Notes under the pieces: generated by a model
Told to the model about the DNA's origin: nothing
The model's database searches: none
What the model saw: only the letters and a program-made list of their open reading frames with translations
Shown here: positions 1-64,000 of the stretch, in pieces
Position numbering within the stretch: the first letter of the stretch is position 1
Layout of the letters: every line of letters begins with the position of its first letter
Assembly (NCBI GenBank): GCA_947501445.1
Contig: CANMVS010000013.1
Coordinates: 62,001 to 126,000 of the forward strand
DNA length: 64,000 bases
Reading direction: 5' to 3'
Source of the DNA: an uncultured Rhizobiaceae group bacterium
Lineage (GTDB): Bacteria > Pseudomonadota > Alphaproteobacteria > Rhizobiales > Rhizobiaceae
Program-made: the position numbers and the translations under genes

Positions 1-483
1 AAGCTCGACGGCGCAAATTTTACCAAGGCGACCCTGTTGAAATCCTCCATGGATGGTTCAACGATGGTGGGCGCAAATCTCAGCAGGGCCATCGGTTACC
101 GGACCCGGTTTCATGATACGGATCTGACGGATACGGATTTTGAAAAGGCCGAAATGCAACGTGCAAATTTCACGGGAGCCGCGGTGCGCCAGGTCAATTT
201 TTCCAAAGCGGAACTCGGTCGGGCTCAATTTTCCGGTGCTGAAATCGTTGATGTCAATTTTGAATTCGCAAACCTGGCACGGGCTGATTTCCGCAGTGCC
301 AATCTGTCCGGCAACATCAATATGGCATTCGCCTATCTGTTCCTCACACGTTTTGAAGGACAGGACCTGAGTTCGGTAACGGGCATTGATCAGGCACAAC
401 TGGACCTAAGCTGTGGAGATGACGAAACAAAACTGCCTGCGGGTCTGTCGCCATCAGCAGCCTGGCCCTGTGAAGACGAATAA
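1..483 (+). CDS. Pentapeptide-repeat protein, C-terminal part (5' end outside window)
   Basis: The reading frame is open from base 1, so only the C-terminal ~160 residues are present. The sequence shows serial A(D/N)(L/F)xx pentapeptides (for example ANLSR, ANFTG, ADFRS, ANLSG), which form a right-handed quadrilateral beta-helix. It ends in a tail, LDLSCGDDETKLPAGL, that I associate with alphaproteobacterial pentapeptide proteins. Molecular function is not predictable; the family includes gyrase-protecting and scaffold proteins, but nothing here favours either. It converges on the adenine deaminase gene. Confidence 0.85.
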   Translation, partial: KLDGANFTKATLLKSSMDGSTMVGANLSRAIGYRTRFHDTDLTDTDFEKAEMQRANFTGAAVRQVNFSKAELGRAQFSGAEIVDVNFEFANLARADFRSANLSGNINMAFAYLFLTRFEGQDLSSVTGIDQAQLDLSCGDDETKLPAGLSPSAAWPCEDE

Positions 484-487
484 TAAC

Positions 488-519
488 ACATGCCGGCACG
501 GTAAAGTCAGTGGGCATGT
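488..519. terminator. Possible bidirectional stem-loop between convergent genes
   Basis: ACATGCC (488-494) can pair with GGCATGT (513-519) across an 18-base loop. It lies between the stop of the pentapeptide gene and the stop of the convergent adenine deaminase gene. There is no clear T-run, so a terminator role is only suggested by position. Confidence 0.3.
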
Positions 520-2312
520 CACACGAAGAGATCAACCTTTTCAAACCGGGTAACATCTATAATACCGACATCGGATATGCGCAGTTCGGGAATAACCACA
601 AGTGCCAGCAGTGAGTGTTGCATATAGGCGTTATTGAGATTGCATCCGCACTGCTTCATGGCGTCCATCATGGCCTGCGCCTTGGCCGCAACAATATCGG
701 ATGCCTCCACAGACATCAGACCGGCGATCGGCAGTTCCACCATGGCAATCTCCTTGCCATCCGCAATGACGACAATGCCACCGCCAACGTCGCCGAGGCG
801 ATTGGCCGCCAATGCCATATCCTTTTTGCTGGTTCCCACAACGATCATGTGATGACTGTCATGGGCTACAGTAGAGGCCACGGCACAATTGATGTTGTAG
901 CCAAACCCGGAAACGAAACCATTGACAACTTTACCTGTTCCACGATGGCGTTCGACAAGTGCGATCTGGCAGACATCTGCACCGACATCCATATTGACGA
1001 CACCATCCGAAACACCAAGCACGGCTTCGAGTGCCTTTGTCGGCGCCTGATTTTCGAGCACTCCAATCACACGAACCTGAACATCGGCTGCCCGGTCCGG
1101 CGCCGCAATATCAAAATCCCCGGCGGCCAGTGTACGACCCAGATTAACCGTTCCCTTGGCAAATTCGGGGTAGTTGAAATGCGGCAATTCGATCTCAAGC
1201 AGGCCATCATTGGCAACAATTGCACCACGGGCGATAACCGTTTCAATTGGCAGAGATACGATATCGGATGTCAGGATCATGTCGGCGCTGCGCCCCGGAC
1301 TGATGGAACCAATGTCACGTTCCATGCCAAAATGCTGCGCCGTATTGACAGTGGCCATCTGAATGGCAGTGATTGGTTTGAGGCCATGGGCAATCGCGTG
1401 GCGCACAACCCGGTTCATGTGACCATCGTTGACCAGTGTGCCGGAGTGGCTGTCGTCGGTGCACAGGATGAAATTGCGTGAATCCAACCCATCCTCTGTG
1501 ATGGCCTTGACCTGTGGGGCAACATCATACCAGGCAGAACCGAGACGCAGCATTGCGCGCATGCCCTGGCGGACCCGCGCAATGGCATCTTCCTTGCGGG
1601 TACCCTCATGATCATCGGCCGGTCCGCCCGCGACATAACCATGAAAAGGTCTTCCCAGGTCCGGTGAGGCATAATGACCACCGACGGTTTTGCCAGCCCT
1701 TTGCGTGGCGGCAATCTCACCCAGCATCTTTTCGTCATTGGCGGTAACACCGGGGAAATTCATCATCTCGCCAAGGCCGCATATATTGGGCCAATGCAGC
1801 GCCTGCTTTATGTCATCCACATCAAGTTCGGCACCAGCATTTTCCAGACCCGGCGCTGATGGTACGCAGCTTGGCATCTGCACCTGAACATTGATTGGCA
1901 ATGTCGTGGCCTCGTCATGCATGAGCTTTACACCGGGCATGCCAAGCACGTTGGCGATTTCGTGCGGATCAATGAACATTGATGTCGTACCGTGGGGCAT
2001 CACCGCGCGGGCAAATTCTGTCACAGTCACCATGCCGCTTTCGACATGCATATGGGCATCACACAGGCCGGGCACCATGTAACGTCCCCCGGCATCAACG
2101 ACCTGCGTATCAGGGCCAATGGTGTGGTCGGCATTGGCACCAACAAAGGCAAACCGCCCTTCGGCAATTGCAATATCCGTATCCGGTATGATTTCACCGG
2201 AGTAGACATTGACCCAATTGCCACCCCTGACAACCAAATCGGCCGGGGTCCGTCCCATGGCAACATCAATCAGCCTCGGTGCCACGTCACTCCAGGGTTT
2301 CAGTGTGGACAT
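519..2312 (-). CDS. ade: Adenine deaminase
   Basis: Predicted to hydrolyse adenine to hypoxanthine and ammonia in the cytoplasm, for purine salvage or use of purines as a nitrogen source. The 597-residue length fits the Ade family of the amidohydrolase superfamily. Visible motifs include the N-terminal metal-binding DAHMHVESGMVT (~85-96), GLGEMMNFPG, FILCTDDSHSG, and late GSISPGRSADMIL typical of composite amidohydrolases. The ATG is preceded by GGAG at suitable spacing. The segment after the second histidine region (HYASPDLGRPFHG) reads a little differently from the textbook HAPGL stretch, so a related substrate is possible. It is followed upstream on the same strand by the UPF0261/ALDH/Tct genes with a ~125 bp gap. 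Confidence 0.85.
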   Translation of the reverse strand: MSTLKPWSDVAPRLIDVAMGRTPADLVVRGGNWVNVYSGEIIPDTDIAIAEGRFAFVGANADHTIGPDTQVVDAGGRYMVPGLCDAHMHVESGMVTVTEFARAVMPHGTTSMFIDPHEIANVLGMPGVKLMHDEATTLPINVQVQMPSCVPSAPGLENAGAELDVDDIKQALHWPNICGLGEMMNFPGVTANDEKMLGEIAATQRAGKTVGGHYASPDLGRPFHGYVAGGPADDHEGTRKEDAIARVRQGMRAMLRLGSAWYDVAPQVKAITEDGLDSRNFILCTDDSHSGTLVNDGHMNRVVRHAIAHGLKPITAIQMATVNTAQHFGMERDIGSISPGRSADMILTSDIVSLPIETVIARGAIVANDGLLEIELPHFNYPEFAKGTVNLGRTLAAGDFDIAAPDRAADVQVRVIGVLENQAPTKALEAVLGVSDGVVNMDVGADVCQIALVERHRGTGKVVNGFVSGFGYNINCAVASTVAHDSHHMIVVGTSKKDMALAANRLGDVGGGIVVIADGKEIAMVELPIAGLMSVEASDIVAAKAQAMMDAMKQCGCNLNNAYMQHSLLALVVIPELRISDVGIIDVTRFEKVDLFV

Positions 2313-2437
2313 AATATTCTCCGTTGTTCACAACGACTGCGACAGGTGCTTTTCGGCGGCGTTTTACCATTTCCGCAATTCAGAAATTGGCAATAGCCCA
2401 GACCAATTACATAACACGCAACGCAGCCGGATATGGC

Positions 2438-3685
2438 TCAGGTCAGGTGATTTTTGACAATATGCCCTTCATCTGTCCAACGATCAAAGATTTCGAGCGC
2501 TGCATCTGCAAATGGAAGATCATTGATGTGGCAATCAAGCTCATGGAAGTCCACATTATGCGGCATTGTATTGCGGATTTCAGCCAGAAACGATGCAAGT
2601 GCCGGTGCATCATGCAGATCAGCGCCTTCCCGATCCCACTCACCAAACCCCTGATTTGGCATCAAAAATGCTGTCGGCCCCCTGGCCTTTGCCAAACGTT
2701 GCGTATGCGCCCGCGCAACGGCCTGGCGCTCCCCGGCATCAAGCACAATTGAAGATATCAATCGATTGTGCACATGATTGGGATGGTCGCACCACTTGTC
2801 GGGAACGCTCTGCCACCCAACTATGTCCACCAGATCATAACAACCCGCAGATACGATTTGCGGCACGCCATGCTGACCGGCGGCGGTGAGACGGCCCGCC
2901 CCGGCGGAAATAGTCGAGCCGTGAACACAATTGCCAACTTCCTGCGTACAAAAATCCATAACGCAGACAAAGGCACCCTGTGCAGCAAGGCTTTCGAAAG
3001 CACGCCCCCCCATGCCTGTTGCATGAAACACAGCCAGATCAAAACCGCGCTCCTCCAGCGCGGGTTTCAAGGTCAGCATATAACGCAGCGCACTGGAACC
3101 GAGGCTGGTCATACCGACCATCGGTCGCTCACCCGTTTGTTTTTCAACCGCCCTGGCCGCGCCAAGCACGGCACCGGCAGCCTGTGAAAGCGACGATTTG
3201 CAGATGGCATTGAGACCATAAAGCCCCCCGGCCCACAATATCATCTGTACGTCCGCGGCAAGCCGGCCCGGTGGAAGCATCGGTGAGAACGATACGGTAG
3301 AGACGATATATTTCGGCACGCCAAGCGGCAATGCGGCGGTGACATCCAGCGCCAGATCAGTCCCCATTGATCCGCCCAGAACAATGACACCATCAAAGAC
3401 CCGGTCCCGCCACAGTTTCAGGCATAGCACAGTACAGCCATCGCTCATGATTTGCATGGCGGTGTTTTCATCACCTGAATCTATTGCAGACTGTATGGTA
3501 GAGCCACCGGCCTGTGCGACGTCATGTTTGGAATAATCTGCCGGTGCCGGCGCTTCACCAAGCACACTGACATCCATGGTCAACACCCGGCCGCCCTGTG
3601 CCGTTATGCGCGAAGCGACATAACCGAGCTCATCCGACTTTGTATCAAATGTGCCAATCACCAAAATGGTTTTATCGTCTGACAT
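2438..3685 (-). CDS. Tm-1-like ATP-binding (UPF0261) family protein
   Basis: A ~415-residue protein of the UPF0261 / Tm-1-like family. The N-terminus (KTILVIGTFDTKSDELGYVA) carries the family signature GTFDTK, and GGSMGTDLALDVT and the C-terminal PNQGFGEWDREGADLHD are also typical. Homologues include the N-terminal half of the tomato Tm-1 resistance protein; the bacterial function is not established. I chose the internal ATG at 3685 because the family begins near MSDDKTILVIG and a purine-rich stretch precedes it; an ATG at 3724 would overlap the upstream aldehyde dehydrogenase. Its place in a TctABC/aldehyde dehydrogenase operon suggests a catabolic or metabolite-handling role. Confidence 0.75.
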   Translation of the reverse strand: MSDDKTILVIGTFDTKSDELGYVASRITAQGGRVLTMDVSVLGEAPAPADYSKHDVAQAGGSTIQSAIDSGDENTAMQIMSDGCTVLCLKLWRDRVFDGVIVLGGSMGTDLALDVTAALPLGVPKYIVSTVSFSPMLPPGRLAADVQMILWAGGLYGLNAICKSSLSQAAGAVLGAARAVEKQTGERPMVGMTSLGSSALRYMLTLKPALEERGFDLAVFHATGMGGRAFESLAAQGAFVCVMDFCTQEVGNCVHGSTISAGAGRLTAAGQHGVPQIVSAGCYDLVDIVGWQSVPDKWCDHPNHVHNRLISSIVLDAGERQAVARAHTQRLAKARGPTAFLMPNQGFGEWDREGADLHDAPALASFLAEIRNTMPHNVDFHELDCHINDLPFADAALEIFDRWTDEGHIVKNHLT

Positions 3686-3708
3686 TTCAGTGCCTGCTTT
3701 CGGGAACT

Positions 3709-5193
3709 TTAAAGTTGTATCCACGCCGTTTTGAGGTCGACGTATTTGTTCATTGCATGCAGCGATTTGTCGTGACCGTTGCCCGATTGTCTGACCCCGC
3801 CAAGTGGCACGGTCCCATCGGCCCCACCATAGGTATTAACGTGGACCACACCGGTTTTCATGGCCCTGATCATGCGGTGAGCGCGTGACAGGTCCGCTGT
3901 CCAGACGGCACCAGCCAGCCCGAAATCGCTGTCGTTGGCAAGCCTGACTGCTTCGGCTTCATCTGTAAAGGCAGTGACAGCAAGCACCGGACCAAATACT
4001 TCACGCCGGGCAAGCGTATCGCCGGGCCTTACACCGGTCATAATGGTCGGCTCCATATAGTAGCCGCCGGTATCTGTCAGAATGCGCTCGCCGCCAAGAT
4101 AGCGATGCGCGCCCTCTTCCTGTGCCTTTGCAACAAAGTCAAGATTGCCCTGCAATTGGGTGAGGCTGTTGACGGCGCCAATATCGCTGGCAAGATCCAG
4201 TGGATCGCCCACATTCAGCGCACCGGCGTGCCGGGCAAGTGCCGCGATAAAATCATCATGGATATTCTCCTGCACCAGCAGACGTGAACCCGCCACGCAA
4301 ACCTGACCCGAATTGCGAAAAATACCCATTGCGGAGATTTTGGCCGCCTGAGCCAGATCAGGCGCGTCAGCAAAGACAACATTGGGCGATTTACCACCAA
4401 GCTCCAGATAGATTTTCTTCAAATTGGAGCGGGCGGAATATTCCAGCAACCTTCGGCCAACCGGTCCCGAGCCGGTAAATGTCAATACATCAACATCCAT
4501 TGACAGCGCCAGGGCTTCTCCAGCGACGCTGCCTTTTCCGGTCACAACATTAAACACCCCATCAGGCAATCCCGCCTCTACGGCCAGTTCGGCAAGGCGC
4601 AAAAGCGACAGTGAGGCTGTTTCCGCAGGTTTGAGCACAACGCTGTTTCCCTCAGCCAGTGCAGGCGCGATTTTCCAGGCACCTATCATCAACGGGAAAT
4701 TCCACGGCACAATGGCACCGACCACGCCCACCGGCTCGCGGTGAATGAGGCCAAGCACTGTGCTGGCTGTTGGTGCAACCTCACCGTAGACCTTGTCGAT
4801 TGCCTCTGCATAATAGCGAAAAGTAGCTGCTGCAGATCCGGCCTCGGCCTTGAATGCCATGTTTAGCTCAGTGCCATTGTCACGCACCCCAAGAACCGAT
4901 AGCGCCAGCGCTTCGCGTTCAATGATATCGGCCAGCCGGTGCAGTATTTTCTTGCGACCCGCCGGTGCCATGCGCGACCAGCGACCATCATCAAAAGCAT
5001 TGCGCGCAGCTTTGATGGCAAGGTCCATATCTTCTGCGCTGGCGCTGACAACGGTTGTCAACACAGAACCATCAATGGGACTGACAACCGGCAACGTTTC
5101 GCCTGAGCCTGCCGTCCACGCTCCATCTACAAACAGTTTTTGCGCCGCAACCGGCTGAGCACGCAATTCATTGATTTGGTTCTGATCAAGCAT
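3709..5193 (-). CDS. NAD(P)-dependent aldehyde dehydrogenase
   Basis: A 494-residue ALDH-superfamily enzyme oxidising an aldehyde to a carboxylate. Visible are the cofactor fold motif VVPWNFPLMIGAWK-type stretch, FTGSGPVGRRLLE, the glutamate motif LELGGKSPN, and the catalytic cysteine in FRNSGQVCVAGSRLLVQ. The chosen ATG overlaps the tctA stop by 8 bases, indicating translational coupling; an upstream start at 5247 would add a non-conserved tail. Its substrate is unknown. The operon context (tripartite carboxylate transporter, UPF0261) suggests breakdown of an imported organic acid. Confidence 0.85.
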   Translation of the reverse strand: MLDQNQINELRAQPVAAQKLFVDGAWTAGSGETLPVVSPIDGSVLTTVVSASAEDMDLAIKAARNAFDDGRWSRMAPAGRKKILHRLADIIEREALALSVLGVRDNGTELNMAFKAEAGSAAATFRYYAEAIDKVYGEVAPTASTVLGLIHREPVGVVGAIVPWNFPLMIGAWKIAPALAEGNSVVLKPAETASLSLLRLAELAVEAGLPDGVFNVVTGKGSVAGEALALSMDVDVLTFTGSGPVGRRLLEYSARSNLKKIYLELGGKSPNVVFADAPDLAQAAKISAMGIFRNSGQVCVAGSRLLVQENIHDDFIAALARHAGALNVGDPLDLASDIGAVNSLTQLQGNLDFVAKAQEEGAHRYLGGERILTDTGGYYMEPTIMTGVRPGDTLARREVFGPVLAVTAFTDEAEAVRLANDSDFGLAGAVWTADLSRAHRMIRAMKTGVVHVNTYGGADGTVPLGGVRQSGNGHDKSLHAMNKYVDLKTAWIQL

Positions 5194-6679
5194 TTTCGAC
5201 TTTCGCAGCCTTTCGGTTTTTCCACTGGCTCCTGATATGCAATGCAATGATCAACACAATGAGACAGAACAGAATCAGGGCAATCGGGCGGTCTATGAAA
5301 TCAAGCGGTGTTTTTACCCGCGCCATGGAGGCGCGAAGCTTGACCTCCATGATACGGCCCAGAACCATGCCAAGGATGATGGGTACAATAGGCAGGTGAA
5401 GCCGCTTGAGAACAAAGCCGATAAAGCCGAAGACCGAGGCAATGACACAATCCCACACGCTGTTGCGCAGGGAATAGACGCCGACAAAGGCCAATGTCAT
5501 GATCATCACGCCGAGGAAGCGGGTCGGAATTCGAATGATTTGCAACAGCAGATTGGTCGAGAACAATAAAAAGACCAGAACCATAATATTCAGGATCAGC
5601 AACGCCAGATAAAGCGCCATGACAAAATCCATCTGATTTTGAAACAGCTGCGGTCCTGGAACAACATTGTGGACGTAAAATACCGTCAACATCATTGCGG
5701 TCAATGCTTCACCCGGTATGCCAAGCGCAAGCAGCGGGATCATCGCCGCTCCTGGAACCGCATTATTGGACGCTTCGGATGCAATCAGTCCTTCGGGCGC
5801 ACCGTCACCGAACTTTTCCGGTGTCTTTGAACGGCGCTGGGCAAATGTGTAGGAGAAAAACTGCGCCATGAATTCTCCGACACCTGGAATGATGCCCATC
5901 ACCACACCGAAGCCAGACGAGGCGGTGGCGGTGCCTGGATATTTGAGCAACTCCCCAAGCCCCTGAAACAGACCGCCCTTGACCGGCGCAGCCTTGGGGC
6001 TGCTGTCCTTGCCAACCAAAAGTACAAATGCCTGACTGAGCGCAAAGAGCCCCAGAACCACAACAATCAGGTTGATGCCGGAAGCCAGAAAATTCAGATC
6101 AAAGGTGAAACGGCGGGTCAATGTTGCCGTATGAAGGCCAATCGTATTGATGAAAATCCCAAAGAAAACCAGAAAGGCCGCTATGACCGTCTGTCCGCGA
6201 TGGGCCGTCACCGCCAGCACAAGACCAAGCAGCGCTGCAAGAAAAATTTCGCGAGAACCAAAATGCGGTGCGATGGAAGCCAGCAGAGGCGAAAGGATTA
6301 TCAGGCAGATAACCGAAAATATACCGCCGAAAAAAGATGCGGAATAGGCAAGACTGAGGGCACGTTTTGCCTCCCCGCGTTTGGTCATCGGATAACCATC
6401 ATAAGTCGTCAGCGCGTTGACCGCAGTGCCCGGTGTATTGATCAGAATTGCCGGTATCGCGCCGCCATACATCGAAGAACCGTAGATGCCAAGAAGTGCT
6501 GTCAGTCCGACGATTGGATCAAAGGAAAATGTTGCCGGTAGCAATATGGCAATGGCCACGGCAGCCCCAACGCCCGGGATCGCACCTATTATCACACCAC
6601 CAATGGAGCCGATTACCAGTGCGGCAACGACATCCCAGCGGGCAAGAATTGCCAATCCATCGATGAGAACATCCATCAT
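5186..6679 (-). CDS. tctA: Tripartite tricarboxylate transporter, large permease TctA
   Basis: A 497-residue integral membrane protein with about 11-12 hydrophobic segments. It shows TctA-family signatures: GAIPGVGAAVAIAILLP near the N-terminus, YGSSMYGGAIPAILINTPGT, and the internally repeated GIIPGVGEFMAQFFSY. It forms the transport channel with TctB and uses the periplasmic binding protein TctC to import a carboxylate with an ion gradient. It starts 7 bases after tctB ends, and its stop overlaps the following aldehyde dehydrogenase start. The actual substrate cannot be read from the sequence. Confidence 0.9.
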   Translation of the reverse strand: MMDVLIDGLAILARWDVVAALVIGSIGGVIIGAIPGVGAAVAIAILLPATFSFDPIVGLTALLGIYGSSMYGGAIPAILINTPGTAVNALTTYDGYPMTKRGEAKRALSLAYSASFFGGIFSVICLIILSPLLASIAPHFGSREIFLAALLGLVLAVTAHRGQTVIAAFLVFFGIFINTIGLHTATLTRRFTFDLNFLASGINLIVVVLGLFALSQAFVLLVGKDSSPKAAPVKGGLFQGLGELLKYPGTATASSGFGVVMGIIPGVGEFMAQFFSYTFAQRRSKTPEKFGDGAPEGLIASEASNNAVPGAAMIPLLALGIPGEALTAMMLTVFYVHNVVPGPQLFQNQMDFVMALYLALLILNIMVLVFLLFSTNLLLQIIRIPTRFLGVMIMTLAFVGVYSLRNSVWDCVIASVFGFIGFVLKRLHLPIVPIILGMVLGRIMEVKLRASMARVKTPLDFIDRPIALILFCLIVLIIALHIRSQWKNRKAAKVENA

Positions 6680-6686
6680 CGCAGCC

Positions 6687-7250
6687 TCACAAATACAAGA
6701 TCATGAAGTTTCTGAACGCGCCGGGCAGATATTCATAAAGGGCGCCACCGGGTACCCTGACCTGCAAAAAGCTCTTGAAAAGAATAACGATAATTGCCCC
6801 CATTGCTGTGGCCCACAACAGTGTTGCACGATCAGCATATCCCATGCGACGCGCCAGAAGCGGGCAGAAAACCATGGTTGCGGGTAGATATCCGACAACA
6901 GGCACAGCAAACACGTAAGCCATAAACCAAAACGGAAACTCAAGACAACGCAGCCAGACGCACGACTCACGCCGCTCCCAGCCGCTGTAATGTCTGGCTC
7001 GAAGCGATTGAACCAGGTAGACAGCAGCGCAAATCACCATTCCAACAAGGCTTAAACCGGGCCAAAAGACCGGCTGCGAGAGCAGTGCCTTACCGTTTTT
7101 CCACTGGGTTTGATCAAAGATCAGCGCCAGCAGACAAACGGAGACGGCAACAATGAAGAATGCGAACAGACGGTCTCCGCCGAGCCGCTCAATGGCCTTT
7201 AACTCGTCAATTGTCGGTTTGGCATCTGGCATGTCTGCGTCCCGGTTCAT
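6687..7250 (-). CDS. tctB: Tripartite tricarboxylate transporter, small permease TctB
   Basis: A 187-residue protein with about four transmembrane helices, the expected size and topology for TctB. The hydrophobic stretches are at roughly 28-44, 62-80, 105-125 and 145-165. The sequence is weakly conserved, as is usual for this subunit, so the assignment rests on size, topology and position between tctC and tctA. A 7-bp-stem hairpin separates it from tctC. Confidence 0.8.
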   Translation of the reverse strand: MNRDADMPDAKPTIDELKAIERLGGDRLFAFFIVAVSVCLLALIFDQTQWKNGKALLSQPVFWPGLSLVGMVICAAVYLVQSLRARHYSGWERRESCVWLRCLEFPFWFMAYVFAVPVVGYLPATMVFCPLLARRMGYADRATLLWATAMGAIIVILFKSFLQVRVPGGALYEYLPGAFRNFMILYL

Positions 7251-7259
7251 CCAAAATGA

Positions 7260-7279
7260 CGCCGCGGTCTGACGCGGCG
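7260..7279 (-). other. Intercistronic stem-loop between tctC and tctB
   Basis: CGCCGCG (7260-7266) and CGCGGCG (7273-7279) form a perfect 7-bp GC-only stem with a 6-base loop in the 54-bp gap after the tctC stop. Such hairpins after binding-protein genes commonly protect the upstream message and reduce read-through; that role is inferred here. Confidence 0.55.
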
Positions 7280-7304
7280 CCGGTCACCTGATGATCGATC
7301 AGCG

Positions 7305-8240
7305 CTAATTTGCCAGCATTTTTTCAATTGCCGCTGTGGTTGCGATATCTTTTTCAATCTGCGCAGCAGCATCGGCTGAATCAACCCAGTAAATCTGCGC
7401 ACCGGTATTTGCAGCAACAGCCTGTGCCCGTTCCGACATGACCGTCTTTTGAGCGACAGCTACAATCTTGTCACGCACATCCTGCGGCGTATCCTTATGG
7501 ACGAACAAACCGTTCCACAAAGCAATTGCCAGACTTGGGTCCAACTCACCGACAGTGGGTGCATCCGGGGTCTTGGATATGCGATCGCCGGTAATCGACG
7601 CAAGCACATTGACATCATCAAGACAGGGCAGAATGAGCTGCAGTGTGGTGTTGATGACATCCACGTCACCGGATGCGAGCGTATTGCAATCGAGTGCGTC
7701 AAAGGCCGCTTCAGACCCCCATTCGAAGCCCATTTGTTTGGCAAGCGCGAATGAGACCTGTGTCGGGATCAAAAATGACCCGAAATGACCCAGCGCCTTG
7801 TCGTCAGTACCTTTGAGATCTTCCATTGTGTTGATGCCGCTGTTTTTGGCAGAGGCCATAACAAATGGATAGGTCACAAAAATGCCAAGCGGCTCAAAAG
7901 GATCAGGATTCAATTCGGGAATACCAACCTGCGGACCGACGACGGGAATGCCGACAACAAATGAGCCAATTGTGTATCCATCTGCAGGCGCGACGGCGAC
8001 CTCGGCAGCACCCGGAAATGGTCCACCGTCGGAAGGCTTGTTTATGACCGCCGCAGCGACGCCATATTCCTTCTGAAAATCCTCGGCGATCATACGTGTG
8101 AGCACATCTTCCAGATCACCTGGTGGAAAAGGTACGACAAACTCCACCGGCTTTTCCGGATATTCTGCCAAAGCCACTGATATTCCAAGACCTGTTGTCG
8201 CCAGTGCAGCCACTGCAAAAGTGGAAATCAATCTATGCAT
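7305..8240 (-). CDS. tctC: Tripartite tricarboxylate transporter substrate-binding protein TctC
   Basis: A 311-residue periplasmic binding protein of the Bug/TctC family. A signal peptide (ISTFAVAALATTGLGISVALA) leads directly into YPEKPVEFVVPFPPGD, the typical Bug-family start of the mature protein. The C-terminus has the usual alpha-rich tail. The ATG is preceded by GGAGG at 5 bases. The gene heads a tctC-tctB-tctA-aldehyde dehydrogenase-UPF0261 operon. Its promoter lies in the intergenic region shared with the iclR-type regulator, which carries a 19-bp palindrome. Confidence 0.9.
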   Translation of the reverse strand: MHRLISTFAVAALATTGLGISVALAEYPEKPVEFVVPFPPGDLEDVLTRMIAEDFQKEYGVAAAVINKPSDGGPFPGAAEVAVAPADGYTIGSFVVGIPVVGPQVGIPELNPDPFEPLGIFVTYPFVMASAKNSGINTMEDLKGTDDKALGHFGSFLIPTQVSFALAKQMGFEWGSEAAFDALDCNTLASGDVDVINTTLQLILPCLDDVNVLASITGDRISKTPDAPTVGELDPSLAIALWNGLFVHKDTPQDVRDKIVAVAQKTVMSERAQAVAANTGAQIYWVDSADAAAQIEKDIATTAAIEKMLAN

Positions 8241-8308
8241 AGTATCCTCCCTCTAAGTCGCTTTGCCTTCAATCTGCTGTGCGGTTTTGCAGCAAAGCCA
8301 CGCGTTGT

Positions 8309-8327
8309 TGGTTCATTATTTGAACCA
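8309..8327. promoter_or_regulatory. Palindromic operator candidate in tctC / iclR-type promoter region
   Basis: TGGTTCA, a 5-base spacer (TTATT) and TGAACCA form a perfect inverted repeat, followed at once by a related half-site TGGTTTAAA. It sits midway between the divergent tctC and iclR-type genes. IclR-family proteins bind palindromes of about this size near their own promoters, so the adjacent regulator is the obvious candidate. Confidence 0.65.
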
Positions 8328-8410
8328 TTGGTTTAAATTTAGCTTGAATTGAATCCGCTTATCTGTCAAGAAAAAACAATTGAACGCCTGAAAGGACACT
8401 GCACACCACT

Positions 8411-9184
8411 ATGGGAACAGTCGATAAAGCATTGTCGTTGTTGGATTTTTTCTCCGAACGCCGTCCGGAAATCGGGTTGAGCGATCTGACCCGTCTGGCC
8501 GGTTACGACAAGGCCACCGTCCTTCGCTTGATGACATCACTGGCAAATCGCGGCTTTGTCGAGCAGGATCGCAAAACAAAAGTGTATCGCCTGGGGCCAT
8601 CGCTGCTGCGGTTGGCCAATGTGCGCGAAATGACCATTCCATCAAAGGCCTCTGCCAGACCGGTTCTGGAACATCTGTCGGTTGAAAGCGGTGAGACAGT
8701 GCATCTCTTTTTGTTGGCTAAAGACTATCTGGAGCCGATAGACTTCATCGAGACCTCCGCCCATGCGACCCGCGTACATATGGATGCGGGAGAACGTATT
8801 TCACTGCACGCATCGGCTTCAGGTCTTGCCTGTCTGGCCTTTATGCGGGTGGAGGAAAGTGAACGCATTCTGCAGGGCAGGCTTGAGCGCTTTACCAACC
8901 ACACCATCACCGATGTATCCACCCTGCAAAAGTGCCTGAAAAAGGTACGCAGCGAGGGCATCGCCGAGAGTGATCGCGGCTTCGAAGAAGAGGTATTCGG
9001 GATCGCAGCGCCCATATTCTCTCCGGATCGCCTTCCGGTTGGATCCATCGGCATTGCCACACCACATACCCGTATGACCGATTCATTTCGGCAGAAGGCG
9101 CGGGCGCTGACCCAACAGGCGGCCATGGATATAACCCGGGCGTGGGGCGGCTCGATCCCGACACAGGCCGGAGCGCTGCAATGA
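8411..9184 (+). CDS. IclR-family transcriptional regulator
   Basis: A 257-residue protein with an N-terminal winged helix-turn-helix (MGTVDKALSLLDFFSER, GLSDLTRLAGYDKATVLRLM, KVYRLGPSLLRLA) followed by an IclR effector-binding domain (~80-250). It is divergent from tctCBA and starts an operon with a HAD hydrolase and an aminotransferase; the stop and next start overlap (ATGA). It likely regulates the Tct operon and its own operon through the palindrome at 8309-8327. The effector is unknown but is plausibly the imported acid or a derivative. Confidence 0.88.
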   Translation: MGTVDKALSLLDFFSERRPEIGLSDLTRLAGYDKATVLRLMTSLANRGFVEQDRKTKVYRLGPSLLRLANVREMTIPSKASARPVLEHLSVESGETVHLFLLAKDYLEPIDFIETSAHATRVHMDAGERISLHASASGLACLAFMRVEESERILQGRLERFTNHTITDVSTLQKCLKKVRSEGIAESDRGFEEEVFGIAAPIFSPDRLPVGSIGIATPHTRMTDSFRQKARALTQQAAMDITRAWGGSIPTQAGALQ

Positions 9185-9840
9185 CAAAGGCGCTGGTCCT
9201 GGATTTCGGCGGCGTCATCAGCCGTACACTCTTCGAGACACACGACCTGACCGAGCAGGCATTGGGTCTTGCAGCCGGAACGCTTGATTGGAAAGGTCCC
9301 TTTGATCCAGCGGGCGATACCCTGTGGCAATCCATGCAGGATGACGTCATCAGCGAGCGCGATTATTGGCATCAGCGTACCCGCGAGGTTGCACGGTTGA
9401 CCGGCCAGGACTGGACACTGATGTCACAATTTGTTGTCGCCGCGCGCGGTGCAGATCCCATGCCGGTCATCCGGCCCGAAGCACTGCAGGCAATTGAGAA
9501 AGCTCACGCGGCGGGCTTTACCCTGGCGATCCTTTCAAATGAACTCGATCTTTTTTATGGCCGCGACTTTCGCGGTAAACTGCCTTTTTTGGAAACATTC
9601 AGCGTCATTCACGATGCGACCTATACCGGCATTTTGAAACCGGATCACCGGGCTTATCTGGCCTGTGTGGATGCACTGCAATGCAAACCTTGTGATTGTG
9701 TGTTTGTCGATGATCAATTGCGCAACATTCGTGGTGCGCAGGAAATTGGCATGAAAACCGTTCATTTTGATGTGGCTGAACCCGAGCAGAGTTATGCTGC
9801 CGCGTTGGCACTCCTCGGCTCTAACGGAGAGAACCCATGA
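9181..9840 (+). CDS. HAD-family hydrolase
   Basis: A 219-residue haloacid-dehalogenase-superfamily protein. Motif I is LVLDFGGVIS, motif II LAILSNEL, motif III the lysine in ILKPDHRAYL, and motif IV CVFVDDQLRNIRGA. The nucleophile Asp of motif I is present, while the general acid position is Gly, as in many DFGGV-type HAD-IA members. The start at 9181 overlaps the iclR-type stop by 4 bases and the stop overlaps the aminotransferase start by 4 bases, so the three genes are translationally coupled. The substrate, probably a phosphorylated or halogenated small acid, cannot be assigned. Confidence 0.8.
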   Translation: MTKALVLDFGGVISRTLFETHDLTEQALGLAAGTLDWKGPFDPAGDTLWQSMQDDVISERDYWHQRTREVARLTGQDWTLMSQFVVAARGADPMPVIRPEALQAIEKAHAAGFTLAILSNELDLFYGRDFRGKLPFLETFSVIHDATYTGILKPDHRAYLACVDALQCKPCDCVFVDDQLRNIRGAQEIGMKTVHFDVAEPEQSYAAALALLGSNGENP

Positions 9841-11192
9841 AAGATTCAAATTTTCTGAAGGAAAACAATGCCAAGTTCATCTGGCATCCCATGGGACACC
9901 CCGGACAGCTGCGCAATAATACACCGGCCATTATTACCGGTGCTTCCGGTGTACGCATCAGCGACATCGATGGACACGAAACCATTGATGCTGTGGGTGG
10001 TCTGTGGAATGTCAATCTTGGCTATTCGTGCCAGCCGGTAAAAGACGCCATCTCCGCTCAGCTTGATGACCTGCCCTACTATTCCGCCTTTGCCGGAACG
10101 ACAAACAATGCGGCGATTGAATTGTCCTATGAGCTGCACGACTGGTTCGCAGACGAGGGCATGGGGCGAGCCTTTTTCACATCCGGGGGATCGGATTCCG
10201 TCGAAACGTCGCTGCGTCTTGCACGCCAGTATCATAAAATTCGTGGTGAAGCGGGTCGGACAAAATTCCTGTCTTTAAAAAAAGGCTATCATGGCACCCA
10301 CATGGGGGGTGCTTCCATTAATGGAAACAACCGTTTTCGTATTGCCTATGAGCCACTCTTGCCGGGCTGTTTTCATATACCGGCACCCTATACCTATCGT
10401 AATCCGTTCAATGAGAGTGATCCGGCAAAGCTTGCTGATCTTTGCCTCCAGGCACTTGAGGACGAAATCAATTTTCAGGGCGCAGAGACAATCGCTGCTT
10501 TCGTCATGGAGCCGGTGCTGGGTGCTGGTGGTATAATTCCCCCCCATGAAAGCTTCATGCCAAAGGTGTGGGAAATATGTACCCGCAACGGCATATTGCT
10601 CATCGCCGATGAGGTTATCACCGGGTTTGGCCGCACCGGGCAATGGTCCGGCTCGCGCCTTTGGGGCGTGCAGCCCGACATGATGTGCACGGCCAAAGCC
10701 ATAACCAATGGCTATTTTCCATTCGGTGCCCTGATGATTTCAGAGGCGATTGCGCAGGTTTTCGAAAACGACACATCGGGTTCGGCTTCCATAGGTCATG
10801 GATATACCTATTCGGCCCATCCGGTCGGCGCTGCAGCAGCGCTTGCCTGTCTTGCCGAAACGAAACGTCTCAACGTGGTGGAAAATGCCGCAGAACGCGG
10901 AACGCAGTTGATGAATGGCGTCGTGAAGCTGATGCAAAAACACGCCATGGTCGGGGACGTACGCGGTGGATACGGCCTGATGACTGCACTGGAACTGGTT
11001 TCCGACAGACAGGCCAAAACACCGGTCGACAAGTCAATTGCCGGTCAGGTTGCAAAGGTTGCCTATGACAATGGTGTCATGGTGCGGGTATCGGGACATA
11101 ATATCCTGATGTCACCACCACTAATCATCAGTGAACAGGACGTTGCAGGCATTATTTCCGGCCTTGATGCGGGCCTGACCGCAGCGGGTTAG
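9837..11192 (+). CDS. Class III (omega-type) PLP-dependent aminotransferase
   Basis: A 451-residue class III aminotransferase. It has the N-terminal WHPMG segment, GGSDSVETSLRLAR, the cofactor aspartate in LIADEVITGFGRTG, and the PLP lysine in MCTAKAITNGYFPFGA. Members act on beta-alanine, taurine, GABA, polyamines or amines with pyruvate as acceptor. It is the last gene of the iclR-HAD-aminotransferase operon. With the divergent carboxylate transporter and aldehyde dehydrogenase, it suggests catabolism of an amino acid or amine through its semialdehyde, although the amino donor is not determinable. Its TAG stop lies inside a small hairpin. Confidence 0.88.
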   Translation: MKDSNFLKENNAKFIWHPMGHPGQLRNNTPAIITGASGVRISDIDGHETIDAVGGLWNVNLGYSCQPVKDAISAQLDDLPYYSAFAGTTNNAAIELSYELHDWFADEGMGRAFFTSGGSDSVETSLRLARQYHKIRGEAGRTKFLSLKKGYHGTHMGGASINGNNRFRIAYEPLLPGCFHIPAPYTYRNPFNESDPAKLADLCLQALEDEINFQGAETIAAFVMEPVLGAGGIIPPHESFMPKVWEICTRNGILLIADEVITGFGRTGQWSGSRLWGVQPDMMCTAKAITNGYFPFGALMISEAIAQVFENDTSGSASIGHGYTYSAHPVGAAAALACLAETKRLNVVENAAERGTQLMNGVVKLMQKHAMVGDVRGGYGLMTALELVSDRQAKTPVDKSIAGQVAKVAYDNGVMVRVSGHNILMSPPLIISEQDVAGIISGLDAGLTAAG

Positions 11193-11206
11193 AGCAAAGG
11201 GCTCTA
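11190..11206. terminator. Hairpin holding the stop codons of two convergent genes
   Basis: TAGAGC (11190-11195), a 5-base loop, and GCTCTA (11201-11206) form a 6-bp stem. The aminotransferase stop is the first TAG; the convergent beta-hydroxylase stop is the last CTA read on the minus strand. A T-run follows on the plus strand (TATTTC). It matches the outer ends of the repeat at 60962-61086. Confidence 0.5.
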
Positions 11207-11995
11207 TTTCAGAAATGACCAGTTTTTGTAGAATATTCCGTTGAATTTCAGGAATACAACCTGAATGGCTTTCATCAGAACGTTTTGCAGCCCCGGAAAA
11301 CTGGAGGGACGCAGCACGTCAACGAAGACACAATAGCGCTCATGGTCCTCTTCGTTGATTGATCTGTGCTGGATTGTGTCATCGAAAATGAAAAGCGGAT
11401 CATCATGCCAGAAATGTTTTTTGCCATCGACTTCAATAAAGATATTGTCACTTTGGATCGGCGTCAGATTGTAAAGCACCCGCAGGGTTAGCCGCAGCGG
11501 GCCGAAATGCAATGAAGTGGATTCCTTCTGGTTGAAGACCGATACACCGATTGTCTTGATATAGGTATAGTCTTCGTTGAAGGCCGGAACCGTGTCATTG
11601 GTGTTTTTGTCATACCATTTGTAGAACAGCATGCCGCGCTTTTTTCCATCCATTTGCTTACGGATGTCGCCGACAATTTCGTCCTTATTGTCGTCAAAGG
11701 TTTTCAGGACCCACTCGATTTCAGCTCTTTCCGCATCCGGAAAATCTTCCAGCCGGTAGACGTATTTGTTGCGGAATGAAATCAGATCAAGCAACAGGTT
11801 AAAGGGCGAAAGCAGCCAGGTGGGCAACCCGTTGCCCATGAAATATTTCTTCGCCAAATCGGTGGTGACCTTGTGATGGCGGGCGAGATCCAGCAATCCG
11901 CAAACGACAAAGACAATCGTGATGGTCGGGATGAGATAGAGCAATATTGCCAAAGGCAGCACAATTCTCAGATAACGGCGGATTTCTTTGCTCAT
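11204..11995 (-). CDS. Aspartyl/asparaginyl beta-hydroxylase-domain protein, membrane anchored
   Basis: A 263-residue Fe(II)/2-oxoglutarate oxygenase-like protein. The N-terminus has a hydrophobic segment (IVLPLAILLYLIPTITIVFVV, split here as about residues 9-30) that probably anchors it in the inner membrane. The C-terminal domain shows the iron-ligand histidines in LHFGPLRLTLRV and FIFDDTIQHRSINEEDHERY, and the arginine expected for 2-oxoglutarate, matching the AspH/LpxO-type pattern. The family hydroxylates Asp/Asn residues or lipid A acyl chains; the membrane anchor is compatible with a lipid or envelope substrate. I chose ATG 11995 over 12034 because conserved sequence starts there. Confidence 0.75.
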   Translation of the reverse strand: MSKEIRRYLRIVLPLAILLYLIPTITIVFVVCGLLDLARHHKVTTDLAKKYFMGNGLPTWLLSPFNLLLDLISFRNKYVYRLEDFPDAERAEIEWVLKTFDDNKDEIVGDIRKQMDGKKRGMLFYKWYDKNTNDTVPAFNEDYTYIKTIGVSVFNQKESTSLHFGPLRLTLRVLYNLTPIQSDNIFIEVDGKKHFWHDDPLFIFDDTIQHRSINEEDHERYCVFVDVLRPSSFPGLQNVLMKAIQVVFLKFNGIFYKNWSFLK

Positions 11996-12040
11996 TTGAC
12001 TACATGTCCTCAAAATTGCGGCTGGACGTCGCATCTGTTC

Positions 12041-12109
12041 TAGAGCAATTCAGGATTTGACGGAATCGGCAAAGCCTGAATGCATCAACAAAATCAATGG
12101 CCGACACCG
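12041..12109. repeat. Dispersed 69-bp repeat, copy A
   Basis: This 69-bp stretch matches 60962-61030 with only 5 differences. It begins TAGAGCAATTCAGG and contains an internal inverted repeat (TTCAGG ... CCTGAA) able to form a stem. It lies in the untranslated gap between the beta-hydroxylase gene and the CAP lipoprotein gene. It resembles REP-like extragenic elements of Rhizobiales. Confidence 0.8.
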
Positions 12110-12222
12110 TTGACCCGTTTCTGACAAAACGTGAAACGGTCTAGGGCGATCTTCTAGCCATTGATAGCGGGCGAGTCACTTGTTTTCTGTGTCGCACCGC
12201 AAAGCGATGGCAGCCCTGCCGG

Positions 12223-12762
12223 TCAACGCAGCACAGGACGGCCATCCGCATGGGGCCGGGCAAGGATCATGACCCAGAAATTGCGCCATTTTCCGTCTGG
12301 TCGCTTGGCGCGGGCGAGGCCAATCCGGGTAACATATTTATTCAAAAGGTTCTTGTTGTGATCCGCAGATCCCTTCCAGCCGGAAAGCGCATGATCAAAT
12401 GAAACATATCCCGCGCCGAGGTTTTCTGCGCCTGCATAGGTCGGATACCCCGCCCGGTCGAGGCGACCGGAAAGCCCTCTGGCACTATGCGCACGGGTAT
12501 TCATACTGTCATTTCGGGTAATCAGGTGTGTCATGTCGCGGGCAGCCGCATCCAATTGCGGATCATGCCTAAGTGCAGGCAATCCGTGACTGGCGCGATA
12601 GGCATTGACCTTGGCAATGGCTGAACTTTTGTTGATCGCAACATCGGTGATATCAACTTTTGACCCACCAATTGCAGTGCAGCCGCTGATCACAAGCAGG
12701 GCCAAAACGGCAAGCAGACCAACGCCGCCGGAAAATTTCTGGCAAATAGTTGCAATCATCAT
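12223..12762 (-). CDS. CAP-domain (SCP-like) lipoprotein
   Basis: A 179-residue exported protein with a signal peptide ending in the lipobox LVISGC (Cys ~28), so it should be lipid-anchored. The rest is a CAP/SCP domain: IAKVNAYRASHGLPALRHDPQLDAAARDM, the His-containing AHSARGLSGRL, GAENLGAG, and the late SADHNKNLLN / FWVMILARP. Bacterial CAP proteins are secreted or envelope proteins of mostly unknown function. Its ATG overlaps the gntR stop by one base, so it is probably co-transcribed at the end of the deoC operon, although a functional link is not obvious. Confidence 0.82.
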   Translation of the reverse strand: MMIATICQKFSGGVGLLAVLALLVISGCTAIGGSKVDITDVAINKSSAIAKVNAYRASHGLPALRHDPQLDAAARDMTHLITRNDSMNTRAHSARGLSGRLDRAGYPTYAGAENLGAGYVSFDHALSGWKGSADHNKNLLNKYVTRIGLARAKRPDGKWRNFWVMILARPHADGRPVLR

Positions 12763-13484
12763 TATTGAGCTGCTGCAGGTTGCACGTTCTGTTGCGCAAG
12801 CCAGGCGGACAAATCGCGTCCCGCCGCCTCGATATCTGCAACAATCCCGTCACGCGCTGCGACAGCGTCCCCCTTTTTTAATGCGTCCAGAATTTCCTGA
12901 TGGATAATCATGGCATTGTCGAGATGCGTGTGATCAGTTGCCGTCAAACGAAAATAAGGTCCCATTCGCAACCACAGACTTTCTATCGTCGATAGCAGAA
13001 TTGTCGCCGCAGCGCGTTGGTAAATCTGATTGTGAAATGCCCAGTTGGCTTCAAGGTAGCGATCAATGTCACCCGCTTGTATTGCCTCATGCATCGCAGA
13101 ACACAATTCTTTCAACGCAGCGACATCATCCTCATCGATAAACGGCAGAGCACGGGTGACAGCGATGCCCTCCAGTGCCACCCGCATGGTGCTGATTTCC
13201 TGCAGTGTTGCGGCATCAAGGCGTGGCACTTCCAGCGTTCTGTTATGTCCAACCACCAGAGCATTTTCAACCTCCAGGCGGCGCAGGGCATCACGCACCG
13301 GCATGACCGACACGCCAACCGCTTCGGCCACAGATCGGGTGCTGAGTGCCTGGCCGGGTTGAAAGAACCCGGACATGATGCGGTTACGCAACTGCTGGTA
13401 AATCTGCTCCTGCAACGTACTGCGGGCAACTGTTTCCAGCCCGCCTGTATCGCCCGTCCAGTCGCTCAAGCCCCTATTCTCCAT
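12762..13484 (-). CDS. GntR-family regulator (FCD effector domain)
   Basis: A 240-residue regulator. The winged HTH is at ~22-90 (LQEQIYQQLRNRIMSGFFQPGQ, STRSVAEAVGVSVMPVRDALRRLE) and the all-helical FCD ligand-binding domain at ~100-225 contains the expected D/H metal-binding positions (EANWAFHNQIY, DHTHLDNAMIIHQEIL). It overlaps the end of the aldehyde dehydrogenase gene by 11 bases, so it is the third gene of the deoC operon and probably autoregulates it. The two TGATCA-centred palindromes upstream of deoC are candidate sites. Confidence 0.87.
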   Translation of the reverse strand: MENRGLSDWTGDTGGLETVARSTLQEQIYQQLRNRIMSGFFQPGQALSTRSVAEAVGVSVMPVRDALRRLEVENALVVGHNRTLEVPRLDAATLQEISTMRVALEGIAVTRALPFIDEDDVAALKELCSAMHEAIQAGDIDRYLEANWAFHNQIYQRAAATILLSTIESLWLRMGPYFRLTATDHTHLDNAMIIHQEILDALKKGDAVAARDGIVADIEAAGRDLSAWLAQQNVQPAAAQ

Positions 13485-15858
13485 AGGGTATCCAGATGTT
13501 TTTTACCTGAACAGCATTGCGCAGAAAATGACGACCTTCAGCCACACTACCGTCATACCAGTTGGTTGCCTTTCCGTTGTCGACAAATGTTCGTTTCATA
13601 TTGCCAACGGACAGCTCTTCAACCATGGCAGATATATCCGACCCGCCGAAAGACCAGACCACATCAACGTCATCATGGTCAGCGATGGTTTTGGCCAGTT
13701 CCTTTGATCGACCCGTTACAATATTGAGCACACCACCGGGCACATCAGAGGTTTCCAGTATCTGATAAAAATCAGTGGCAATGAGCCCAAAACGCTCACT
13801 GGGCACAGCAACGACACAATTGCCCATGGCCATCAACGGCGCCACGAGACTGACAAAACCCAGCAGGGGTGCGTCATCGGGACAGATGACCCCGGCAACG
13901 CCGATGGGCTCATTCATCGCCAGCGCCACGCCACGCAGTGGCGGACTATGGACGGCGCCGTCAAACTTGTCTGCCCAGGCCGCATAGGTAAACAGCCGAT
14001 CAATTGAGGCTTCAACTTCCTTTTCCGCCTCAGTTTTCTTTGCGCCGGTCATTGCAACAAGGCGGGCTGTAAATTCAGCAGCGCGGGCAGACAGGTTTTC
14101 GCCAAGGTAGTAAAGTATCTGCGCCCGATTGTGGGTCGAAGCTGCACCCCATCCGGTAGCCTTTCGCGCCGCCTGAACAGCGTTGCGGATGTCCTTGCGA
14201 TTGCCTTCGCCCACCTCGCCAATCACCTTGCCCTTTGGCGATATGACAGGCAGTGAATAGTTGCCATCAGGCCGCACCTGCTTGCCACCGACATAGAGTT
14301 TGGCGGTCCGGTCAACCATCATGGGTTCAAAACTGTCAGTCGCATTGACCACAGGCACCGGTGGCAGCGGCTTGCCCGGCTTGCGGGCTGCCCAGCTTTT
14401 CAGCTTCAGATATTCATAGGCTCCCTCGAGACCACCTTCCCGGCCGAAGCCGGACTCGCGATACCCGCCAAATCCAACCGCTGCATCAAACAGATTGGTT
14501 GCATTGATCCATACAACACCGGCTTTGACCTGTGGTGCGATATCCAGAGCAAGACTGATATTCTCGCTCCAGATGCTGGCGGCAAGCCCGTAACGGGTGT
14601 TGTTTGCCAGGGCGATGGCATCATCAGGTGTTCTAAACGACATGGCTGCCATGACGGGTCCGAAAATCTCTTCAGTGGCCACGCTCATCGCAGGCTCAAC
14701 CCCGGTCAAAAGGGTCGGCGGATAAAAACAACCGTTGTCCGGACATTCAATCGCCGGCGCATAGGCCTGTGCGCCTTCCTCAATGCCTTTGTTGACCAGT
14801 TGCGTAATACGATCCAGCTGCCCCTGATCAATAATCGCACCCATATCAATGGCCTTGTCCAACGGATGGCCGACACGCAATGTATCCATGCGCTGCTTGA
14901 GCCGCGCAATGAAGCGATCGTGGATACTTTCCTGAACCAGCAGACGTGAGCCCGCACAACAGACCTGCCCCTGATTGAACCAGATGGCATCGACAACACC
15001 TTCAACAGCACTTTCGATGTCGGCATCGTCAAAGACGATAAAGGGCGACTTGCCACCAAGCTCCAGTGTCAGCGACTTGCCACTGCCCGCCGTCTCGGCA
15101 CGGATGATGCGACCCACATCGGTGGAGCCGGTAAAGGCAATCTTGCCAACACCTTCATGTTTGACCAGTGCAGCGCCGGTTGATCCATCACCGGTTACCA
15201 CATTAAGCACCCCGGCAGGCAGGCCTGCACGGCTGGCCAATTCGGCAAACAGCAGCGCCGTCAGCGACGTTGCCTCAGCCGGTTTGAGCACCACTGTGTT
15301 GCCTAAAGCAAGTGCCGGTGCCACTTTCCAGGACAACATCAGCAACGGAAAATTCCATGGGATAATCTGCCCAACAACACCTACCGGCTGATAATCAGCC
15401 AATTCGCTGTCCTGCAGCTCGGCCCATCCGGCATGGTGGTAAAAATGTCGCGCAACCAGCGGAATATCAAGATCACGGGTTTCGCGGATTGGCTTGCCGT
15501 TGTCCAACGCCTCAAGCACTGCAAACAGCCTGCCGTGGCGCTGCACCATGCGCGACAATGCATAAAGGTTTCGTGCGCGCGCCTTGCCACCCATTGCTGC
15601 CCAGGCGGACTGGGCCCTGGCTGCCGCTTTGACAGCACTATCAAGGTCTTCGCTGCTGCCCTGAGCTATTGTTGCCAGCAATTGCCCATTGGCGGGTTCG
15701 CGGGATTCAAGCGTCTGACCGTCTTTGACGCTGTGAAACTGACCATTGATGAAATGACCGAATTGATTGTTGTGGCTTGCAAGCCACTCCCGCACGTTAC
15801 CGTCGGCCTCCGGAGCCGGACCATATTCAAGGGAATCGAAAAAAGTTGCTACAGACAT
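13474..15858 (-). CDS. Two-module aldehyde dehydrogenase (second module lacks the catalytic half)
   Basis: A 794-residue protein. Module 1 (~30-500) is a complete ALDH: IIPWNFPLLMLSWK, FTGSTDVGRIIRAE, LELGGKSPFIVF, and the nucleophile cysteine in WFNQGQVCCAGSRLLVQ. Module 2 (~520-794) repeats only the cofactor-binding half (LYVGGKQVRPDGNYSLPVISP, IGVAGVICPDDAPLLGFVSLV, GGVLNIVTGRSKELA) and then ends in NAVQVKNIWIPYGE without a catalytic Cys. It follows deoC by 17 bases with a GGGG-rich ribosome site before ATG 15858. Acetaldehyde from the DeoC reaction is the natural substrate guess, giving acetate. Confidence 0.85.
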   Translation of the reverse strand: MSVATFFDSLEYGPAPEADGNVREWLASHNNQFGHFINGQFHSVKDGQTLESREPANGQLLATIAQGSSEDLDSAVKAAARAQSAWAAMGGKARARNLYALSRMVQRHGRLFAVLEALDNGKPIRETRDLDIPLVARHFYHHAGWAELQDSELADYQPVGVVGQIIPWNFPLLMLSWKVAPALALGNTVVLKPAEATSLTALLFAELASRAGLPAGVLNVVTGDGSTGAALVKHEGVGKIAFTGSTDVGRIIRAETAGSGKSLTLELGGKSPFIVFDDADIESAVEGVVDAIWFNQGQVCCAGSRLLVQESIHDRFIARLKQRMDTLRVGHPLDKAIDMGAIIDQGQLDRITQLVNKGIEEGAQAYAPAIECPDNGCFYPPTLLTGVEPAMSVATEEIFGPVMAAMSFRTPDDAIALANNTRYGLAASIWSENISLALDIAPQVKAGVVWINATNLFDAAVGFGGYRESGFGREGGLEGAYEYLKLKSWAARKPGKPLPPVPVVNATDSFEPMMVDRTAKLYVGGKQVRPDGNYSLPVISPKGKVIGEVGEGNRKDIRNAVQAARKATGWGAASTHNRAQILYYLGENLSARAAEFTARLVAMTGAKKTEAEKEVEASIDRLFTYAAWADKFDGAVHSPPLRGVALAMNEPIGVAGVICPDDAPLLGFVSLVAPLMAMGNCVVAVPSERFGLIATDFYQILETSDVPGGVLNIVTGRSKELAKTIADHDDVDVVWSFGGSDISAMVEELSVGNMKRTFVDNGKATNWYDGSVAEGRHFLRNAVQVKNIWIPYGE

Positions 15859-15875
15859 GATACCCTGCCCCGTTC

Positions 15876-16886
15876 TCAAGCCATCGCGTGGCGGTTATAG
15901 GCCGAGTAACGACCGGTAATGTGATGTTCAAGCTGACGTTCTATATCAGACAGCAGCGACGACGCGCCAAAGCGCAGCAAATCCGGCTCAAGCCAGCGAC
16001 GCCCGAGCTCTTCTTTCATCAGGACCTGATAGGCCAGCACATCCTTGGCGACTGAAATGCCGCCCGCAGGTTTGAACCCGACGATGTGACCGGTGCGCTC
16101 ATGATAAAGGCGGATCATCCGCAACATGACGAGACTCACCGGCAATGTGGCGTTGGCCGTTTCCTTGCCGGTTGAGGTTTTGATGAAATCAGCGCCAGCC
16201 ATCATGCAAACCATTGATGCACGGGCAACATTTCGCAAAGTGCGCAAATCACCGGTGGCCAGAATGGCTTTGACGTGGGCATCGCCGCAGGCGGCGCGAA
16301 AATCGCGCATTTCTTCATACAGCGCCTGCCAATTTCCCGTCAGCACGTGTTCACGGGTGACGACGATATCGATTTCGCTGGCACCATCGGCGACCGAGGC
16401 TTCAATTTCACGCAATTTGGTATCATGCGGCGAAAGCCCGGCCGGAAAACCGGTGGACACTGCGGCAACCGGTATGAATGTGCCATCCAAAGCCTCAACC
16501 GCATCACGCACAAAGCGATGATAGACGCAAACCGCACCGGTGGTGATACGGCGATCAGCAACGCCCAAAGCATCCAGCAAATCCTGTCGGACGGGCTGGC
16601 GGGCCTTGGCGCATAATCGCCGCACACGGGCGGCCGTGTCATCCCCATTGAGCGTGGTCAGGTCGATGCAGGTAATGGCCTTGAGCAACCATCCCGCCTG
16701 TGCATCCTTTTTGACGGAACGGCGCCCGCCCAGTGATGCGCAGCGTCGTTCGACGGCTGAACGGTTTGCCTGAATCTCATTGACCCAATCAAGTTCCAAA
16801 GCACAACCCGCATTGCGGGCGAGCGTATTGGTGTGATGTCCGGGGGCCTGTGTTCCGGTTTCGGCCTTGGCAATTGTATCTGACAT
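15876..16886 (-). CDS. deoC: Deoxyribose-phosphate aldolase
   Basis: A 336-residue class I aldolase that splits 2-deoxyribose-5-phosphate to acetaldehyde and glyceraldehyde-3-phosphate in deoxynucleoside catabolism. The Schiff-base lysine is in DFIKTSTGKE, the second active-site lysine in GFKPAGGIS, and the aspartate in EIDIVVTREHVL. It is longer than E. coli DeoC because of an N-terminal ~80-residue extension (LDWVNEIQANRSAVERRC), typical of the longer family group. It is first in an operon with an aldehyde dehydrogenase, which would remove the toxic acetaldehyde, and a GntR regulator. Confidence 0.92.
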   Translation of the reverse strand: MSDTIAKAETGTQAPGHHTNTLARNAGCALELDWVNEIQANRSAVERRCASLGGRRSVKKDAQAGWLLKAITCIDLTTLNGDDTAARVRRLCAKARQPVRQDLLDALGVADRRITTGAVCVYHRFVRDAVEALDGTFIPVAAVSTGFPAGLSPHDTKLREIEASVADGASEIDIVVTREHVLTGNWQALYEEMRDFRAACGDAHVKAILATGDLRTLRNVARASMVCMMAGADFIKTSTGKETANATLPVSLVMLRMIRLYHERTGHIVGFKPAGGISVAKDVLAYQVLMKEELGRRWLEPDLLRFGASSLLSDIERQLEHHITGRYSAYNRHAMA

Positions 16887-16899
16887 GGTGCGGTGTTAT

Positions 16900-16947
16900 G
16901 TGTGATCACACTTGGAGTCAAGCCTGCTTTTAGGCTGTTGATCAACA
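16900..16947. promoter_or_regulatory. Two TGATCA-centred palindromes upstream of deoC
   Basis: A perfect 12-bp palindrome GTGTGATCACAC (16900-16911) and another TGTTGATCAACA (16936-16947) lie just upstream of the deoC start at 16886. Centres are 36 bases apart. Both share the TGATCA core and fit the type of short palindrome bound by GntR/FCD proteins, so the gntR gene of the same operon is the likely binder. Confidence 0.55.
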
Positions 16948-17150
16948 CAATTGTGACCGTCGTTTTGTGCTTCAATGCCATTTAAACCCAAAATTGGCTG
17001 GTAAAATGGCGTTTGCAGTGCAATAAGCCGCTCTGGAACAGTTCCAACCTGCCAAACATTTATGGAAATATTGTCTTGATCAAACCTGCCTACGCAGCTT
17101 TCAGTCGCGCGCTGCCCTTTTCCCAGTCAAATAAAGAGCCACGCGTGGAA

Positions 17151-18686
17151 ATGACCCCCGGGCGTATCCGCATTGAAACCCTTTCTGGTTTGACGGTTGC
17201 GCTGGCGCTTGTTCCCGAAGCTGTCGCCTTTGCCTTTGTGGCCGGTGTCAATCCGCTTGTCGGTCTGTATGCGGCTTTTATCATTTGCCTGATCACCTCT
17301 TTGTTTGGCGGACGGCCTGGCATGATTTCCGGCGCAACCGGCGCCCTGGCAGTGGTGATGGTATCGCTTGTTGCCACACATGGCGTTGAATACCTGTTTG
17401 CCGCCGTTGTCCTGATGGGCATCATTCAGTTGATCGCCGGTGCGTTCCAACTGGGCCGCTTCATACGTCTGGTGCCGCATCCGGTGATGCTGGGCTTTGT
17501 CAACGGCCTGGCAATCGTCATCTTTCTGGCTCAGTTTGAGCAATTCAAGGTTTCCGGTGCCGACGGCACAAAGTCATGGATCAGCGGATTGCCGATGCTC
17601 TATATGGTCGGTCTTGTAGCCCTGACAATGGTAGTGATCTATCTGGTTCCGAAAATCACCAAGTCTTTCCCTGCACCATTGGCCGCAATTTTGGTGGTTG
17701 CCGGGCTGGTCATAGGTTTTGATATTCCTGTGCCGCGCGTTGGCGACCTTGCATCCATCAGTGGCAGTCTGCCGGAGTTTGCTTTGCCGACCGTCCCACT
17801 GACACTGGAAACCCTGAAGATCATTTTACCCTATGCATTCATCTTTGCAGCCATCGGTCTGATAGAAAGCCTGCTGACACTCAATCTTGTCGGCGAAAAG
17901 ACCGGCACACGCGGCGGCGCATCGCAGGAGTGCATGGCCCAGGGTGCGGCCAATGTTGTGACAGGTTTTTTCGGTGGCATGGGCGGCTGTGCCATGATCG
18001 GCCAGTCAATGATCAATGTGGAATCGGGCGCTCGTACACGGCTTTCCGGATTCACAGCCGCATTGCTGTTGCTCAGCTTCATTCTTTTTGCATCGGCACT
18101 TATCGAGCAGATACCGCTGGCTGCACTGATCGGTGTCATGTTCATGGTGGTCATCGGCACATTTGCCTGGAAGAGCTTCACCATCATTGCCCGCGTGCCG
18201 CGCATGGATGCAGCCGTCATCATCATGGTTACCATCATCACCGTGATGACCGACCTGGCGATTGCTGTTGTTGCCGGTGTGATCATATCGGCGCTGGCCT
18301 ATGCCTGGAGCAATGCCACCCGAATTCGGGCCAACACAGAAGAAATTGACGGCAACATCAAGGTATATCGCATCGAGGGGCCATTGTTCTTTGGATCCGT
18401 ATCCGGATTTCTGGAGCTCTTCACCCCCAAAAGCGACCCGGCGCATGTGATCGTTGATTTTGTCAATTCGCGCGTGGCTGATCAGTCTGCCCTGCAGGCC
18501 ATTGAATCGCTCGCAGCACGCTATCAGGGCCAGGGCACAAAACTGGAACTGCGGCACCTGTCGCGTGATTGCCATACACTGCTATCGCGCGCCGGCCAAT
18601 TGATGGTCGATTCCGACGATGACCCCGACTATGGCATTGCCGTTCACTACGGCGTGCGGATCGGACGCTTCGGCGGCGCGCACTGA
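17151..18686 (+). CDS. SulP-family anion transporter with STAS domain
   Basis: A ~511-residue inner-membrane transporter of the SulP/SLC26 family. The N-terminal signature GLTVALALVPEAVAFAFVAGVNPLVGLYAAF is clear, followed by about 12-14 hydrophobic segments and GGMGGCAMIGQSMINVESGARTRLS split across the middle. The C-terminal STAS domain is at ~415-500 (KVYRIEGPLFFGSV, VIVDFVNSRVADQSAL). Members carry sulfate, bicarbonate or dicarboxylates; which one is not readable. Start choice is uncertain: ATG 17151 gives a normal short N-terminus, while the frame is open to a TTG at 17013. A 52-bp echo of the STAS region occurs at 23251. Confidence 0.82.
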   Translation: MTPGRIRIETLSGLTVALALVPEAVAFAFVAGVNPLVGLYAAFIICLITSLFGGRPGMISGATGALAVVMVSLVATHGVEYLFAAVVLMGIIQLIAGAFQLGRFIRLVPHPVMLGFVNGLAIVIFLAQFEQFKVSGADGTKSWISGLPMLYMVGLVALTMVVIYLVPKITKSFPAPLAAILVVAGLVIGFDIPVPRVGDLASISGSLPEFALPTVPLTLETLKIILPYAFIFAAIGLIESLLTLNLVGEKTGTRGGASQECMAQGAANVVTGFFGGMGGCAMIGQSMINVESGARTRLSGFTAALLLLSFILFASALIEQIPLAALIGVMFMVVIGTFAWKSFTIIARVPRMDAAVIIMVTIITVMTDLAIAVVAGVIISALAYAWSNATRIRANTEEIDGNIKVYRIEGPLFFGSVSGFLELFTPKSDPAHVIVDFVNSRVADQSALQAIESLAARYQGQGTKLELRHLSRDCHTLLSRAGQLMVDSDDDPDYGIAVHYGVRIGRFGGAH

Positions 18687-18710
18687 TGGTTGGCCTATAA
18701 GCGCTATCCT

Positions 18711-18790
18711 CCCACGAGGTTTCCCGAGCGGCACACCGTATCCCATCGAGGGCAAAAGAGTTCCCGCGAAGCGGCAAGCGCGAACGAGCA
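18711..18790. repeat. Truncated copy (copy 0) of the ~358-bp repeat, after sulP
   Basis: About 80 bp downstream of the sulP stop matches the first part of the tandem repeat at 23302-24655, including the shared GCGGCAC, GGGCAAAAGA and CGCGAAGCGGCAAGCGCGAA blocks. Similarity stops at about 18790, shortly before the end of the 1416-residue fusion gene. The fusion gene is therefore flanked on both sides by the same repeat family. Confidence 0.75.
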
Positions 18791-18830
18791 AGGGGGCTCC
18801 TACAACAATTACCCAGCATGACTTCACACC

Positions 18831-21800
18831 TCAATTAGCGCACAAAGCCAAAATTCGCTTTATTGTATCCCGGATTTTTCCCGCGATAACAACTGTGTCA
18901 GTTTCCCAGGCTGTGACCGCGAGATTGATTCCATCACCATGCGGTGTTGCACCAATTCCCCAACCACCATCACATGGAGGAAACACCAATGCAGGCATTG
19001 TCTTGTCACCGCCCACGATAGATAGGCAGAGCGGTGGATACTCAAGGCGCTGTGGATACCCCGCAGCAGCAAACAAAGGGTGTTGCTCAACTCCATTGTT
19101 GCAAGCATGATCGTAAAGGTAGTGCATGGCCCGTCGTCCAAGCTGGCCTTCCATTGCAGCAGTGTATGTACTTTGCCACCACCCCAACACATTATCTAAA
19201 AGGTCCATATCAACGCAGTTAACATCGGTTAATTGTTGCATCAGCTCAGGCGTTCCGGGAGCAGTTTCATGCACAAACTCCAAACTCAAATGCGCTATGT
19301 GTCTTCGGGAAACAGGTACATAAGGTGCTTCCAGACGACCTGTCTCCATATAAAATACGTATTGGCTCGCCAGAATAATTATCGGGATAACAGAATGATC
19401 TGGCACTTCGACAAATGTGACCGCCGCTTCGGATGCGGACAATCGAGACGCCAATTTACAAAATTTCTTATTTGTTTCTAACCATTCCTGCTCAAACTGC
19501 GGTGGAAATTTACCTATCGATTTCCATCGGCCAGCAATCTGGCGATCCCGTTTTGGCACATTGTCAAGCTGCGCAAAACGTTTCATCAAAGAATCAAAAA
19601 CGATAGCCTGGGCGCGGCCGTCAAGAATGGCGTGATCAATATACATGCCAATGTTTCCGTCCTGCTCGACAACCAGATTGGTTTTACCAAACCATCGGTT
19701 GGTGCCTGTGCCTGTCAAACCTGCGATCTTGTCAATGGTTCCATTGCTATCGGTTTGTGAAGGATTGACTGAAATGGTAAAAAGTGTGCTTTCAACTTCT
19801 GCCAGAGCCTGAGAAACGCAAGGAGGCACGTCGGTTGTCAACGCAACCCACTCATCTTTCTCCAGAGTTGTTAGCGCAGCGAGGGAGGTTGGCTGTATAT
19901 TGTCTGCGGCCGTTACTATCTGCCTGATTGAGTTGTAGAGTACATCAATCGGCAGGGCCGTGCCTTCTTCCACAACTCGTAACAGGAATACACGGGAACG
20001 ATAAAGCAGCACTGCAAATTCAGAAAACTTGTATGATAGAAGGCTGTCACTTTTGTTGCCAAATACACGCGTCACACCAAGTAAGTCCCGCATGGGGTCT
20101 GTACTATTTTGCCGCTCATCAATCCACATTGACACAAGCGCAAAAATTGATTTGGCGCATAAGTCACATAGTTCTTCTTCGCCAAGTCTCTGTGCAACTG
20201 CAATAAGACCACCCGTAACCGGTGTTGCCGGGTCGAGCGGTGTCGATCTTCGTGCTTTCAAGAACCTACTTTCTTCAAGGCGCTTGTAATCCCGTGCGTT
20301 GTCGCATTCCGAAATCCTCGCCAAAAACGATTCTGTGAAAAAGTGATTTTTTGTCAGAAACTCATCAATCAGTCTTTCATTATACTCTTTGTGCTTGTGA
20401 TTTGCATTTAGGCTGTTTCGAATTATTTGTTTAAGCCACTTTTGATCGTGTGGAGGGTGCAAACTAACTCCAGGGGCCATATCTTCGCAATCTGCTGCAG
20501 AACTGTATGAGCCTATTTCGTTAATGATCGACCTATTTGGTGCATTCACGCTCGGCAGATCCTCAGCGTCGCCAACGAACCTGAGGGAAATGTAGCTTGC
20601 AAGAGCTCCTATCGTTGGATTATCAAATATTGCCTGGGTTGGAAGATTAATCTGAAACACGGTTTCAATTCTCTGGTCCAACTCCACAAACATCAGAGAA
20701 TCTATACCCTGAGCAAAAAAACTCATGTCAGGATTTGGCAGATCTGATAGTTCGAGGATGGATTGCAGTTCCTTTTGCAGATAGTCAACAAGTAGCGCCT
20801 CACGCTCTGATGGCGGCATTGAGTGCAGTGCTTTTAAGTCCGTCAGTAAATGATCAACCGACCGAACAGCATATCCCCTATCGATGTCGTCTTCAGGCCG
20901 CTGCACATGTCTGTTGTTTGCCGTATCAAGGCCACCAAACAGGCAGGAACTGATATAGGGCTCCTCCCGTTCCGGCAGCATGTGGACATTTATGCTCTCG
21001 GGCAACCCTTTTATATGCTTAGTGATACCTGCTATGTTATCGTCCAGCAATTGATCAGCGGTATTGTGTTCGTTAGCAACAATATGAATATCCAGACGCA
21101 AGCTGCCATCACGTAACAGTCGGTAGAGACTGTAGACTTTTGCAGCTCCATCGACCAATTCCAGATGCGCATTAATGACTGTCGCCTGCGGGCAGGGACC
21201 CGCTTGCGTCTGAAAGCGGGTCAGCATAATGTGATCATGCAGGCTTACAAGTCCTGAAACCTGGTTCCAATCAGCCAATACCGGCAGCTCTCCTTCAAAA
21301 TAGCGTTGTTTGGCCACCGTCCGACGTAATTTGCCTGATGTTGTACGTGGCAGCGAGCCTGGTCGCACAAAGACAATGCCTACCGCATCAATCTCATGGG
21401 CAACAACAATGTTATGACGGATGGCACCAACAGCTTCATGAACATCAATGTCGCTTGCCGTTGACCAGTCCAGTTCATGCAGCATCAACAATTGCTCGCG
21501 GCCTTGCGTCTCAATACCCAACGCAATAGTTCGATCCGGATCAAGCCAATCCAATGCCTCCGTCGCCGTCCTCTCAAGATCATGTGCATGATGGTTCTGA
21601 CCATGCACGATGACCATATCTTTATGGCGGCCACACACGTAAAGTTCGCCATCCAACAGGGCACCCAGATCACCACTGCGTAGAAAACATCTGCCGTCGG
21701 TTTCACCGGCAAGGGTTGCGCCAAATGTTGCCTTCGTTGCCTCCGGCCTGTTCCAGTAGCCGCCAGCAACACTTGGACCAGCAAACCATATCTCACCAAT

Positions 21801-23081
21801 TGTGCCATCTGCACAAACCGTACGCGTTTGCGGATCAACGATCAGCAGTTCATGCTCATCAATCACCGGTCCACACGAAATCAATTCAGCGATCTTTGTC
21901 CCGTCATTCACATGGCCATTGGCATGCTCCGGACTGTCCACATCAACTGAAACCAATTTGCCATCCGGGATGGATTGTCCATCCACCAACGTTATTCTCG
22001 GACCACTTTGTGTTTTTGAACCGGTAACAACAAGCACGGTCTCAGCCATGCCGAGTACTTGTTTGAACCGATCAAAACAAAAACCGGCCGGTTCAAACCG
22101 GTCCGCAAATTTCCGCAGGGTAGAAACACGCACTGGCTCACCGCCACTGGCCGCAGTCTGAAGACTTGAAAGATCCAGCCCGCTGATATCTTCCTCACTT
22201 GCGGTATCGGCAACCAGCTGATAGCCGAAGTTCGGCGCACTGGTGTGGGTTGCACCATAGCGCCCAATTGCCTCCAACCACCGCACCGGCCTCTGGAGAA
22301 ACGATGTCGGAGACATCAATATGCCTCTCATGCCGGCAAATATGGGCCCAACCACACCACACATGAGCCCCATATCATGGTGAGGTGGCACCCAGTTTAT
22401 TGCAATTGAATTACCGGTTACGCCAGAAACGGCAGCTATGCGCTTTGCATTGTCCATCAAGTTGTCATGGCTGATCATAACGCCCTTGGGCAACCCCGTG
22501 GAACCCGATGTATATTGCAGATAGGCAATATCAACCTTTTTTACTTTGGGATTAATCCAGTGTACGCCAGCAGCGTGATCAATCCGGTCAACTGCAATCA
22601 GCATTGGCAACGTCTCACTATCACCGGACCACGCCATCATCTGGTCGCGCATAGCATCCGGCACCAGAATGCAGGCGCCACTTGCGTCGGCCATGATCGC
22701 TTCAAGCCCGGCCATTTGCTTTGCGTTGGAGGGCGGATAGACTGGTACCGCAATCACACCGGCCATCAGGCATCCATAGAAAGAAACAATATAGTCAGGT
22801 CCCGGGGGGCACACTATCAATACGCGATCGCCACGGGTCAGGGACTGCAGTAATGTTGCTGCAACTGCTCGTGCCTGTGCGAAAACTGCACCGCATGTCA
22901 GTTTGTCCTCACGTGGCGATCCGCTGCCTGGATAATCAATAAAGATAAAACTCTCAAATTCAGGCCTATTTTGCGCCCTGTCCACCAGCAGTTCAACCAG
23001 CGTGCCTGCGCCCTGTTCCTCTCGTGAAGGTCGTGTGATTTCGGCGGCTCTGATCTCAATACTCAATTCAATTTCTCTCAA
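18831..23081 (-). CDS. Fatty acyl-AMP ligase / acyl carrier / carnitine-choline acyltransferase-like fusion protein
   Basis: A 1416-residue multidomain protein. Residues ~25-600 are a fatty acyl-AMP ligase: YLQYTSGSTGLPKGVMISHD (~188-206), LMSPTSFLQRP, FLRSGDLG, GQNHHAHDLE. Residues ~600-740 are unassigned. Residues ~755-835 are an acyl carrier domain with phosphopantetheine Ser ~795 in FFAQGIDSLMFVEL. Residues ~880-1416 resemble carnitine/choline acyltransferases: LSYKFSEFAVLLYRSRVFLL, NRWFGKTNLVV, a catalytic-type HxxxDG (IDHAILDG, His ~1150), HETAPGTPEL and the late PPCDGGWGIGATPHGDGIN. The usual STS motif is replaced by LSI. Predicted role: activate a fatty acid, load it on the carrier and transfer it to an alcohol acceptor. 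The start is a TTG (no in-frame ATG nearby) and is uncertain. The leader is AT-rich, suggesting acquisition. Confidence 0.82.
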   Translation of the reverse strand: MREIELSIEIRAAEITRPSREEQGAGTLVELLVDRAQNRPEFESFIFIDYPGSGSPREDKLTCGAVFAQARAVAATLLQSLTRGDRVLIVCPPGPDYIVSFYGCLMAGVIAVPVYPPSNAKQMAGLEAIMADASGACILVPDAMRDQMMAWSGDSETLPMLIAVDRIDHAAGVHWINPKVKKVDIAYLQYTSGSTGLPKGVMISHDNLMDNAKRIAAVSGVTGNSIAINWVPPHHDMGLMCGVVGPIFAGMRGILMSPTSFLQRPVRWLEAIGRYGATHTSAPNFGYQLVADTASEEDISGLDLSSLQTAASGGEPVRVSTLRKFADRFEPAGFCFDRFKQVLGMAETVLVVTGSKTQSGPRITLVDGQSIPDGKLVSVDVDSPEHANGHVNDGTKIAELISCGPVIDEHELLIVDPQTRTVCADGTIGEIWFAGPSVAGGYWNRPEATKATFGATLAGETDGRCFLRSGDLGALLDGELYVCGRHKDMVIVHGQNHHAHDLERTATEALDWLDPDRTIALGIETQGREQLLMLHELDWSTASDIDVHEAVGAIRHNIVVAHEIDAVGIVFVRPGSLPRTTSGKLRRTVAKQRYFEGELPVLADWNQVSGLVSLHDHIMLTRFQTQAGPCPQATVINAHLELVDGAAKVYSLYRLLRDGSLRLDIHIVANEHNTADQLLDDNIAGITKHIKGLPESINVHMLPEREEPYISSCLFGGLDTANNRHVQRPEDDIDRGYAVRSVDHLLTDLKALHSMPPSEREALLVDYLQKELQSILELSDLPNPDMSFFAQGIDSLMFVELDQRIETVFQINLPTQAIFDNPTIGALASYISLRFVGDAEDLPSVNAPNRSIINEIGSYSSAADCEDMAPGVSLHPPHDQKWLKQIIRNSLNANHKHKEYNERLIDEFLTKNHFFTESFLARISECDNARDYKRLEESRFLKARRSTPLDPATPVTGGLIAVAQRLGEEELCDLCAKSIFALVSMWIDERQNSTDPMRDLLGVTRVFGNKSDSLLSYKFSEFAVLLYRSRVFLLRVVEEGTALPIDVLYNSIRQIVTAADNIQPTSLAALTTLEKDEWVALTTDVPPCVSQALAEVESTLFTISVNPSQTDSNGTIDKIAGLTGTGTNRWFGKTNLVVEQDGNIGMYIDHAILDGRAQAIVFDSLMKRFAQLDNVPKRDRQIAGRWKSIGKFPPQFEQEWLETNKKFCKLASRLSASEAAVTFVEVPDHSVIPIIILASQYVFYMETGRLEAPYVPVSRRHIAHLSLEFVHETAPGTPELMQQLTDVNCVDMDLLDNVLGWWQSTYTAAMEGQLGRRAMHYLYDHACNNGVEQHPLFAAAGYPQRLEYPPLCLSIVGGDKTMPALVFPPCDGGWGIGATPHGDGINLAVTAWETDTVVIAGKIRDTIKRILALCAN

Positions 23082-23151
23082 ATATAAACCGGATACTTGT
23101 ATATCCTAAACAATAACTCAAATGTACTTATAAATTATTTTTTTACTTAAA

Positions 23152-23167
23152 ACCAGTATATATTGGT
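23152..23167. promoter_or_regulatory. Palindrome in the AT-rich leader of the fusion gene
   Basis: ACCAGTATATATTGGT is a 16-bp near-perfect palindrome 70 bases upstream of the fusion gene start. The surrounding ~170 bases (23082-23250) are much richer in A and T than any neighbouring region and probably hold the promoter. No cognate regulator is encoded nearby. Confidence 0.4.
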
Positions 23168-23250
23168 AATACACATAAATTGCATATGCTTTTTGAGAAT
23201 TTTACAAAAATTTACTTGATTTCACTTGTGACTACACACAAAACGATCTC

Positions 23251-23302
23251 GCGCGTGCAATCGCAGATATTGTCAATTCGCGCGTTGCAGATCAGTTTGC
23301 CC
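23251..23302 (+). pseudogene. Short sulP-like remnant at the start of the repeat array
   Basis: These 52 bases match 18441-18492 inside the STAS part of the SulP gene at 43 of 52 positions without gaps, including a shared 16-mer. In the matching frame it reads ARAIADIVNSRVADQFA against AHVIVDFVNSRVADQSA. There is no start, and the match breaks off exactly where the repeat array begins. I read it as a gene fragment left by duplication or rearrangement, although a chance match to another STAS gene cannot be excluded. Confidence 0.5.
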
Positions 23303-24655
23303 CTCGAGAGTTTTCCCGGGCGGCACGCCGTTCACTATCGAGGACAAAAGAATTACCCGCGAAGCGGCAAGCGCGAATTGCGCGTCGGGCCTGATGGCCC
23401 GTCCCGTCTGGAGCCAGCGCCGACAGGCGCGATGCGGCGTGAAGACATTCATACAAAGCCATCAGTGTTCGGGTTGCAGCGCAGACGAGACGTCCTGTGA
23501 ACACGTGGGTTTGTCAGAAGGGGTTGATTTGTTTTCTATTCACGGCGCACCGGCGCTGGCGCGCCTGCCTCCATAGGGGGCGGCCAAATTATTGGCCGGG
23601 CCGCGGTCGCGGCCTGTTTGAGTGCTATGCAGACAGGCACCCGGTGCGGCAGACTCTGACTCTCAGTATTTCCCGAACAGCATACCGTGCCCCATCAAGG
23701 ACAAAAGAATTCCCGCGAAGCGGCAAGCGCGAATTGCGCGTCGGGGCATATGCCCCGCCCCGTCTGGAGCCAGCGCCGATAGGCGCGATACGGCGTGAAG
23801 ACATTTATACAAAGCTATCGATGATCGGGTCGCAGCGCAGAAGAGACTTCCTGTGAACACGTGGGTTTGGCTGGCGGGGTTGTTTTTTGTTTTCTATTCA
23901 CGGCGCACCGGCGCTGGCGCGCCTGCCTCCATAGGGGGCGGCCAAATTATTGGCCGGGCCACAGTCGTGGCCTGTTTGAGTGCCATGCAGGATGGCAGCA
24001 GGTGCTGCGAACTGTGACTCTCGAGATTTCTCGGGCGGCACACCGTGCCCTATCGAGAGGACACGGTTACCCGCGCAGCGGGCAAGCGCGAATTGCGCGT
24101 CGGGGCTTATGCCCCGCCCCGTCTGGAGCCAGCGCCGTAAGGCGCGATACGGCGCGAAGACAGTGCTACAAAGCCATCAGTGATCAGGGTGCGGCGCAGA
24201 AGAGACTTCCTGTGAACACGTGGGTTTGGCAGGCGGGGATGATTTGTTTTCTATTCACGGCGCACCGGCGCTTTCGCGCCTGCCTCCATAGGGGGCGGTC
24301 AAATTATTGACCGGGCCGCCGTCGCGGCCTGATTGAGTGCCATGCAGGATGGTACCCGGTGCTGCGAACTCTGACTCTCGAGAATTTTCGCGAGCGGCAC
24401 ATCGAGCCCTATCAAGGGCAAAAGAATTACCGCGAAGCGGCAAGCGCGAACGCGCGTCGGGGCTTATGCCCCGCCCCGTCTGGAGCCAGCGCTGTTAGGC
24501 GCGGTTCGGCGTGAAGACTGCTATACAAAGCCATCAATAACCGGGCCACAACGCAGCAGAGACGTCCTGTGAACACGTGGGTTTGGCTGGCGGGATTGAG
24601 TTTTTTCCATTCACGGTGCACCGGCGCTGGCGCGCCTGCATCCATGGTGCTGCGT
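23302..24655. repeat. Tandem array of a structured ~358-bp repeat (3 full copies and 1 truncated)
   Basis: Copies start at about 23302, 23661, 24019 and 24376, so periods are 359, 358 and 357 bases; the last stops at about 24655. Each unit holds several perfect hairpins in fixed order: a CGGG(C/G)C-type stem (23386-23401 in copy 1), a GCGCC stem (23417-23430), GGCGC (23552-23565), GGCCAA (23582-23597) and GGCCGC (23599-23614). Loops vary while stems stay paired, with compensatory changes in at least three stems. Small indels between copies are not multiples of three, so it is not coding. It fills the gene-free 1.7 kb between the fusion gene and the SDR gene. Function unknown: a repeated structured RNA or a DNA-level extragenic element. 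Confidence 0.85.
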
Positions 24656-24758
24656 TATGGGGAGCCGAGGCCAAAGTGACTTTTCGCACAGAATTAAAAC
24701 ACCCGGAAACCGAACTTCTTCGTCCGCATAACAGGCATTTACAGGCAGTTTCTACCAA

Positions 24759-25508
24759 TCAAACGTGCTGTCCGCCGTTGATATGGATTTCGCTGCCGGT
24801 GACATAGGACGCGCTGTTGGAACACAGGAAAAATATTGTCTCCGCAACTTCTGCTGTCGTGCCAAGGCGGCGCAGCGGAATATTGTCGAGCATTTTTTCC
24901 GTTCCCGGCGACAGGATCGCAGTATCTATCTCACCGGGCGCAATGGCATTGACCCGAATACCATGCGGTCCGAAATCTGCAGCCATCTCGCGCGTCAGTG
25001 ACGACAGGGCGGCTTTTGAGGTTGCATAGGCGGTGCCAGCAAAGGGATGAACACGCGAACCGGCAATGGATGTCACATTGACAATGGAACCCTGCCCGGC
25101 AGCCAGTTCCTTGAACAGGCCCCTTGCCAGCATGATCGGGGCGAAAAAATTAACCTGAAAGACATCACGCCATGTATGCATGGGCGTTTCAAGTGAGTTG
25201 AGACGCTCATTTTCACCCTTTTTCGGTGAAATCCCGGCATTATTAACCAGTGCGTGCAGCTCACCGCCTTCCTTTTCGATGCGGTGGCGAATATCTGCTA
25301 CGGCGCTGCCCACGTCTTCCGGATCCGACAGGTCAATCTTGATATGATCGTCGGGACCTGCCGGCCAGGGGCAATTTTCGGCAAAGTCCTGCCGCGAACA
25401 GGTAATGACCCGCCAGCCTTCCATTGAGAAGCGTTTAACCGTTGCGTGTCCTATACCGCGGCTTGCGCCCGTCAGAACCAGAGTCTTGCGACCGGTGCTC
25501 TCACTCAT
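24759..25508 (-). CDS. Short-chain dehydrogenase/reductase
   Basis: A 249-residue classical SDR. The cofactor motif TGASRGIGHA, NNAG (VNNAGISPKKGE), the catalytic Ser in NVTSIAGSR and the YxxxK in GTAYATSKAAL are all present, ending in GSEIHINGGQHV. A good GGAG ribosome site precedes two consecutive ATG codons (25511 and 25508); I chose the second for spacing. It stands alone between the repeat array and the divergent hrpB gene. Substrate unknown. Confidence 0.88.
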   Translation of the reverse strand: MSESTGRKTLVLTGASRGIGHATVKRFSMEGWRVITCSRQDFAENCPWPAGPDDHIKIDLSDPEDVGSAVADIRHRIEKEGGELHALVNNAGISPKKGENERLNSLETPMHTWRDVFQVNFFAPIMLARGLFKELAAGQGSIVNVTSIAGSRVHPFAGTAYATSKAALSSLTREMAADFGPHGIRVNAIAPGEIDTAILSPGTEKMLDNIPLRRLGTTAEVAETIFFLCSNSASYVTGSEIHINGGQHV

Positions 25509-25708
25509 CATAGGTCTCCGCAGAAATGATTGCCATCTGTCTTGTATGTAACGCACCATGGGTGTGATAGCGAGGGTTGGCGGACAAAATAGACAGCACC
25601 AATTGCCGCGCTGCCTTCATACCTGTTAGAGCAGTGCCAATGAATGCGTCTGGTTGTCAGTTCGCCCGGCTGACTGACGGCAAATTGTAAAATTCAACGA
25701 AGACACAC

Positions 25709-28204
25709 ATGCCAATGTACAACGCCCTGCCGATCCTGCCAGTCAGTGACGTTATGCCCGCTTTGCTTGCGGCTTTGGATGCGGATACATGTGCCGTTCT
25801 GGCAGCCCCCCCTGGTGCAGGCAAAACCACATTGGTGCCGCTTCACCTGCTTTCCGCCCCATGGCGCGGCGATGGTAAGATCATTGTGCTTGAACCAAGG
25901 CGACTGGCCGCACGCGCCAGTGCCCGGCAGATGGCACGCCTGATTGGCGAAGATGTTGGCGGCACTATCGGGTTCCGCACCCGTCTCGATACCCGCGTCA
26001 GTGCGCGCACACGCATTGAAGTCGTAACAGAGGGCATATTTGTCCGTATGCTGCTTGATGATCCGGAATTGCCGGGTGTTGCAGCGGTACTGTTTGATGA
26101 GTTTCATGAGCGCACGCTGGATGCCGATTTCGGCTTGGCTCTGGCATTGGATATTCAACAGGCCCTGCGTGAAGATCTGCGCATTCTTGTAATGTCGGCG
26201 ACACTGGATGTGGAACGGGTATCAAGGCTGATGGGCGGCGCGGCAGCCGTTGAAAGCACCGGACGGGCCTTCCCAATTGATGTGCGCTATCAGGAGCGCC
26301 GCCATGGCATGCGCATCGAAACGGCAGTCTGCGATGGTATATTGAATGCTCTGAGGCAGGAAACCGGATCCATTCTGGCCTTTTTACCCGGGCAGGCAGA
26401 AATCAGGCGCACCGCAGAGTTGCTGGAAAAGGCCAGTATCGAGGATGCCACCATCACGCCTCTTTATGGCGATCTGAGCGCTGCTGCGCAGGATCAGGCA
26501 ATTCGCGCACCGGCCGCTGGCGAGCGCAAAATTGTTCTGGCGACAGCAATAGCAGAGACATCAATCACCATAGACGGCGTGCGCATCGTTATCGACAGTG
26601 GCCTGCAGCGCCTGCCGGTTTTCGAGCCGTCAACAGGCATTACCCGACTGGAAACAGTTCGGGTTTCAAAGGCATCCGCAGATCAGCGTGCCGGGCGCGC
26701 AGGCCGCACGGAACCTGGCATTGCCATCCGTCTGTGGCGTCGTGAACAGACCGCTGCCCTTGCGGATTTCACACCACCACAAATTCTGTCAACAGACCTC
26801 AGTAACCTGTTGCTTGATTGTTGCGCATGGGGCGTTTCGGACCCTGCAGCAATGGCTTTTATTGACCCGCCACCCGAAGCGGCAATTAATGAGGCCCGTG
26901 TGCTGCTGCATTCTCTGGGTGCGCTGGATGAGGCAGGCCAGCTGACCGCCGATGGGCGGCTGATGCGCCAGTTGGGCCTGCCCACGCGGCTTGCAGCAGT
27001 GGTCATTGCAGCTGACCGATCCGGTCTGGCCTATCCGGCCGCGGAGCTTGCGGTGCTGATGGGCGAACGCGGTCTGGGTGGCAATGCCATCGATCTTGAT
27101 GTGCGTTGGCAGCAGTTTCGTGCGTCAAAGGGACCGCGTGAACAAAAAGCAAGGGCATTGGCACGGCGTATCGCCAGCACATTGCCAAATGCACGCAAGA
27201 CATCAGCAAACTCCGGCCCTGTTCCTGGCGCTGCTTCTTTGCTGCTCCACGGCTTTTCCGACCGGGTGGCCCGTCGAAGAGGCCAGGCTGACACCGCGCA
27301 AATCCGCTATGGGCTGGCCAATGGACGCGGTGCCTTTGTGGAAGATCATGCGCCCCTGGCGCAGAATGAATTTCTGGTGGTAGCCGATCTCACCGGGAAA
27401 ATCGCTTCGCAACGCATTCTGTCAGCCGCGCCTATTGACCGCATCACCATCAATGAGGCACTGGCAGAGAAAATCACCCGGGAAGAGGCGGTCTCATTCG
27501 TCACAAAGACGAAAAGTGTCAAGGCGCGCAAACAGCTGCGCCTCGGCAGACTTGTTCTGGAGGAAACGCCCCTTGCAAACCCCTCTGCGCAGGCCATTGG
27601 CATTGCTCTGGAACAGGGCCTGCAATCACTTGGCATTGATGTCCTGCCGTGGTCACCAGCCGCAAAACAGTTGCGCCAACGCATCAAATGGCTGCATCTC
27701 AACATTGGACCACCATGGCCCGCTATGGACGACAAGGCCCTTTTGTCAAATACAGCGACATGGTTCACGCCCTTTCAAAACGGCATCACAGGATTTGCTG
27801 ATATATCGGCAGGCAGCCTGACACACGGGCTGATGGCGCTTTTACCCTATACATTGCACAGTGAGATCGACCGGCTTGCACCGACGCATTTCAAGGCGCC
27901 CACGGGATCCAGCATACCAATTCGCTATGAGGGCGATGAACCGGTCCTGGCCATTCGGGTACAGGAACTTTTCGGCCTGAAGCAGCATCCAAGCCTTGCC
28001 AATGGGCAGGTGCCATTGTTGCTCGAGTTGCTGTCACCGGCGCAACGGCCTATCCAGACAACACGCGATCTGCCCGGCTTCTGGCAGGGCTCCTGGGCTG
28101 ACGTGCGAGCAGAGATGCGGGGGCGCTACCCGCGTCATCCCTGGCCGGAAGATCCGTCCGACGCGGAAGCGACGCGCCGTGTCAAACATCCGAGAAAAAG
28201 ATAG
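25709..28204 (+). CDS. hrpB: ATP-dependent helicase HrpB
   Basis: An 831-residue DEAH-box helicase. Motif I is APPGAGKTTLVP (~35-46), motif II FDEFHERTLDADF (a DEFH variant typical of HrpB), motif III MSATLD, motif V ATAIAETSITIDGV and motif VI ADQRAGRAGRTEPG. The C-terminal HrpB-specific region ends in DVRAEMRGRYPRHPWPEDP, a characteristic tail. Its physiological role in bacteria is poorly defined; RNA remodelling is the usual inference. It starts at an ATG 200 bp from the divergent SDR and ends 31 bases before actS. Confidence 0.93.
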   Translation: MPMYNALPILPVSDVMPALLAALDADTCAVLAAPPGAGKTTLVPLHLLSAPWRGDGKIIVLEPRRLAARASARQMARLIGEDVGGTIGFRTRLDTRVSARTRIEVVTEGIFVRMLLDDPELPGVAAVLFDEFHERTLDADFGLALALDIQQALREDLRILVMSATLDVERVSRLMGGAAAVESTGRAFPIDVRYQERRHGMRIETAVCDGILNALRQETGSILAFLPGQAEIRRTAELLEKASIEDATITPLYGDLSAAAQDQAIRAPAAGERKIVLATAIAETSITIDGVRIVIDSGLQRLPVFEPSTGITRLETVRVSKASADQRAGRAGRTEPGIAIRLWRREQTAALADFTPPQILSTDLSNLLLDCCAWGVSDPAAMAFIDPPPEAAINEARVLLHSLGALDEAGQLTADGRLMRQLGLPTRLAAVVIAADRSGLAYPAAELAVLMGERGLGGNAIDLDVRWQQFRASKGPREQKARALARRIASTLPNARKTSANSGPVPGAASLLLHGFSDRVARRRGQADTAQIRYGLANGRGAFVEDHAPLAQNEFLVVADLTGKIASQRILSAAPIDRITINEALAEKITREEAVSFVTKTKSVKARKQLRLGRLVLEETPLANPSAQAIGIALEQGLQSLGIDVLPWSPAAKQLRQRIKWLHLNIGPPWPAMDDKALLSNTATWFTPFQNGITGFADISAGSLTHGLMALLPYTLHSEIDRLAPTHFKAPTGSSIPIRYEGDEPVLAIRVQELFGLKQHPSLANGQVPLLLELLSPAQRPIQTTRDLPGFWQGSWADVRAEMRGRYPRHPWPEDPSDAEATRRVKHPRKR

Positions 28205-28235
28205 TGTTGCCTCATATTCATAACAGCAGGGTGCC

Positions 28236-29549
28236 ATGGACTATTCAAGATATCTGACCGAAACACGCGATGCCAACCATTTGCGGATGCGTACGCTCAT
28301 TCGGTTACGCACGCTGGCAATCATCGGTCAGAGCATAACGGTGCTCGGTGTCGCCTACGGCCTGGGTTTCCCACTGCCCGTGGCCTCATGTTTTTTGCTT
28401 ATTGCCTGCCTGGCACTGCTCAATATTGCCCTGCGGCTGCAATATCCGGCCACCCACCGCCTCAGCCCATCGACATCGACGCTGGTTCTGGGTCTGGATA
28501 TCCTGCAGCTGTCCGGCCTGTTGTTTCTAACCGGCGGTCTTGCCAATCCGTTTTCGGTTCTGGTCTGCGTTCCGGTTATTGTCGCGGCGGCCTCCCTGCC
28601 TGCGCGCAATATCATTGTGCTGGGTGTCACTGCCGCGATCGCAGTGACCATATTGGCTTTCTTCCATCGTTCATTGCCCTGGTATCCGCAGGAACATTTT
28701 GATGCACCGCTGGTGCTGATTGCCGGAAACTGGATTGCCATTGTTTCGACCGCAGCCTTTGCAGCATTTTATGCCTATCGGGTTTCTGCTGAGGCAGAAG
28801 AACTCGCTGATGCACTGATGGCCACCGAGTTTGCACTTCAGCGCGAACAGCATCTATCAGCACTGGACGGCCTGGCGGCCGCCGCGGCGCATGAACTGGG
28901 CACGCCGCTTGCAACCATTACGGTGGTTGCGCGGGAAATGGAGCGCAGTCTGGCCAATGACGAACGCTATGGTGAAGATGTGCAATTGCTGCGCACGCAA
29001 AGTGAGCGATGCCGCGATATCATGCGCAGATTGGCCACTTTATCCGCGACAGATGAGGCACATATGAGCCGGTTGCCGCTCTCTTCATTGATTGAAGAGG
29101 TTATTGCACCGCATCGCGAATTTGGCGTCGAAATCGCGGTGACCCATAAAAACGATCAGCTGGGTGAACCCATTGGCCACCGAAACGCCGGTATCGTCTA
29201 CGGTCTTGGCAACTTGATTGAGAACGCCGTGGATTTTGCCAGTACAAAAGTCCATGTCGAAACATTATCTGATGCAAACAGGGTGACCATACGTATTATC
29301 GACGATGGACCGGGCTTTCCGGCAGATGTGCTGTCTCGTATTGGTGATCCCTATGTAACGCAGCGCAGCCGCAGCAATGATCCCAGCGCCGGTGGGCTGG
29401 GCCTTGGTTTGTTCATAGCCAAGACACTTCTGGAACGCTCGGGCGCAACCCTGAAATTTACCAATCAGGAAGGTGCAGGCGGCGGCGCATCGATCGCGGT
29501 TGAGTGGCCACGAAACGCCATGGAAATGACAGCGGAAGTCGAAATATAA
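28236..29549 (+). CDS. actS: Redox sensor histidine kinase ActS (RegB/PrrB family)
   Basis: A 437-residue inner-membrane kinase with about six transmembrane segments in the first ~180 residues. It has the ubiquinone-sensing motif GGLANPFSVL, the H-box AAAAHELGTPLATI (His ~224), the conserved redox cysteine in SERCRDIMRRLA, and the N/G boxes LIENAVDFA, IDDGPGFP and GGLGLGLFIAKTLLERSG. RegB-type kinases sense the quinone pool and phosphorylate RegA/ActR, controlling respiration, carbon fixation and related genes. Its partner actR lies 2.3 kb downstream, separated by two minus-strand genes, which departs from the usual close pairing. Confidence 0.93.
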   Translation: MDYSRYLTETRDANHLRMRTLIRLRTLAIIGQSITVLGVAYGLGFPLPVASCFLLIACLALLNIALRLQYPATHRLSPSTSTLVLGLDILQLSGLLFLTGGLANPFSVLVCVPVIVAAASLPARNIIVLGVTAAIAVTILAFFHRSLPWYPQEHFDAPLVLIAGNWIAIVSTAAFAAFYAYRVSAEAEELADALMATEFALQREQHLSALDGLAAAAAHELGTPLATITVVAREMERSLANDERYGEDVQLLRTQSERCRDIMRRLATLSATDEAHMSRLPLSSLIEEVIAPHREFGVEIAVTHKNDQLGEPIGHRNAGIVYGLGNLIENAVDFASTKVHVETLSDANRVTIRIIDDGPGFPADVLSRIGDPYVTQRSRSNDPSAGGLGLGLFIAKTLLERSGATLKFTNQEGAGGGASIAVEWPRNAMEMTAEVEI

Positions 29550-29572
29550 ACAAACAGTAATACCGAAGGAAT

Positions 29573-30283
29573 TCAGGATTCACTTTCCAACAGCGCTGAC
29601 ATCCTGCTGATTTCAGCTGCGTACTCATCTATCGCACCCTGCCCCTTTGGCGTAAGCGCATATATGCCTGTTTGAACCCGCTCGAACCAGCCATAGTGAT
29701 CATCCGCCATCAGGCGCCGCGCATTTTCGACAGATGCAAGGCGGGCAACTTCGGCAGCCTTGGTCGGACCATTGTCATGTAGCAGTTTGAGGCAACGCAA
29801 TGCATCCTGCCGGTAGGCGGTCATCAACCCCTGGCGGGTTGCGCCACCGGCATTGGGATCACCCACCCGCCGCGCAAATTCCCGCAGGAGCCTGGTCTTT
29901 TTTCTGGCCGAGGGACGCGGCCGATAGGGCGCCGGGTCAATATGTACCTCCACCAGCGCGTCCTTCAACCGAACCGTCATCAAACCCACACCCAGCCGTC
30001 GACACAGGGACTTGTTGTTATGAAGTGCGCGCAGGAACGCTTTGCCCGTGCCACGGGGCACGGCAATATAGACCGCATCGGTAATTGCCTGCCGCTCTAT
30101 CGCCTGATGAAACAGTGAGAGTGAAAAACCGGTTTTAAGCTCCACGATAACCGGCGCTTCGTCTTCACGGACGGCGACAATGTCCGCCGCCCCTATTTCA
30201 CCTTTTACAGTGTAGCCCTGTCCTTCAAGCAAAGCTTTGACGGGTGCGTAAAGATCAGTTTCGCGCGTTCCGGATTGTGCCAT
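29573..30283 (-). CDS. DUF2161 protein, putative PD-(D/E)XK phosphodiesterase
   Basis: A 236-residue protein. The N-terminus has a nuclease-like core: ETDLYAPVKALLEGQGY, then GAADIVAVREDEAPVIVELKTGF, matching the D...ExK pattern of PD-(D/E)XK enzymes. The C-terminal half is basic and probably winged-helix (TKAAEVARLASVENARRLM, GWFERVQTGIYALTPKGQ). Function is not established in the family; nucleic-acid cleavage or repair is inferred. I chose ATG 30283; the frame stays open to 30451 but that extension is low-complexity and arginine-rich. It is convergent with actS. Confidence 0.78.
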   Translation of the reverse strand: MAQSGTRETDLYAPVKALLEGQGYTVKGEIGAADIVAVREDEAPVIVELKTGFSLSLFHQAIERQAITDAVYIAVPRGTGKAFLRALHNNKSLCRRLGVGLMTVRLKDALVEVHIDPAPYRPRPSARKKTRLLREFARRVGDPNAGGATRQGLMTAYRQDALRCLKLLHDNGPTKAAEVARLASVENARRLMADDHYGWFERVQTGIYALTPKGQGAIDEYAAEISRMSALLESES

Positions 30284-30474
30284 AACCCTGCTTAACCGAA
30301 AAAAGCCGCATGCAAAAGTGACCTTGTCGCACGGCGGCAGTTCACCCGCCTTGGTCAGCCGTGACCCGGCTGCGAATACATGCAGACAAGCCGCTTCACG
30401 CGCTCGTGCGCGCGCTGTCCAGATCAACAAAATCAAAGACCGACGCCGCAATCCTGACCCTGGTTGCCAACAAA

Positions 30475-31632
30475 TTAGCGGTTCAGCACCAGATAGTCGG
30501 TGGCAATCATGGCATCAATATCCGTTGGAACAGGCACGATGCAGTCTGTTTTGTCTGCACCACCTGTCGCGACACGCTCCAGGCAGCGCGCCTGTAAAGC
30601 AAAACCCAGATCCATTGATTCGATTGAATTGCCAAGTGGCCGCGGCCCTGCAAGATTGGCCATATGTCCATGGCAAAGCAGATGAATGATACGGCCATCG
30701 CGCAGATGAAGGCTCTCAATTCCCTCACCGTCAATGACCTGCCGTTTTACAACCAGATCATTTGAAACAAGGGTATCAACGGCAATTTCAGTTGGAAAAT
30801 GTCCGCCATTCAACAGGATCACACCGTCCTTCAGATGGTCGAAATCATCAGCCGTCACCACATCGGCAGCGCCGGTTTGCGTGATAATAATATCCGCGGT
30901 CTTTACCGCGTCCTGACGCAAGGGTGTGGCAAATCCGTCAAGATGCGCTTCCAGCGTTGTCACCGGATCTGTGTCAACAACGCTGACCAGACTGAAAGCA
31001 TTGCGAAAACAGGCAGCAACGCCTTTGCCGCAAGCCCCATAGCCAAACACCGTTACCCGTTTGCCATTGGTAGAACGGTTTGTAAGGCGCATGAAGCTTT
31101 CAAAAATACTCTGGCCTACAGCATGCCGGTTTTCGGCAAATTGCTTGATCGGGCTGTCATTTATGACAAGAATAGGCAATTCCAATTGTTGGCGTAGCGG
31201 TTCAAGCCGCATTCGGCCGGATGTTGTTTCCTCCGTTCCGCCCAATAGCCCTTCATAGGGTGCGTCCAGGTAGCGCACAAACAGATCACCGCCGTTGTCG
31301 AGCAGCAAATGGGGCTTTTGCTCCAATATCTGGCTCAAGGACTGCCCATGAACAGCGGCATCGGTGGTTTTTTGCGCAAATACTTCAATGCCGCGCGCCG
31401 TCAGATAGTCGACTGTCTCAGGTTGCGTGCTGCTCAGGTTGCCGGTTGCCACCACCCGTGCGCCGCCGATTGCAAGTGTCAGCAACAGGGCAGCAGTTTT
31501 GGGTTCAAGGTGGATACCGGTACCTATTGTCAGGCCCCGAAAAGGTTTGGTGCTCTCAAACTCAACAGCAATCGCGCCCAACAGACGGCTGCTTTGGCGC
31601 ACCCAATCGATGCGTGTCGTATCTGTATTCAT
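30475..31632 (-). CDS. Divergent S-adenosylhomocysteinase-like NAD-binding protein
   Basis: A ~385-residue homologue of adenosylhomocysteinase, shorter than the usual 430-470. Recognisable parts are LTIGTGIHLEPKTAALLLTLAIGGARV, NDSPIKQFAENRHAVGQS (in place of the classical NxYG-type stretch), the NAD fold VTVFGYGACGKGVAACFR, DTDPVTTLEAHLDGF and GHFPTEIAVD. The classical C-terminal KPDHYRY tail is absent; it ends TDIDAMIATDYLVLNR. It may hydrolyse a different nucleoside thioether or related compound. It lies between actS and actR on the opposite strand, and no methionine-cycle genes are nearby. Confidence 0.7.
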   Translation of the reverse strand: MNTDTTRIDWVRQSSRLLGAIAVEFESTKPFRGLTIGTGIHLEPKTAALLLTLAIGGARVVATGNLSSTQPETVDYLTARGIEVFAQKTTDAAVHGQSLSQILEQKPHLLLDNGGDLFVRYLDAPYEGLLGGTEETTSGRMRLEPLRQQLELPILVINDSPIKQFAENRHAVGQSIFESFMRLTNRSTNGKRVTVFGYGACGKGVAACFRNAFSLVSVVDTDPVTTLEAHLDGFATPLRQDAVKTADIIITQTGAADVVTADDFDHLKDGVILLNGGHFPTEIAVDTLVSNDLVVKRQVIDGEGIESLHLRDGRIIHLLCHGHMANLAGPRPLGNSIESMDLGFALQARCLERVATGGADKTDCIVPVPTDIDAMIATDYLVLNR

Positions 31633-31880
31633 CACCATCCTCTTGTCAGCACTGCCCCGCTATCGGGTGATTGCGATCATTGCGGCCCATTATCCAACAT
31701 CATTTCTCAACCGTGACGGCGGACAGGTCTTGCCGACCATAATGCACAATTTCAGGCACGAACAGAAGGACGCGCCACGCCCCGGAAGGTTTGCCTGCGG
31801 CAATGTGCGCATATTGGTTTTTATTGTCGCAGGCATTATGTCTACTTCATGTCAAAACCTGAGCAGAAATTGGTCAAACC

Positions 31881-32450
31881 ATGAATACGCAAACGGGCAC
31901 TATAAATGACAACGAATTAATCGGCGAAGATGCATCCCTGCTGGTCGTGGACGATGATGGTCCATTCCTGCGGCGGCTGGGCCGTGCAATGGAAAGCCGT
32001 GGCTTTGATGTTGAAATGGCTGAATCCGTTGCTGCAGGCAGGGCGGTTATCAAGGCTGGCGCGCCGAAATATGCCGTTATTGATCTACGTCTGGGTGATG
32101 GAAACGGCCTGGAACTGATCGAGGCCATTCGCAAGAAACGTGATGATACCCGTATCATCATGCTGACCGGCTATGGCAACATTGCAACGGCCGTTAATGC
32201 GGTCAAGCTGGGTGCGATTGACTATCTGGCAAAACCGGCCGATGCCGATGAGGTTTTTGCCGCCCTGACCCGTGAACCGGGTGAAAAGGTTGAGCCACCG
32301 GAAAATCCAATGTCGGCTGACCGGGTGCGCTGGGAACATATTCAACGGGTCTATGAAATGTGTGACCGCAATGTTTCCGAAACCGCGCGCCGTCTCAACA
32401 TGCACCGCCGCACGCTGCAACGCATTCTTGCAAAACGTGCGCCACGCTAG
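31881..32450 (+). CDS. actR: Response regulator ActR (RegA/PrrA family)
   Basis: A 189-residue global redox response regulator. The receiver domain has the acidic pocket LLVVDDDGPF, phospho-acceptor Asp in VIDLRLGDGNG, MLTGYG and the lysine in YLAKPADADEV. A proline-rich linker (EPPENPMSADRVRWEHIQRVYE) leads to the Fis-type HTH at the C-terminus (NVSETARRLNMHRRTLQRIL), which is nearly invariant in RegA/ActR proteins. It partners with ActS. The ~240 bp upstream presumably contains its own promoter because the neighbours are on the other strand. Confidence 0.95.
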   Translation: MNTQTGTINDNELIGEDASLLVVDDDGPFLRRLGRAMESRGFDVEMAESVAAGRAVIKAGAPKYAVIDLRLGDGNGLELIEAIRKKRDDTRIIMLTGYGNIATAVNAVKLGAIDYLAKPADADEVFAALTREPGEKVEPPENPMSADRVRWEHIQRVYEMCDRNVSETARRLNMHRRTLQRILAKRAPR

Positions 32451-32455
32451 TTTGA

Positions 32456-32944
32456 TCAGGACTGCGTCTCATTGGCATAGGCAATCTGCTCGGCAGCCAG
32501 CAGACGGTCCGCACTGGCTCTGGCAAAACGCAACGTCAGCGCCTTGCGTGTTGCAGCCGCCAATTTGTGTTCCGGTGCTTCGCGTATAATCTCTCCGTCA
32601 TAGCCATCTGAAAGCATCATGCCGCAGTCCTGCGGGAAGATGTCCACCGGAACCCCCGGATGGGTGGCAAAAAACAGCCTGTCACAATGTTGACGGTAGT
32701 CAGGCCATTTATTGTCGGCCTTGAGGTCTTCGATCGAGGATTTGATTTCGATTATCCATATCTCACCCTTTTCTGACAGGGTGATGAGATCAGCCCGCCT
32801 GCCGCTTGCCAGGCTGAGTTCGGGCAGTATCGCATGCCTGTGATGGCGTAAAAGACGCTGAACCCCGCGGCGCACCAGCATGGCGCGTTCCGATTGGCGG
32901 CCATCAACAAGCGTGGGTTCCGGGTGGGGTGAAACTATGGGCAT
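32456..32944 (-). CDS. mmcB: MmcB-family DNA repair protein
   Basis: A ~162-residue protein. The core RRADLITLSEKGEIWIIEIKSS has the D...ExK arrangement of PD-(D/E)XK nucleases, followed by WPDYRQHCDRLFFATHP and the family-typical VDIFPQDCGMMLSDGYDGEI. MmcB in alphaproteobacteria is part of the DNA-damage response, conferring mitomycin resistance. ATG 32944 (MPIVSPHPEP) is chosen because upstream sequence to 33100 is not family-like. It converges on actR with only 5 bases between stops. Confidence 0.85.
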   Translation of the reverse strand: MPIVSPHPEPTLVDGRQSERAMLVRRGVQRLLRHHRHAILPELSLASGRRADLITLSEKGEIWIIEIKSSIEDLKADNKWPDYRQHCDRLFFATHPGVPVDIFPQDCGMMLSDGYDGEIIREAPEHKLAAATRKALTLRFARASADRLLAAEQIAYANETQS

Positions 32945-33266
32945 GGATGTCTGTCCGGATTTGGCTTTCGTGTCGTCCGCCGGTTCCCGGGCGCAATGTC
33001 CGGCAGCAGAATCGACCTTTGCCTGAATATCATACGTGCAGGCTGGCATGGCCAAATCGACTTGGCAAGGTTTTTTACCAGGGGTAAATTCAACCTGCAC
33101 GGCGTTGCAGGAAAGACATAACGCCCGATCTTTTCAGCTTTCGGGTTAAGTTTTGCGAAAACAAACCTTGCAATGCAGGGAGTAATAAAAAATAAACCAT
33201 AATTGTTAATAGTCCGGCTACTTAACGAAGCAGTATGAGACCATTTAAGGGGATCTGGGGAAAATT
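32945..33266. other. Gene-free stretch between mmcB and L,D-transpeptidase genes
   Basis: This 322-base divergent intergenic region must contain both promoters. It becomes AT-rich near 33180-33215. I see no clear operator palindrome or hairpin in it. Confidence 0.4.
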
Positions 33267-33911
33267 ATGAATTTACGCCTTGCCATATCGTGCCTCGGCC
33301 TGGCAGCAGTACTCGCCATTTCGGGCTGTGCCACAAGCGGACCTGAGATCACTCAGGAAATATTTACAGCCAAATACGGCAGCGTCAGTGATGGCGGATA
33401 CAAAATTCCCGCTGTCCCGATCAACCGGGTCGACAAAAAATACCACCGTCAGATCGTCACCTATTTCACCAACGAAAAACCAGGCACTGTTATTGTCAAC
33501 ACGCGCAAGCGGTTCCTCTATTACATCCTGCCAAACAACAAGGCCGTGCGCTACGGTATCGGCGTTGGACGTGCAGGTTTTGCCTGGGAAGGTGAAGCCT
33601 ATATCTCATGGAAACGCGCCTGGCCTAAATGGACCCCACCTGCGGAAATGGTTGCCCGTGACCCCAGCCTCAAGAAATATGCCGAAGACGGACAGCGCCC
33701 TGGTCTGAAGAATCCGCTCGGTGCCCGCGCCCTCTATCTGTTTGACAAAAACGGAGAGGATACGCTTTACCGATTGCATGGAACGCCGCAATGGCAGTCC
33801 ATTGGAACAGCGGCTTCATCGGGCTGTATTCGCCTGATGAACCAGGACATTATCGATCTCTACAGCCGTGTAAGGCCAGGCAAAAAATCGAAAGTCGTAG
33901 TGATTCAGTAG
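33267..33911 (+). CDS. L,D-transpeptidase lipoprotein (YkuD domain)
   Basis: A 214-residue envelope enzyme that cross-links peptidoglycan or attaches proteins to it. The signal peptide ends in lipobox LAISGC (Cys ~21). The YkuD domain spans ~75-213: PGTVIVNTRKRFLYYILPNNKAVRYGIGVG, then RLHGTPQWQSIGTAASSGCIRLMNQDIIDLY, which contains the catalytic His and Cys (HGTP ... SSGCIRL). This family is expanded in Rhizobiales, which rely on L,D-crosslinks. It is monocistronic and followed by a strong terminator. Confidence 0.92.
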   Translation: MNLRLAISCLGLAAVLAISGCATSGPEITQEIFTAKYGSVSDGGYKIPAVPINRVDKKYHRQIVTYFTNEKPGTVIVNTRKRFLYYILPNNKAVRYGIGVGRAGFAWEGEAYISWKRAWPKWTPPAEMVARDPSLKKYAEDGQRPGLKNPLGARALYLFDKNGEDTLYRLHGTPQWQSIGTAASSGCIRLMNQDIIDLYSRVRPGKKSKVVVIQ

Positions 33912-33933
33912 TTCCTGATCCAACGTTGCATTG

Positions 33934-33972
33934 AAAAAGCCGCCCGAACGACTGGTTCGGACGGCTTTTTTT
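33934..33972 (+). terminator. Rho-independent terminator after the L,D-transpeptidase gene
   Basis: AAAAAGCCG and CCGAAC pair with GTTCGG and CGGCTTTTTTT around a short loop, giving a stem of about 12 bp followed by seven Ts. The A-tract on the 5' side makes it potentially bidirectional, serving the convergent coxM-like gene. Confidence 0.88.
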
Positions 33973-33988
33973 GTCAGAGAAAAAAGTC

Positions 33989-34786
33989 TTATGCGGCGGC
34001 TTCAACAGCACGGCGGGCCATTACCTTGACCAGGTTTGCCCGGTACTCGGCTGAACCATGCATATCCGCCAGCATAGCTGACGGGTCCACATTGATGCTT
34101 TCCAGCGAACCGGCGCTGAAATTTGCATCCAGCGCGGCTTCCATATCGGAAGCACGGAATACGCCGTCACTGCCAGCACCGGTCACACCAACACGGGTGC
34201 CGCTGCTGCCCCGCGCAACAAAAACACCCGCCATCGCATAACGGGATGCCGGGTTGGGAAATTTTTGGTATGCAGCACGCGATGGCGCGTCAAACGAAAC
34301 AGCGGTGACGATTTCATTGTCACCAAGTGCCGTTTCAAACAGGCCGACAAAAAAATCGGCAGCACTGATATCACGGCTGTTGGTGTGGATGGTTGCTTCA
34401 AGCGCAACCATTGCAGCCGGATAATCAGCAGCCGGATCATTATTGGCGATTGATCCGCCAATTGTGCCCATATTGCGCACATGCGGATCGCCAATATGGG
34501 CAGCCAGGCCACAAAGTGCCGGGCAGACCCCGTTGATCTCGGCCGATTGTGCCACTTCAGCATGGGTTGTCCCCGCACCGATTTTGACATTGCTTCCCGA
34601 CACCGTGATGCCCTTGAGCTCTGCAATGTGGCGCAGATCAACGACATCGCTTGGAGAGGCCAAACGCTGTTTCATGGTTGGTATCAGGGTCTGACCGCCT
34701 GACAGCAACTTGCCGTCATCTGATCCGCTGACAAGTGAGGCTGCCTCTGCAACTGAGGAGGCACGATGATAATTGGTTTCGTACAT
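33989..34786 (-). CDS. FAD-binding subunit of a xanthine dehydrogenase/CO dehydrogenase-family enzyme (CoxM type)
   Basis: A 265-residue medium subunit. The FAD pyrophosphate-binding motifs LLSGGQTLIPTMKQRL (~27-42) and HVRNMGTIGGSIANNDPAADYPAAM (~102-126) are diagnostic. It carries electrons from the 2Fe-2S small subunit to FAD and onward. It is the third gene of a small-large-medium operon, 25 bp after the large-subunit stop. Confidence 0.9.
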   Translation of the reverse strand: MYETNYHRASSVAEAASLVSGSDDGKLLSGGQTLIPTMKQRLASPSDVVDLRHIAELKGITVSGSNVKIGAGTTHAEVAQSAEINGVCPALCGLAAHIGDPHVRNMGTIGGSIANNDPAADYPAAMVALEATIHTNSRDISAADFFVGLFETALGDNEIVTAVSFDAPSRAAYQKFPNPASRYAMAGVFVARGSSGTRVGVTGAGSDGVFRASDMEAALDANFSAGSLESINVDPSAMLADMHGSAEYRANLVKVMARRAVEAAA

Positions 34787-34811
34787 GATTGTGTCCTTTC
34801 CTCTCGATTGA

Positions 34812-37154
34812 TCAAGCCTTCAAGGCTGCCCAAACGGTTTGTGGTGATGCCGGCATTGGCACATTATTATTGCCAATCGCATCGGTGATGGCATTGATCA
34901 CCGCCGGCGGTGAACCGATGGCACCCGCCTCACCGCACCCTTTCAGGCCAAGCGGGTTGGATGGGCTTTCAGTTTTTGTCGTCAAAACCGAAAATGACGG
35001 CAGATCATCAGCGCGCGGCATGGTGTAATCCATATAGCTTGCCGTTAGCAGCTGCCCGGTATCCGGATCGTAAACGCAGCCTTCCAGCAACGCCTGACCA
35101 ATACCCTGCGCAACGCCACCATGAACCTGACCATCAACAATCATCGGGTTGATGATTGTGCCAAAGTCGTCGGCAGCAACAAATTGCACAATGTCGGTCT
35201 TGCCCGTATCGGGATCAACCTCCACTTCACAAATGTAACAACCGGATGGAAAGGAGAAATTCGACGGATCAAAGAAAGCACTTTCCTTCAATCCAGGCTC
35301 CATGCCTTCCGGCAGATTATGCGCTGTATAGCAGGCCAGCGCCAACTGGAACCACGGCACAGACTTGTCTGTCCCTGCCACTTTCAACTCGCCGCCTTCG
35401 ATAACAATATCACTCTCGTCAGCTTCAAGCAGATGGGCGGCAACCTTTTTGGCCTTTGCCTCAACCTTGTCCAGTGCAACCGAAATGGCTGACATGCCAA
35501 CCGCACCGGAACGTGAACCATAGGTGCCCATGCCCATTTGTACCTTGTCAGTATCACCATGAACGATATTGACCGTATCGATGCCAACACCCAGGCGTTC
35601 GGCAACCAGCTGTGCAAAGGTGGTTTCATGCCCCTGTCCATGGCTGTGCGAACCGGTCAACACTTCAATCGTGCCAACAGCATTCACCCGAACTTCGGCT
35701 GATTCCCAAAGGCCAACCCCGGCACCCAGTGCGCCGACAGCCTGTGAGGGTGCAATTCCGCATGCCTCAATATAACAGCTCATACCGATGCCACGCAGTT
35801 TACCGCGTCCAGCCGCTTCGGCCTTGCGGGCCGGGAAACCATCGTAATCCGACGCTTTCATGGCTGCATCCAGTGGTGCATCAAAATTTCCGCCATCATA
35901 GGTCATGATAACCGGCGTTTCATGCGGGAACTCCCGGATGAAGTTTTTACGGCGCAGATCGGCAGGTGAAACACCCAGTTCCCTGGCTGCCGTTTCCATC
36001 GCCCGCTCGATCAGGAAGCTGGCTTCCGGACGACCTGCACCACGATAGGCATCGACCGGTGTCGTATTGGTGTAGACCGTACGCACATTGGCATGAATGT
36101 TGGCGATATTGTATTGCCCGGACAATAGTGTCGCATACAGATAGGTCGGCACGGATGACGAGAACAGGGACATATAGGCCCCAAGATTGGCAATCGTGTC
36201 GACTTTCAACCCTGTGATGCGATGGTCAGCATCAAAGGCGATCTTGATGTTGGATACGTGGTCGCGACCGTGGGCATCCGTCAGGAACGCTTCGGTTCTG
36301 TCGCAGTTCCATTTGACCGGAACGCCGGTGCATTTTGAAGCCCAAAGGCAAACAATTTCTTCCGGATAGATGTAGATCTTTGATCCAAAGCCACCGCCCA
36401 CATCCGGGGCAATAACCCGCAGCTTGTTTTCCGGCGCGACATTGTAAAAAGCACTCATGACCAATCGGGCCACATGCGGGTTCTGCGATGTGGTCCAGCA
36501 GGTGTAATGATCCTCTGCCGCATTATAAAGACCCAGCGCAGCACGCGGCTCAATGGCATTGGGCACAAGCCTGTTGTTAACAACATCCAGCTCCGTCACA
36601 TGGGCTGCATTGGCAATCGCAGCGTCCACGTCTGCACTACTGCCTATTTCCCAGTCAAAAATCTGGTTGTTGGCAGCTTCCGGGTGAATTTGCGGTGCGC
36701 CGTCTTTCAAGGCTGCGACAGCCTCTGTGACAGCAGCAAGCTCTTCATAATCAACCGCAACCGCCTCGGCAGCCTCACGTGCCTGCGCCTTTGTATCAGC
36801 AACCACAATGGCCACAGCATCGCCAACGTAGCGAACAGTGTCCTCAGCCAAAGGACGCCAGACGCCCATATTCATCGGTGAACCATCTTTGGAATGGATC
36901 ATCCAGCCACAAATAATATTGCCAATGGCATCTGCGGTGAGCTGCTTGCCATCCAGAATGTCAATGACACCCGGCATGGCCAAAGCTTCACTTTTGTCGA
37001 TGCCTCTGATTTTCGCATGTGCATGCGGGCTTCGCACAAAGGCCGCGTGTTTCATACCGGGCACGATCATGTCGTCGGTATAACGACCCTTGCCGGTAAT
37101 GAAACGTTTGTCTTCCTTGCGGGCCACACTGGCACCAATACCTTCAACTCCCAT
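34812..37154 (-). CDS. Molybdopterin-binding large subunit, form II CoxL-type hydroxylase
   Basis: A 780-residue molybdenum hydroxylase large subunit. It has the N-terminal RKEDKRFITGKGRYTDD, the molybdopterin motif GGGFGSKIYIYPEE and C-terminal GCGEAGAIGSPPAVINA with the active-site glutamate. The active-site loop reads VDAYRGAGRPEAS, the form II signature, rather than the AYxCSFR loop of genuine aerobic CO dehydrogenase. CO oxidation is therefore unlikely; an aldehyde, purine or N-heterocycle is more plausible. A GGAGGAG ribosome site precedes ATG 37154. Confidence 0.9.
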   Translation of the reverse strand: MGVEGIGASVARKEDKRFITGKGRYTDDMIVPGMKHAAFVRSPHAHAKIRGIDKSEALAMPGVIDILDGKQLTADAIGNIICGWMIHSKDGSPMNMGVWRPLAEDTVRYVGDAVAIVVADTKAQAREAAEAVAVDYEELAAVTEAVAALKDGAPQIHPEAANNQIFDWEIGSSADVDAAIANAAHVTELDVVNNRLVPNAIEPRAALGLYNAAEDHYTCWTTSQNPHVARLVMSAFYNVAPENKLRVIAPDVGGGFGSKIYIYPEEIVCLWASKCTGVPVKWNCDRTEAFLTDAHGRDHVSNIKIAFDADHRITGLKVDTIANLGAYMSLFSSSVPTYLYATLLSGQYNIANIHANVRTVYTNTTPVDAYRGAGRPEASFLIERAMETAARELGVSPADLRRKNFIREFPHETPVIMTYDGGNFDAPLDAAMKASDYDGFPARKAEAAGRGKLRGIGMSCYIEACGIAPSQAVGALGAGVGLWESAEVRVNAVGTIEVLTGSHSHGQGHETTFAQLVAERLGVGIDTVNIVHGDTDKVQMGMGTYGSRSGAVGMSAISVALDKVEAKAKKVAAHLLEADESDIVIEGGELKVAGTDKSVPWFQLALACYTAHNLPEGMEPGLKESAFFDPSNFSFPSGCYICEVEVDPDTGKTDIVQFVAADDFGTIINPMIVDGQVHGGVAQGIGQALLEGCVYDPDTGQLLTASYMDYTMPRADDLPSFSVLTTKTESPSNPLGLKGCGEAGAIGSPPAVINAITDAIGNNNVPMPASPQTVWAALKA

Positions 37155-37302
37155 CAGAATTCTCCTCCCTTGGGTCAACGGCCTGCAATGGTCCGGCCTG
37201 CGCGCAGCTTCGCCTGATCGGCAAACCTCCCTGCGCCGCTAAGCCACAAACAATCCAAATGTTTGCCTGTAACCGGTCCATCGCGCCGTCTTGAAACGAC
37301 AC

Positions 37303-37791
37303 TTATTCGGCAGCCTGCTGTGTTCCGCTCATTTCGGCAGCGGCAGCCAGGATCGACTTGACGATGTTGTGATAGCCGGTACAGCGGCAGATATTGCCTT
37401 CCAGCTCCGCACGGACTGTTGCCTCATCCAGTGAAGCACCGTGCCGGTTAATCATGTCGGTTGCAGCCATGATCATGCCGGGCGTGCAAAATCCGCACTG
37501 CAGGCCATGATTTTCATGAAAGGCTTTCTGTACCGGGTGCAGTTCACCACCACCGGCAAGGCCTTCGATGGTTTTGATATCAGCACCATTTGCCTGTGCG
37601 GCAAGCATAGTGCAGGATTTGACGGCATTGCCATCAACATGGACAACACAAGCACCGCACTGTGATGTGTCACACCCGACATGCGTGCCCGTCAGCCCAA
37701 GATCACCGCGCAGAAATTCTACAAGAAGTGTCCGATCCTCGGCCTCCCCGCTGATCTGTCGACCATTGACTGTTAAGGATATACTAGCCAT
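37303..37791 (-). CDS. 2Fe-2S small subunit, CoxS type
   Basis: A 162-residue iron-sulfur subunit. The plant-type ferredoxin cluster ligands appear in [22 protein letters not shown] and the second cluster in [11 protein letters not shown] and [13 protein letters not shown]. It passes electrons from the molybdenum site to FAD. ATG 37791 has a GGGAGGA ribosome site, whereas the upstream open frame to 37896 has no family similarity. It is the first gene of the S-L-M operon, about 150 bp before the large subunit. Confidence 0.92.
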
Positions 37792-38155
37792 CAACTTCCT
37801 CCCGAATATTCTTGATGTTATTCGCAAATTCGCCGCCAACTGAGCATTGGCGTAAGTGCGGACGTTCCGCTGAGCTCTCCGGGAACCGGAGATCAAACAG
37901 ACGCAGAAACAACTTTAGAGCGTGTACTGTAGTGACCGCCTCGCAGTTTTGAATTCGTCTAATTCAATGGAGCCAGCATGAAGGCAATGTGTCAACCCTG
38001 AACAGTAACGCCAGGGCGAAAAATTCGACCGGTTGGTCAGAACTACGACCAAAGACTAAAGCGTTACCCCGCCGGCACCACTTTGTAGTATCAAAGCAAT
38101 GTGTTCTGGGTCGGCCTGTTCCAATTTCAAGGTCCGGCATGCAGAAAATTTTCAC
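37792..38155. other. Promoter region of the coxSLM-like operon
   Basis: This 364-base stretch between the small-subunit start and the lacI-type stop contains no convincing gene. It holds the palindrome at 37949-37967. The open frame on the plus strand beginning at 37989 is mostly antisense to the regulator and is not supported. Confidence 0.5.
37949..37967. promoter_or_regulatory. 19-bp palindrome upstream of the coxSLM-like operon
   Basis: TTGAATT, a 5-base spacer (CGTCT) and AATTCAA form a perfect inverted repeat 158 bp upstream of the small-subunit start. The geometry (7-5-7) suggests a dimeric regulator. The nearby LacI protein normally binds palindromes without a spacer, so the binder is unknown. 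Confidence 0.5.
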
Positions 38156-39202
38156 TCAAACAATTGACGAGCCACAGCATGCCGTAGAATCGCGCACCAC
38201 CAGGCTGGCATCCAATGCACGGGTCTCCACCGGTGTTTTGTTATCCAGCAGGTCCACCAGTGCTTTGGCGATACGCTGTCCCATGGTTCCCGTTGGCAAT
38301 CGAATGGTTGTCAGGGATGGTGAGGCGTGTGCGGCCCAGTCCAGGTCGTCAAACCCCATGACCGAAACATCCTTCGGGATGGAGATGCCACATCTGCCTG
38401 CCTCAAAGAATACGCCAAGGGCCAGAATGTCCGATAAACACAAAATTGCTGTTTCGCCGCCATTCTGCGCAAAAATACGCGCTGCACCACGCGTGCCGCC
38501 TTCGACAGTCAGGTCAGTCTCCTGGAACAGAAGTTGGACTTTATGGCCATGGGCAAAGGATTTTACACCCTGAATACGCAGGCGGGTCCGGTCATTATTG
38601 GCCAATGGACCGTGCACAATCGCTATCTTGCTGTGTCCCAGACCATGCAGATAGTCCATCGCGATACAGGCGGTTTTGATATTGTCGTAACCAATCGCCG
38701 GCAGACCCGTTGTCGTGGCACTGACACTTGAACAAATAGCCGGTGTATTGCTGGCATTGAGAAAGTCCAAAAGCCCTTCCTCGTGCTGCGCGCCAGAAAG
38801 AATCAGTGCTTCGGCCCCCATGCTGAGCAATTCGTGAGCACGTTTGGTCTCGACAGATAAATCAAATCCGGATGTGGCGATGACAAGAGCATAGCCATGC
38901 ATCGCCAACTCCCCTTCGACCGCGTTGAGAAAGCGCGAAAATATTGATCCGGATATTGTCGGCACAACAGCGCCGATGACCCTGGTGCGATTTGTCGCCA
39001 AAGCGCGTGCCGCCGAGTTTGGTCTATACCCGGCCAGAGCCATGGCGCGCTGCACCTTCTCGCGGGTATCTTTTGATACGGTATCCGAGTTGTTCAGAAC
39101 GCGCGATATCGTTGCGACAGACAATCCGGTCGCTTTGGCCAATGCCCGTACACCGGGCTTCTTTTTGATCGGAGTGGTGTCCATTTTCTGAACAATGCGC
39201 AT
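38156..39202 (-). CDS. LacI-family transcriptional regulator
   Basis: A ~348-residue repressor with an N-terminal HTH (VRALAKATGLSVATISRVLNNSDTVSKDTREKV) and hinge helix (YRPNSAARALATNRTRVIG), followed by a periplasmic-binding-protein-like sensor domain. It is divergent from the DUF1989-GcvT / ABC transporter operon. The near-perfect palindrome at 39251-39282 lies in the shared promoter, just upstream of its start, so it probably controls both directions. ATG 39202 is preferred for a GGAAA-type ribosome site; 39184 is an alternative. The effector is probably a sugar-like or betaine-like ligand, unknown. Confidence 0.88.
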   Translation of the reverse strand: MRIVQKMDTTPIKKKPGVRALAKATGLSVATISRVLNNSDTVSKDTREKVQRAMALAGYRPNSAARALATNRTRVIGAVVPTISGSIFSRFLNAVEGELAMHGYALVIATSGFDLSVETKRAHELLSMGAEALILSGAQHEEGLLDFLNASNTPAICSSVSATTTGLPAIGYDNIKTACIAMDYLHGLGHSKIAIVHGPLANNDRTRLRIQGVKSFAHGHKVQLLFQETDLTVEGGTRGAARIFAQNGGETAILCLSDILALGVFFEAGRCGISIPKDVSVMGFDDLDWAAHASPSLTTIRLPTGTMGQRIAKALVDLLDNKTPVETRALDASLVVRDSTACCGSSIV

Positions 39203-39250
39203 TTTCGTTTCCAGCGCAACCAGGAATCTCTTGACTCGCGGTCTAAAAGG

Positions 39251-39282
39251 AATCCACAATGTAACCGGTTACATAGTGGATT
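39251..39282. promoter_or_regulatory. LacI-type operator between divergent genes
   Basis: The core ATGTAACCGGTTACAT (39259-39274) is a perfect 16-bp palindrome with a central CG, the classic LacI/GalR-family form. The symmetry extends outward (AATCCAC on the left, GTGGATT on the right), giving a 32-bp inverted repeat with one mismatch pair. It overlaps the probable ribosome-binding region of the plus-strand gene. Confidence 0.82.
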
Positions 39283-39286
39283 GATC

Positions 39287-41620
39287 ATGTTTATACACAG
39301 ACCTCGAAACAATGGAATGACGGCCCCTGGCATTCTTTATCCAGGTTTCGAACGCTCGTCTCAATTATACAGACATGAGGTTCACTTCGGAAAACCGGTC
39401 AAACTCAAGCTGCGCGCAGGCGATCTTTTGACCCTGATCAATATTGATGGTGCCGCCACGGTCTCACTCTCGGCCTTTTCACCGGACGGGGCCAATGCGC
39501 TGAAACACATTGGCCTGCAAGATCTGCAGATTTTGGCCAATGCCACCAACAATATGGCCCTTGCACATCCGGCATTTGTCAACTGGATCAAGGCACGTGG
39601 CGGCGATTTCGACTCAATCATGATTGCAAATATATTTGACCATCTATCACCCGCCGGAGAACGCTTCGTCATTCGCATTGGCTCGGATTGTGATTTTTGG
39701 GCATCCGTTGCCAGATCCTCAGACTTGGAAGCAGCGTCCAGTGGCGGCACCATAACAATCGAGCACAAACCGGTTGAGCCCATTCATGAAATTATGCCGG
39801 ACCCGATTGGGACCATTCGTGATGAATTTCGGATTGATGCGGCCAGCGCCAGGGCCTACCGCGTTGCCAAGGGCGAATTTATCCAGGTTATCGATGTTCA
39901 GGGGCAGCAATGTTCTGATTTCATGGCACTGCGCGCTGATACGCTTGACGCAAATGCAGCGCGCTATATCGATTCAACAGTATCACGGACAATGGCGCGC
40001 GGGGCCTATCCCTCCCCCGGACTTTACGACAAATTCTACGATCAGGACATCCGCCCGCTACTTGCCGTTACTCAGGATACGGTCGGGCGACATGACACAT
40101 TTGCGCTTGCCTGTACGGCACGCGGCTATGAAGAGCGGGGGTTTCCAGGACATGTCAATTGTTCGGACAATATCTCCGATCAGCTCATGCCTTACGGCAT
40201 TGAACGAAAACCCGCCTGGCCTGCCATCAACTTTTTCTTCAACTCATGGATATCGCGCGACGACAATCGCCTTGCCTCTGATGAAGCCTGGTCACGACCC
40301 GGCGACTATGTGGTCATGCAGGCGCTGACCGACCTTGTCTGTGTTTCAACGGCCTGCCCCGATGATATTGATCCGATCAACGGCTGGAACCCCACGGATG
40401 TGCATGTGCGCATTTACAAATCTGAAAATTCAATTCAGCGCGCCATCGCCCATCGCCCGCTGGCCAATAGTGAACCCAGCATGACCGAACATAGTGCCTT
40501 TCATGAACGAACCTCAAAACTGACAAGCAGCTTTGAGGTTTCCCGCGATGTGTGGCTGCCCGCCAGCTATGAAGCCACCCGTGCGATTGATGAATATTGG
40601 GCGTGCAAAGAACATGTCACAATTCAGGATATGTCATCTTTGCGTAAATATGATGTGACCGGTCCGGACGCTGAAAAACTGCTGCAGCATTGCATGAGTA
40701 AAGACATCCACCGCCTCAGTGTCAATCGGGGCGTCTACGCTCTGATTTTGAGCGAAAGCGGCACAGTCATTGATGATGGAACGCTTTTCCGCCTGGCACC
40801 TCAACTGTTTCGCTGGTGCTGCGGATCGGAGGAAAGTGCCAGACAGCTCAAAACCGTCGCAGAGGAACTGGGCTACAGGGTGTGGATAAAGGCGCTTTGG
40901 TCGGGCATGCCCAATCTCGCCATTCAGGGTCCAAGGAGCAGAGATCTTTTGAGCCGGCTTGTCTTTACACAACCGACGCATCCCGCGCTGCAAAATGTCA
41001 AATGGTTCGGTTTCACATTTGCCCGGATAAAGGACCGTGAGGGTGCGCCATTCATGCTCACGAGAAGCGGATTTACCGGTGAACTGGGCTATGAAATCTT
41101 CTGCAACCAGACCGACGCACTGGAAATCTGGGATGGCGTGATGGAGGCCGGTTCAGATTTGAACATCACGCCCATGGGAGGTGAAGCGCTCGAAACCACC
41201 CGTATCGAGGCAGGGCTTATGTCGGCCGCTCACGAATTCAGCCAGCAAACCGATGCGCTGGAAGCCGGCCTCGAATTTGCAGTCGATTTCCGCAAAGATC
41301 ACTTTATCGGGCGCGACGCCCTGATACGAAACCGCAACGCGCCTCGCAAAAAACTGGTTGGCCTGCTGCTGCACGGCGCTGAAGTACCAACGCATGGCGA
41401 TCCGATCTTTCTGGGCCACCTGCAGGTGGGAACAGTAACCAGCGCAACCATGTCGCCAGCGCTTGGCAGACCCATCGCAATGGCACGCGTGAATGTGGAG
41501 ACCGCGGCAACGGGTGCACAGGTGGAAATCGGCCGGCTGGACGGCATGATGAAACGGCTTGTGGCCGAAATAACCACCATTCCATTCATCGATCCCAAAC
41601 GAGAAAAAGCCCGGGTCTGA
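39287..41620 (+). CDS. DUF1989 / aminomethyltransferase (GcvT-like) fusion protein
   Basis: A ~777-residue two-part protein. Residues ~15-390 are DUF1989 (urea carboxylase-associated) sequence: VAKGEFIQVIDVQGQQCSDFM, then FPGHVNCSDNISDQL and GDYVVMQALTDLVCVSTACPDD with conserved Cys. Residues ~410-775 are a folate-binding aminomethyltransferase of the GcvT type: VTIQDMSSLRKYDVTGPDAEKLL, RSGFTGELGYEIF, TPMGGEALETTRIEAGL, and FIGRDALI. GcvT domains accept one-carbon units on tetrahydrofolate from N-methyl or aminomethyl groups. It heads an operon with a betaine-type ABC transporter and is controlled by the adjacent LacI operator. ATG 39287 is chosen; 39317 is possible. Confidence 0.82.
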   Translation: MFIHRPRNNGMTAPGILYPGFERSSQLYRHEVHFGKPVKLKLRAGDLLTLINIDGAATVSLSAFSPDGANALKHIGLQDLQILANATNNMALAHPAFVNWIKARGGDFDSIMIANIFDHLSPAGERFVIRIGSDCDFWASVARSSDLEAASSGGTITIEHKPVEPIHEIMPDPIGTIRDEFRIDAASARAYRVAKGEFIQVIDVQGQQCSDFMALRADTLDANAARYIDSTVSRTMARGAYPSPGLYDKFYDQDIRPLLAVTQDTVGRHDTFALACTARGYEERGFPGHVNCSDNISDQLMPYGIERKPAWPAINFFFNSWISRDDNRLASDEAWSRPGDYVVMQALTDLVCVSTACPDDIDPINGWNPTDVHVRIYKSENSIQRAIAHRPLANSEPSMTEHSAFHERTSKLTSSFEVSRDVWLPASYEATRAIDEYWACKEHVTIQDMSSLRKYDVTGPDAEKLLQHCMSKDIHRLSVNRGVYALILSESGTVIDDGTLFRLAPQLFRWCCGSEESARQLKTVAEELGYRVWIKALWSGMPNLAIQGPRSRDLLSRLVFTQPTHPALQNVKWFGFTFARIKDREGAPFMLTRSGFTGELGYEIFCNQTDALEIWDGVMEAGSDLNITPMGGEALETTRIEAGLMSAAHEFSQQTDALEAGLEFAVDFRKDHFIGRDALIRNRNAPRKKLVGLLLHGAEVPTHGDPIFLGHLQVGTVTSATMSPALGRPIAMARVNVETAATGAQVEIGRLDGMMKRLVAEITTIPFIDPKREKARV

Positions 41621-41664
41621 ACCGGGACCAGGCAACAAACACAAAATCAATGAGGAGAGCACAA

Positions 41665-42630
41665 ATGAATTTCTGGAAAATGGCAATCACAGCATCCGTA
41701 CTGGCGCTGTCAACAAGTGGTGCATTTGCCCAGGCAAAAGTCACCATTGGTGAACCCAGCTGGCCCGGTGCAAAAATCATGGCCAATCTTATCGGCCAGA
41801 TCATCACGGACCGATTGGGTGGCGAGGTCGGCTATGCCCCCGGAGCCAACGCCGTCATATTTGAAGCCATGGATGGTGGTCGCGGTGACATTGATGTGCA
41901 CCCGGATGTCTGGCTGCCGAACCAGGCGACTTTTACCGACAAATATGTTGACGGCGCAAAGACCGTCGCCCTTTCGGATGGGGCTTACGAGGGTCGTTCG
42001 GGTTTTTGTGTGCCGAACTACATGGTGGAAAAACATAACATCAAATCGGTTTTTGATCTTGGTACACCCGATGCACAAAAACTGTTTGATGGCGATGGCG
42101 ATGGTAAAGGCGAAATCTGGGTCGGTGCATCCGGCTGGGCGTCGACCAATGTGCATTCTGTGAAAGTGCGCGACTATGGGATCAACACTTTTCTTGAACC
42201 AACGACGGAAGACGAAACGGTATTTTATGCCCGGTTGAAAGACGCTATCGCGCAGGAAAAGGGCGTCGTTTTTTACTGCTACAAACCCCATTATGTTCAT
42301 GCGCTCTATCCGGTAACAATTCTGGAAGAACCGGAGTTTGAGGAGGCCAGCTATAAAATTGTTCAGCCTGATCAGGATGCGGACTGGTTCAACAAGTCAA
42401 AAATCACCACCGGTGATCGGGTGAAAACCGTACATGTTGCCCATTCGAAATCACTTGAGGAGCGTAACGAAGCAGCGGCGGCTTTTTTGAAAAACATCAA
42501 TATGGATTCAACCGAATTGTCAAAACTGACCTATGAAGTCGTGGTCAAGGGCAATGAAATTGAGCCGGTGGTCGCCGAATGGATTTCAGCAAATGGTGAT
42601 ACCGTTGATGGCTGGCTTGGCCTGAATTAA
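41665..42630 (+). CDS. proX: Glycine betaine/proline-type ABC transporter substrate-binding protein
   Basis: A 321-residue periplasmic protein. The signal peptide (ITASVLALSTSGAFA) is followed by QAKVTIGEPSWPGAKIMANLI. The OpuAC/ProX family features are WPGAK, the aromatic-rich ligand regions DVHPDVWLPNQ, GASGWASTNVHS and VFYCYKPHYVHALYPV, which supply Trp/Tyr cages for quaternary amines. ATG 41665 has a perfectly placed GAGGAG site. It precedes the ATPase and permease genes, with a large stem-loop in the gap. Confidence 0.88.
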   Translation: MNFWKMAITASVLALSTSGAFAQAKVTIGEPSWPGAKIMANLIGQIITDRLGGEVGYAPGANAVIFEAMDGGRGDIDVHPDVWLPNQATFTDKYVDGAKTVALSDGAYEGRSGFCVPNYMVEKHNIKSVFDLGTPDAQKLFDGDGDGKGEIWVGASGWASTNVHSVKVRDYGINTFLEPTTEDETVFYARLKDAIAQEKGVVFYCYKPHYVHALYPVTILEEPEFEEASYKIVQPDQDADWFNKSKITTGDRVKTVHVAHSKSLEERNEAAAAFLKNINMDSTELSKLTYEVVVKGNEIEPVVAEWISANGDTVDGWLGLN

Positions 42631-42642
42631 ACGTCATCCCTG

Positions 42643-42719
42643 GCTGTTCCGGTTTAGGTCCAACCGATACGCTTTGTCTTCAATCGGCATCGCGGATTGG
42701 CAATCTGGACCGGAACAGC
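42643..42719 (+). other. Intercistronic stem-loop after the binding-protein gene
   Basis: GCTGTTCCGGT (42643-42653) pairs perfectly with ACCGGAACAGC (42709-42719), enclosing a further small hairpin CCGAT/ATCGG (42664-42668 with 42683-42687). It fills most of the 122-bp gap between binding-protein and ATPase genes. Like the tct and dpp hairpins it could stabilise the upstream message. Confidence 0.65.
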
Positions 42720-42752
42720 TTTACCCCAAACCCTCAAAGACAGGCTCCCACC

Positions 42753-43802
42753 ATGGATGCAGAAATTGCCATTGATGCCAAAAACGTCTGGAAGGTCTTT
42801 GGTGACCGGGCCAGCGAAGCGCTCGCGGCCATCAACGCTGAGGGGCTTTCCAAAAAGGACGTGTTGGAAAATTTCGGTTGCGTGGTCGGCGTTGCAGACG
42901 CCAGTTTCGAGGTTCGAAAAGGCGAAATCTTTTGTGTCATGGGCCTGTCCGGCTCCGGCAAATCCACTCTGGTTCGTCATATCAACCGGTTGCTGGAACC
43001 AACCGCCGGTCACATATTGATCGGCGACAAGAACGTGATGGATCTGAACGCCCAGGAGTTGCGTAACCTGCGCAACCATCGGGTCGCCATGGTCTTCCAG
43101 AATTTTGGTCTGATGCCACACCGCACGGTGCGCGACAACGTGGCGATGCCGCTGGAAATCAGGGGAACCGGCAAGGCCAGACGCTGGGAAGAAGCGGACC
43201 GGGTGCTTGAACTGGTTGAACTGACCGGTTGGGAAGATAAATATGCCCATGAATTGTCCGGTGGCATGCAGCAGCGTGTCGGGCTGGCGCGCGCCATCGC
43301 CTGTGACCCGGAAATCCTGCTTATGGACGAGCCGTTTTCAGCACTCGATCCTTTGATCCGAAAGCAGCTCCAGGATCAATTCATGGAACTGTCTGCCAAA
43401 CTCAAGAAAACAACAATGTTCATTACCCATGATCTGGATGAGGCAATCCGCATCGGCAACCGGATCGCCATCATGAAAGATGGTCGTATCGTCCAAACTG
43501 GAACTCCTCAGGAGATCATACTGAATCCTGTTGACGATTATGTCGCTGATTTCGTTGCGGGTATTTCCAAACTCAATCTTGTATTTGCCGACACGGTCAT
43601 GATGCCAATTGACGCCTATCAGCAATTGCATGGAGAGATTCCACAGGATGCAGGCACGGCCAGCCCTGATATGGACCTCAATGCACTTATAGACCGATGT
43701 GTGGAAGGAAATGGCGTTCTCGCCGTTCAGGACGCGGGAAAAACAATAGGCGTAATTGATCGCGAAAGCCTGATCCGGGCTATTCGTGACAGTCGAGGAT
43801 GA
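42753..43802 (+). CDS. proV: Glycine betaine-type ABC transporter ATP-binding protein
   Basis: A 349-residue ATPase. Walker A GLSGSGKSTLVRHINRL, Q-loop VFQNFGLMPHRTV, signature LSGGMQQRVGLARAIA, Walker B LLMDEPFSALDPLIR and H-loop FITHDLDEA are all intact. The N-terminal extension (AIDAKNVWKVFGDRASEAL) and C-terminal regulatory stretch (~270-349) fit ProV/OpuAA proteins that contain CBS-like domains, although the C-terminus here is short. The stop overlaps the permease start by 4 bases. Confidence 0.9.
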   Translation: MDAEIAIDAKNVWKVFGDRASEALAAINAEGLSKKDVLENFGCVVGVADASFEVRKGEIFCVMGLSGSGKSTLVRHINRLLEPTAGHILIGDKNVMDLNAQELRNLRNHRVAMVFQNFGLMPHRTVRDNVAMPLEIRGTGKARRWEEADRVLELVELTGWEDKYAHELSGGMQQRVGLARAIACDPEILLMDEPFSALDPLIRKQLQDQFMELSAKLKKTTMFITHDLDEAIRIGNRIAIMKDGRIVQTGTPQEIILNPVDDYVADFVAGISKLNLVFADTVMMPIDAYQQLHGEIPQDAGTASPDMDLNALIDRCVEGNGVLAVQDAGKTIGVIDRESLIRAIRDSRG

Positions 43803-45319
43803 GCCATATCATGGATCAGATCAATGATGAGAATGCAAAGAAACTGGACGCGCTGATCAGCGAATTCGTAGGGACTGGTGCAGCCTACTACAGACGGGTT
43901 TTTGCTGTGATGATGGCGGCGCCGGGCTTCAAGCTAACACTCAATTGGGCCGCTGGGTTACTCGGACCCGTGTGGTTTGGTGCCCGTGGTCTCTGGTCCT
44001 GGTTCCTGACAATGCTGCTTTTGGAAACCTTCGCCTATATTCAGATCGGTAAGGGTCTGTTTGGAGATCTGGGCCGGGAAAGCAGAGAGCGCGCTGACAG
44101 TATCGCAACCACACTGGACTTGAGGTACCAGCAGATCAAAGCCGCTGAAGAAAGCGGCTCCGGTTCGCTTGAAGCGCTCAAACGCGCTGCGGAGTCGCTC
44201 GAGGGCGCTCTGCTTGAAGCGCAGGAAGCCGCATCAGCAGCCCAGTCCACCGGGGTGGAATATCTGATGGGTGGTTTCATTTTGCTGGCGATCTTCAAAC
44301 TCATCAGCGCTGGTATCAGCAACTGGACACTGGAAGGTCAATTTGTGAAATGGCGTTCTGACCGCACAATGGCATCTCTCTTTTCTCTCCCAAGACTTTG
44401 CCTGGCCGCGTTCCTGTCTGTCTTTGTGGTGGTTCTTTCGACCGTAAAATTTGCCATTCCGGACGCGGTGAAAATACTGCAAACATTTCCGACCAACCGA
44501 AATTGGCGGTTGGATGTCGGCGATCAGGTGCAGGCTGCCTTTGATTGGACCAAAACAACCGGTCGCGGCTTCTTCGACAGCGTTACCTTTGGCATGCGCA
44601 CGCTTTTGGACTGGATTGAGGTTCTGCTGGTCGGCACCCCATGGCCGGTGGTCGCATTGGTGGTCATCATATTGGCCTATCTGGCGTCCGGTCCACGCGT
44701 GGCCATATTCACAGGTGCAGCGCTCGCCTATCTGGGTCTGCTTGATTTTTGGGAAAAGGCAATGACCACGGTCGCCCTGCTGGGAGCGGCAGCGTTGATT
44801 TCCATCGCCCTTGGTATTCCGCTTGGCATTTATTGCGCACGTCGACCGCGTGTTTTTGCCATTATCAGACCCATCCTTGATTTCATGCAATCCATGCCGT
44901 CATTCGTTTATCTCATCCCGGTTGTGGCCTTCATCGGTTCAGGCAAACCGGCCGGTGTCGTCGCAACGATGATCTTTGGCAGCCCACCGGTCATTCGCTT
45001 TACCGTGCTTGGCCTGCAGCAGGTGCCTGAAGCGGTTCGTGAGGCAGCGCTGGCGTTTGGTGCAACGCCGCGATATCTGCTGTGGAAGGTCGATCTGCCA
45101 CTGGCAGCCAGAACCATCATGGCGGGCGTTAATCAAACCATACTTCTGTCCCTGGCCATGGTTGTCGTCGCATCGCTGATCGGCGCAAAAGGGCTGGGAG
45201 AAGATGTGCTTGAAGCCCTGCAATATGCTGCCGCCGGCCAGGGCATCCTGGCAGGGCTCGCCATCTTGTTCTGCGCGCTGATTCTGGACCGCATCGTCGC
45301 GGGCAAAGCCTCCTCCTGA
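43799..45319 (+). CDS. proW: Glycine betaine-type ABC permease with N-terminal DUF2628-like domain
   Basis: A 506-residue permease, longer than usual. The core (~280-500) is a ProW-type permease with GIPLGIYCARRPRVFAIIRP and the coupling EAA loop EAALAFGATPRYLLWKVDLPLA, followed by GVNQTILLSLAMVVVASLIG. The first ~230 residues are an extra membrane region: FKLTLNWAAGLLGPVWFGARGLW resembles the DUF2628 membrane motif, then comes a charged, probably coiled segment (RESRERADSIATTLDLRYQQ and onward, ~82-145) and two more hydrophobic helices. The extension may sense osmolarity or membrane state; this is inference. Confidence 0.85.
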   Translation: MSHIMDQINDENAKKLDALISEFVGTGAAYYRRVFAVMMAAPGFKLTLNWAAGLLGPVWFGARGLWSWFLTMLLLETFAYIQIGKGLFGDLGRESRERADSIATTLDLRYQQIKAAEESGSGSLEALKRAAESLEGALLEAQEAASAAQSTGVEYLMGGFILLAIFKLISAGISNWTLEGQFVKWRSDRTMASLFSLPRLCLAAFLSVFVVVLSTVKFAIPDAVKILQTFPTNRNWRLDVGDQVQAAFDWTKTTGRGFFDSVTFGMRTLLDWIEVLLVGTPWPVVALVVIILAYLASGPRVAIFTGAALAYLGLLDFWEKAMTTVALLGAAALISIALGIPLGIYCARRPRVFAIIRPILDFMQSMPSFVYLIPVVAFIGSGKPAGVVATMIFGSPPVIRFTVLGLQQVPEAVREAALAFGATPRYLLWKVDLPLAARTIMAGVNQTILLSLAMVVVASLIGAKGLGEDVLEALQYAAAGQGILAGLAILFCALILDRIVAGKASS

Positions 45320-45335
45320 GCTTTGCCCCGGCGTA

Positions 45336-46082
45336 TCAGATACAGCGACCGCCATCCACTTCCATGGCGACGCCGGTGATCATGCTGGCCTCGTCAGAAC
45401 ACAGGAAACAGGCGGCATTACCCATATCCTCCGGGGTGGAAAACCGGCCGATCGGGATGGTTGAAAGGAATTTGGCACGCATTTCCGGCGTATCCTCACC
45501 CATAAAGCTTTTCAGCAATGGTGTTTCTCCGGCCACAGGGTTGAGCGCATTGACCCGGATACCTTCAGCTGCCAGTTCAACCGCCATGGTTTTTGTGGCG
45601 GTGATCATCCAGCCCTTGGAGGCATTGTACCAGTTGAGCTGAGGGCGCGGGCTGACACCGGCTGTTGAGGCGACATTTAAAATTGCCCCTTGCGCGTTGT
45701 TCTTCATATGCGGCACCAGGACACGTGCCGTCAGAAATACCGATTTGACGTTGACGGCCAGCACCCGATCAAAATCGTCCTCACTGACATCTTCCAGTGG
45801 CGAGCGTGCGTGTGTAACGCCGGCATTATTGATCAGAATATCAACCTTTCCAAAGGCAGAAAACGCCGCATCGGCCATGGCTGACACACTGTCAGCGGAT
45901 GATACATCCACCGTTTGAGCCAGTGCTGCATCGCCAAGTTCCGCTGCGAAGGCCTGCGCCGCCGGTGCGTTGATATCAGCTATCATGACGCGTGCGCCTT
46001 CATGCATGAATTTGCGCACAATACCGGCACCAAATCCTGAAGCGCCGCCGGTTACAATCGCTGTTTTACCCTGAAGTCGCAT
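45336..46082 (-). CDS. Short-chain dehydrogenase/reductase
   Basis: A 248-residue classical SDR: TGGASGFGAGIV cofactor motif, NNAGVTHARSP, catalytic Ser in NVASTAGVSPRP and YNASK (WYNASKGWMI), ending GVAMEVDGGRCI. ATG 46082 has an AAGGA site 9 bases upstream; the open frame continues to 46154 but is not conserved. It is the last gene of the seven-gene peptide-transport operon, 71 bp after the aldehyde dehydrogenase stop. Substrate unknown. Confidence 0.87.
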   Translation of the reverse strand: MRLQGKTAIVTGGASGFGAGIVRKFMHEGARVMIADINAPAAQAFAAELGDAALAQTVDVSSADSVSAMADAAFSAFGKVDILINNAGVTHARSPLEDVSEDDFDRVLAVNVKSVFLTARVLVPHMKNNAQGAILNVASTAGVSPRPQLNWYNASKGWMITATKTMAVELAAEGIRVNALNPVAGETPLLKSFMGEDTPEMRAKFLSTIPIGRFSTPEDMGNAACFLCSDEASMITGVAMEVDGGRCI

Positions 46083-46153
46083 AGAGTGTTTCCTTGTACT
46101 GTTGTCTGCCTGAATGGATCGCGCATCATTTCGACAACGATTTTGCAAATGCA

Positions 46154-47614
46154 TCAGCCGTGATGGGCTGCCACGGTTTTCAGGACAGAAAAGCCATAAA
46201 GGGCTTCAAAGCCCTTCTCCCGCCCGTGGCCTGATTTGCCGACACCACCAAACGGCAGTTCCACGCCACCACCAGCGCCGTAATTGTTGATGAAAATCTG
46301 GCCGCTGCGCACAGCCTTGGCCAGCCGCATCTGACGACCACCATCGCGGGTCCATATGCCTGCAACAAGACCAAATTCGGTACCATTGGCAATGGCAATG
46401 GCTTCCTCTTCCGTGTCAAACGGAAGGACAACCTGCACAGGACCAAAGATTTCATCCTGTGCCAGCGGGTGATCGGGTGATACACCCACCAGCAGGCTTG
46501 GCGCAACATAATGGCCGGTATCGGGTGCATTGCCGACAATCTGACCCTGGGCGGCAATGGTGAGATTATCGGCGCGTGCAACGTCCAAAAAACCGCTGAC
46601 AATTTCCTTTTGCCTTGCGGAGATCAATGGACCGACATCCAGATCATCCGCAGCCGGGCCCACACGCAGCGCTTTGTAGCGTTCGCTCATTCGGGCAACC
46701 ACATCGTCATAGATGCCGCGTTGAACCAATATGCGCGATGATGCGGAGCAGGTCTGCCCGGCATTTTGTATGCCGGCATTGACCAGAAACGGCAGGGCTT
46801 TGTCGATGTCTGCATCGTCGAAGACAATCTGTGGTGATTTTCCGCCGAGCTCCAGCGTAACAGGGGCAACATTGCGTGCTGCTGCCGATTGCACCAGTGC
46901 ACCAACACCAACTGACCCGGTGAAGGATATATGATTGACACCAGCGTGGGCCGTCAGTGCGGCCCCGGCCTCTTCACCGAGGCCCGGCACAACATTCAGG
47001 GCACCTTGCGGCAAGCCCGCTTCATGCGCAATTGCAGCAAATGCCAGGGCCGTCAGACAGGCTTCTTCCGCTGGCTTCAACACGGCGGCGTTGCCCATCG
47101 CCAGCGCTGCGCCAACAGAACGACCAATGATCTGCATTGGATAGTTCCACGGCACGATATGGCCGGTCACACCGTGTGGTTCACGCAGTGTATAAACCGT
47201 GTAGCCATCAAGATAGGGGATCGTCTCACCGTGCACCTTGTCGGTCGCGCCGCCATAAAACTCCATATAGCGCGCCAGTGCGATGGCATCATTGCGCGCC
47301 TGTGTCAGCGGCTTGCCGACGTCAGCAGCCTCAAGCTCGGCAAGCAGATCAACATTTTCGAGCACCCGCTGCCCGATGCGGGTAAGCAGCCGCCCGCGCT
47401 CCAATGCGGTGGTTGCACCCCATTGACCATTCAAAGCTGACTGTGCCGCCTGCACAGCGCTATCAATATCTTTCGTACCACCACGGGCAATCGTACCGAT
47501 TGTTTCACCGGTCGACGGGTTTTCCAGGCGCACTGTGCGTCCATCATGTGGCGGCACCCATGCCCCGTTGATAAAACATCTGGAGGGGTCAAACCCCAGT
47601 TTATCCGCAATCAT
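46154..47614 (-). CDS. Aldehyde dehydrogenase
   Basis: A 486-residue complete ALDH: IVPWNYPMQIIGRS, ISFTGSVGVGALVQ, LELGGKSPQIVFDDAD, catalytic Cys in IQNAGQTCSASSRILVQ, and the late IFINNYGAGGGVELPFGGVGKSG split. It lies 2 bases after the fused ATPase gene of the peptide-type ABC operon, so it should act on the imported compound or its product after deacylation. Substrate not determinable. Confidence 0.88.
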   Translation of the reverse strand: MIADKLGFDPSRCFINGAWVPPHDGRTVRLENPSTGETIGTIARGGTKDIDSAVQAAQSALNGQWGATTALERGRLLTRIGQRVLENVDLLAELEAADVGKPLTQARNDAIALARYMEFYGGATDKVHGETIPYLDGYTVYTLREPHGVTGHIVPWNYPMQIIGRSVGAALAMGNAAVLKPAEEACLTALAFAAIAHEAGLPQGALNVVPGLGEEAGAALTAHAGVNHISFTGSVGVGALVQSAAARNVAPVTLELGGKSPQIVFDDADIDKALPFLVNAGIQNAGQTCSASSRILVQRGIYDDVVARMSERYKALRVGPAADDLDVGPLISARQKEIVSGFLDVARADNLTIAAQGQIVGNAPDTGHYVAPSLLVGVSPDHPLAQDEIFGPVQVVLPFDTEEEAIAIANGTEFGLVAGIWTRDGGRQMRLAKAVRSGQIFINNYGAGGGVELPFGGVGKSGHGREKGFEALYGFSVLKTVAAHHG

Positions 47615-47616
47615 TT

Positions 47617-49257
47617 CTATGTCCCTGGTTGTGGCGCTGCGGCACGGGCTTCGCGTGCCTTGAGTGCCTCGTCGAGAATGGGTGTCGCAGCCAACAGCGT
47701 ACGGGTGTAACTGTGCTGTGGGTTGGAAAATACATCCTGCGTTCTGCCCTCCTCAACAATCTGGCCGCCCTTCATGACAAGCACACGATCGGTTATGGTG
47801 CGCACTACAGACAGGTCATGTGAAATGAACAGATAGGAAATGGCCAGCCGGTCGGAAAGATCAGCCAGAAGGTCCAGAATCTGAGCTCTGATAGAGACAT
47901 CCAGTGCGGATACGGCCTCATCCAGAACAATCAGCGACGGCTCGATGATCAGCGCCCGCGCAATGGCTATACGCTGACGCTGGCCGCCGGAAAATTCATG
48001 GATGTATTTGTCGGCATCGGCAGGTGTCAGACCGACGTTGATCAGGGCTGTCTCGACCCGTCGTTGCTGATCCGCCGCGTCAGGCGGTGCGTCAAGAAGA
48101 TAGAATGGTTCGGCAATCAGACGCGATACCCGGTGGCGCGGATTGAATGAACTATAGGGGTCCTGGAAAACCACCTGCACCCCGCGCCGCAGTTGCCGGT
48201 CGGGCCCTGCCCCCTTGGTGGAAAAGACCGCCCCACCCAGGCTGATCTGACCACCCTGTAGCGGATCCAGCGCCAGAATGGCCCGCGTCAATGTCGACTT
48301 GCCACATCCGCTTTCGCCGACAAGTCCAACATTCTCGCCACGCGCGATGGACAGGGAAACATGATCAACCGCCCGGAAGTGACCAGGAGCCTTGAACAGC
48401 GAACGCCGTGGCAACGGATAGTCCCGGACAACTTTTTGAACATCAATGACCGGATTACCGCGCTCGGCAACCACGGCCGGGTTGCGTGCCGGGCTGTGTC
48501 CCGAGGCTTCGAACAGGGATCTGGTGTAGGAATGCTTCATCTGGCGGAACAATTGTAACGTCTCGCCTGCTTCCACAACGACACCATCTTTCATGATGGC
48601 TATATGATCAGCCATTTCTGCCACGACAGCCAGATCATGGGTGATCAGGATAAGGCCCATCCCATCTTCGTCGACCAGTTTTTTCAACAGTTTGAGTATC
48701 TGCGCCTGTGTCGTCACATCCAGTGCTGTCGTCGGCTCATCAGCAATCAGCAATTTTGGTTGCAGCGCAATGGCCATGGCAATAACGACCCGTTGGCGCT
48801 GACCACCGGACAGGTCATGAGGATAGCGGTCAAGCGGAAACCGGTCCTGTGGAAGGCCAACACGGTTGAGTGCCTCGCGGGCAATTTCCATGGCCTGACG
48901 GCGTGATTTTCGCGTATGCACCAATATGGTCTCTGCAACCTGATCGCCAATCGTCTGCACCGGGTTCAATGCCGTCATCGGTTCCTGAAAAACCATGCCG
49001 ATGTCATTACCGCGCAACCCGCACATTTGCTTTTCATTCAGACCGTGCAGCGCCTGCCCATCCAGATTGATTGATCCATTCCAGCCTGCGCCAACGGGCA
49101 ACAGCTGCATGATCGTCATGGCGGTCATCGACTTTCCGGAGCCGGATTCACCAACAATGCCCAATACTTCACCACCATCCAGCTTCAGATCAACATCACG
49201 CAGGATCTGTGTATCCTTGATGGACAGGGCCAGGTTTTCTATCTCGAGCAAAGCCAT
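47617..49257 (-). CDS. Peptide/nickel-type ABC transporter, fused double ATPase
   Basis: A 546-residue protein equal to DppD plus DppF. The two nucleotide-binding domains each have Walker A ([10 protein letters not shown] ~37 and [13 protein letters not shown] ~317), signature ([14 protein letters not shown] and [15 protein letters not shown]) and Walker B ([24 protein letters not shown]). The second Walker B has DEAVSALD, a common variant of DEPVSALD. It energises transport through the two adjacent permeases. Fused ATPases are common in Rhizobiales opp/dpp systems. Confidence 0.92.
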
Positions 49258-50126
49258 CAGCGGGCCCGCCGTAATTTCGGGTCAAACACATCACGCAAAC
49301 CATCACCCATCAAATTGAGACCCAGCACCGTCAGCACAATGGCAAGTCCGGGGAAAATGGCCATATAGGGCGCGATATAGATCATTGTCTGGGCGTCGGA
49401 CAGCATGCGCCCCCAGCTTGGCAGCGGTGGCTGTGTGCCAAGCCCGACATAGGCAAGCCCTGCCTCGGCAAGAATGCCAAGTGAGAACTGGATCGTTCCC
49501 TGAACAATCAGAAGATTGGTGATATTGGGCAAAATATGCTCAGCCGATATGCGCGCTCGGCCCTTGCCCGATACCCGTGCGGCAAGCACATAATCGCGGG
49601 TCCACAAAGACAGTGCCGCACCGCGCGCCAGACGCGCGAATACGGGAATATTGAATATGCCGATCGCCGTGATTGCATTGATGGCACTTGGCCCAAATAC
49701 GGCTGTTATCATGATGGCCATCAGCAGCGCTGGAAAGGCAAAGACCAGATCATTGGTGCGCATGATGACTTCATCCAGCAAACTGCCATGACGCGCAGCG
49801 GCCAACAGGCCAAGCGGAACCCCGACAATAATGCCGATGCCCACGGCGATCAGTGCCACGGCAATCGAGGTTCTGGCGCCCACCATAACCATGGAAAATA
49901 TGTCCCGGCCAAAATTATCCGTGCCAAACCAATGCAGGAGAGACGGTGGTTTCAACCGGTCTGCAATTACCAGATTGGTGACATCAAACGGGGTCCAGAA
50001 AAAGGACAGCAGAGCGGCAACGACAAAACACAGGGTCAACACCAGACCGATGATGAAACTCGGCGTGCGCAGTGCCACACTGACCAGCCCGAACCGGTTG
50101 GCTTCGCCTAGATCCAAATTACTCAT
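49257..50126 (-). CDS. Peptide-type ABC transporter permease (DppC-like)
   Basis: A 289-residue inner-membrane permease with six transmembrane helices. The N-terminal TSFIIGLVLTLCF-type segment, GTDNFGRDIFSMVMVGARTSIAVAL and the EAA-like coupling loop REYVLAARVSGKGRARISAEHILPN (reading RDYVLAARVSGKGRARI) are typical of DppC/OppC. It overlaps dppB-like by 4 bases (ATGA) and shares one base with the following ATPase start. Confidence 0.9.
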   Translation of the reverse strand: MSNLDLGEANRFGLVSVALRTPSFIIGLVLTLCFVVAALLSFFWTPFDVTNLVIADRLKPPSLLHWFGTDNFGRDIFSMVMVGARTSIAVALIAVGIGIIVGVPLGLLAAARHGSLLDEVIMRTNDLVFAFPALLMAIMITAVFGPSAINAITAIGIFNIPVFARLARGAALSLWTRDYVLAARVSGKGRARISAEHILPNITNLLIVQGTIQFSLGILAEAGLAYVGLGTQPPLPSWGRMLSDAQTMIYIAPYMAIFPGLAIVLTVLGLNLMGDGLRDVFDPKLRRAR

Positions 50127-51073
50127 GAGCGCGACCTGCGCAGTCTTGGATCAGCAATGGCGTAGGTCATGTCGACGATGAATGTGACAAGTATGACGGC
50201 AAATACCAAAAGAAAGATGACGCTTTTGACGACGATGAGATCGCGTTGGGTGATACCCTGAAATACCAGCCTGCCAATGCCCGGCAGGAAGAACACATTC
50301 TCGATTATAATGGCCCCGGCGAGCAAAAATGAAAATTGAAGTCCGATGATTGTCAGTACCGGAATGAGGGCGTTGCGCAGCGCATGACGCCAAAGTGCCT
50401 GTCGCCTGTTCAACCCCTTTGCTCTGGCGGTGCGTACAAAATCCTCTCCGAGCGTATCGAGAAGCGAGGAGCGCATGACACGGGCAAGAATGGAAGCCTG
50501 CGGCAGGGCCAGCGCTATCGCCGGCAGGGTCAGCGCCTTGATACAGGCAAAAAAGCCTTCATCCCAACCGGGGAAACCACCGGCTGAAAACCAGCGCAGA
50601 TTAATGGCGAACAGAAGCACCAGCAACATGGCAAACCAGAAATTGGGAATTGCAATACCAAGCTGGGTGACACCCATGATGGAAACATCGGAAGGCGAAT
50701 TGCGGCGTGATGCGGCGATCACACCAACGGGAAATGCAATCAGCGTGGAAAGAACCAGCGCGTAAATCGTCAGCGGCAGGGATATCCAAATCCGCTCTGC
50801 TATGAGTTCACGAACCGGCACCTTGTAGGTATAACTTGTACCAAACTCGCCCTGCAGAAGACCGGTAATCCATTGCCAGTAGCGAACCGGTGCAGAGGCA
50901 TTCAAACCCAGACTGTCGCGAAGCGCGGCGACGGTATCGGGTTCGGCATTCAAACCGAGCATGAAGGAGGCCGGATCACCTGGCACAACTTCAATCACCA
51001 CAAAGATCACCACGCTTGCAGCAACCAGGCTGAGAGCCAGAGAGACCAGTCGTTTGATCATATAAGGGAGCAT
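50123..51073 (-). CDS. Peptide-type ABC transporter permease (DppB-like)
   Basis: A 316-residue permease. The N-terminus MLPYMIKRLVSLALSLVAASVVIFVV and the DppB/OppB motif VPGDPASFMLG are typical, as is the coupling loop EDFVRTARAKGLNRRQALWRHALRNALIPV. It forms the membrane channel with the DppC-like protein. A hairpin separates it from the preceding binding-protein gene. Confidence 0.92.
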   Translation of the reverse strand: MLPYMIKRLVSLALSLVAASVVIFVVIEVVPGDPASFMLGLNAEPDTVAALRDSLGLNASAPVRYWQWITGLLQGEFGTSYTYKVPVRELIAERIWISLPLTIYALVLSTLIAFPVGVIAASRRNSPSDVSIMGVTQLGIAIPNFWFAMLLVLLFAINLRWFSAGGFPGWDEGFFACIKALTLPAIALALPQASILARVMRSSLLDTLGEDFVRTARAKGLNRRQALWRHALRNALIPVLTIIGLQFSFLLAGAIIIENVFFLPGIGRLVFQGITQRDLIVVKSVIFLLVFAVILVTFIVDMTYAIADPRLRRSRS

Positions 51074-51121
51074 GAAACCGCATTCGTTTGTTCGAATAGA
51101 CAGCGCATAGTCTGATTATGA

Positions 51122-51151
51122 AAGGCGGGAGCCATGAGCAGCCCCCGCCTT
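51122..51151 (-). other. Intercistronic stem-loop between binding-protein and permease genes
   Basis: AAGGCGGG (51122-51129) pairs with CCCGCCTT (51144-51151), a perfect 8-bp stem with a 14-base loop, in the 90-bp gap after the binding-protein stop. On the transcribed strand it is followed by TTTC, so partial termination or message protection is plausible. Confidence 0.65.
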
Positions 51152-51163
51152 AATTGTCAGGGT

Positions 51164-52654
51164 TTACTCAGCCCAGGATACACCGGTCATATCGGCCGCC
51201 TGTGTAGGCGCATTTTCCCAAACGCCCTGGAGATCCTTGTTGACAACGCCTGTATTGGCCAGCTGGAAGAGGTAGCCGTTGACATAATCATCAGCAATCT
51301 TCTGTTGAGCCGCTTTCAGCAGACGATCCCGCTCAGCCGGGTCAGTGGCATTGTTGAGATCGGCCATCATTTTCTGGAAGTCCGCATTGTCATACTGGAA
51401 ATAATAATCCGGCCGCGCATAGATCCCGATATCGAGTGGTTCGGTGTGCGACACGATCGTCAGACCAAAATCCTTGCCCTTGAAAACCTGCTCCAGCCAT
51501 TGAGCCCATTCCAGATTGCTGATCTCGGTTTCAATTCCAATGTCACGCAGCTGAGAGGCGATGATTTCACCACCACGGCGCGCATAGGATGGCGGTGGCA
51601 GTTTCAACGTTGTCTTGAAACCATCCGGGTGACCGGCTTCGGCAAGCAGTGCTTTTGCTTTTTCCGGATCAAAATTGGACTGCGCCGTCAGGTCTAGATA
51701 GGACGGATGATGCGGTGCAAAATGCGTTCCAATGGGTGTTCCGTAACCGAACATGGCACCATCAATGATCGCCTGACGGTCAATGGCATGCGCCACGGCT
51801 TCACGTACCTTCGGGTTATCAAAGGGTGGCATCTTGTTGTTGGTTGAAAGGATGGTTTCGCCTTCAGTCGATCCGGCAATCACACGAAAACGCGGATCAG
51901 CATCGAATTGCGGCAGGTTTTCCGGTGCCGGAAACGGCATGAAGGAATCGACATCGCCAGCCATGACCGCAGCAAAGGCGGCATTGGGATCAGAGATGAA
52001 CTTGAATATGACCTTGTCAAGCTTGGCAGGTGTGCCCCAATAATCTTTGTTCCGCTCCAGTTCGACTTCGTCGCCCTTGGCCCAGTTTTTGAAGACAAAG
52101 GCACCGGTGCCAACAGGGTTGGTTGCATTGTTCGCGGCAGTCTCCGGTGAAACGATGACGGCATCACCCCAGGCCAGATTGAACAACATATTGCCATTTG
52201 GCTTTTTCAAGGTGACCTTGACCGTGTGCGGATCAACAACCTCGACAGATTCTATGTCCGCAAACAGCGCCTTTTGCGCATTGGAAGAGCCTTCTTCGTT
52301 GGTGCGATCCAGCGAAAACTTGACGTCATTGGCATCCATGTCAGACCCATCGTGGAATTTGACACCCTTGCGCAATTTGAATGTATAGACCTTGCCATCA
52401 TCAGAGATCGTCCAGGATTCGGCAAGACCGGGATTGATGCTGCCATCGGGACCAAACCGTGTCAGACCTTCAAAAATATTGGAGTAGGTAACCGAATCAA
52501 TGGCCCCCGCCGCGCCGGATGTTGGATCCAGGTTCGGTGGTTCCAACTGCAACCCGACCGTTATGTCCGTTTTGGCGGCAAAAGCTGCCGGGGCGAGCGC
52601 TGTTGAAACCGCAAGGGCCCCGGCCAGTGTCATCGCCTTTACAAATGACGTCAT
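51164..52654 (-). CDS. Peptide-type ABC transporter substrate-binding protein (SBP family 5)
   Basis: A ~496-residue periplasmic protein. A signal peptide (KAMTLAGALAVSTALAPAAFA) precedes the mature start KTDITVGLQLEPPNLDPT, typical of family 5. Other hallmarks are IFEGLTRFGPDGSINPGLAESW, YTFKLRKGVKFHDGSDMDANDVKFSL split across the family signature, and GTGAFVFKNWAKGD. The AGGAGG site fits ATG 52654 better than 52660. It follows the M20 deacylase gene in the operon, so the ligand may be an N-acyl amino acid or short peptide. Confidence 0.92.
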   Translation of the reverse strand: MTSFVKAMTLAGALAVSTALAPAAFAAKTDITVGLQLEPPNLDPTSGAAGAIDSVTYSNIFEGLTRFGPDGSINPGLAESWTISDDGKVYTFKLRKGVKFHDGSDMDANDVKFSLDRTNEEGSSNAQKALFADIESVEVVDPHTVKVTLKKPNGNMLFNLAWGDAVIVSPETAANNATNPVGTGAFVFKNWAKGDEVELERNKDYWGTPAKLDKVIFKFISDPNAAFAAVMAGDVDSFMPFPAPENLPQFDADPRFRVIAGSTEGETILSTNNKMPPFDNPKVREAVAHAIDRQAIIDGAMFGYGTPIGTHFAPHHPSYLDLTAQSNFDPEKAKALLAEAGHPDGFKTTLKLPPPSYARRGGEIIASQLRDIGIETEISNLEWAQWLEQVFKGKDFGLTIVSHTEPLDIGIYARPDYYFQYDNADFQKMMADLNNATDPAERDRLLKAAQQKIADDYVNGYLFQLANTGVVNKDLQGVWENAPTQAADMTGVSWAE

Positions 52655-52718
52655 TTTCATTCCTCCTGTTATTCCTCAACCAAGTCTGCCAAACCATAGC
52701 TTGTTGCAGTGCGGCATA

Positions 52719-54011
52719 TCAAGCATTCAACAGATCCTGTAGTGAAAGTGCCATGACTTTCGCTGAATCAACCATATCGTCAACACCGACATATTCATCC
52801 GGCTGATGCGCCAGATCGAGTATGCCGGGGCCATAGGCAATACAGTCTTTAAGTCGCCCGATACGATCAATATGTTTTTGATCATAGGTTCCCGGTGACA
52901 CCACATATTCGGGGCTCTTGTTGAGCACCTTCTCAATTGATCTTGAAATGGACTGGACCACGGGCGCTTGTCTGTCCGTCATTGTCGGGCTTACGTGCCA
53001 CATGTCACGAATTTCATAGTCGAAATCATTGCGCTCGGCACTGACCTTGGCCAGAACATCGTGTATTTCCTGACGAACCTCGTCTGAATTTTCTTCGATA
53101 ATGTATCTGCGATCAACAACCATCCGGCATGAATCGGGCACGCAGGCAGAGGGAAAACCGGTAAAATCAGGATCCGGCTCAGCCTGACCACCATGCATGG
53201 AATTGATGTTCATGGTTGACTGGCGGGCACCTTCCGGCACCACTGGCATGGCTGTGAGTTTTCGCGCCAGGGCCGGGTACAGGCTTGTTTCAAATTCCTG
53301 CAGAACCGCCCCCATGTGACGCACCGCGCAGTCACCCAGAAACGGCATCGAACCATGGGCAATATGACCCTTGGTCTCAATTTCCGCCCACCAGACACCG
53401 CGATGCCCGAGACAAACCCGGTCCTTGTTGAGCGGTTCGGGAATGATGACGTGCTGAACGCGGCTGGGATCAAAAAAGCCCTTTTCAGCCAGATAGGCAA
53501 CGCCCCCATAACCACCGGTTTCTTCATCGGCAGTCCCTGATATTTCAATCGCGCCGGAAAAATCAGGAAACGCGTCGATAAATGCCTCTACGGCGATTAT
53601 GGAGGCGGCCAACCCCCCCTTCATGTCACAGGAACCACGGCCATAAATTTTTCCGTCCTTCAGCTCGCCTCCAAACGGATCCATCGTCCAGCCATGACCT
53701 GTTTCCACAACATCGATGTGGGAATTGAAATGGACACAGGGTCCGGATGTTCTGCCTTCCCGCCGCGCAACAACATTCCAGCGCGGATATCGATCGCTAT
53801 CCCCCGGCGTACCGTGCGCCCTGACCATTTCGATCTGGAATTTGCGTGACCGCAGGCGGTTCGCCAGATATTCACAAATTTCCAGATAGGCTTCACCCGG
53901 CGGATTAAGCGTTGGTATGCGAATCAGGTCCTGAGTGAGCGCTATTAACTCATCACGGCGCGCTTCTATCAGCTCAGGAAAGGCCGCAATGCCCAAATCT
54001 ACCGCTTCCAT
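52719..54011 (-). CDS. M20-family deacylase/peptidase (ArgE/DapE type)
   Basis: A ~430-residue zinc-dependent hydrolase. Metal-binding motifs are HFNSHIDVVETG, YGRGSCDMKGGLAAS, the general base Glu in GTADEETGGYGG, and PEPLNKD. The dimerisation insert holds the substrate-binding HGSMPFLGD. It removes an acyl or aminoacyl group from an amino acid in the cytoplasm. It is first in the operon, before the peptide-type ABC transporter, aldehyde dehydrogenase and SDR. ATG 54011 is preferred; 54041 lacks a ribosome site. Confidence 0.87.
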   Translation of the reverse strand: MEAVDLGIAAFPELIEARRDELIALTQDLIRIPTLNPPGEAYLEICEYLANRLRSRKFQIEMVRAHGTPGDSDRYPRWNVVARREGRTSGPCVHFNSHIDVVETGHGWTMDPFGGELKDGKIYGRGSCDMKGGLAASIIAVEAFIDAFPDFSGAIEISGTADEETGGYGGVAYLAEKGFFDPSRVQHVIIPEPLNKDRVCLGHRGVWWAEIETKGHIAHGSMPFLGDCAVRHMGAVLQEFETSLYPALARKLTAMPVVPEGARQSTMNINSMHGGQAEPDPDFTGFPSACVPDSCRMVVDRRYIIEENSDEVRQEIHDVLAKVSAERNDFDYEIRDMWHVSPTMTDRQAPVVQSISRSIEKVLNKSPEYVVSPGTYDQKHIDRIGRLKDCIAYGPGILDLAHQPDEYVGVDDMVDSAKVMALSLQDLLNA

Positions 54012-54106
54012 TAAGACAAAACCCCTACGCAAATTGGTCATTTATCAGTACAACTTGCAAATCTTTCAGGAAATCAGCCTCTGTCGCAATACCGTAGGAC
54101 TACGCA

Positions 54107-54685
54107 TTGGAACCAGATCAATCCGACAATGAAACACATCTGCAGGCTCTTGACGCATTGGCATTTGATCTTGCGCCAGTGGGAATTGTGTTGACCGAAA
54201 ACCGTGTCATTCGGACCTGCAATACGACATTTGCAGACATGTTCGGCTATGCGAAATCAGAATTGCTGGGACAGTCATTTCGCGTGCTATACGCATCGAA
54301 TGAGGAATTTGAACAAATTCGCGATGTCGGGCTCAAAACCCTGCAGGACGGCAAGCGTTACAGCGATGAACGCATCATGCCGCGCAAGGACGGCAGCCTG
54401 TTCTGGTGCCGTTTTCGCGCCCATAGCCCAATACCCGATGACCCGTTGCGCCGAACGATTTTAAGCTATGCAGACATGTCCGAACAGCGCCCCTTTGCCG
54501 CGCTGTCTGCACGGGAACGGCAGATCGTCACTCATCTTATCAGCGGCAAAACCAGCAAGGAAATCGCCCGCCAGATCGAGATTTCGCCCCGCACCGTTGA
54601 ATTTTACCGCGCCCGTTTGCTGAAGAAATTCAATGTCAGTAACGTCACGGAACTTGTTGCCCATCTGGGTAGTGCGCCGGTTTGA
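54107..54685 (+). CDS. PAS-LuxR transcriptional regulator
   Basis: A 192-residue regulator with an N-terminal PAS domain (~15-125: PVGIVLTENRVIRTCNTTFADMFGY, DERIMPRKDGSLFWCRFRAH) and a C-terminal LuxR-type HTH (LSARERQIVTHLISGKTSKEIARQ, SPRTVEFYRARLLKKFNV). The start is a TTG preceded by AGGA at 8 bases. It is divergent from the M20/ABC operon by 95 bp and is the likely regulator of it. The PAS ligand is unknown; no obvious heme-binding pattern was identified. Confidence 0.85.
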   Translation: MEPDQSDNETHLQALDALAFDLAPVGIVLTENRVIRTCNTTFADMFGYAKSELLGQSFRVLYASNEEFEQIRDVGLKTLQDGKRYSDERIMPRKDGSLFWCRFRAHSPIPDDPLRRTILSYADMSEQRPFAALSARERQIVTHLISGKTSKEIARQIEISPRTVEFYRARLLKKFNVSNVTELVAHLGSAPV

Positions 54686-54715
54686 TGAGGTGGTTCGAGG
54701 CGCTGGTGATTTTTC

Positions 54716-54761
54716 AGGCTGTTGGGCCTACAGGCTGGACACATACATCACATAACAGCCT
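54716..54761. terminator. Long-loop inverted repeat between convergent genes
   Basis: AGGCTGTT (54716-54723) and AACAGCCT (54754-54761) form a perfect 8-bp stem with a 30-base loop, followed by ATTT. It lies in the 92-bp gap between the PAS-LuxR gene and the convergent NTF2-like gene. Loop length makes it a weak terminator candidate. Confidence 0.35.
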
Positions 54762-54777
54762 ATTTGGTAGGGGCAAC

Positions 54778-55173
54778 TCAGGCTTCGGGCTGCACAAAGA
54801 TAACTTCCCGCACCACCTGCCAGCGGCCATCCTGGTGCATCAGGTCAATGCTCAGCGTCAATTTTTGCTCTTCGCGTGCCAGCTTTACCTTGCGATTTAT
54901 CAGAACATGGGCTTTGTGCGCATCCGCAGTGACATGTTTGAATTGCGCCCAGGTGTTAAGCGGTGGCTCAGCGTTTTTCAGTTTGGTTTCAAAAAGCGAC
55001 AGGAAATCGCCTTTGGTTGCGGTTGAAACCTTTCCCTGGGAATCAATCATGATGACAGACAAAGTGTCGTGGTAAATCCGTTGCAGTGCAGCAATGTCGT
55101 ATTGGGTCCCGGCTTTAATCAGATCATTGATCGCAGCGGTAACATCCGCACAAGGTTCATTCGCGTGTTTCAC
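54778..55173 (-). CDS. NTF2-like (SnoaL/DUF4440-type) protein
   Basis: A 131-residue protein with the cone-shaped NTF2-like pattern: an N-terminal helix pair (VTAAINDLIKAGTQYDIAALQRIYHDTLSVIMID) and a curved beta-sheet ending DGRWQVVREVIF. The start is GTG with AGGAA 7 bases upstream. The family includes isomerases, cyclases and ligand-binding proteins; no catalytic residues can be named. It is 18 bp after the DoxX-like gene and probably co-transcribed with it and the redoxin. Confidence 0.7.
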   Translation of the reverse strand: MKHANEPCADVTAAINDLIKAGTQYDIAALQRIYHDTLSVIMIDSQGKVSTATKGDFLSLFETKLKNAEPPLNTWAQFKHVTADAHKAHVLINRKVKLAREEQKLTLSIDLMHQDGRWQVVREVIFVQPEA

Positions 55174-55191
55174 GGCAGATTCCTAACTGAG

Positions 55192-55596
55192 TTATTTAAC
55201 TGACTGAGTCCATTTGCCAAACAGACTGCGCGCTGGGCGACCGCGAACCTGATTGCCGAGAAGATAGGACACGGGGAGGCAAATCAGGCCAAGCAGTGCA
55301 TGGCCATAGAAATCCCCAAGGATAATATGGCCTGCCAGAGCTGCGACCATATTCAGAAAAAGGGCGGCATATACCATGTCCCGCAGATCGTTGTAGCGAT
55401 GACTGACAATGACAAGAATTGCGATTAGTTTCAGATAGGCAAGTGGGTAGACAAGGTATGTCGGATACCCGAATGCAATAAAGAACCCGGCCTGGGTCTG
55501 ATAAATGACGTGGTAGGAAACCACCGCCCAGGCCAGTACAAACAGCAGAAAACCGGTAGATGCCCAATAGGCTGTTTTCTTCAGGATATTTTCCAT
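55192..55596 (-). CDS. Small membrane protein, DoxX-like
   Basis: A ~134-residue protein with four hydrophobic segments (~12-30, 40-65, 75-95, 100-118). GYPTYLVYPLAYLKLIAILVIV resembles the DoxX family. DoxX-type proteins are associated with thiol redox or quinone functions in bacteria, which fits the adjacent redoxin gene, but this is inference. ATG 55596 is used; a TTG lies two codons upstream. Confidence 0.6.
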   Translation of the reverse strand: MENILKKTAYWASTGFLLFVLAWAVVSYHVIYQTQAGFFIAFGYPTYLVYPLAYLKLIAILVIVSHRYNDLRDMVYAALFLNMVAALAGHIILGDFYGHALLGLICLPVSYLLGNQVRGRPARSLFGKWTQSVK

Positions 55597-55655
55597 GATC
55601 AAAGCGCCTTCTCAGATGCACACGTGTTTTGGAGCATTGATGAACTGATCCGCGC

Positions 55656-56189
55656 TCAAATCCACGTCCCACGAATTGGATAGTTGTTGTCCGGGTTACG
55701 GATGAACGTCAGCCCCATGAGCATGGAGGCAAGATCGGGTCTGCCAAATGGGGCATTTGAAAGGTTTGCAATCTGGGTATTGCCGTCACTGTTGATGACA
55801 AACAGGCCCGGTTCTGCAAAGGGGCGATCTGTTTCAGCCGCTGAGCGAGGGTTGGAAACATAAAGGCCAAGTGCCTTCATCTGGTCTGTACTCAGATCGT
55901 AACCGATCTCAAACTGCGGTTTTATCGGGTCAGTCTGTGCGGCGGCCTTTTCCTGCGTGTCTGCCGACACCGCGACCACATCGATACCCAGTGCATTCAG
56001 CGCGTCCACCTGGTTGTTCAGGGCTGTGAGGTATTTTGTACAAACGGGGCAATGACTACCCCGATAGACAATAACCATACGCCAGTCACAACCGTTGCCA
56101 GGCCTGGCAAGGTCCATGGTGCCACCGCCCAAACGGGCAACCAAAGTGGATGGAAACACTGCACCAGCCTGCAATTTTCGACTATTCAT
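55656..56189 (-). CDS. Redoxin-domain (AhpC/TSA-type) peroxiredoxin-like protein
   Basis: A 177-residue thioredoxin-fold protein. The motif VIVYRGSHCPVCTKYLTAL has a CxxC (CPVC), like peroxiredoxin-like proteins that reduce peroxides or thiols. ALGIDVVAVSADTQEKA is the next family block. It starts at ATG 56189 with AAGGACG upstream, divergent from a TetR regulator 69 bp away, which probably controls it together with the DoxX-like and NTF2-like genes. Confidence 0.82.
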   Translation of the reverse strand: MNSRKLQAGAVFPSTLVARLGGGTMDLARPGNGCDWRMVIVYRGSHCPVCTKYLTALNNQVDALNALGIDVVAVSADTQEKAAAQTDPIKPQFEIGYDLSTDQMKALGLYVSNPRSAAETDRPFAEPGLFVINSDGNTQIANLSNAPFGRPDLASMLMGLTFIRNPDNNYPIRGTWI

Positions 56190-56258
56190 CGCACGTCCTT
56201 TTCATTTTGTATTAAACGCTATAAAATACACACAGGACTCATTGTCAAGGATTTTGTA

Positions 56259-56879
56259 GTGAACAATACAAAAAAGGCCGGACGGCCCAGAAAATTCAAT
56301 CGTGACGAGGCGCTGCTGGCTGCCGTCAATGTGTTTTGGGCCAAGGGTTATGACGGCGCGTCACTCAAAGATCTTACAGAAGGCATGGGCATTAACGGAC
56401 CAAGCCTTTATGCGACTTTTGGCGACAAACATGCGCTTTATCTTCAGGCCATTGACCGATATTCAACCAATGATGCCTGTGCGCCGCTGGTCGCTTTTGA
56501 AAGCGAGCAGGATATTACAGCCGCTGTACGTGCCTTCATGGTAGCGGCAATAGACTATGCAACCCACCATAAGAGCGGTGCAAGGGGCTGTTTTTTGAGT
56601 GCCTGTGTTGCAACAAGTGCAGGTGAGGTTGAAGGTGTGCAACCCGTCCTCAGGCAGGCGATTGAAGATACGGACAAGCGACTGGCTGCCAGGTTCGATC
56701 TGGAAAAGGAAAAGGGCACACTTGCGGCAAATTTTCCCTCGCTCGAGCGGGCAAGGTTAATGTTCGACCTGCGCCAGGGACACGTATTCAGGGCCAGAGC
56801 CGGTCTGGATGGTGATACCATGTTGTCGGATCTGGACCAAAGAACTGCAATGGTATTGCGATTTGACGAGGGCGTTTAG
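56259..56879 (+). CDS. TetR-family transcriptional regulator
   Basis: A 206-residue regulator. N-terminal HTH: GRPRKFNRDEALLAAVNVFWAKGYDGASL, DLTEGMGINGPSLYATFGDKHALYLQAI. A GTG start at 56259 has AAGGA 8 bases upstream; the frame continues to 56052 but would run antisense through the redoxin start. The GRPR...VFWxxGY N-terminus and GCFLSACV in the ligand domain are typical of the AcrR/NemR-like TetR group. In the 69-bp divergent gap, GTATT and AATAC arms around 56208-56230 could be its operator. Confidence 0.85.
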   Translation: MNNTKKAGRPRKFNRDEALLAAVNVFWAKGYDGASLKDLTEGMGINGPSLYATFGDKHALYLQAIDRYSTNDACAPLVAFESEQDITAAVRAFMVAAIDYATHHKSGARGCFLSACVATSAGEVEGVQPVLRQAIEDTDKRLAARFDLEKEKGTLAANFPSLERARLMFDLRQGHVFRARAGLDGDTMLSDLDQRTAMVLRFDEGV

Positions 56880-56903
56880 AGCCTCGTCCGTGGTTGGCGC
56901 GTA

Positions 56904-59324
56904 TCATGCCCGCACACGCGCATGTGTCGGATCATAGGGGCTCGCAGGTATGACAGATGCTGTGACAAGATCACCCAGAATATCAATCTCAAGGCGCCCC
57001 CCCTCATCCGCATATTCGGGTAACACAAAGGCATAGGCCAGGTTTTTGCCCACCCTGTGCCCCCAGTCGCCAGAGGTAATCGTGCCAATGACCCTGCCGT
57101 TCTTCATAAGTGATGCGCCGGCATGGGCAGGTGCATGGCTACAATGCACCTGCAAGGTGACGCGCTTTCTGGTTAGGCCATTGGCCAGACGGACGGCGAG
57201 AGCTGCCTTGCCGACAAATTCACCCTTGTCCATTTTCACAAATCGTTCGAGACCCGTCTCAAAAGGATCAAATTCAGTCAGAATGTCAGCCTTCCAGTGC
57301 AAATAGCCCTTTTCAAGCCGCATTGAATCGATGGCACGTGCGCCAAAGAGCTTCATATCATGTGCCGCTCCAGCGCTTTTGAGTGCAAGATAGGCTGCAT
57401 AGAGCTGGTTGTTGGGCACATGGACCTCATAGGCAAGTTCGCCGGAAAAACTGACGGCCATCACAATCGCTGGCGCAATGCCAACAAAACACCCGCGCAC
57501 AGACAGCCATGGAAAGGCCTGTGCCGACCAGTCGGCGCGGCTGACCGCCTGCATCACTGCGCGTGCCTTTGGTCCGGCAATCACGAGTATTGTATGTTCA
57601 TTTGTCAGTGAGCGAATGTGCACATCCTGGCCCTGCCTGATATGGCTGCGCAACCAGTCCATATCATGCGCCTCGGAAGCTGCAGCCGAACCGTACCAGA
57701 TTCGACCATCCGGCAGATTGGCTATGGTTGCCTCGCCCTTGAGCATGCCATGATGATTGAGCAGATAGCCAAGGCCCAGCCTGCCCGGTTTTCGCGAAAC
57801 ATTGCCGCATAGCATCGTATCGATAAAATCCTGTGCGTCCTCGCCACTCAACTCAAGCCGGTTGAACCCGCAGATTTCACTCATGCCCACATTATTGCTG
57901 AGGTTTGTTACCTCACCGGCAACCACCTCAAAGGTTTCGTCGAATAGGAATGTATGGGCCGGATCAAAATCCGCCGATGGTTTGATGTAGTCCATCCGCT
58001 CCCAGCCATTGACGACCGCGAAGGCTGCCCCTTCAGCACTCAGCACCGGTGTTAATGGCGTTGTCTTGATCGGACGGCCGGCCGGGCGATGCTCATGGGG
58101 AAAATGGAAACGGAATTCATTCCGGTAATCTTCAATGGCTTTAAGCGCCGTCAACTCGACATTGCCGTGGCCGGTGAAACGACGCGGGTCTATGCACCAG
58201 GTGTCGTAGCACGCTTCGCCATTGACGATCTGCTGGGCCAGCAGCCAGCCATGGCCGCCCCCCTCGCCAAGGCCTGCGCGCAAGCCGATGATGCAATAGG
58301 CATTGCGTTTTCCCGGTATCGGCCCAACCAGTGGCGCGCCGTCGATCGTATAGGTAATCGGGCCATTTATGATGGTATGAATACCAACGTCCATCAATGC
58401 AGGCATGCGTGAGAATGCCCCTTCCAGAACATCACTGACGCGGTCCAGATCATCCGGGCACAGGGCATTGACGAAATCGGGATCAATTCCATCCATGCCC
58501 CAGGTTCGACAATCCTGTTCGTAAAACCCGATGAGCAGTCCGTTCTTTTCCTGTCGGCAGTAAAAATCTGAAATGGGGCAACGCAGCAACGGCATGCGCT
58601 GGTGTGCATCCTCGATGGCACGGATCGGCTCCGTCAGGAAATACTGGTGCTCCATCGACATGACAGGATGGTGCACACCCATCATCGCGCCGACTTCATG
58701 GACACGATAGCCGCAGGCATTGACGACGATCTCACAATCGATATCACCCTTGTGCGTATGAACAGTCCAACTGTCATCCCTGTGCTGGGTTAATCCGACA
58801 ACGGGAGTATTGCGATAAACCTGAGCCCCGGCTTTGCGCGCCCGTCTTGCCAGTGCCTGACACAATTGCGCCGGATCAATATCGCCATCCAGCGGGTCCC
58901 ATAGTCCGCCAAGCAGATTTTCAGTTGAAATAAGCGGGTGACGACGCGCGCATTCCTGCGCATCGATCACTTCCAGATGCACATCCATGCCCCGTGCCAT
59001 GGAAGCAAAATGCCGGTATCCATCCATCTGCGCCTTGGTATTTGCCAGTCGTATGCCGCCATCCCCGTGATGATAATTGATTGGATAATCCGGATCACCA
59101 GCCAATTCCTGGTACAGGTTGATCGAGTGGGTCTTCAATCCGACCATTGTCTGGTTCATGCCAAAATTTGTGACCTGTGCAGCCGAATGCCAGGTCGTAC
59201 CGCTTGTCAGCTCATTGCGTTCCAGCAGGACCACGTCGCTCCAACCTTCCCGGGTCAGATGATAAAGGGTCGAACACCCGGCAATGCCGCCACCGATCAC
59301 AACAACGTTGGTACGCGATTTCAT
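56904..59324 (-). CDS. Dimethylglycine/sarcosine dehydrogenase-like flavoprotein with GcvT domain
   Basis: An 806-residue two-part enzyme. Residues ~5-390 are a DAO-type FAD domain: NVVVIGGGIAGCSTLYHL dinucleotide fold, and SGTTWHSAAQV, whose His is the covalent-FAD attachment site in dimethylglycine and sarcosine dehydrogenases. Residues ~430-800 are a folate-binding aminomethyltransferase-like domain ending ITSGDWGHRVGKNLAYAFV. It would oxidatively demethylate an N-methylated amino acid and pass the methylene group to tetrahydrofolate. Start ATG 59324 has GGAG 7 bases upstream. The LysR gene upstream on the same strand may regulate it. Confidence 0.87.
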   Translation of the reverse strand: MKSRTNVVVIGGGIAGCSTLYHLTREGWSDVVLLERNELTSGTTWHSAAQVTNFGMNQTMVGLKTHSINLYQELAGDPDYPINYHHGDGGIRLANTKAQMDGYRHFASMARGMDVHLEVIDAQECARRHPLISTENLLGGLWDPLDGDIDPAQLCQALARRARKAGAQVYRNTPVVGLTQHRDDSWTVHTHKGDIDCEIVVNACGYRVHEVGAMMGVHHPVMSMEHQYFLTEPIRAIEDAHQRMPLLRCPISDFYCRQEKNGLLIGFYEQDCRTWGMDGIDPDFVNALCPDDLDRVSDVLEGAFSRMPALMDVGIHTIINGPITYTIDGAPLVGPIPGKRNAYCIIGLRAGLGEGGGHGWLLAQQIVNGEACYDTWCIDPRRFTGHGNVELTALKAIEDYRNEFRFHFPHEHRPAGRPIKTTPLTPVLSAEGAAFAVVNGWERMDYIKPSADFDPAHTFLFDETFEVVAGEVTNLSNNVGMSEICGFNRLELSGEDAQDFIDTMLCGNVSRKPGRLGLGYLLNHHGMLKGEATIANLPDGRIWYGSAAASEAHDMDWLRSHIRQGQDVHIRSLTNEHTILVIAGPKARAVMQAVSRADWSAQAFPWLSVRGCFVGIAPAIVMAVSFSGELAYEVHVPNNQLYAAYLALKSAGAAHDMKLFGARAIDSMRLEKGYLHWKADILTEFDPFETGLERFVKMDKGEFVGKAALAVRLANGLTRKRVTLQVHCSHAPAHAGASLMKNGRVIGTITSGDWGHRVGKNLAYAFVLPEYADEGGRLEIDILGDLVTASVIPASPYDPTHARVRA

Positions 59325-59469
59325 GGGCAGGCTCCAATTGCATTCACCATGCAAAGCAGCCGTTTTCTCGCAGTCCGGTCAAGTATTCAGAAGCTATTGC
59401 GAATTTTTCGCAATTAAATTTCGACAAATTAGGATTAACCGGATTTACGCCCATTTGAGACCGCTCGGG

Positions 59470-60453
59470 TCAATCATCATAGTGGCTGTGTTCCGGCTGC
59501 AGCACAAAGGCCCCATTCAACCAGGAAACCCGCTCAATTGTCGGATCAATTGCCCGTATCTGCACCAGCCTGCGCATCGTACCGGCAATCATCTGCACGA
59601 CGCCCTGGGGATATTGTGGGGTTGTAAACACACTTAAATGACGGGCAAAACTTTTGCCTGGAAAGGGATGTAGCGCGACCTGATTGTGAAAGCGCCCGGC
59701 CCTTATATAACTTGTCGGCGTGGTGATTGCCCAACCCGCCCCGGCAGCCACCATGCCCATCAGTGACTGATTGCTCTCGATCTCAAAGCGGCCCGGCAGT
59801 GAAATCCGCAGGCGCCGAAGCTGCGCCTCGATCTGCCGTCCAATGATCTGGTGCTGGCTGTATCTCAAAAACGGCAGCGTGCTCTCACCGTCCAGATAGT
59901 CCTGCGGTGACAAATCAACCGAGGCCGGTGTCACCAGCACAAATGGGTCGCGGACCAGTGGATATTCGACAAGGTCTGAACTGTCATCGAGTGGCTTGGT
60001 TGCCACGCCAACATCGATTTTACCTGTGCGCAGCAAATCCAGTATCTCGTGACTGGGGCGGGTATAATGGGTGAAAGCGCAATTGCGCATACCGGCAGCC
60101 AGCAGCCGCGCAAGTTCCGGAGCTATCTCGCTGTCAAAATCCTCGACCAGTCCAAGACGCAGGCTGCGTGCCTCAATCATGTTTCCCGAAACGGCTTCAA
60201 TTTCGGCCCTGCGAATAAGATTGAGCGCTTCGTCCACATGGCGAAGGAAAATGCTGCCTGACGGGGTCAAAACCATTGGTCTGCGGTTATGATCAATCAG
60301 GCTGACACCCAATTGCGCCTCAAGTTTTGACAGATGATGAGAAACGGTGCTGACGGACAGGCCCAGATCACCAGCCACCGTCTGGATAGAGCCTGTCTGC
60401 GCGGCGAGCTGAAATACTTCCAGCCATTTCAGGCTCAGTCCTGATCTTTGCAT
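59470..60453 (-). CDS. LysR-family transcriptional regulator
   Basis: A ~327-residue regulator. The N-terminal HTH is LSLKWLEVFQLAAQTGSIQTVAGDLGLSVSTVSHHLSKLE, with two-domain effector-binding region after ~90. ATG 60453 is chosen because GGAAGGG lies 9 bases upstream; 60474 is an alternative. It ends 145 bp before the demethylase-like flavoprotein start on the same strand and probably regulates that gene. LysR genes are usually divergent from their targets, so the co-directional order is a slight departure. Confidence 0.87.
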   Translation of the reverse strand: MQRSGLSLKWLEVFQLAAQTGSIQTVAGDLGLSVSTVSHHLSKLEAQLGVSLIDHNRRPMVLTPSGSIFLRHVDEALNLIRRAEIEAVSGNMIEARSLRLGLVEDFDSEIAPELARLLAAGMRNCAFTHYTRPSHEILDLLRTGKIDVGVATKPLDDSSDLVEYPLVRDPFVLVTPASVDLSPQDYLDGESTLPFLRYSQHQIIGRQIEAQLRRLRISLPGRFEIESNQSLMGMVAAGAGWAITTPTSYIRAGRFHNQVALHPFPGKSFARHLSVFTTPQYPQGVVQMIAGTMRRLVQIRAIDPTIERVSWLNGAFVLQPEHSHYDD

Positions 60454-60679
60454 CTGCAACACCCTTCCAGGCATCCGGTGAAAACATAAAATTCGGCGCG
60501 AATTCAGTTCGGTTTCAACCCATACTCCATTTTGGGTGTTCGGTTTTCCCAGATCAATCAAAATCGATCTTTGACTGATCGATTGCGAAAACGCCATTGC
60601 AAATTCCATTTTCGTGCATTGCCTGTTGCACTCCAATCCACAATGATGGGTTCTGAAAGACATCTCGAAGCGAGGCAAC

Positions 60680-60964
60680 ATGCCCCTGACCATCATCGCC
60701 AATATTTATGCCCATGCTGACCGGACCGATTTCGTGAAGTCCGAATTGATCAAGCTCATCGATGTGACCCGCACGGAAGAGGGCTGCATCACCTATGAAT
60801 TGCATCAGGATAACGCCGACCCGGCCCACTTCATGTTTTATGAGGTCTGGGAGAGCCGTGAATTGTGGCAAATGCATACCAGGGCTGCACCATTGGCCGC
60901 CTATCGATCGGCAACCCAAGGCGCGCTTGATCGCTCGGTCGTCAACGAGATGACTGCCGTTTAG
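60680..60964 (+). CDS. Antibiotic-biosynthesis-monooxygenase (ABM/YgiN-like) protein
   Basis: A 94-residue dimeric ferredoxin-like fold protein. The family pattern is TIIANIYAHADRTDFVKSELIKLI, TRTEEGCITYELHQD, FMFYEVWESRELWQMHTR and HL-like AAPLAAY. YgiN-type members oxidise quinols; others degrade heme or are of unknown role. It is divergent from the LysR gene by 226 bp. Its TAG stop is the first three bases of the repeat at 60962. Confidence 0.82.
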   Translation: MPLTIIANIYAHADRTDFVKSELIKLIDVTRTEEGCITYELHQDNADPAHFMFYEVWESRELWQMHTRAAPLAAYRSATQGALDRSVVNEMTAV

Positions 60965-61086
60965 AGCAATTCAGGTTTTGACGGAACCGGCAAAGCCTGA
61001 ATGCTTCAACAAAATCAAAGGCTGACACCGCGCAAATCCCGCGAAGGCAGGTGGTTTGATGGCTACGGCCTGCGCCAGAGGCTCTA
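60962..61086. repeat. Dispersed repeat copy B with TAGAGC/GCTCTA ends
   Basis: The first 69 bases match 12041-12109 at 64 positions. The 125-bp element begins TAGAGC and ends GCTCTA (61081-61086), an inverted repeat. The monooxygenase stop (60962-60964) and the convergent GMC oxidoreductase stop (61084-61086) are both inside these ends. Internal TTCAGG and CCTGAA can form a stem. Confidence 0.75.
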
Positions 61087-62709
61087 GATCCGGCCCATCA
61101 GCATGTCGGCACAGCGGTCACCCAGCATCATCGCCGGTGCATTGGTATTGCCTGCATTAATATCAGGCACTGCGGACATGTCACACACCCGCAGGCCATC
61201 GATGCCGCGCACCCGCATGCGTGCATCCAACACGGCCATTCGGTCACCATCAGCACCCATTTTGCAGGTGCCTGCCGGGTGATAATTGGTTTTCACAAAA
61301 CGTTTGCAATGGGCACGAAGGTCATCGTCCGAACGGGCATCGGCGGGCGGAATAGCGATCCTGTCAATATGCTCAGTCAATGGGCTTTGCGCAAAGGCAC
61401 GCAGGAAGAACCGCTGACCGGCAATCATTTCATCCATATCATGCGGGTCCTTGAGCAGGTTTGGCGATACGGCGGGCATAACCGAGGCATCTGCCGAGTT
61501 TAACCGTACCTCGCCACGCGAGCGCGGCTTGACCACAACAGTGGTGACTGTCATGCCATAGTCATCTTCAACCGCACCCTTCGCATCCCGGTCAAGATAG
61601 ATCACGGGAACACAAAATGCCTGAATCGTTGGCAGTGCCTCGGGTTCATTCGGATTGACAAAGGCACCGGCTTCCACCCCTGCCGATGTTATGGGACCGG
61701 AGCCAAACAGCTTGAATTGCAGACCATTGCGGATCATGCGCCAACCATCTGCCTGCCTGAAGTAGCCATAGGGCCCATTTGCAACGCCGGAAATCGGCAC
61801 TTCCGGGTGGTCAATAAGGTTTTGACCAACGCCGGGAACATCGGCGTGACAGTCTATGGCGTGTTGGGCGAGATGATCGGCAGGTCCAACCCCCGACAAC
61901 ATCAGCAATTGCGGCGTTACCAGAGCGCCGGCCGATACAATCACTTCACTGTCTGCATGTACCCTGTGGGTCGCACCCGACTTATCCTTATAGACAACCC
62001 CTGTTGCACGACCACGGTTGATTTCCACCCGCTGTACCTGACAGTGCAGCCTTACTGTCAGATTGGGATTATTTTCCTGGGGGGTCACATAGGCATAGGC
62101 GGCAGAACTGCGTTTGCCGTGACGATTCATGAATTGATAAAACCCGACGCCGCGCTGCGACGACCCGTTGAAATCGGGATTATATGGCTCGCCCAAACCC
62201 TGCACCGCCTGCACAAACCAGCGTGAAAATTCATTGACGTGTCCCGGGTCAGAAACCAGCATGGGCCCAGAGGTACCATGAAGAGAATTATTGAGGCGAT
62301 TGTTTGCTTCCATGCCGCGAAAATGCGGCAATACATCCTCCCAACCCCAACCCACATTGTCGTTGTTGCCCCGCAAAACTTCATTCCAGCCATCATAATC
62401 CGCAGGCCGACCACGCATGTAAACCTGCGCATTGACGGACGAACCACCACCCAGCACATTGCCCTGCGGAATATCATGAACGCGGCCATCCAGATGTGCC
62501 TGAGGCACCGTGTGATGATACGTCATGAATTTTGAACCGCTGATCATTTTGAATATGCCAGGCGGCATATCCAACAGGGGATGACGGTTTGAATGGCCGG
62601 CTTCCAGCAACAGAACCCGCGCGCCACCATCACTGGCAAGGCGCGCTGCAACGACGCAACCGGACGACCCGCCACCAACAACCACATAGTCAAAATTTTC
62701 GTCAGTCAT
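61084..62709 (-). CDS. GMC-family oxidoreductase (choline dehydrogenase-like)
   Basis: A 541-residue FAD-dependent alcohol oxidoreductase. FAD fold DYVVVGGGSSGCVVAARLA, GMC signature 1 region GGGSSVNAQVYMRGRPADYD, signature 2 GALVTPQLLMLSGVGP, and the catalytic His in KTNYHPAGTCKMG followed by GNTNAPAMMLGDRC. Choline is a plausible substrate in view of the betaine/methylamine genes in the window, but GMC enzymes act on many alcohols. Its start overlaps the gntR stop by 4 bases. Confidence 0.88.
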   Translation of the reverse strand: MTDENFDYVVVGGGSSGCVVAARLASDGGARVLLLEAGHSNRHPLLDMPPGIFKMISGSKFMTYHHTVPQAHLDGRVHDIPQGNVLGGGSSVNAQVYMRGRPADYDGWNEVLRGNNDNVGWGWEDVLPHFRGMEANNRLNNSLHGTSGPMLVSDPGHVNEFSRWFVQAVQGLGEPYNPDFNGSSQRGVGFYQFMNRHGKRSSAAYAYVTPQENNPNLTVRLHCQVQRVEINRGRATGVVYKDKSGATHRVHADSEVIVSAGALVTPQLLMLSGVGPADHLAQHAIDCHADVPGVGQNLIDHPEVPISGVANGPYGYFRQADGWRMIRNGLQFKLFGSGPITSAGVEAGAFVNPNEPEALPTIQAFCVPVIYLDRDAKGAVEDDYGMTVTTVVVKPRSRGEVRLNSADASVMPAVSPNLLKDPHDMDEMIAGQRFFLRAFAQSPLTEHIDRIAIPPADARSDDDLRAHCKRFVKTNYHPAGTCKMGADGDRMAVLDARMRVRGIDGLRVCDMSAVPDINAGNTNAPAMMLGDRCADMLMGRI

Positions 62710-63455
62710 TCTTCAATCTCAAATGTATTTCGCACATATTCCCAGGCCGCCTTGAGGTGGGCCAGAAGTGCTTCCTCAGCCGCTGCGGGATCGCGATCCA
62801 AAATGCCGTCAACGATAGCTTCATGTGCGTGATAATTGGTAAGATTACGTTCCGGTGAGCGCAACATCCTGTCCCAATGCGGCGCCAGCCAGGAGGTATA
62901 GCCCTCATGGATCGCAGGGAAAACCGGGTTACCCGAAATGCGGTAAAGTACGCCGTGAAAGGCCACGTCCGTTTCATAAAAGGCGCTGGAATCCTCTATC
63001 GCCAATTTATTGACGGCAAGGGCCTGCCGTAACTGGCGAATATCATTCTTGTCAGCAGAAAGTGCCGCATCCCGCACAAGCCCGCGCTCGATGAATACGC
63101 GGCTGTCATAAAGATTTTTAACCCCGCCCCTGTCACCCAGAAGGTGTCGCACAATGCCGCCCACCGCATGCAAGGCTGTTTCATAATCCGGCTTGCGGAC
63201 TATTGGTCGAAAACGCGGCTTGCTTTCAATCAATCCCTTGCTGGATAATGCGGTAATGGCTTCCCGTACAACGGTACGGCTTGCGCCAAATTGCTCAATC
63301 AACTCACGTTCCGACGGCAGGGGGGCATTATTCTCCAGCCTGCCTGACATGATCTGCGCCTCAAGTTCGGCGATGATTGCATCCGCAGCCCGTCCCGTGA
63401 CCGGCGCTATCTCCACCTTGTTGCTGTCAGAATCCGAAACCTGCATGGACACCAT
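62706..63455 (-). CDS. GntR-family regulator (FadR/FCD type)
   Basis: A ~249-residue regulator. The winged HTH is AADAIIAELEAQIMSGRLENNAPLPSERELIEQFGASRTVVREAI, and the FCD domain has the metal-binding pattern ETDVAFHGVLYRIS and NYHAHEAIVDGIL. Start is uncertain among ATG 63455, ATG 63446 and a TTG at 63473. It precedes and overlaps the GMC gene, so it controls an operon that includes itself. The divergent exported-protein gene at 63899 may be a second target. Confidence 0.87.
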   Translation of the reverse strand: MVSMQVSDSDSNKVEIAPVTGRAADAIIAELEAQIMSGRLENNAPLPSERELIEQFGASRTVVREAITALSSKGLIESKPRFRPIVRKPDYETALHAVGGIVRHLLGDRGGVKNLYDSRVFIERGLVRDAALSADKNDIRQLRQALAVNKLAIEDSSAFYETDVAFHGVLYRISGNPVFPAIHEGYTSWLAPHWDRMLRSPERNLTNYHAHEAIVDGILDRDPAAAEEALLAHLKAAWEYVRNTFEIEE

Positions 63456-63473
63456 TCTCTCATTGCCGTTCAA

Positions 63474-63898
63474 TCGCTCGCATTTGGTCGTTTAGTATGA
63501 ACAAAATATTCAAGCTCGTTAAATCTTAGGGGATAAAAACCTTGAAAACAAACGGTTTTGTAAAAATAATCACAAATTATTTGACAAATCTTCATTTTAG
63601 CCTGTTAATTACAAAAGTTTAGTCATACCAAAATGAGGACAATTATTCCGATTCATCGCCAGATCATCAAATGCAGCGTGTTTGAGCATCGAAGACAGAT
63701 CTTCAACATGCCAAAAACGCAATCGCATACCAGCCGGCTCGATTTTCCCATGCCCGGATGATGTCAGCATTCGCCAGACAATATCCGTGTGATCACCGTT
63801 TGGCCTTGCTGCACTGATGTTCGAAACGTCTGAATTGCACATGCACTGATTACCTGCGGACCGGGAGAGGCTCGACCGCATTCTTTGGAGGAAGAAAC
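63474..63898. other. Gene-free divergent region upstream of the last gene
   Basis: This 425-base region is AT-rich from about 63500 to 63620. It holds ACAAA-CGGT-TTTGT, a small palindrome near 63550, and TTGACA (63581-63586) followed after about 17-18 bases by TTAAT-type sequence, a possible sigma-70-like promoter reading toward the exported-protein gene. A minus-strand frame between 63609 and 63935 reads RLRFWHVEDLSSMLKHAAF, which might be the remnant of a gene, but support is weak. Confidence 0.4.
63581..63610 (+). promoter_or_regulatory. Possible sigma-70-like promoter
   Basis: TTGACA at 63581 with TTAATT at about 63605 gives an 18-base spacer in an AT-rich stretch. It is about 290 bp upstream of the exported-protein ATG, so a long leader would follow. 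Alphaproteobacterial promoters are degenerate, so this is only a candidate. Confidence 0.3.
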
Positions 63899-64000
63899 AT
63901 GAATCGCAGAACAATGCTTGCAACCGCAGCCGCAATTGGCATCGGTTTCGTTACACTGGCAACCGCAGCAAGTGCTGATGGCCTGCCACCGCTCGAAAAG
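63899..64000 (+). CDS. N-terminus of an exported protein, probably a transporter binding protein (cut by window end)
   Basis: An ATG at 63899 with a perfect GGAGGAAG site opens a frame to the window end (34 residues). It encodes a signal peptide: RRT at the start, a hydrophobic core MLATAAAIGIGFVTLATA and a cleavage-like ASA, then DGLPPLEK. The twin-arginine pair is not in a clear Tat context. Position beside a GntR/GMC catabolic operon suggests a periplasmic solute-binding protein, but the family cannot be named from this fragment. Confidence 0.6.
   Translation, partial: MNRRTMLATAAAIGIGFVTLATAASADGLPPLEK

Follow-up and report, generated by a model that had tools for sequence, protein, structure and literature searches.

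A fatty acyl-AMP ligase, acyl carrier and carnitine acyltransferase-like domain in one bacterial protein: a candidate single-chain acyl-ester synthase

Carnitine acyltransferase-like domains that act on carrier-bound chains are described in the fungal highly reducing polyketide synthases LtbA, Tv6-931 and MaPKS17a. According to the available text of PMC10901484, a carrier in these enzymes is followed by a cAT domain that passes the acyl chain on, either to an alcohol or to water. The acceptor of the characterised domains is glucinol or, in vitro, a polyol; the MaPKS17a domain is reported to free its product by hydrolysis, and both release and recapture are described for Tv6-931 (same excerpts of PMC10901484). 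A second relevant group consists of the bacterial didomain loading proteins HapA and NocH, in which a fatty acyl-AMP ligase (FAAL) is joined to its own carrier and the acyl chain is passed to a polyketide synthase, as set out in portions of PMC11837247. FAALs load carriers and reject CoA, as stated in passages of PMC8460268.

The gene described here lies in a 64,000-nucleotide stretch of DNA (the window) from an uncultured Rhizobiaceae group bacterium, and encodes a FAAL, a linker, an acyl carrier and a choline/carnitine acyltransferase-like (CarAT) domain in a single chain. The fungal enzymes are its nearest published parallel. In contrast to these enzymes, the host is bacterial, the acyl chain would come from a FAAL-activated free acid, and Pfam finds no ketosynthase or other polyketide synthase domain in the protein, which may work like a fungal cAT system without being a member of that group. 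The FAAL is joined to its own carrier as in HapA and NocH, but here an acyltransferase is fused behind the carrier; an 836-residue FAAL-carrier protein from Anabaena is 32% identical to the fusion protein over 831 columns. The CarAT domain has the fold, the catalytic His and several active-site positions in common with standalone carnitine/choline acyltransferases, but differs in that aligned CoA-side residues are missing and that it is joined to its own acyl donor. No report of a FAAL fused to a carnitine acyltransferase was found in the open-licence literature; in the portions available, PMC8070225 and PMC7786193 mention FAAL and carnitine, and neither concerns such a fusion. Taken together, the protein is probably a CoA-independent acyl-ester synthase contained in one chain.

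The open reading frame begins with TTG and encodes 1416 residues, and the surrounding region (18000-26000) is free of N. The first Met is residue 106, indicating that the start is TTG or GTG. A second TTG at residue 6 (window position 23066), preceded by GAGAGAA as judged by eye, may be the true start, giving 1411 codons. The sequence-only reading of this DNA had placed a FAAL, a carrier and a CarAT in one gene. Their presence is confirmed by Pfam, solved structures and an AlphaFold model, their identities and order agree with Pfam, PDB chains and the model, and the motif positions located in the translation match its coordinates. Its interpretation holds in part: the domains, the catalytic His, the fold and the plausibility of transfer stand, while the argument from an LSI motif and half of the description as self-contained do not.

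Table 1. Features of the fusion gene and its flanks (window positions; residues numbered from the first TTG).
Feature	Position	Strand	Basis
Whole gene, FAAL-linker-ACP-CarAT fusion	18831..23081	-	single intact frame, 1416 codons
Fatty acyl-AMP ligase domain, residues 25-605	21267..23009	-	Pfam AMP-binding, PDB matches
FAAL-specific insertion region, residues ~354-400	21882..22022	-	segment-length comparison
Linker, residues 606-765	20787..21266	-	between FAAL and carrier
Acyl carrier domain, residues 766-831	20589..20786	-	Pfam PP-binding 3.2e-13; motif GIDSL 792-796
Predicted phosphopantetheine Ser795	20697-20699	-	DSL serine in GIDSL 792-796
Carrier-to-CarAT linker, residues 832-874	20460..20588	-	position between both domains
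Choline/carnitine acyltransferase-like domain, residues 875-1416	18834..20459	-	Pfam, model, Foldseek
Catalytic His1150 (His343 of mouse carnitine acetyltransferase)	19632..19634	-	joint alignment
Residues 1221-1233, place of CoA-binding loop	19383..19421	-	joint alignment
Arg1317, opposite carnitine-carboxylate-binding Arg518	19131..19133	-	joint alignment
C1352-L1353-S1354, place of Ser-Thr-Ser motif	19020..19028	-	phmmer, alignment A3, joint alignment
Four-copy tandem array of 357-base genome-wide repeat	23303..24645	.	directly upstream of fusion gene
Piece of 357-base repeat	18716..18798	.	downstream of fusion gene

The N-terminal domain matches Pfam AMP-binding at residues 35-443 (8.9e-65) and carries the adenylation motifs TSGSTGLPKG (191-200) and TTSGKLRR (580-587), so that the ANL motifs and the C-terminal Lys are present. 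Among 100 NCBIfam families, the top match is an NRPS/PKS model (3e-139, under the model's own cut-off), followed by the fatty-acid--AMP ligase model NF004509 (residues 27-598, 5.5e-129). The latter scores 431 bits against a cut-off of 775 and the remaining listed FAAL models likewise fall under their cut-offs, all of these being narrow subfamily models. The top PDB chain is 7r7g, deposited as a polyketide synthase (5.2e-124, residues 29-605), and chains named fatty-acid-AMP ligase rank after it (FadD23, 8.7e-93; 3pbk, 5.6e-61). The assignment as a FAAL is also consistent with the length of the segment at residues 325-425, where the fusion protein has 101 letters and three further FAALs have 98, 99 and 90, but two AMP-binding ligases from the same genome that were taken to be acyl-CoA ligases have only 66 and 63 (35 and 38 fewer).

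The linker between FAAL and carrier has no match in Pfam, PDB or plasmids. It had been read as an unassigned segment of ~130 residues, and it is indeed unassigned, but its true length is ~160 residues, and the initial portion aligns well with, and is conserved in, a paralogous synthetase on contig C8. This 3851-residue lipopeptide synthetase (NRPS) begins with a FAAL-linker-carrier cassette to which residues 25-831 of the fusion protein are 51% identical over 826 columns. The domain after the cassette reads as a condensation domain, and the synthetase continues with adenylation, carrier and reductase domains, whereas the fusion protein has the CarAT in the condensation-domain slot. A putative Sfp-type phosphopantetheinyl transferase, its type assigned by eye, is encoded on contig C7 and reads as the enzyme that would arm the carrier Ser.

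The C-terminal domain matches Pfam Carn_acyltransf (PF00755) at residues 989-1395 (1.8e-28; score 99.9 bits, cut-off 22.3) and contains the CarAT motifs NRWFGKT (1128-1134) and GGWGIGATPHGDGIN (1372-1386). When nine canonical standalone bacterial CarATs were combined into a profile that left out the fusion protein, the latter scored 75 bits over residues 993-1286; this profile match ends before residue 1317, and residues 875-988 lie outside both it and the Pfam stretch. The AlphaFold model of the domain has a pLDDT of 71.2 (~56 around His1150) and a pTM of 0.75. In Foldseek it aligns with the 28 list-leading CarAT chains, carnitine and choline acyltransferases among them, at TMq 0.77-0.83 and adopts the two-lobed fold anticipated from the sequence; an earlier, weaker model (pLDDT 52.9) gave TMq 0.59-0.65, and both models were built with true CarAT rows in the alignment, which biases the result toward this fold. 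The outcome that would have refuted the sequence-only reading, a C-terminal part with some other fold, was thus not seen in the models. A divergent condensation domain was also considered for this part of the protein and rejected (TMq ~0.3 compared to ~0.8 for CarATs).

Active-site residues were matched by aligning the domain jointly with nine canonical bacterial CarAT rows and mouse carnitine acetyltransferase; single-residue matches are uncertain given the 16-19% identity to other CarATs. As predicted, the catalytic His falls opposite mouse His343, a position that is His in eight of the nine canonical rows and Gln in one. Tyr1254 (Tyr452), Ser1354 (Ser554) and Phe1367 (Phe566) also align. 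In contrast, CoA-side residues are absent: Lys419 is opposite a gap, Lys423 is opposite Glu1225 and Asp430 is opposite Ile1232. We take Lys419 and Lys423 to be the CoA-phosphate lysines. Asp430 is Asp in all nine canonical rows, but Lys423 is conserved in six and Lys419 in two, and this variation among bacterial standalone CarATs makes the missing lysines a weak mark of possible carrier use.

On the acceptor side, Arg518, Tyr452 and Thr465 are presumably marks of the carnitine-using subgroup. Arg and Tyr are present in the fusion protein (Arg1317, Tyr1254), while Thr465 and Thr467 are replaced by Leu1267 and Phe1269, which argues against carnitine itself. The position of Arg518 is Arg in 4/9 canonical rows and Gln in 5/9; together with Lys423 and Lys419 it is variable and consequently a poor marker in bacteria. 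The sequence-only reading had placed LSI at the Ser-Thr-Ser motif and argued for a changed acceptor. Phmmer, a column check in alignment A3 and the mouse joint alignment all place CLS there, leaving that argument unsupported: the third Ser is kept, the first two are Cys and Leu, and exact STS occurs in only 4/9 canonical rows.

From the domain order and motifs read in the sequence and the fold given by the model, we infer each catalytic step by analogy with the respective families. The FAAL would convert a free fatty acid and ATP to acyl-AMP, rejecting CoA, and then transfer the acyl moiety to the phosphopantetheine carried by Ser795, which the Sfp-type transferase presumably installs. The CarAT, in the place of a condensation domain, would accept the acyl-carrier thioester instead of acyl-CoA. 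Finally, His1150 would take the proton from a small acceptor's hydroxyl, and the product would leave as an acyl ester. Such carrier-to-alcohol transfer, as the earlier reading had suggested, is plausible by the fungal precedent in the available text of PMC10901484. Retention of the His and of Arg at the carnitine-carboxylate position, combined with loss of CoA-side residues, makes ester release from the carrier to a carnitine-like hydroxyl the best mechanism. The acceptor most likely bears a carboxylate and an amine, like carnitine; this is the weakest point of the proposal, as it is drawn from few aligned residues, and taken by itself a carnitine-like acceptor is a tentative assignment that falls somewhat short of an even chance.

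Not much less probable than a carnitine-like acceptor is the same chemistry with a polyol, a sugar or another alcohol unrelated to carnitine, as the acceptors in the available text of PMC10901484 and the Leu and Phe at the two Thr positions would suggest, set against the Arg at the Arg518 position in both the fusion protein and a CarAT relic elsewhere in the genome. A role as a loading or editing module is improbable; here the FAAL and carrier would feed the synthetases of contigs C8 or C5 in trans, and the CarAT would do no more than hydrolyse or recycle acyl chains. The likeness of the cassette to that of the C8 synthetase and the hydrolysis by MaPKS17a (portions of PMC10901484) point in this direction, but both synthetases carry their own FAAL and the fusion gene is on a different contig.

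Carnitine acyltransferases are reversible, and the CarAT could in principle transfer an acyl group from acylcarnitine or acyl-CoA to the carrier. This direction seems less probable still, since the carrier already has a FAAL in its own chain to load it and the aligned CoA-loop residues are missing, notwithstanding the recapture by Tv6-931 in the excerpts of PMC10901484. Least probable, to the point of being very doubtful, is a decaying gene or an assembly chimera of two genes. Repeats adjoin the gene, a broken CarAT piece (the relic) exists elsewhere in the genome, and GC is unequal between FAAL (0.524) and CarAT (0.469). However, the 1416 codons are open and without N, and key motifs are kept in all three domains. 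Base composition shows no sharp break where carrier and CarAT meet, because the carrier, which lies toward the FAAL, is itself low in GC (0.447). GC3 of the gene (0.470) is the lowest among 30 tabulated ORFs of the window, but that of the C8 synthetase is similar (0.463).

No homologue of the fusion was found in sampled genomes, contig scans or plasmids, none of which was exhaustive, and conservation consequently cannot serve as proof of function. Contig scans with full-length and CarAT-alignment queries, which detect close relatives only, gave 10 and 14 pattern matches and no relative by tblastn. In overlapping genome sets that each include the genome itself, the CarAT protein search matched 2/61 genomes of relatives, 11/397 of the order, 2/385 of the class and 2/398 of the phylum; the matches listed outside the own genome all lie in open frames of 589-640 residues, too short for the fusion. 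Searches with PF00755 matched 12/297 and 3/299 genomes, again including the own genome, with the others in frames of 573-670 residues. Among 72,556 plasmid records, the CarAT had no match at E 0.01, while the full protein matched 1564, none covering 80% of the query and, in the best 40, none extending past residue 828. The parts are known; the combination was met nowhere else in the searches made.

The gene had also been called a self-contained system, which is half right: the lipopeptide synthetase of this genome opens with a related loading cassette, and the acceptor has to be supplied from elsewhere, no acceptor-making gene being evident beside the fusion gene. In addition to the relic, the genome has two standalone CarAT genes, one of which, on a contig other than that of the fusion, adjoins a gene resembling TmpA/gamma-butyrobetaine dioxygenase; this neighbouring hydroxylase gene suggests that the bacterium may make its own quaternary-amine acceptor. 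A reading in which one protein converts free fatty acid and ATP to acylcarnitine-like esters without acyl-CoA, a CarAT having replaced the condensation domain of a lipopeptide synthetase and the host perhaps supplying such an acceptor, is possible but rather doubtful as a whole. If the proposed chemistry is right, carrier-to-alcohol release by CarAT domains would have a bacterial counterpart in which a single chain carries out the entire acyl-ester assembly, and the protein would be a compact catalyst that converts free fatty acids to esters, acylcarnitine-like or other. A CarAT domain would then occupy the condensation-domain slot of an NRPS, the two folds being distantly similar (Foldseek TM ~0.3).

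The stop-to-stop frame of the fusion gene spans 1424 codons, and no Met occurs in the protein before residue 106; residue 6, a second TTG that is preceded (by eye) by GAGAGAA, may be the true start. There are no N bases within window 18000-26000. Pfam identifies, from N- to C-terminus, AMP-binding, carrier, and choline/carnitine acyltransferase (CarAT) domains, all above their own cut-offs, and this three-domain architecture is not a chance product. Judged from its sequence, the fusion is a real, intact, and unusual three-domain protein, in which known parts are newly combined and each step has precedent.

In the simplest account of the fusion, for which we infer every catalytic step, the fatty acyl-AMP ligase (FAAL) would put a fatty acid onto the carrier, and the CarAT would free the carrier-bound acyl group by esterifying it to a small molecule that bears a hydroxyl. 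Such release has a precedent in fungal polyketide synthases with a terminal carrier-CarAT, which pass their product to glucinol or, in vitro, to polyols, or free it by hydrolysis (PMC10901484). The novelty lies in the combination of known domains, and the function is a predicted one. PF00755 is rare in the phylum sample (3/299 genomes, own genome counted), and no homologues of the fusion were found in the genome samples and close-relative scans. As the fusion is a single copy in one genome, there is no conservation to lean on.

The ligase domain is assigned as a FAAL. Its top match among 17 PDB sequences at E < 1e-40 is 7r7g, deposited as a polyketide synthase (5.2e-124), followed by chains named fatty-acid-AMP ligase, such as FadD23, FadD32, FadD28, and 3pbk. 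Residues 325-425 comprise 101 residues versus 66 and 63 in two own-genome AMP-binding ligases, taken to be acyl-CoA ligases, and the extra length is where FAALs have their characteristic insertion. Matches to the narrow NCBIfam FAAL models are strong, yet under the cut-offs of these models. FAALs load carriers and reject CoA, according to PMC8460268. The carrier motif is GIDSL, containing Ser795. A PF01648 search of the own genome returned one PPTase ORF (278 residues), which is putatively of the Sfp type and present in 2/7 same-genus genomes (62% identity).

Two more FAALs resembling that of the fusion (E < 1e-40) are encoded in the own genome. The one on contig C5 (44% identical) starts a PKS-NRPS of > 5000 residues that is cut by the contig end, while the one on contig C8 (60% identical) forms the N-terminus of a 3851-residue protein. 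Based on three Pfam stretches each for AMP-binding, condensation, and carrier, together with motif positions, the latter appears to read FAAL-carrier-condensation-condensation-adenylation-carrier-condensation-adenylation-carrier-reductase, and an additional GLDSL motif at 1199 may mark a fourth carrier. Its product is probably a lipopeptide aldehyde or alcohol. Fusion residues 25-831 share 51% identity with this protein, including the beginning of the post-ligase linker; the FAAL-linker-carrier cassette is followed by a condensation domain in the C8 protein, whereas the CarAT takes this position in the fusion. With the best seven candidates per genome scored at 1e-60, residues 1-850 matched in 20/121 genomes (own genome counted) and in 0/7 same-genus genomes.

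The CarAT assignment was probed using a nine-sequence profile of canonical bacterial CarATs of the standalone kind, from which the query, the sequences L001 and L003, and a CarAT relic were left out. This profile scores the fusion at 75 bits (residues 993-1286), compared with 461 for mouse carnitine acetyltransferase, 126 for L001, and 60 for L003; E-values were computed for these four sequences only. An AlphaFold2 model built with 13 sequences (pLDDT 71.2, pTM 0.75) replaced one from another alignment (pLDDT 52.9, TMq 0.59-0.65 to CarATs). Among the best 50 of 65 Foldseek matches (E < 0.001) to the better model, 28 carnitine and choline acyltransferase chains lead (TMq 0.77-0.83), and NRPS condensation-type domains and wax ester synthase lie near 0.3. 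The model alignments contained true CarATs, which limits the independence of the fold evidence; the Pfam and profile results are independent. Confidence near His1150 is lower (pLDDT about 56).

Active site residues were compared with mouse carnitine acetyltransferase and with the nine canonical rows. His1150 lies opposite His343 (His 8/9, Gln 1/9), Asp1154 opposite Glu347 (Asp 9/9), Tyr1254 opposite Tyr452 (Tyr 7/9), and Phe1367 opposite Phe566 (9/9). Arg1317, opposite Arg518 (Arg 4/9, Gln 5/9; Arg in the relic), would favor a carboxylate-bearing acceptor, and Leu1267, opposite Thr465 (Thr 7/9), and Phe1269, opposite Thr467, would count against carnitine itself. A gap faces Lys419 (Lys 2/9), Glu1225 faces Lys423 (Lys 6/9), and Ile1232 faces Asp430 (Asp 9/9; gaps in L001 and L003). 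The replacement of the STS motif by LSI proposed in the sequence-only reading is shifted by one residue: C1352-L1353-S1354 align with S-T-S in the joint mouse alignment, the phmmer alignment, and a further alignment (A3) checked by column, and the third Ser is retained.

Standalone CarAT genes occur on contigs C16 and C19. The dioxygenase adjoining the latter matches TmpA best (1.2e-65) and then gamma-butyrobetaine dioxygenase (8.7e-28), both below curated cut-offs, and because of this gene the cell may be able to make hydroxylated quaternary amines, a link drawn purely from genome content. Further along are genes for an AMP-binding ligase and for two proteins judged by eye to be short-chain dehydrogenases. 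One membrane-protein family, for which Pfam gave no family above cut-off, is found near both standalone genes. The relic is a second CarAT of the fusion subgroup, of which only the C-terminal piece is present; upstream of it there is no further match to the fusion query.

Coordinates of the fusion gene and associated features
Feature	Location	Description
Fusion ORF	window 18831-23081	reverse strand, 1416 codons, TTG start
CarAT relic	L018:8332-8661 = C13:168358-168642, outside window	95-99 residues, 46-47% identity to fusion CarAT C-terminus
Lipopeptide synthetase	L048:2322-13877 (contig C8)	FAAL start, reductase end
Dioxygenase	L020:7428-10514	region with the dioxygenase gene directly beside the C19 CarAT gene
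Membrane-protein pair	L019:5141-5881; L020:12176-12967	55% mutual identity
Aspartyl/asparaginyl hydroxylase-like gene	window 11204-12034	7 kb from fusion
357-base tandem repeat	window 23303-24645; 18716-18798	four copies in the first location
63-base piece	window 23240-23302	79% identical to SulP gene 3' part (18430-18492)

The window neighbors of the fusion include a SulP transporter and a short-chain dehydrogenase, with an aldehyde dehydrogenase and an aldolase by eye, and none of these is an evident acceptor-making gene. The hydroxylase-like gene has weak matches to the lipid hydroxylases LpxO/OlsC, below cut-offs. The 357-base repeat has at least 98 matches genome-wide (40 of 78 candidates scored), often arrayed and at contig ends. 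As the 63-base SulP piece lies upstream of the fusion, a SulP tail and the repeat are found on both of its sides.
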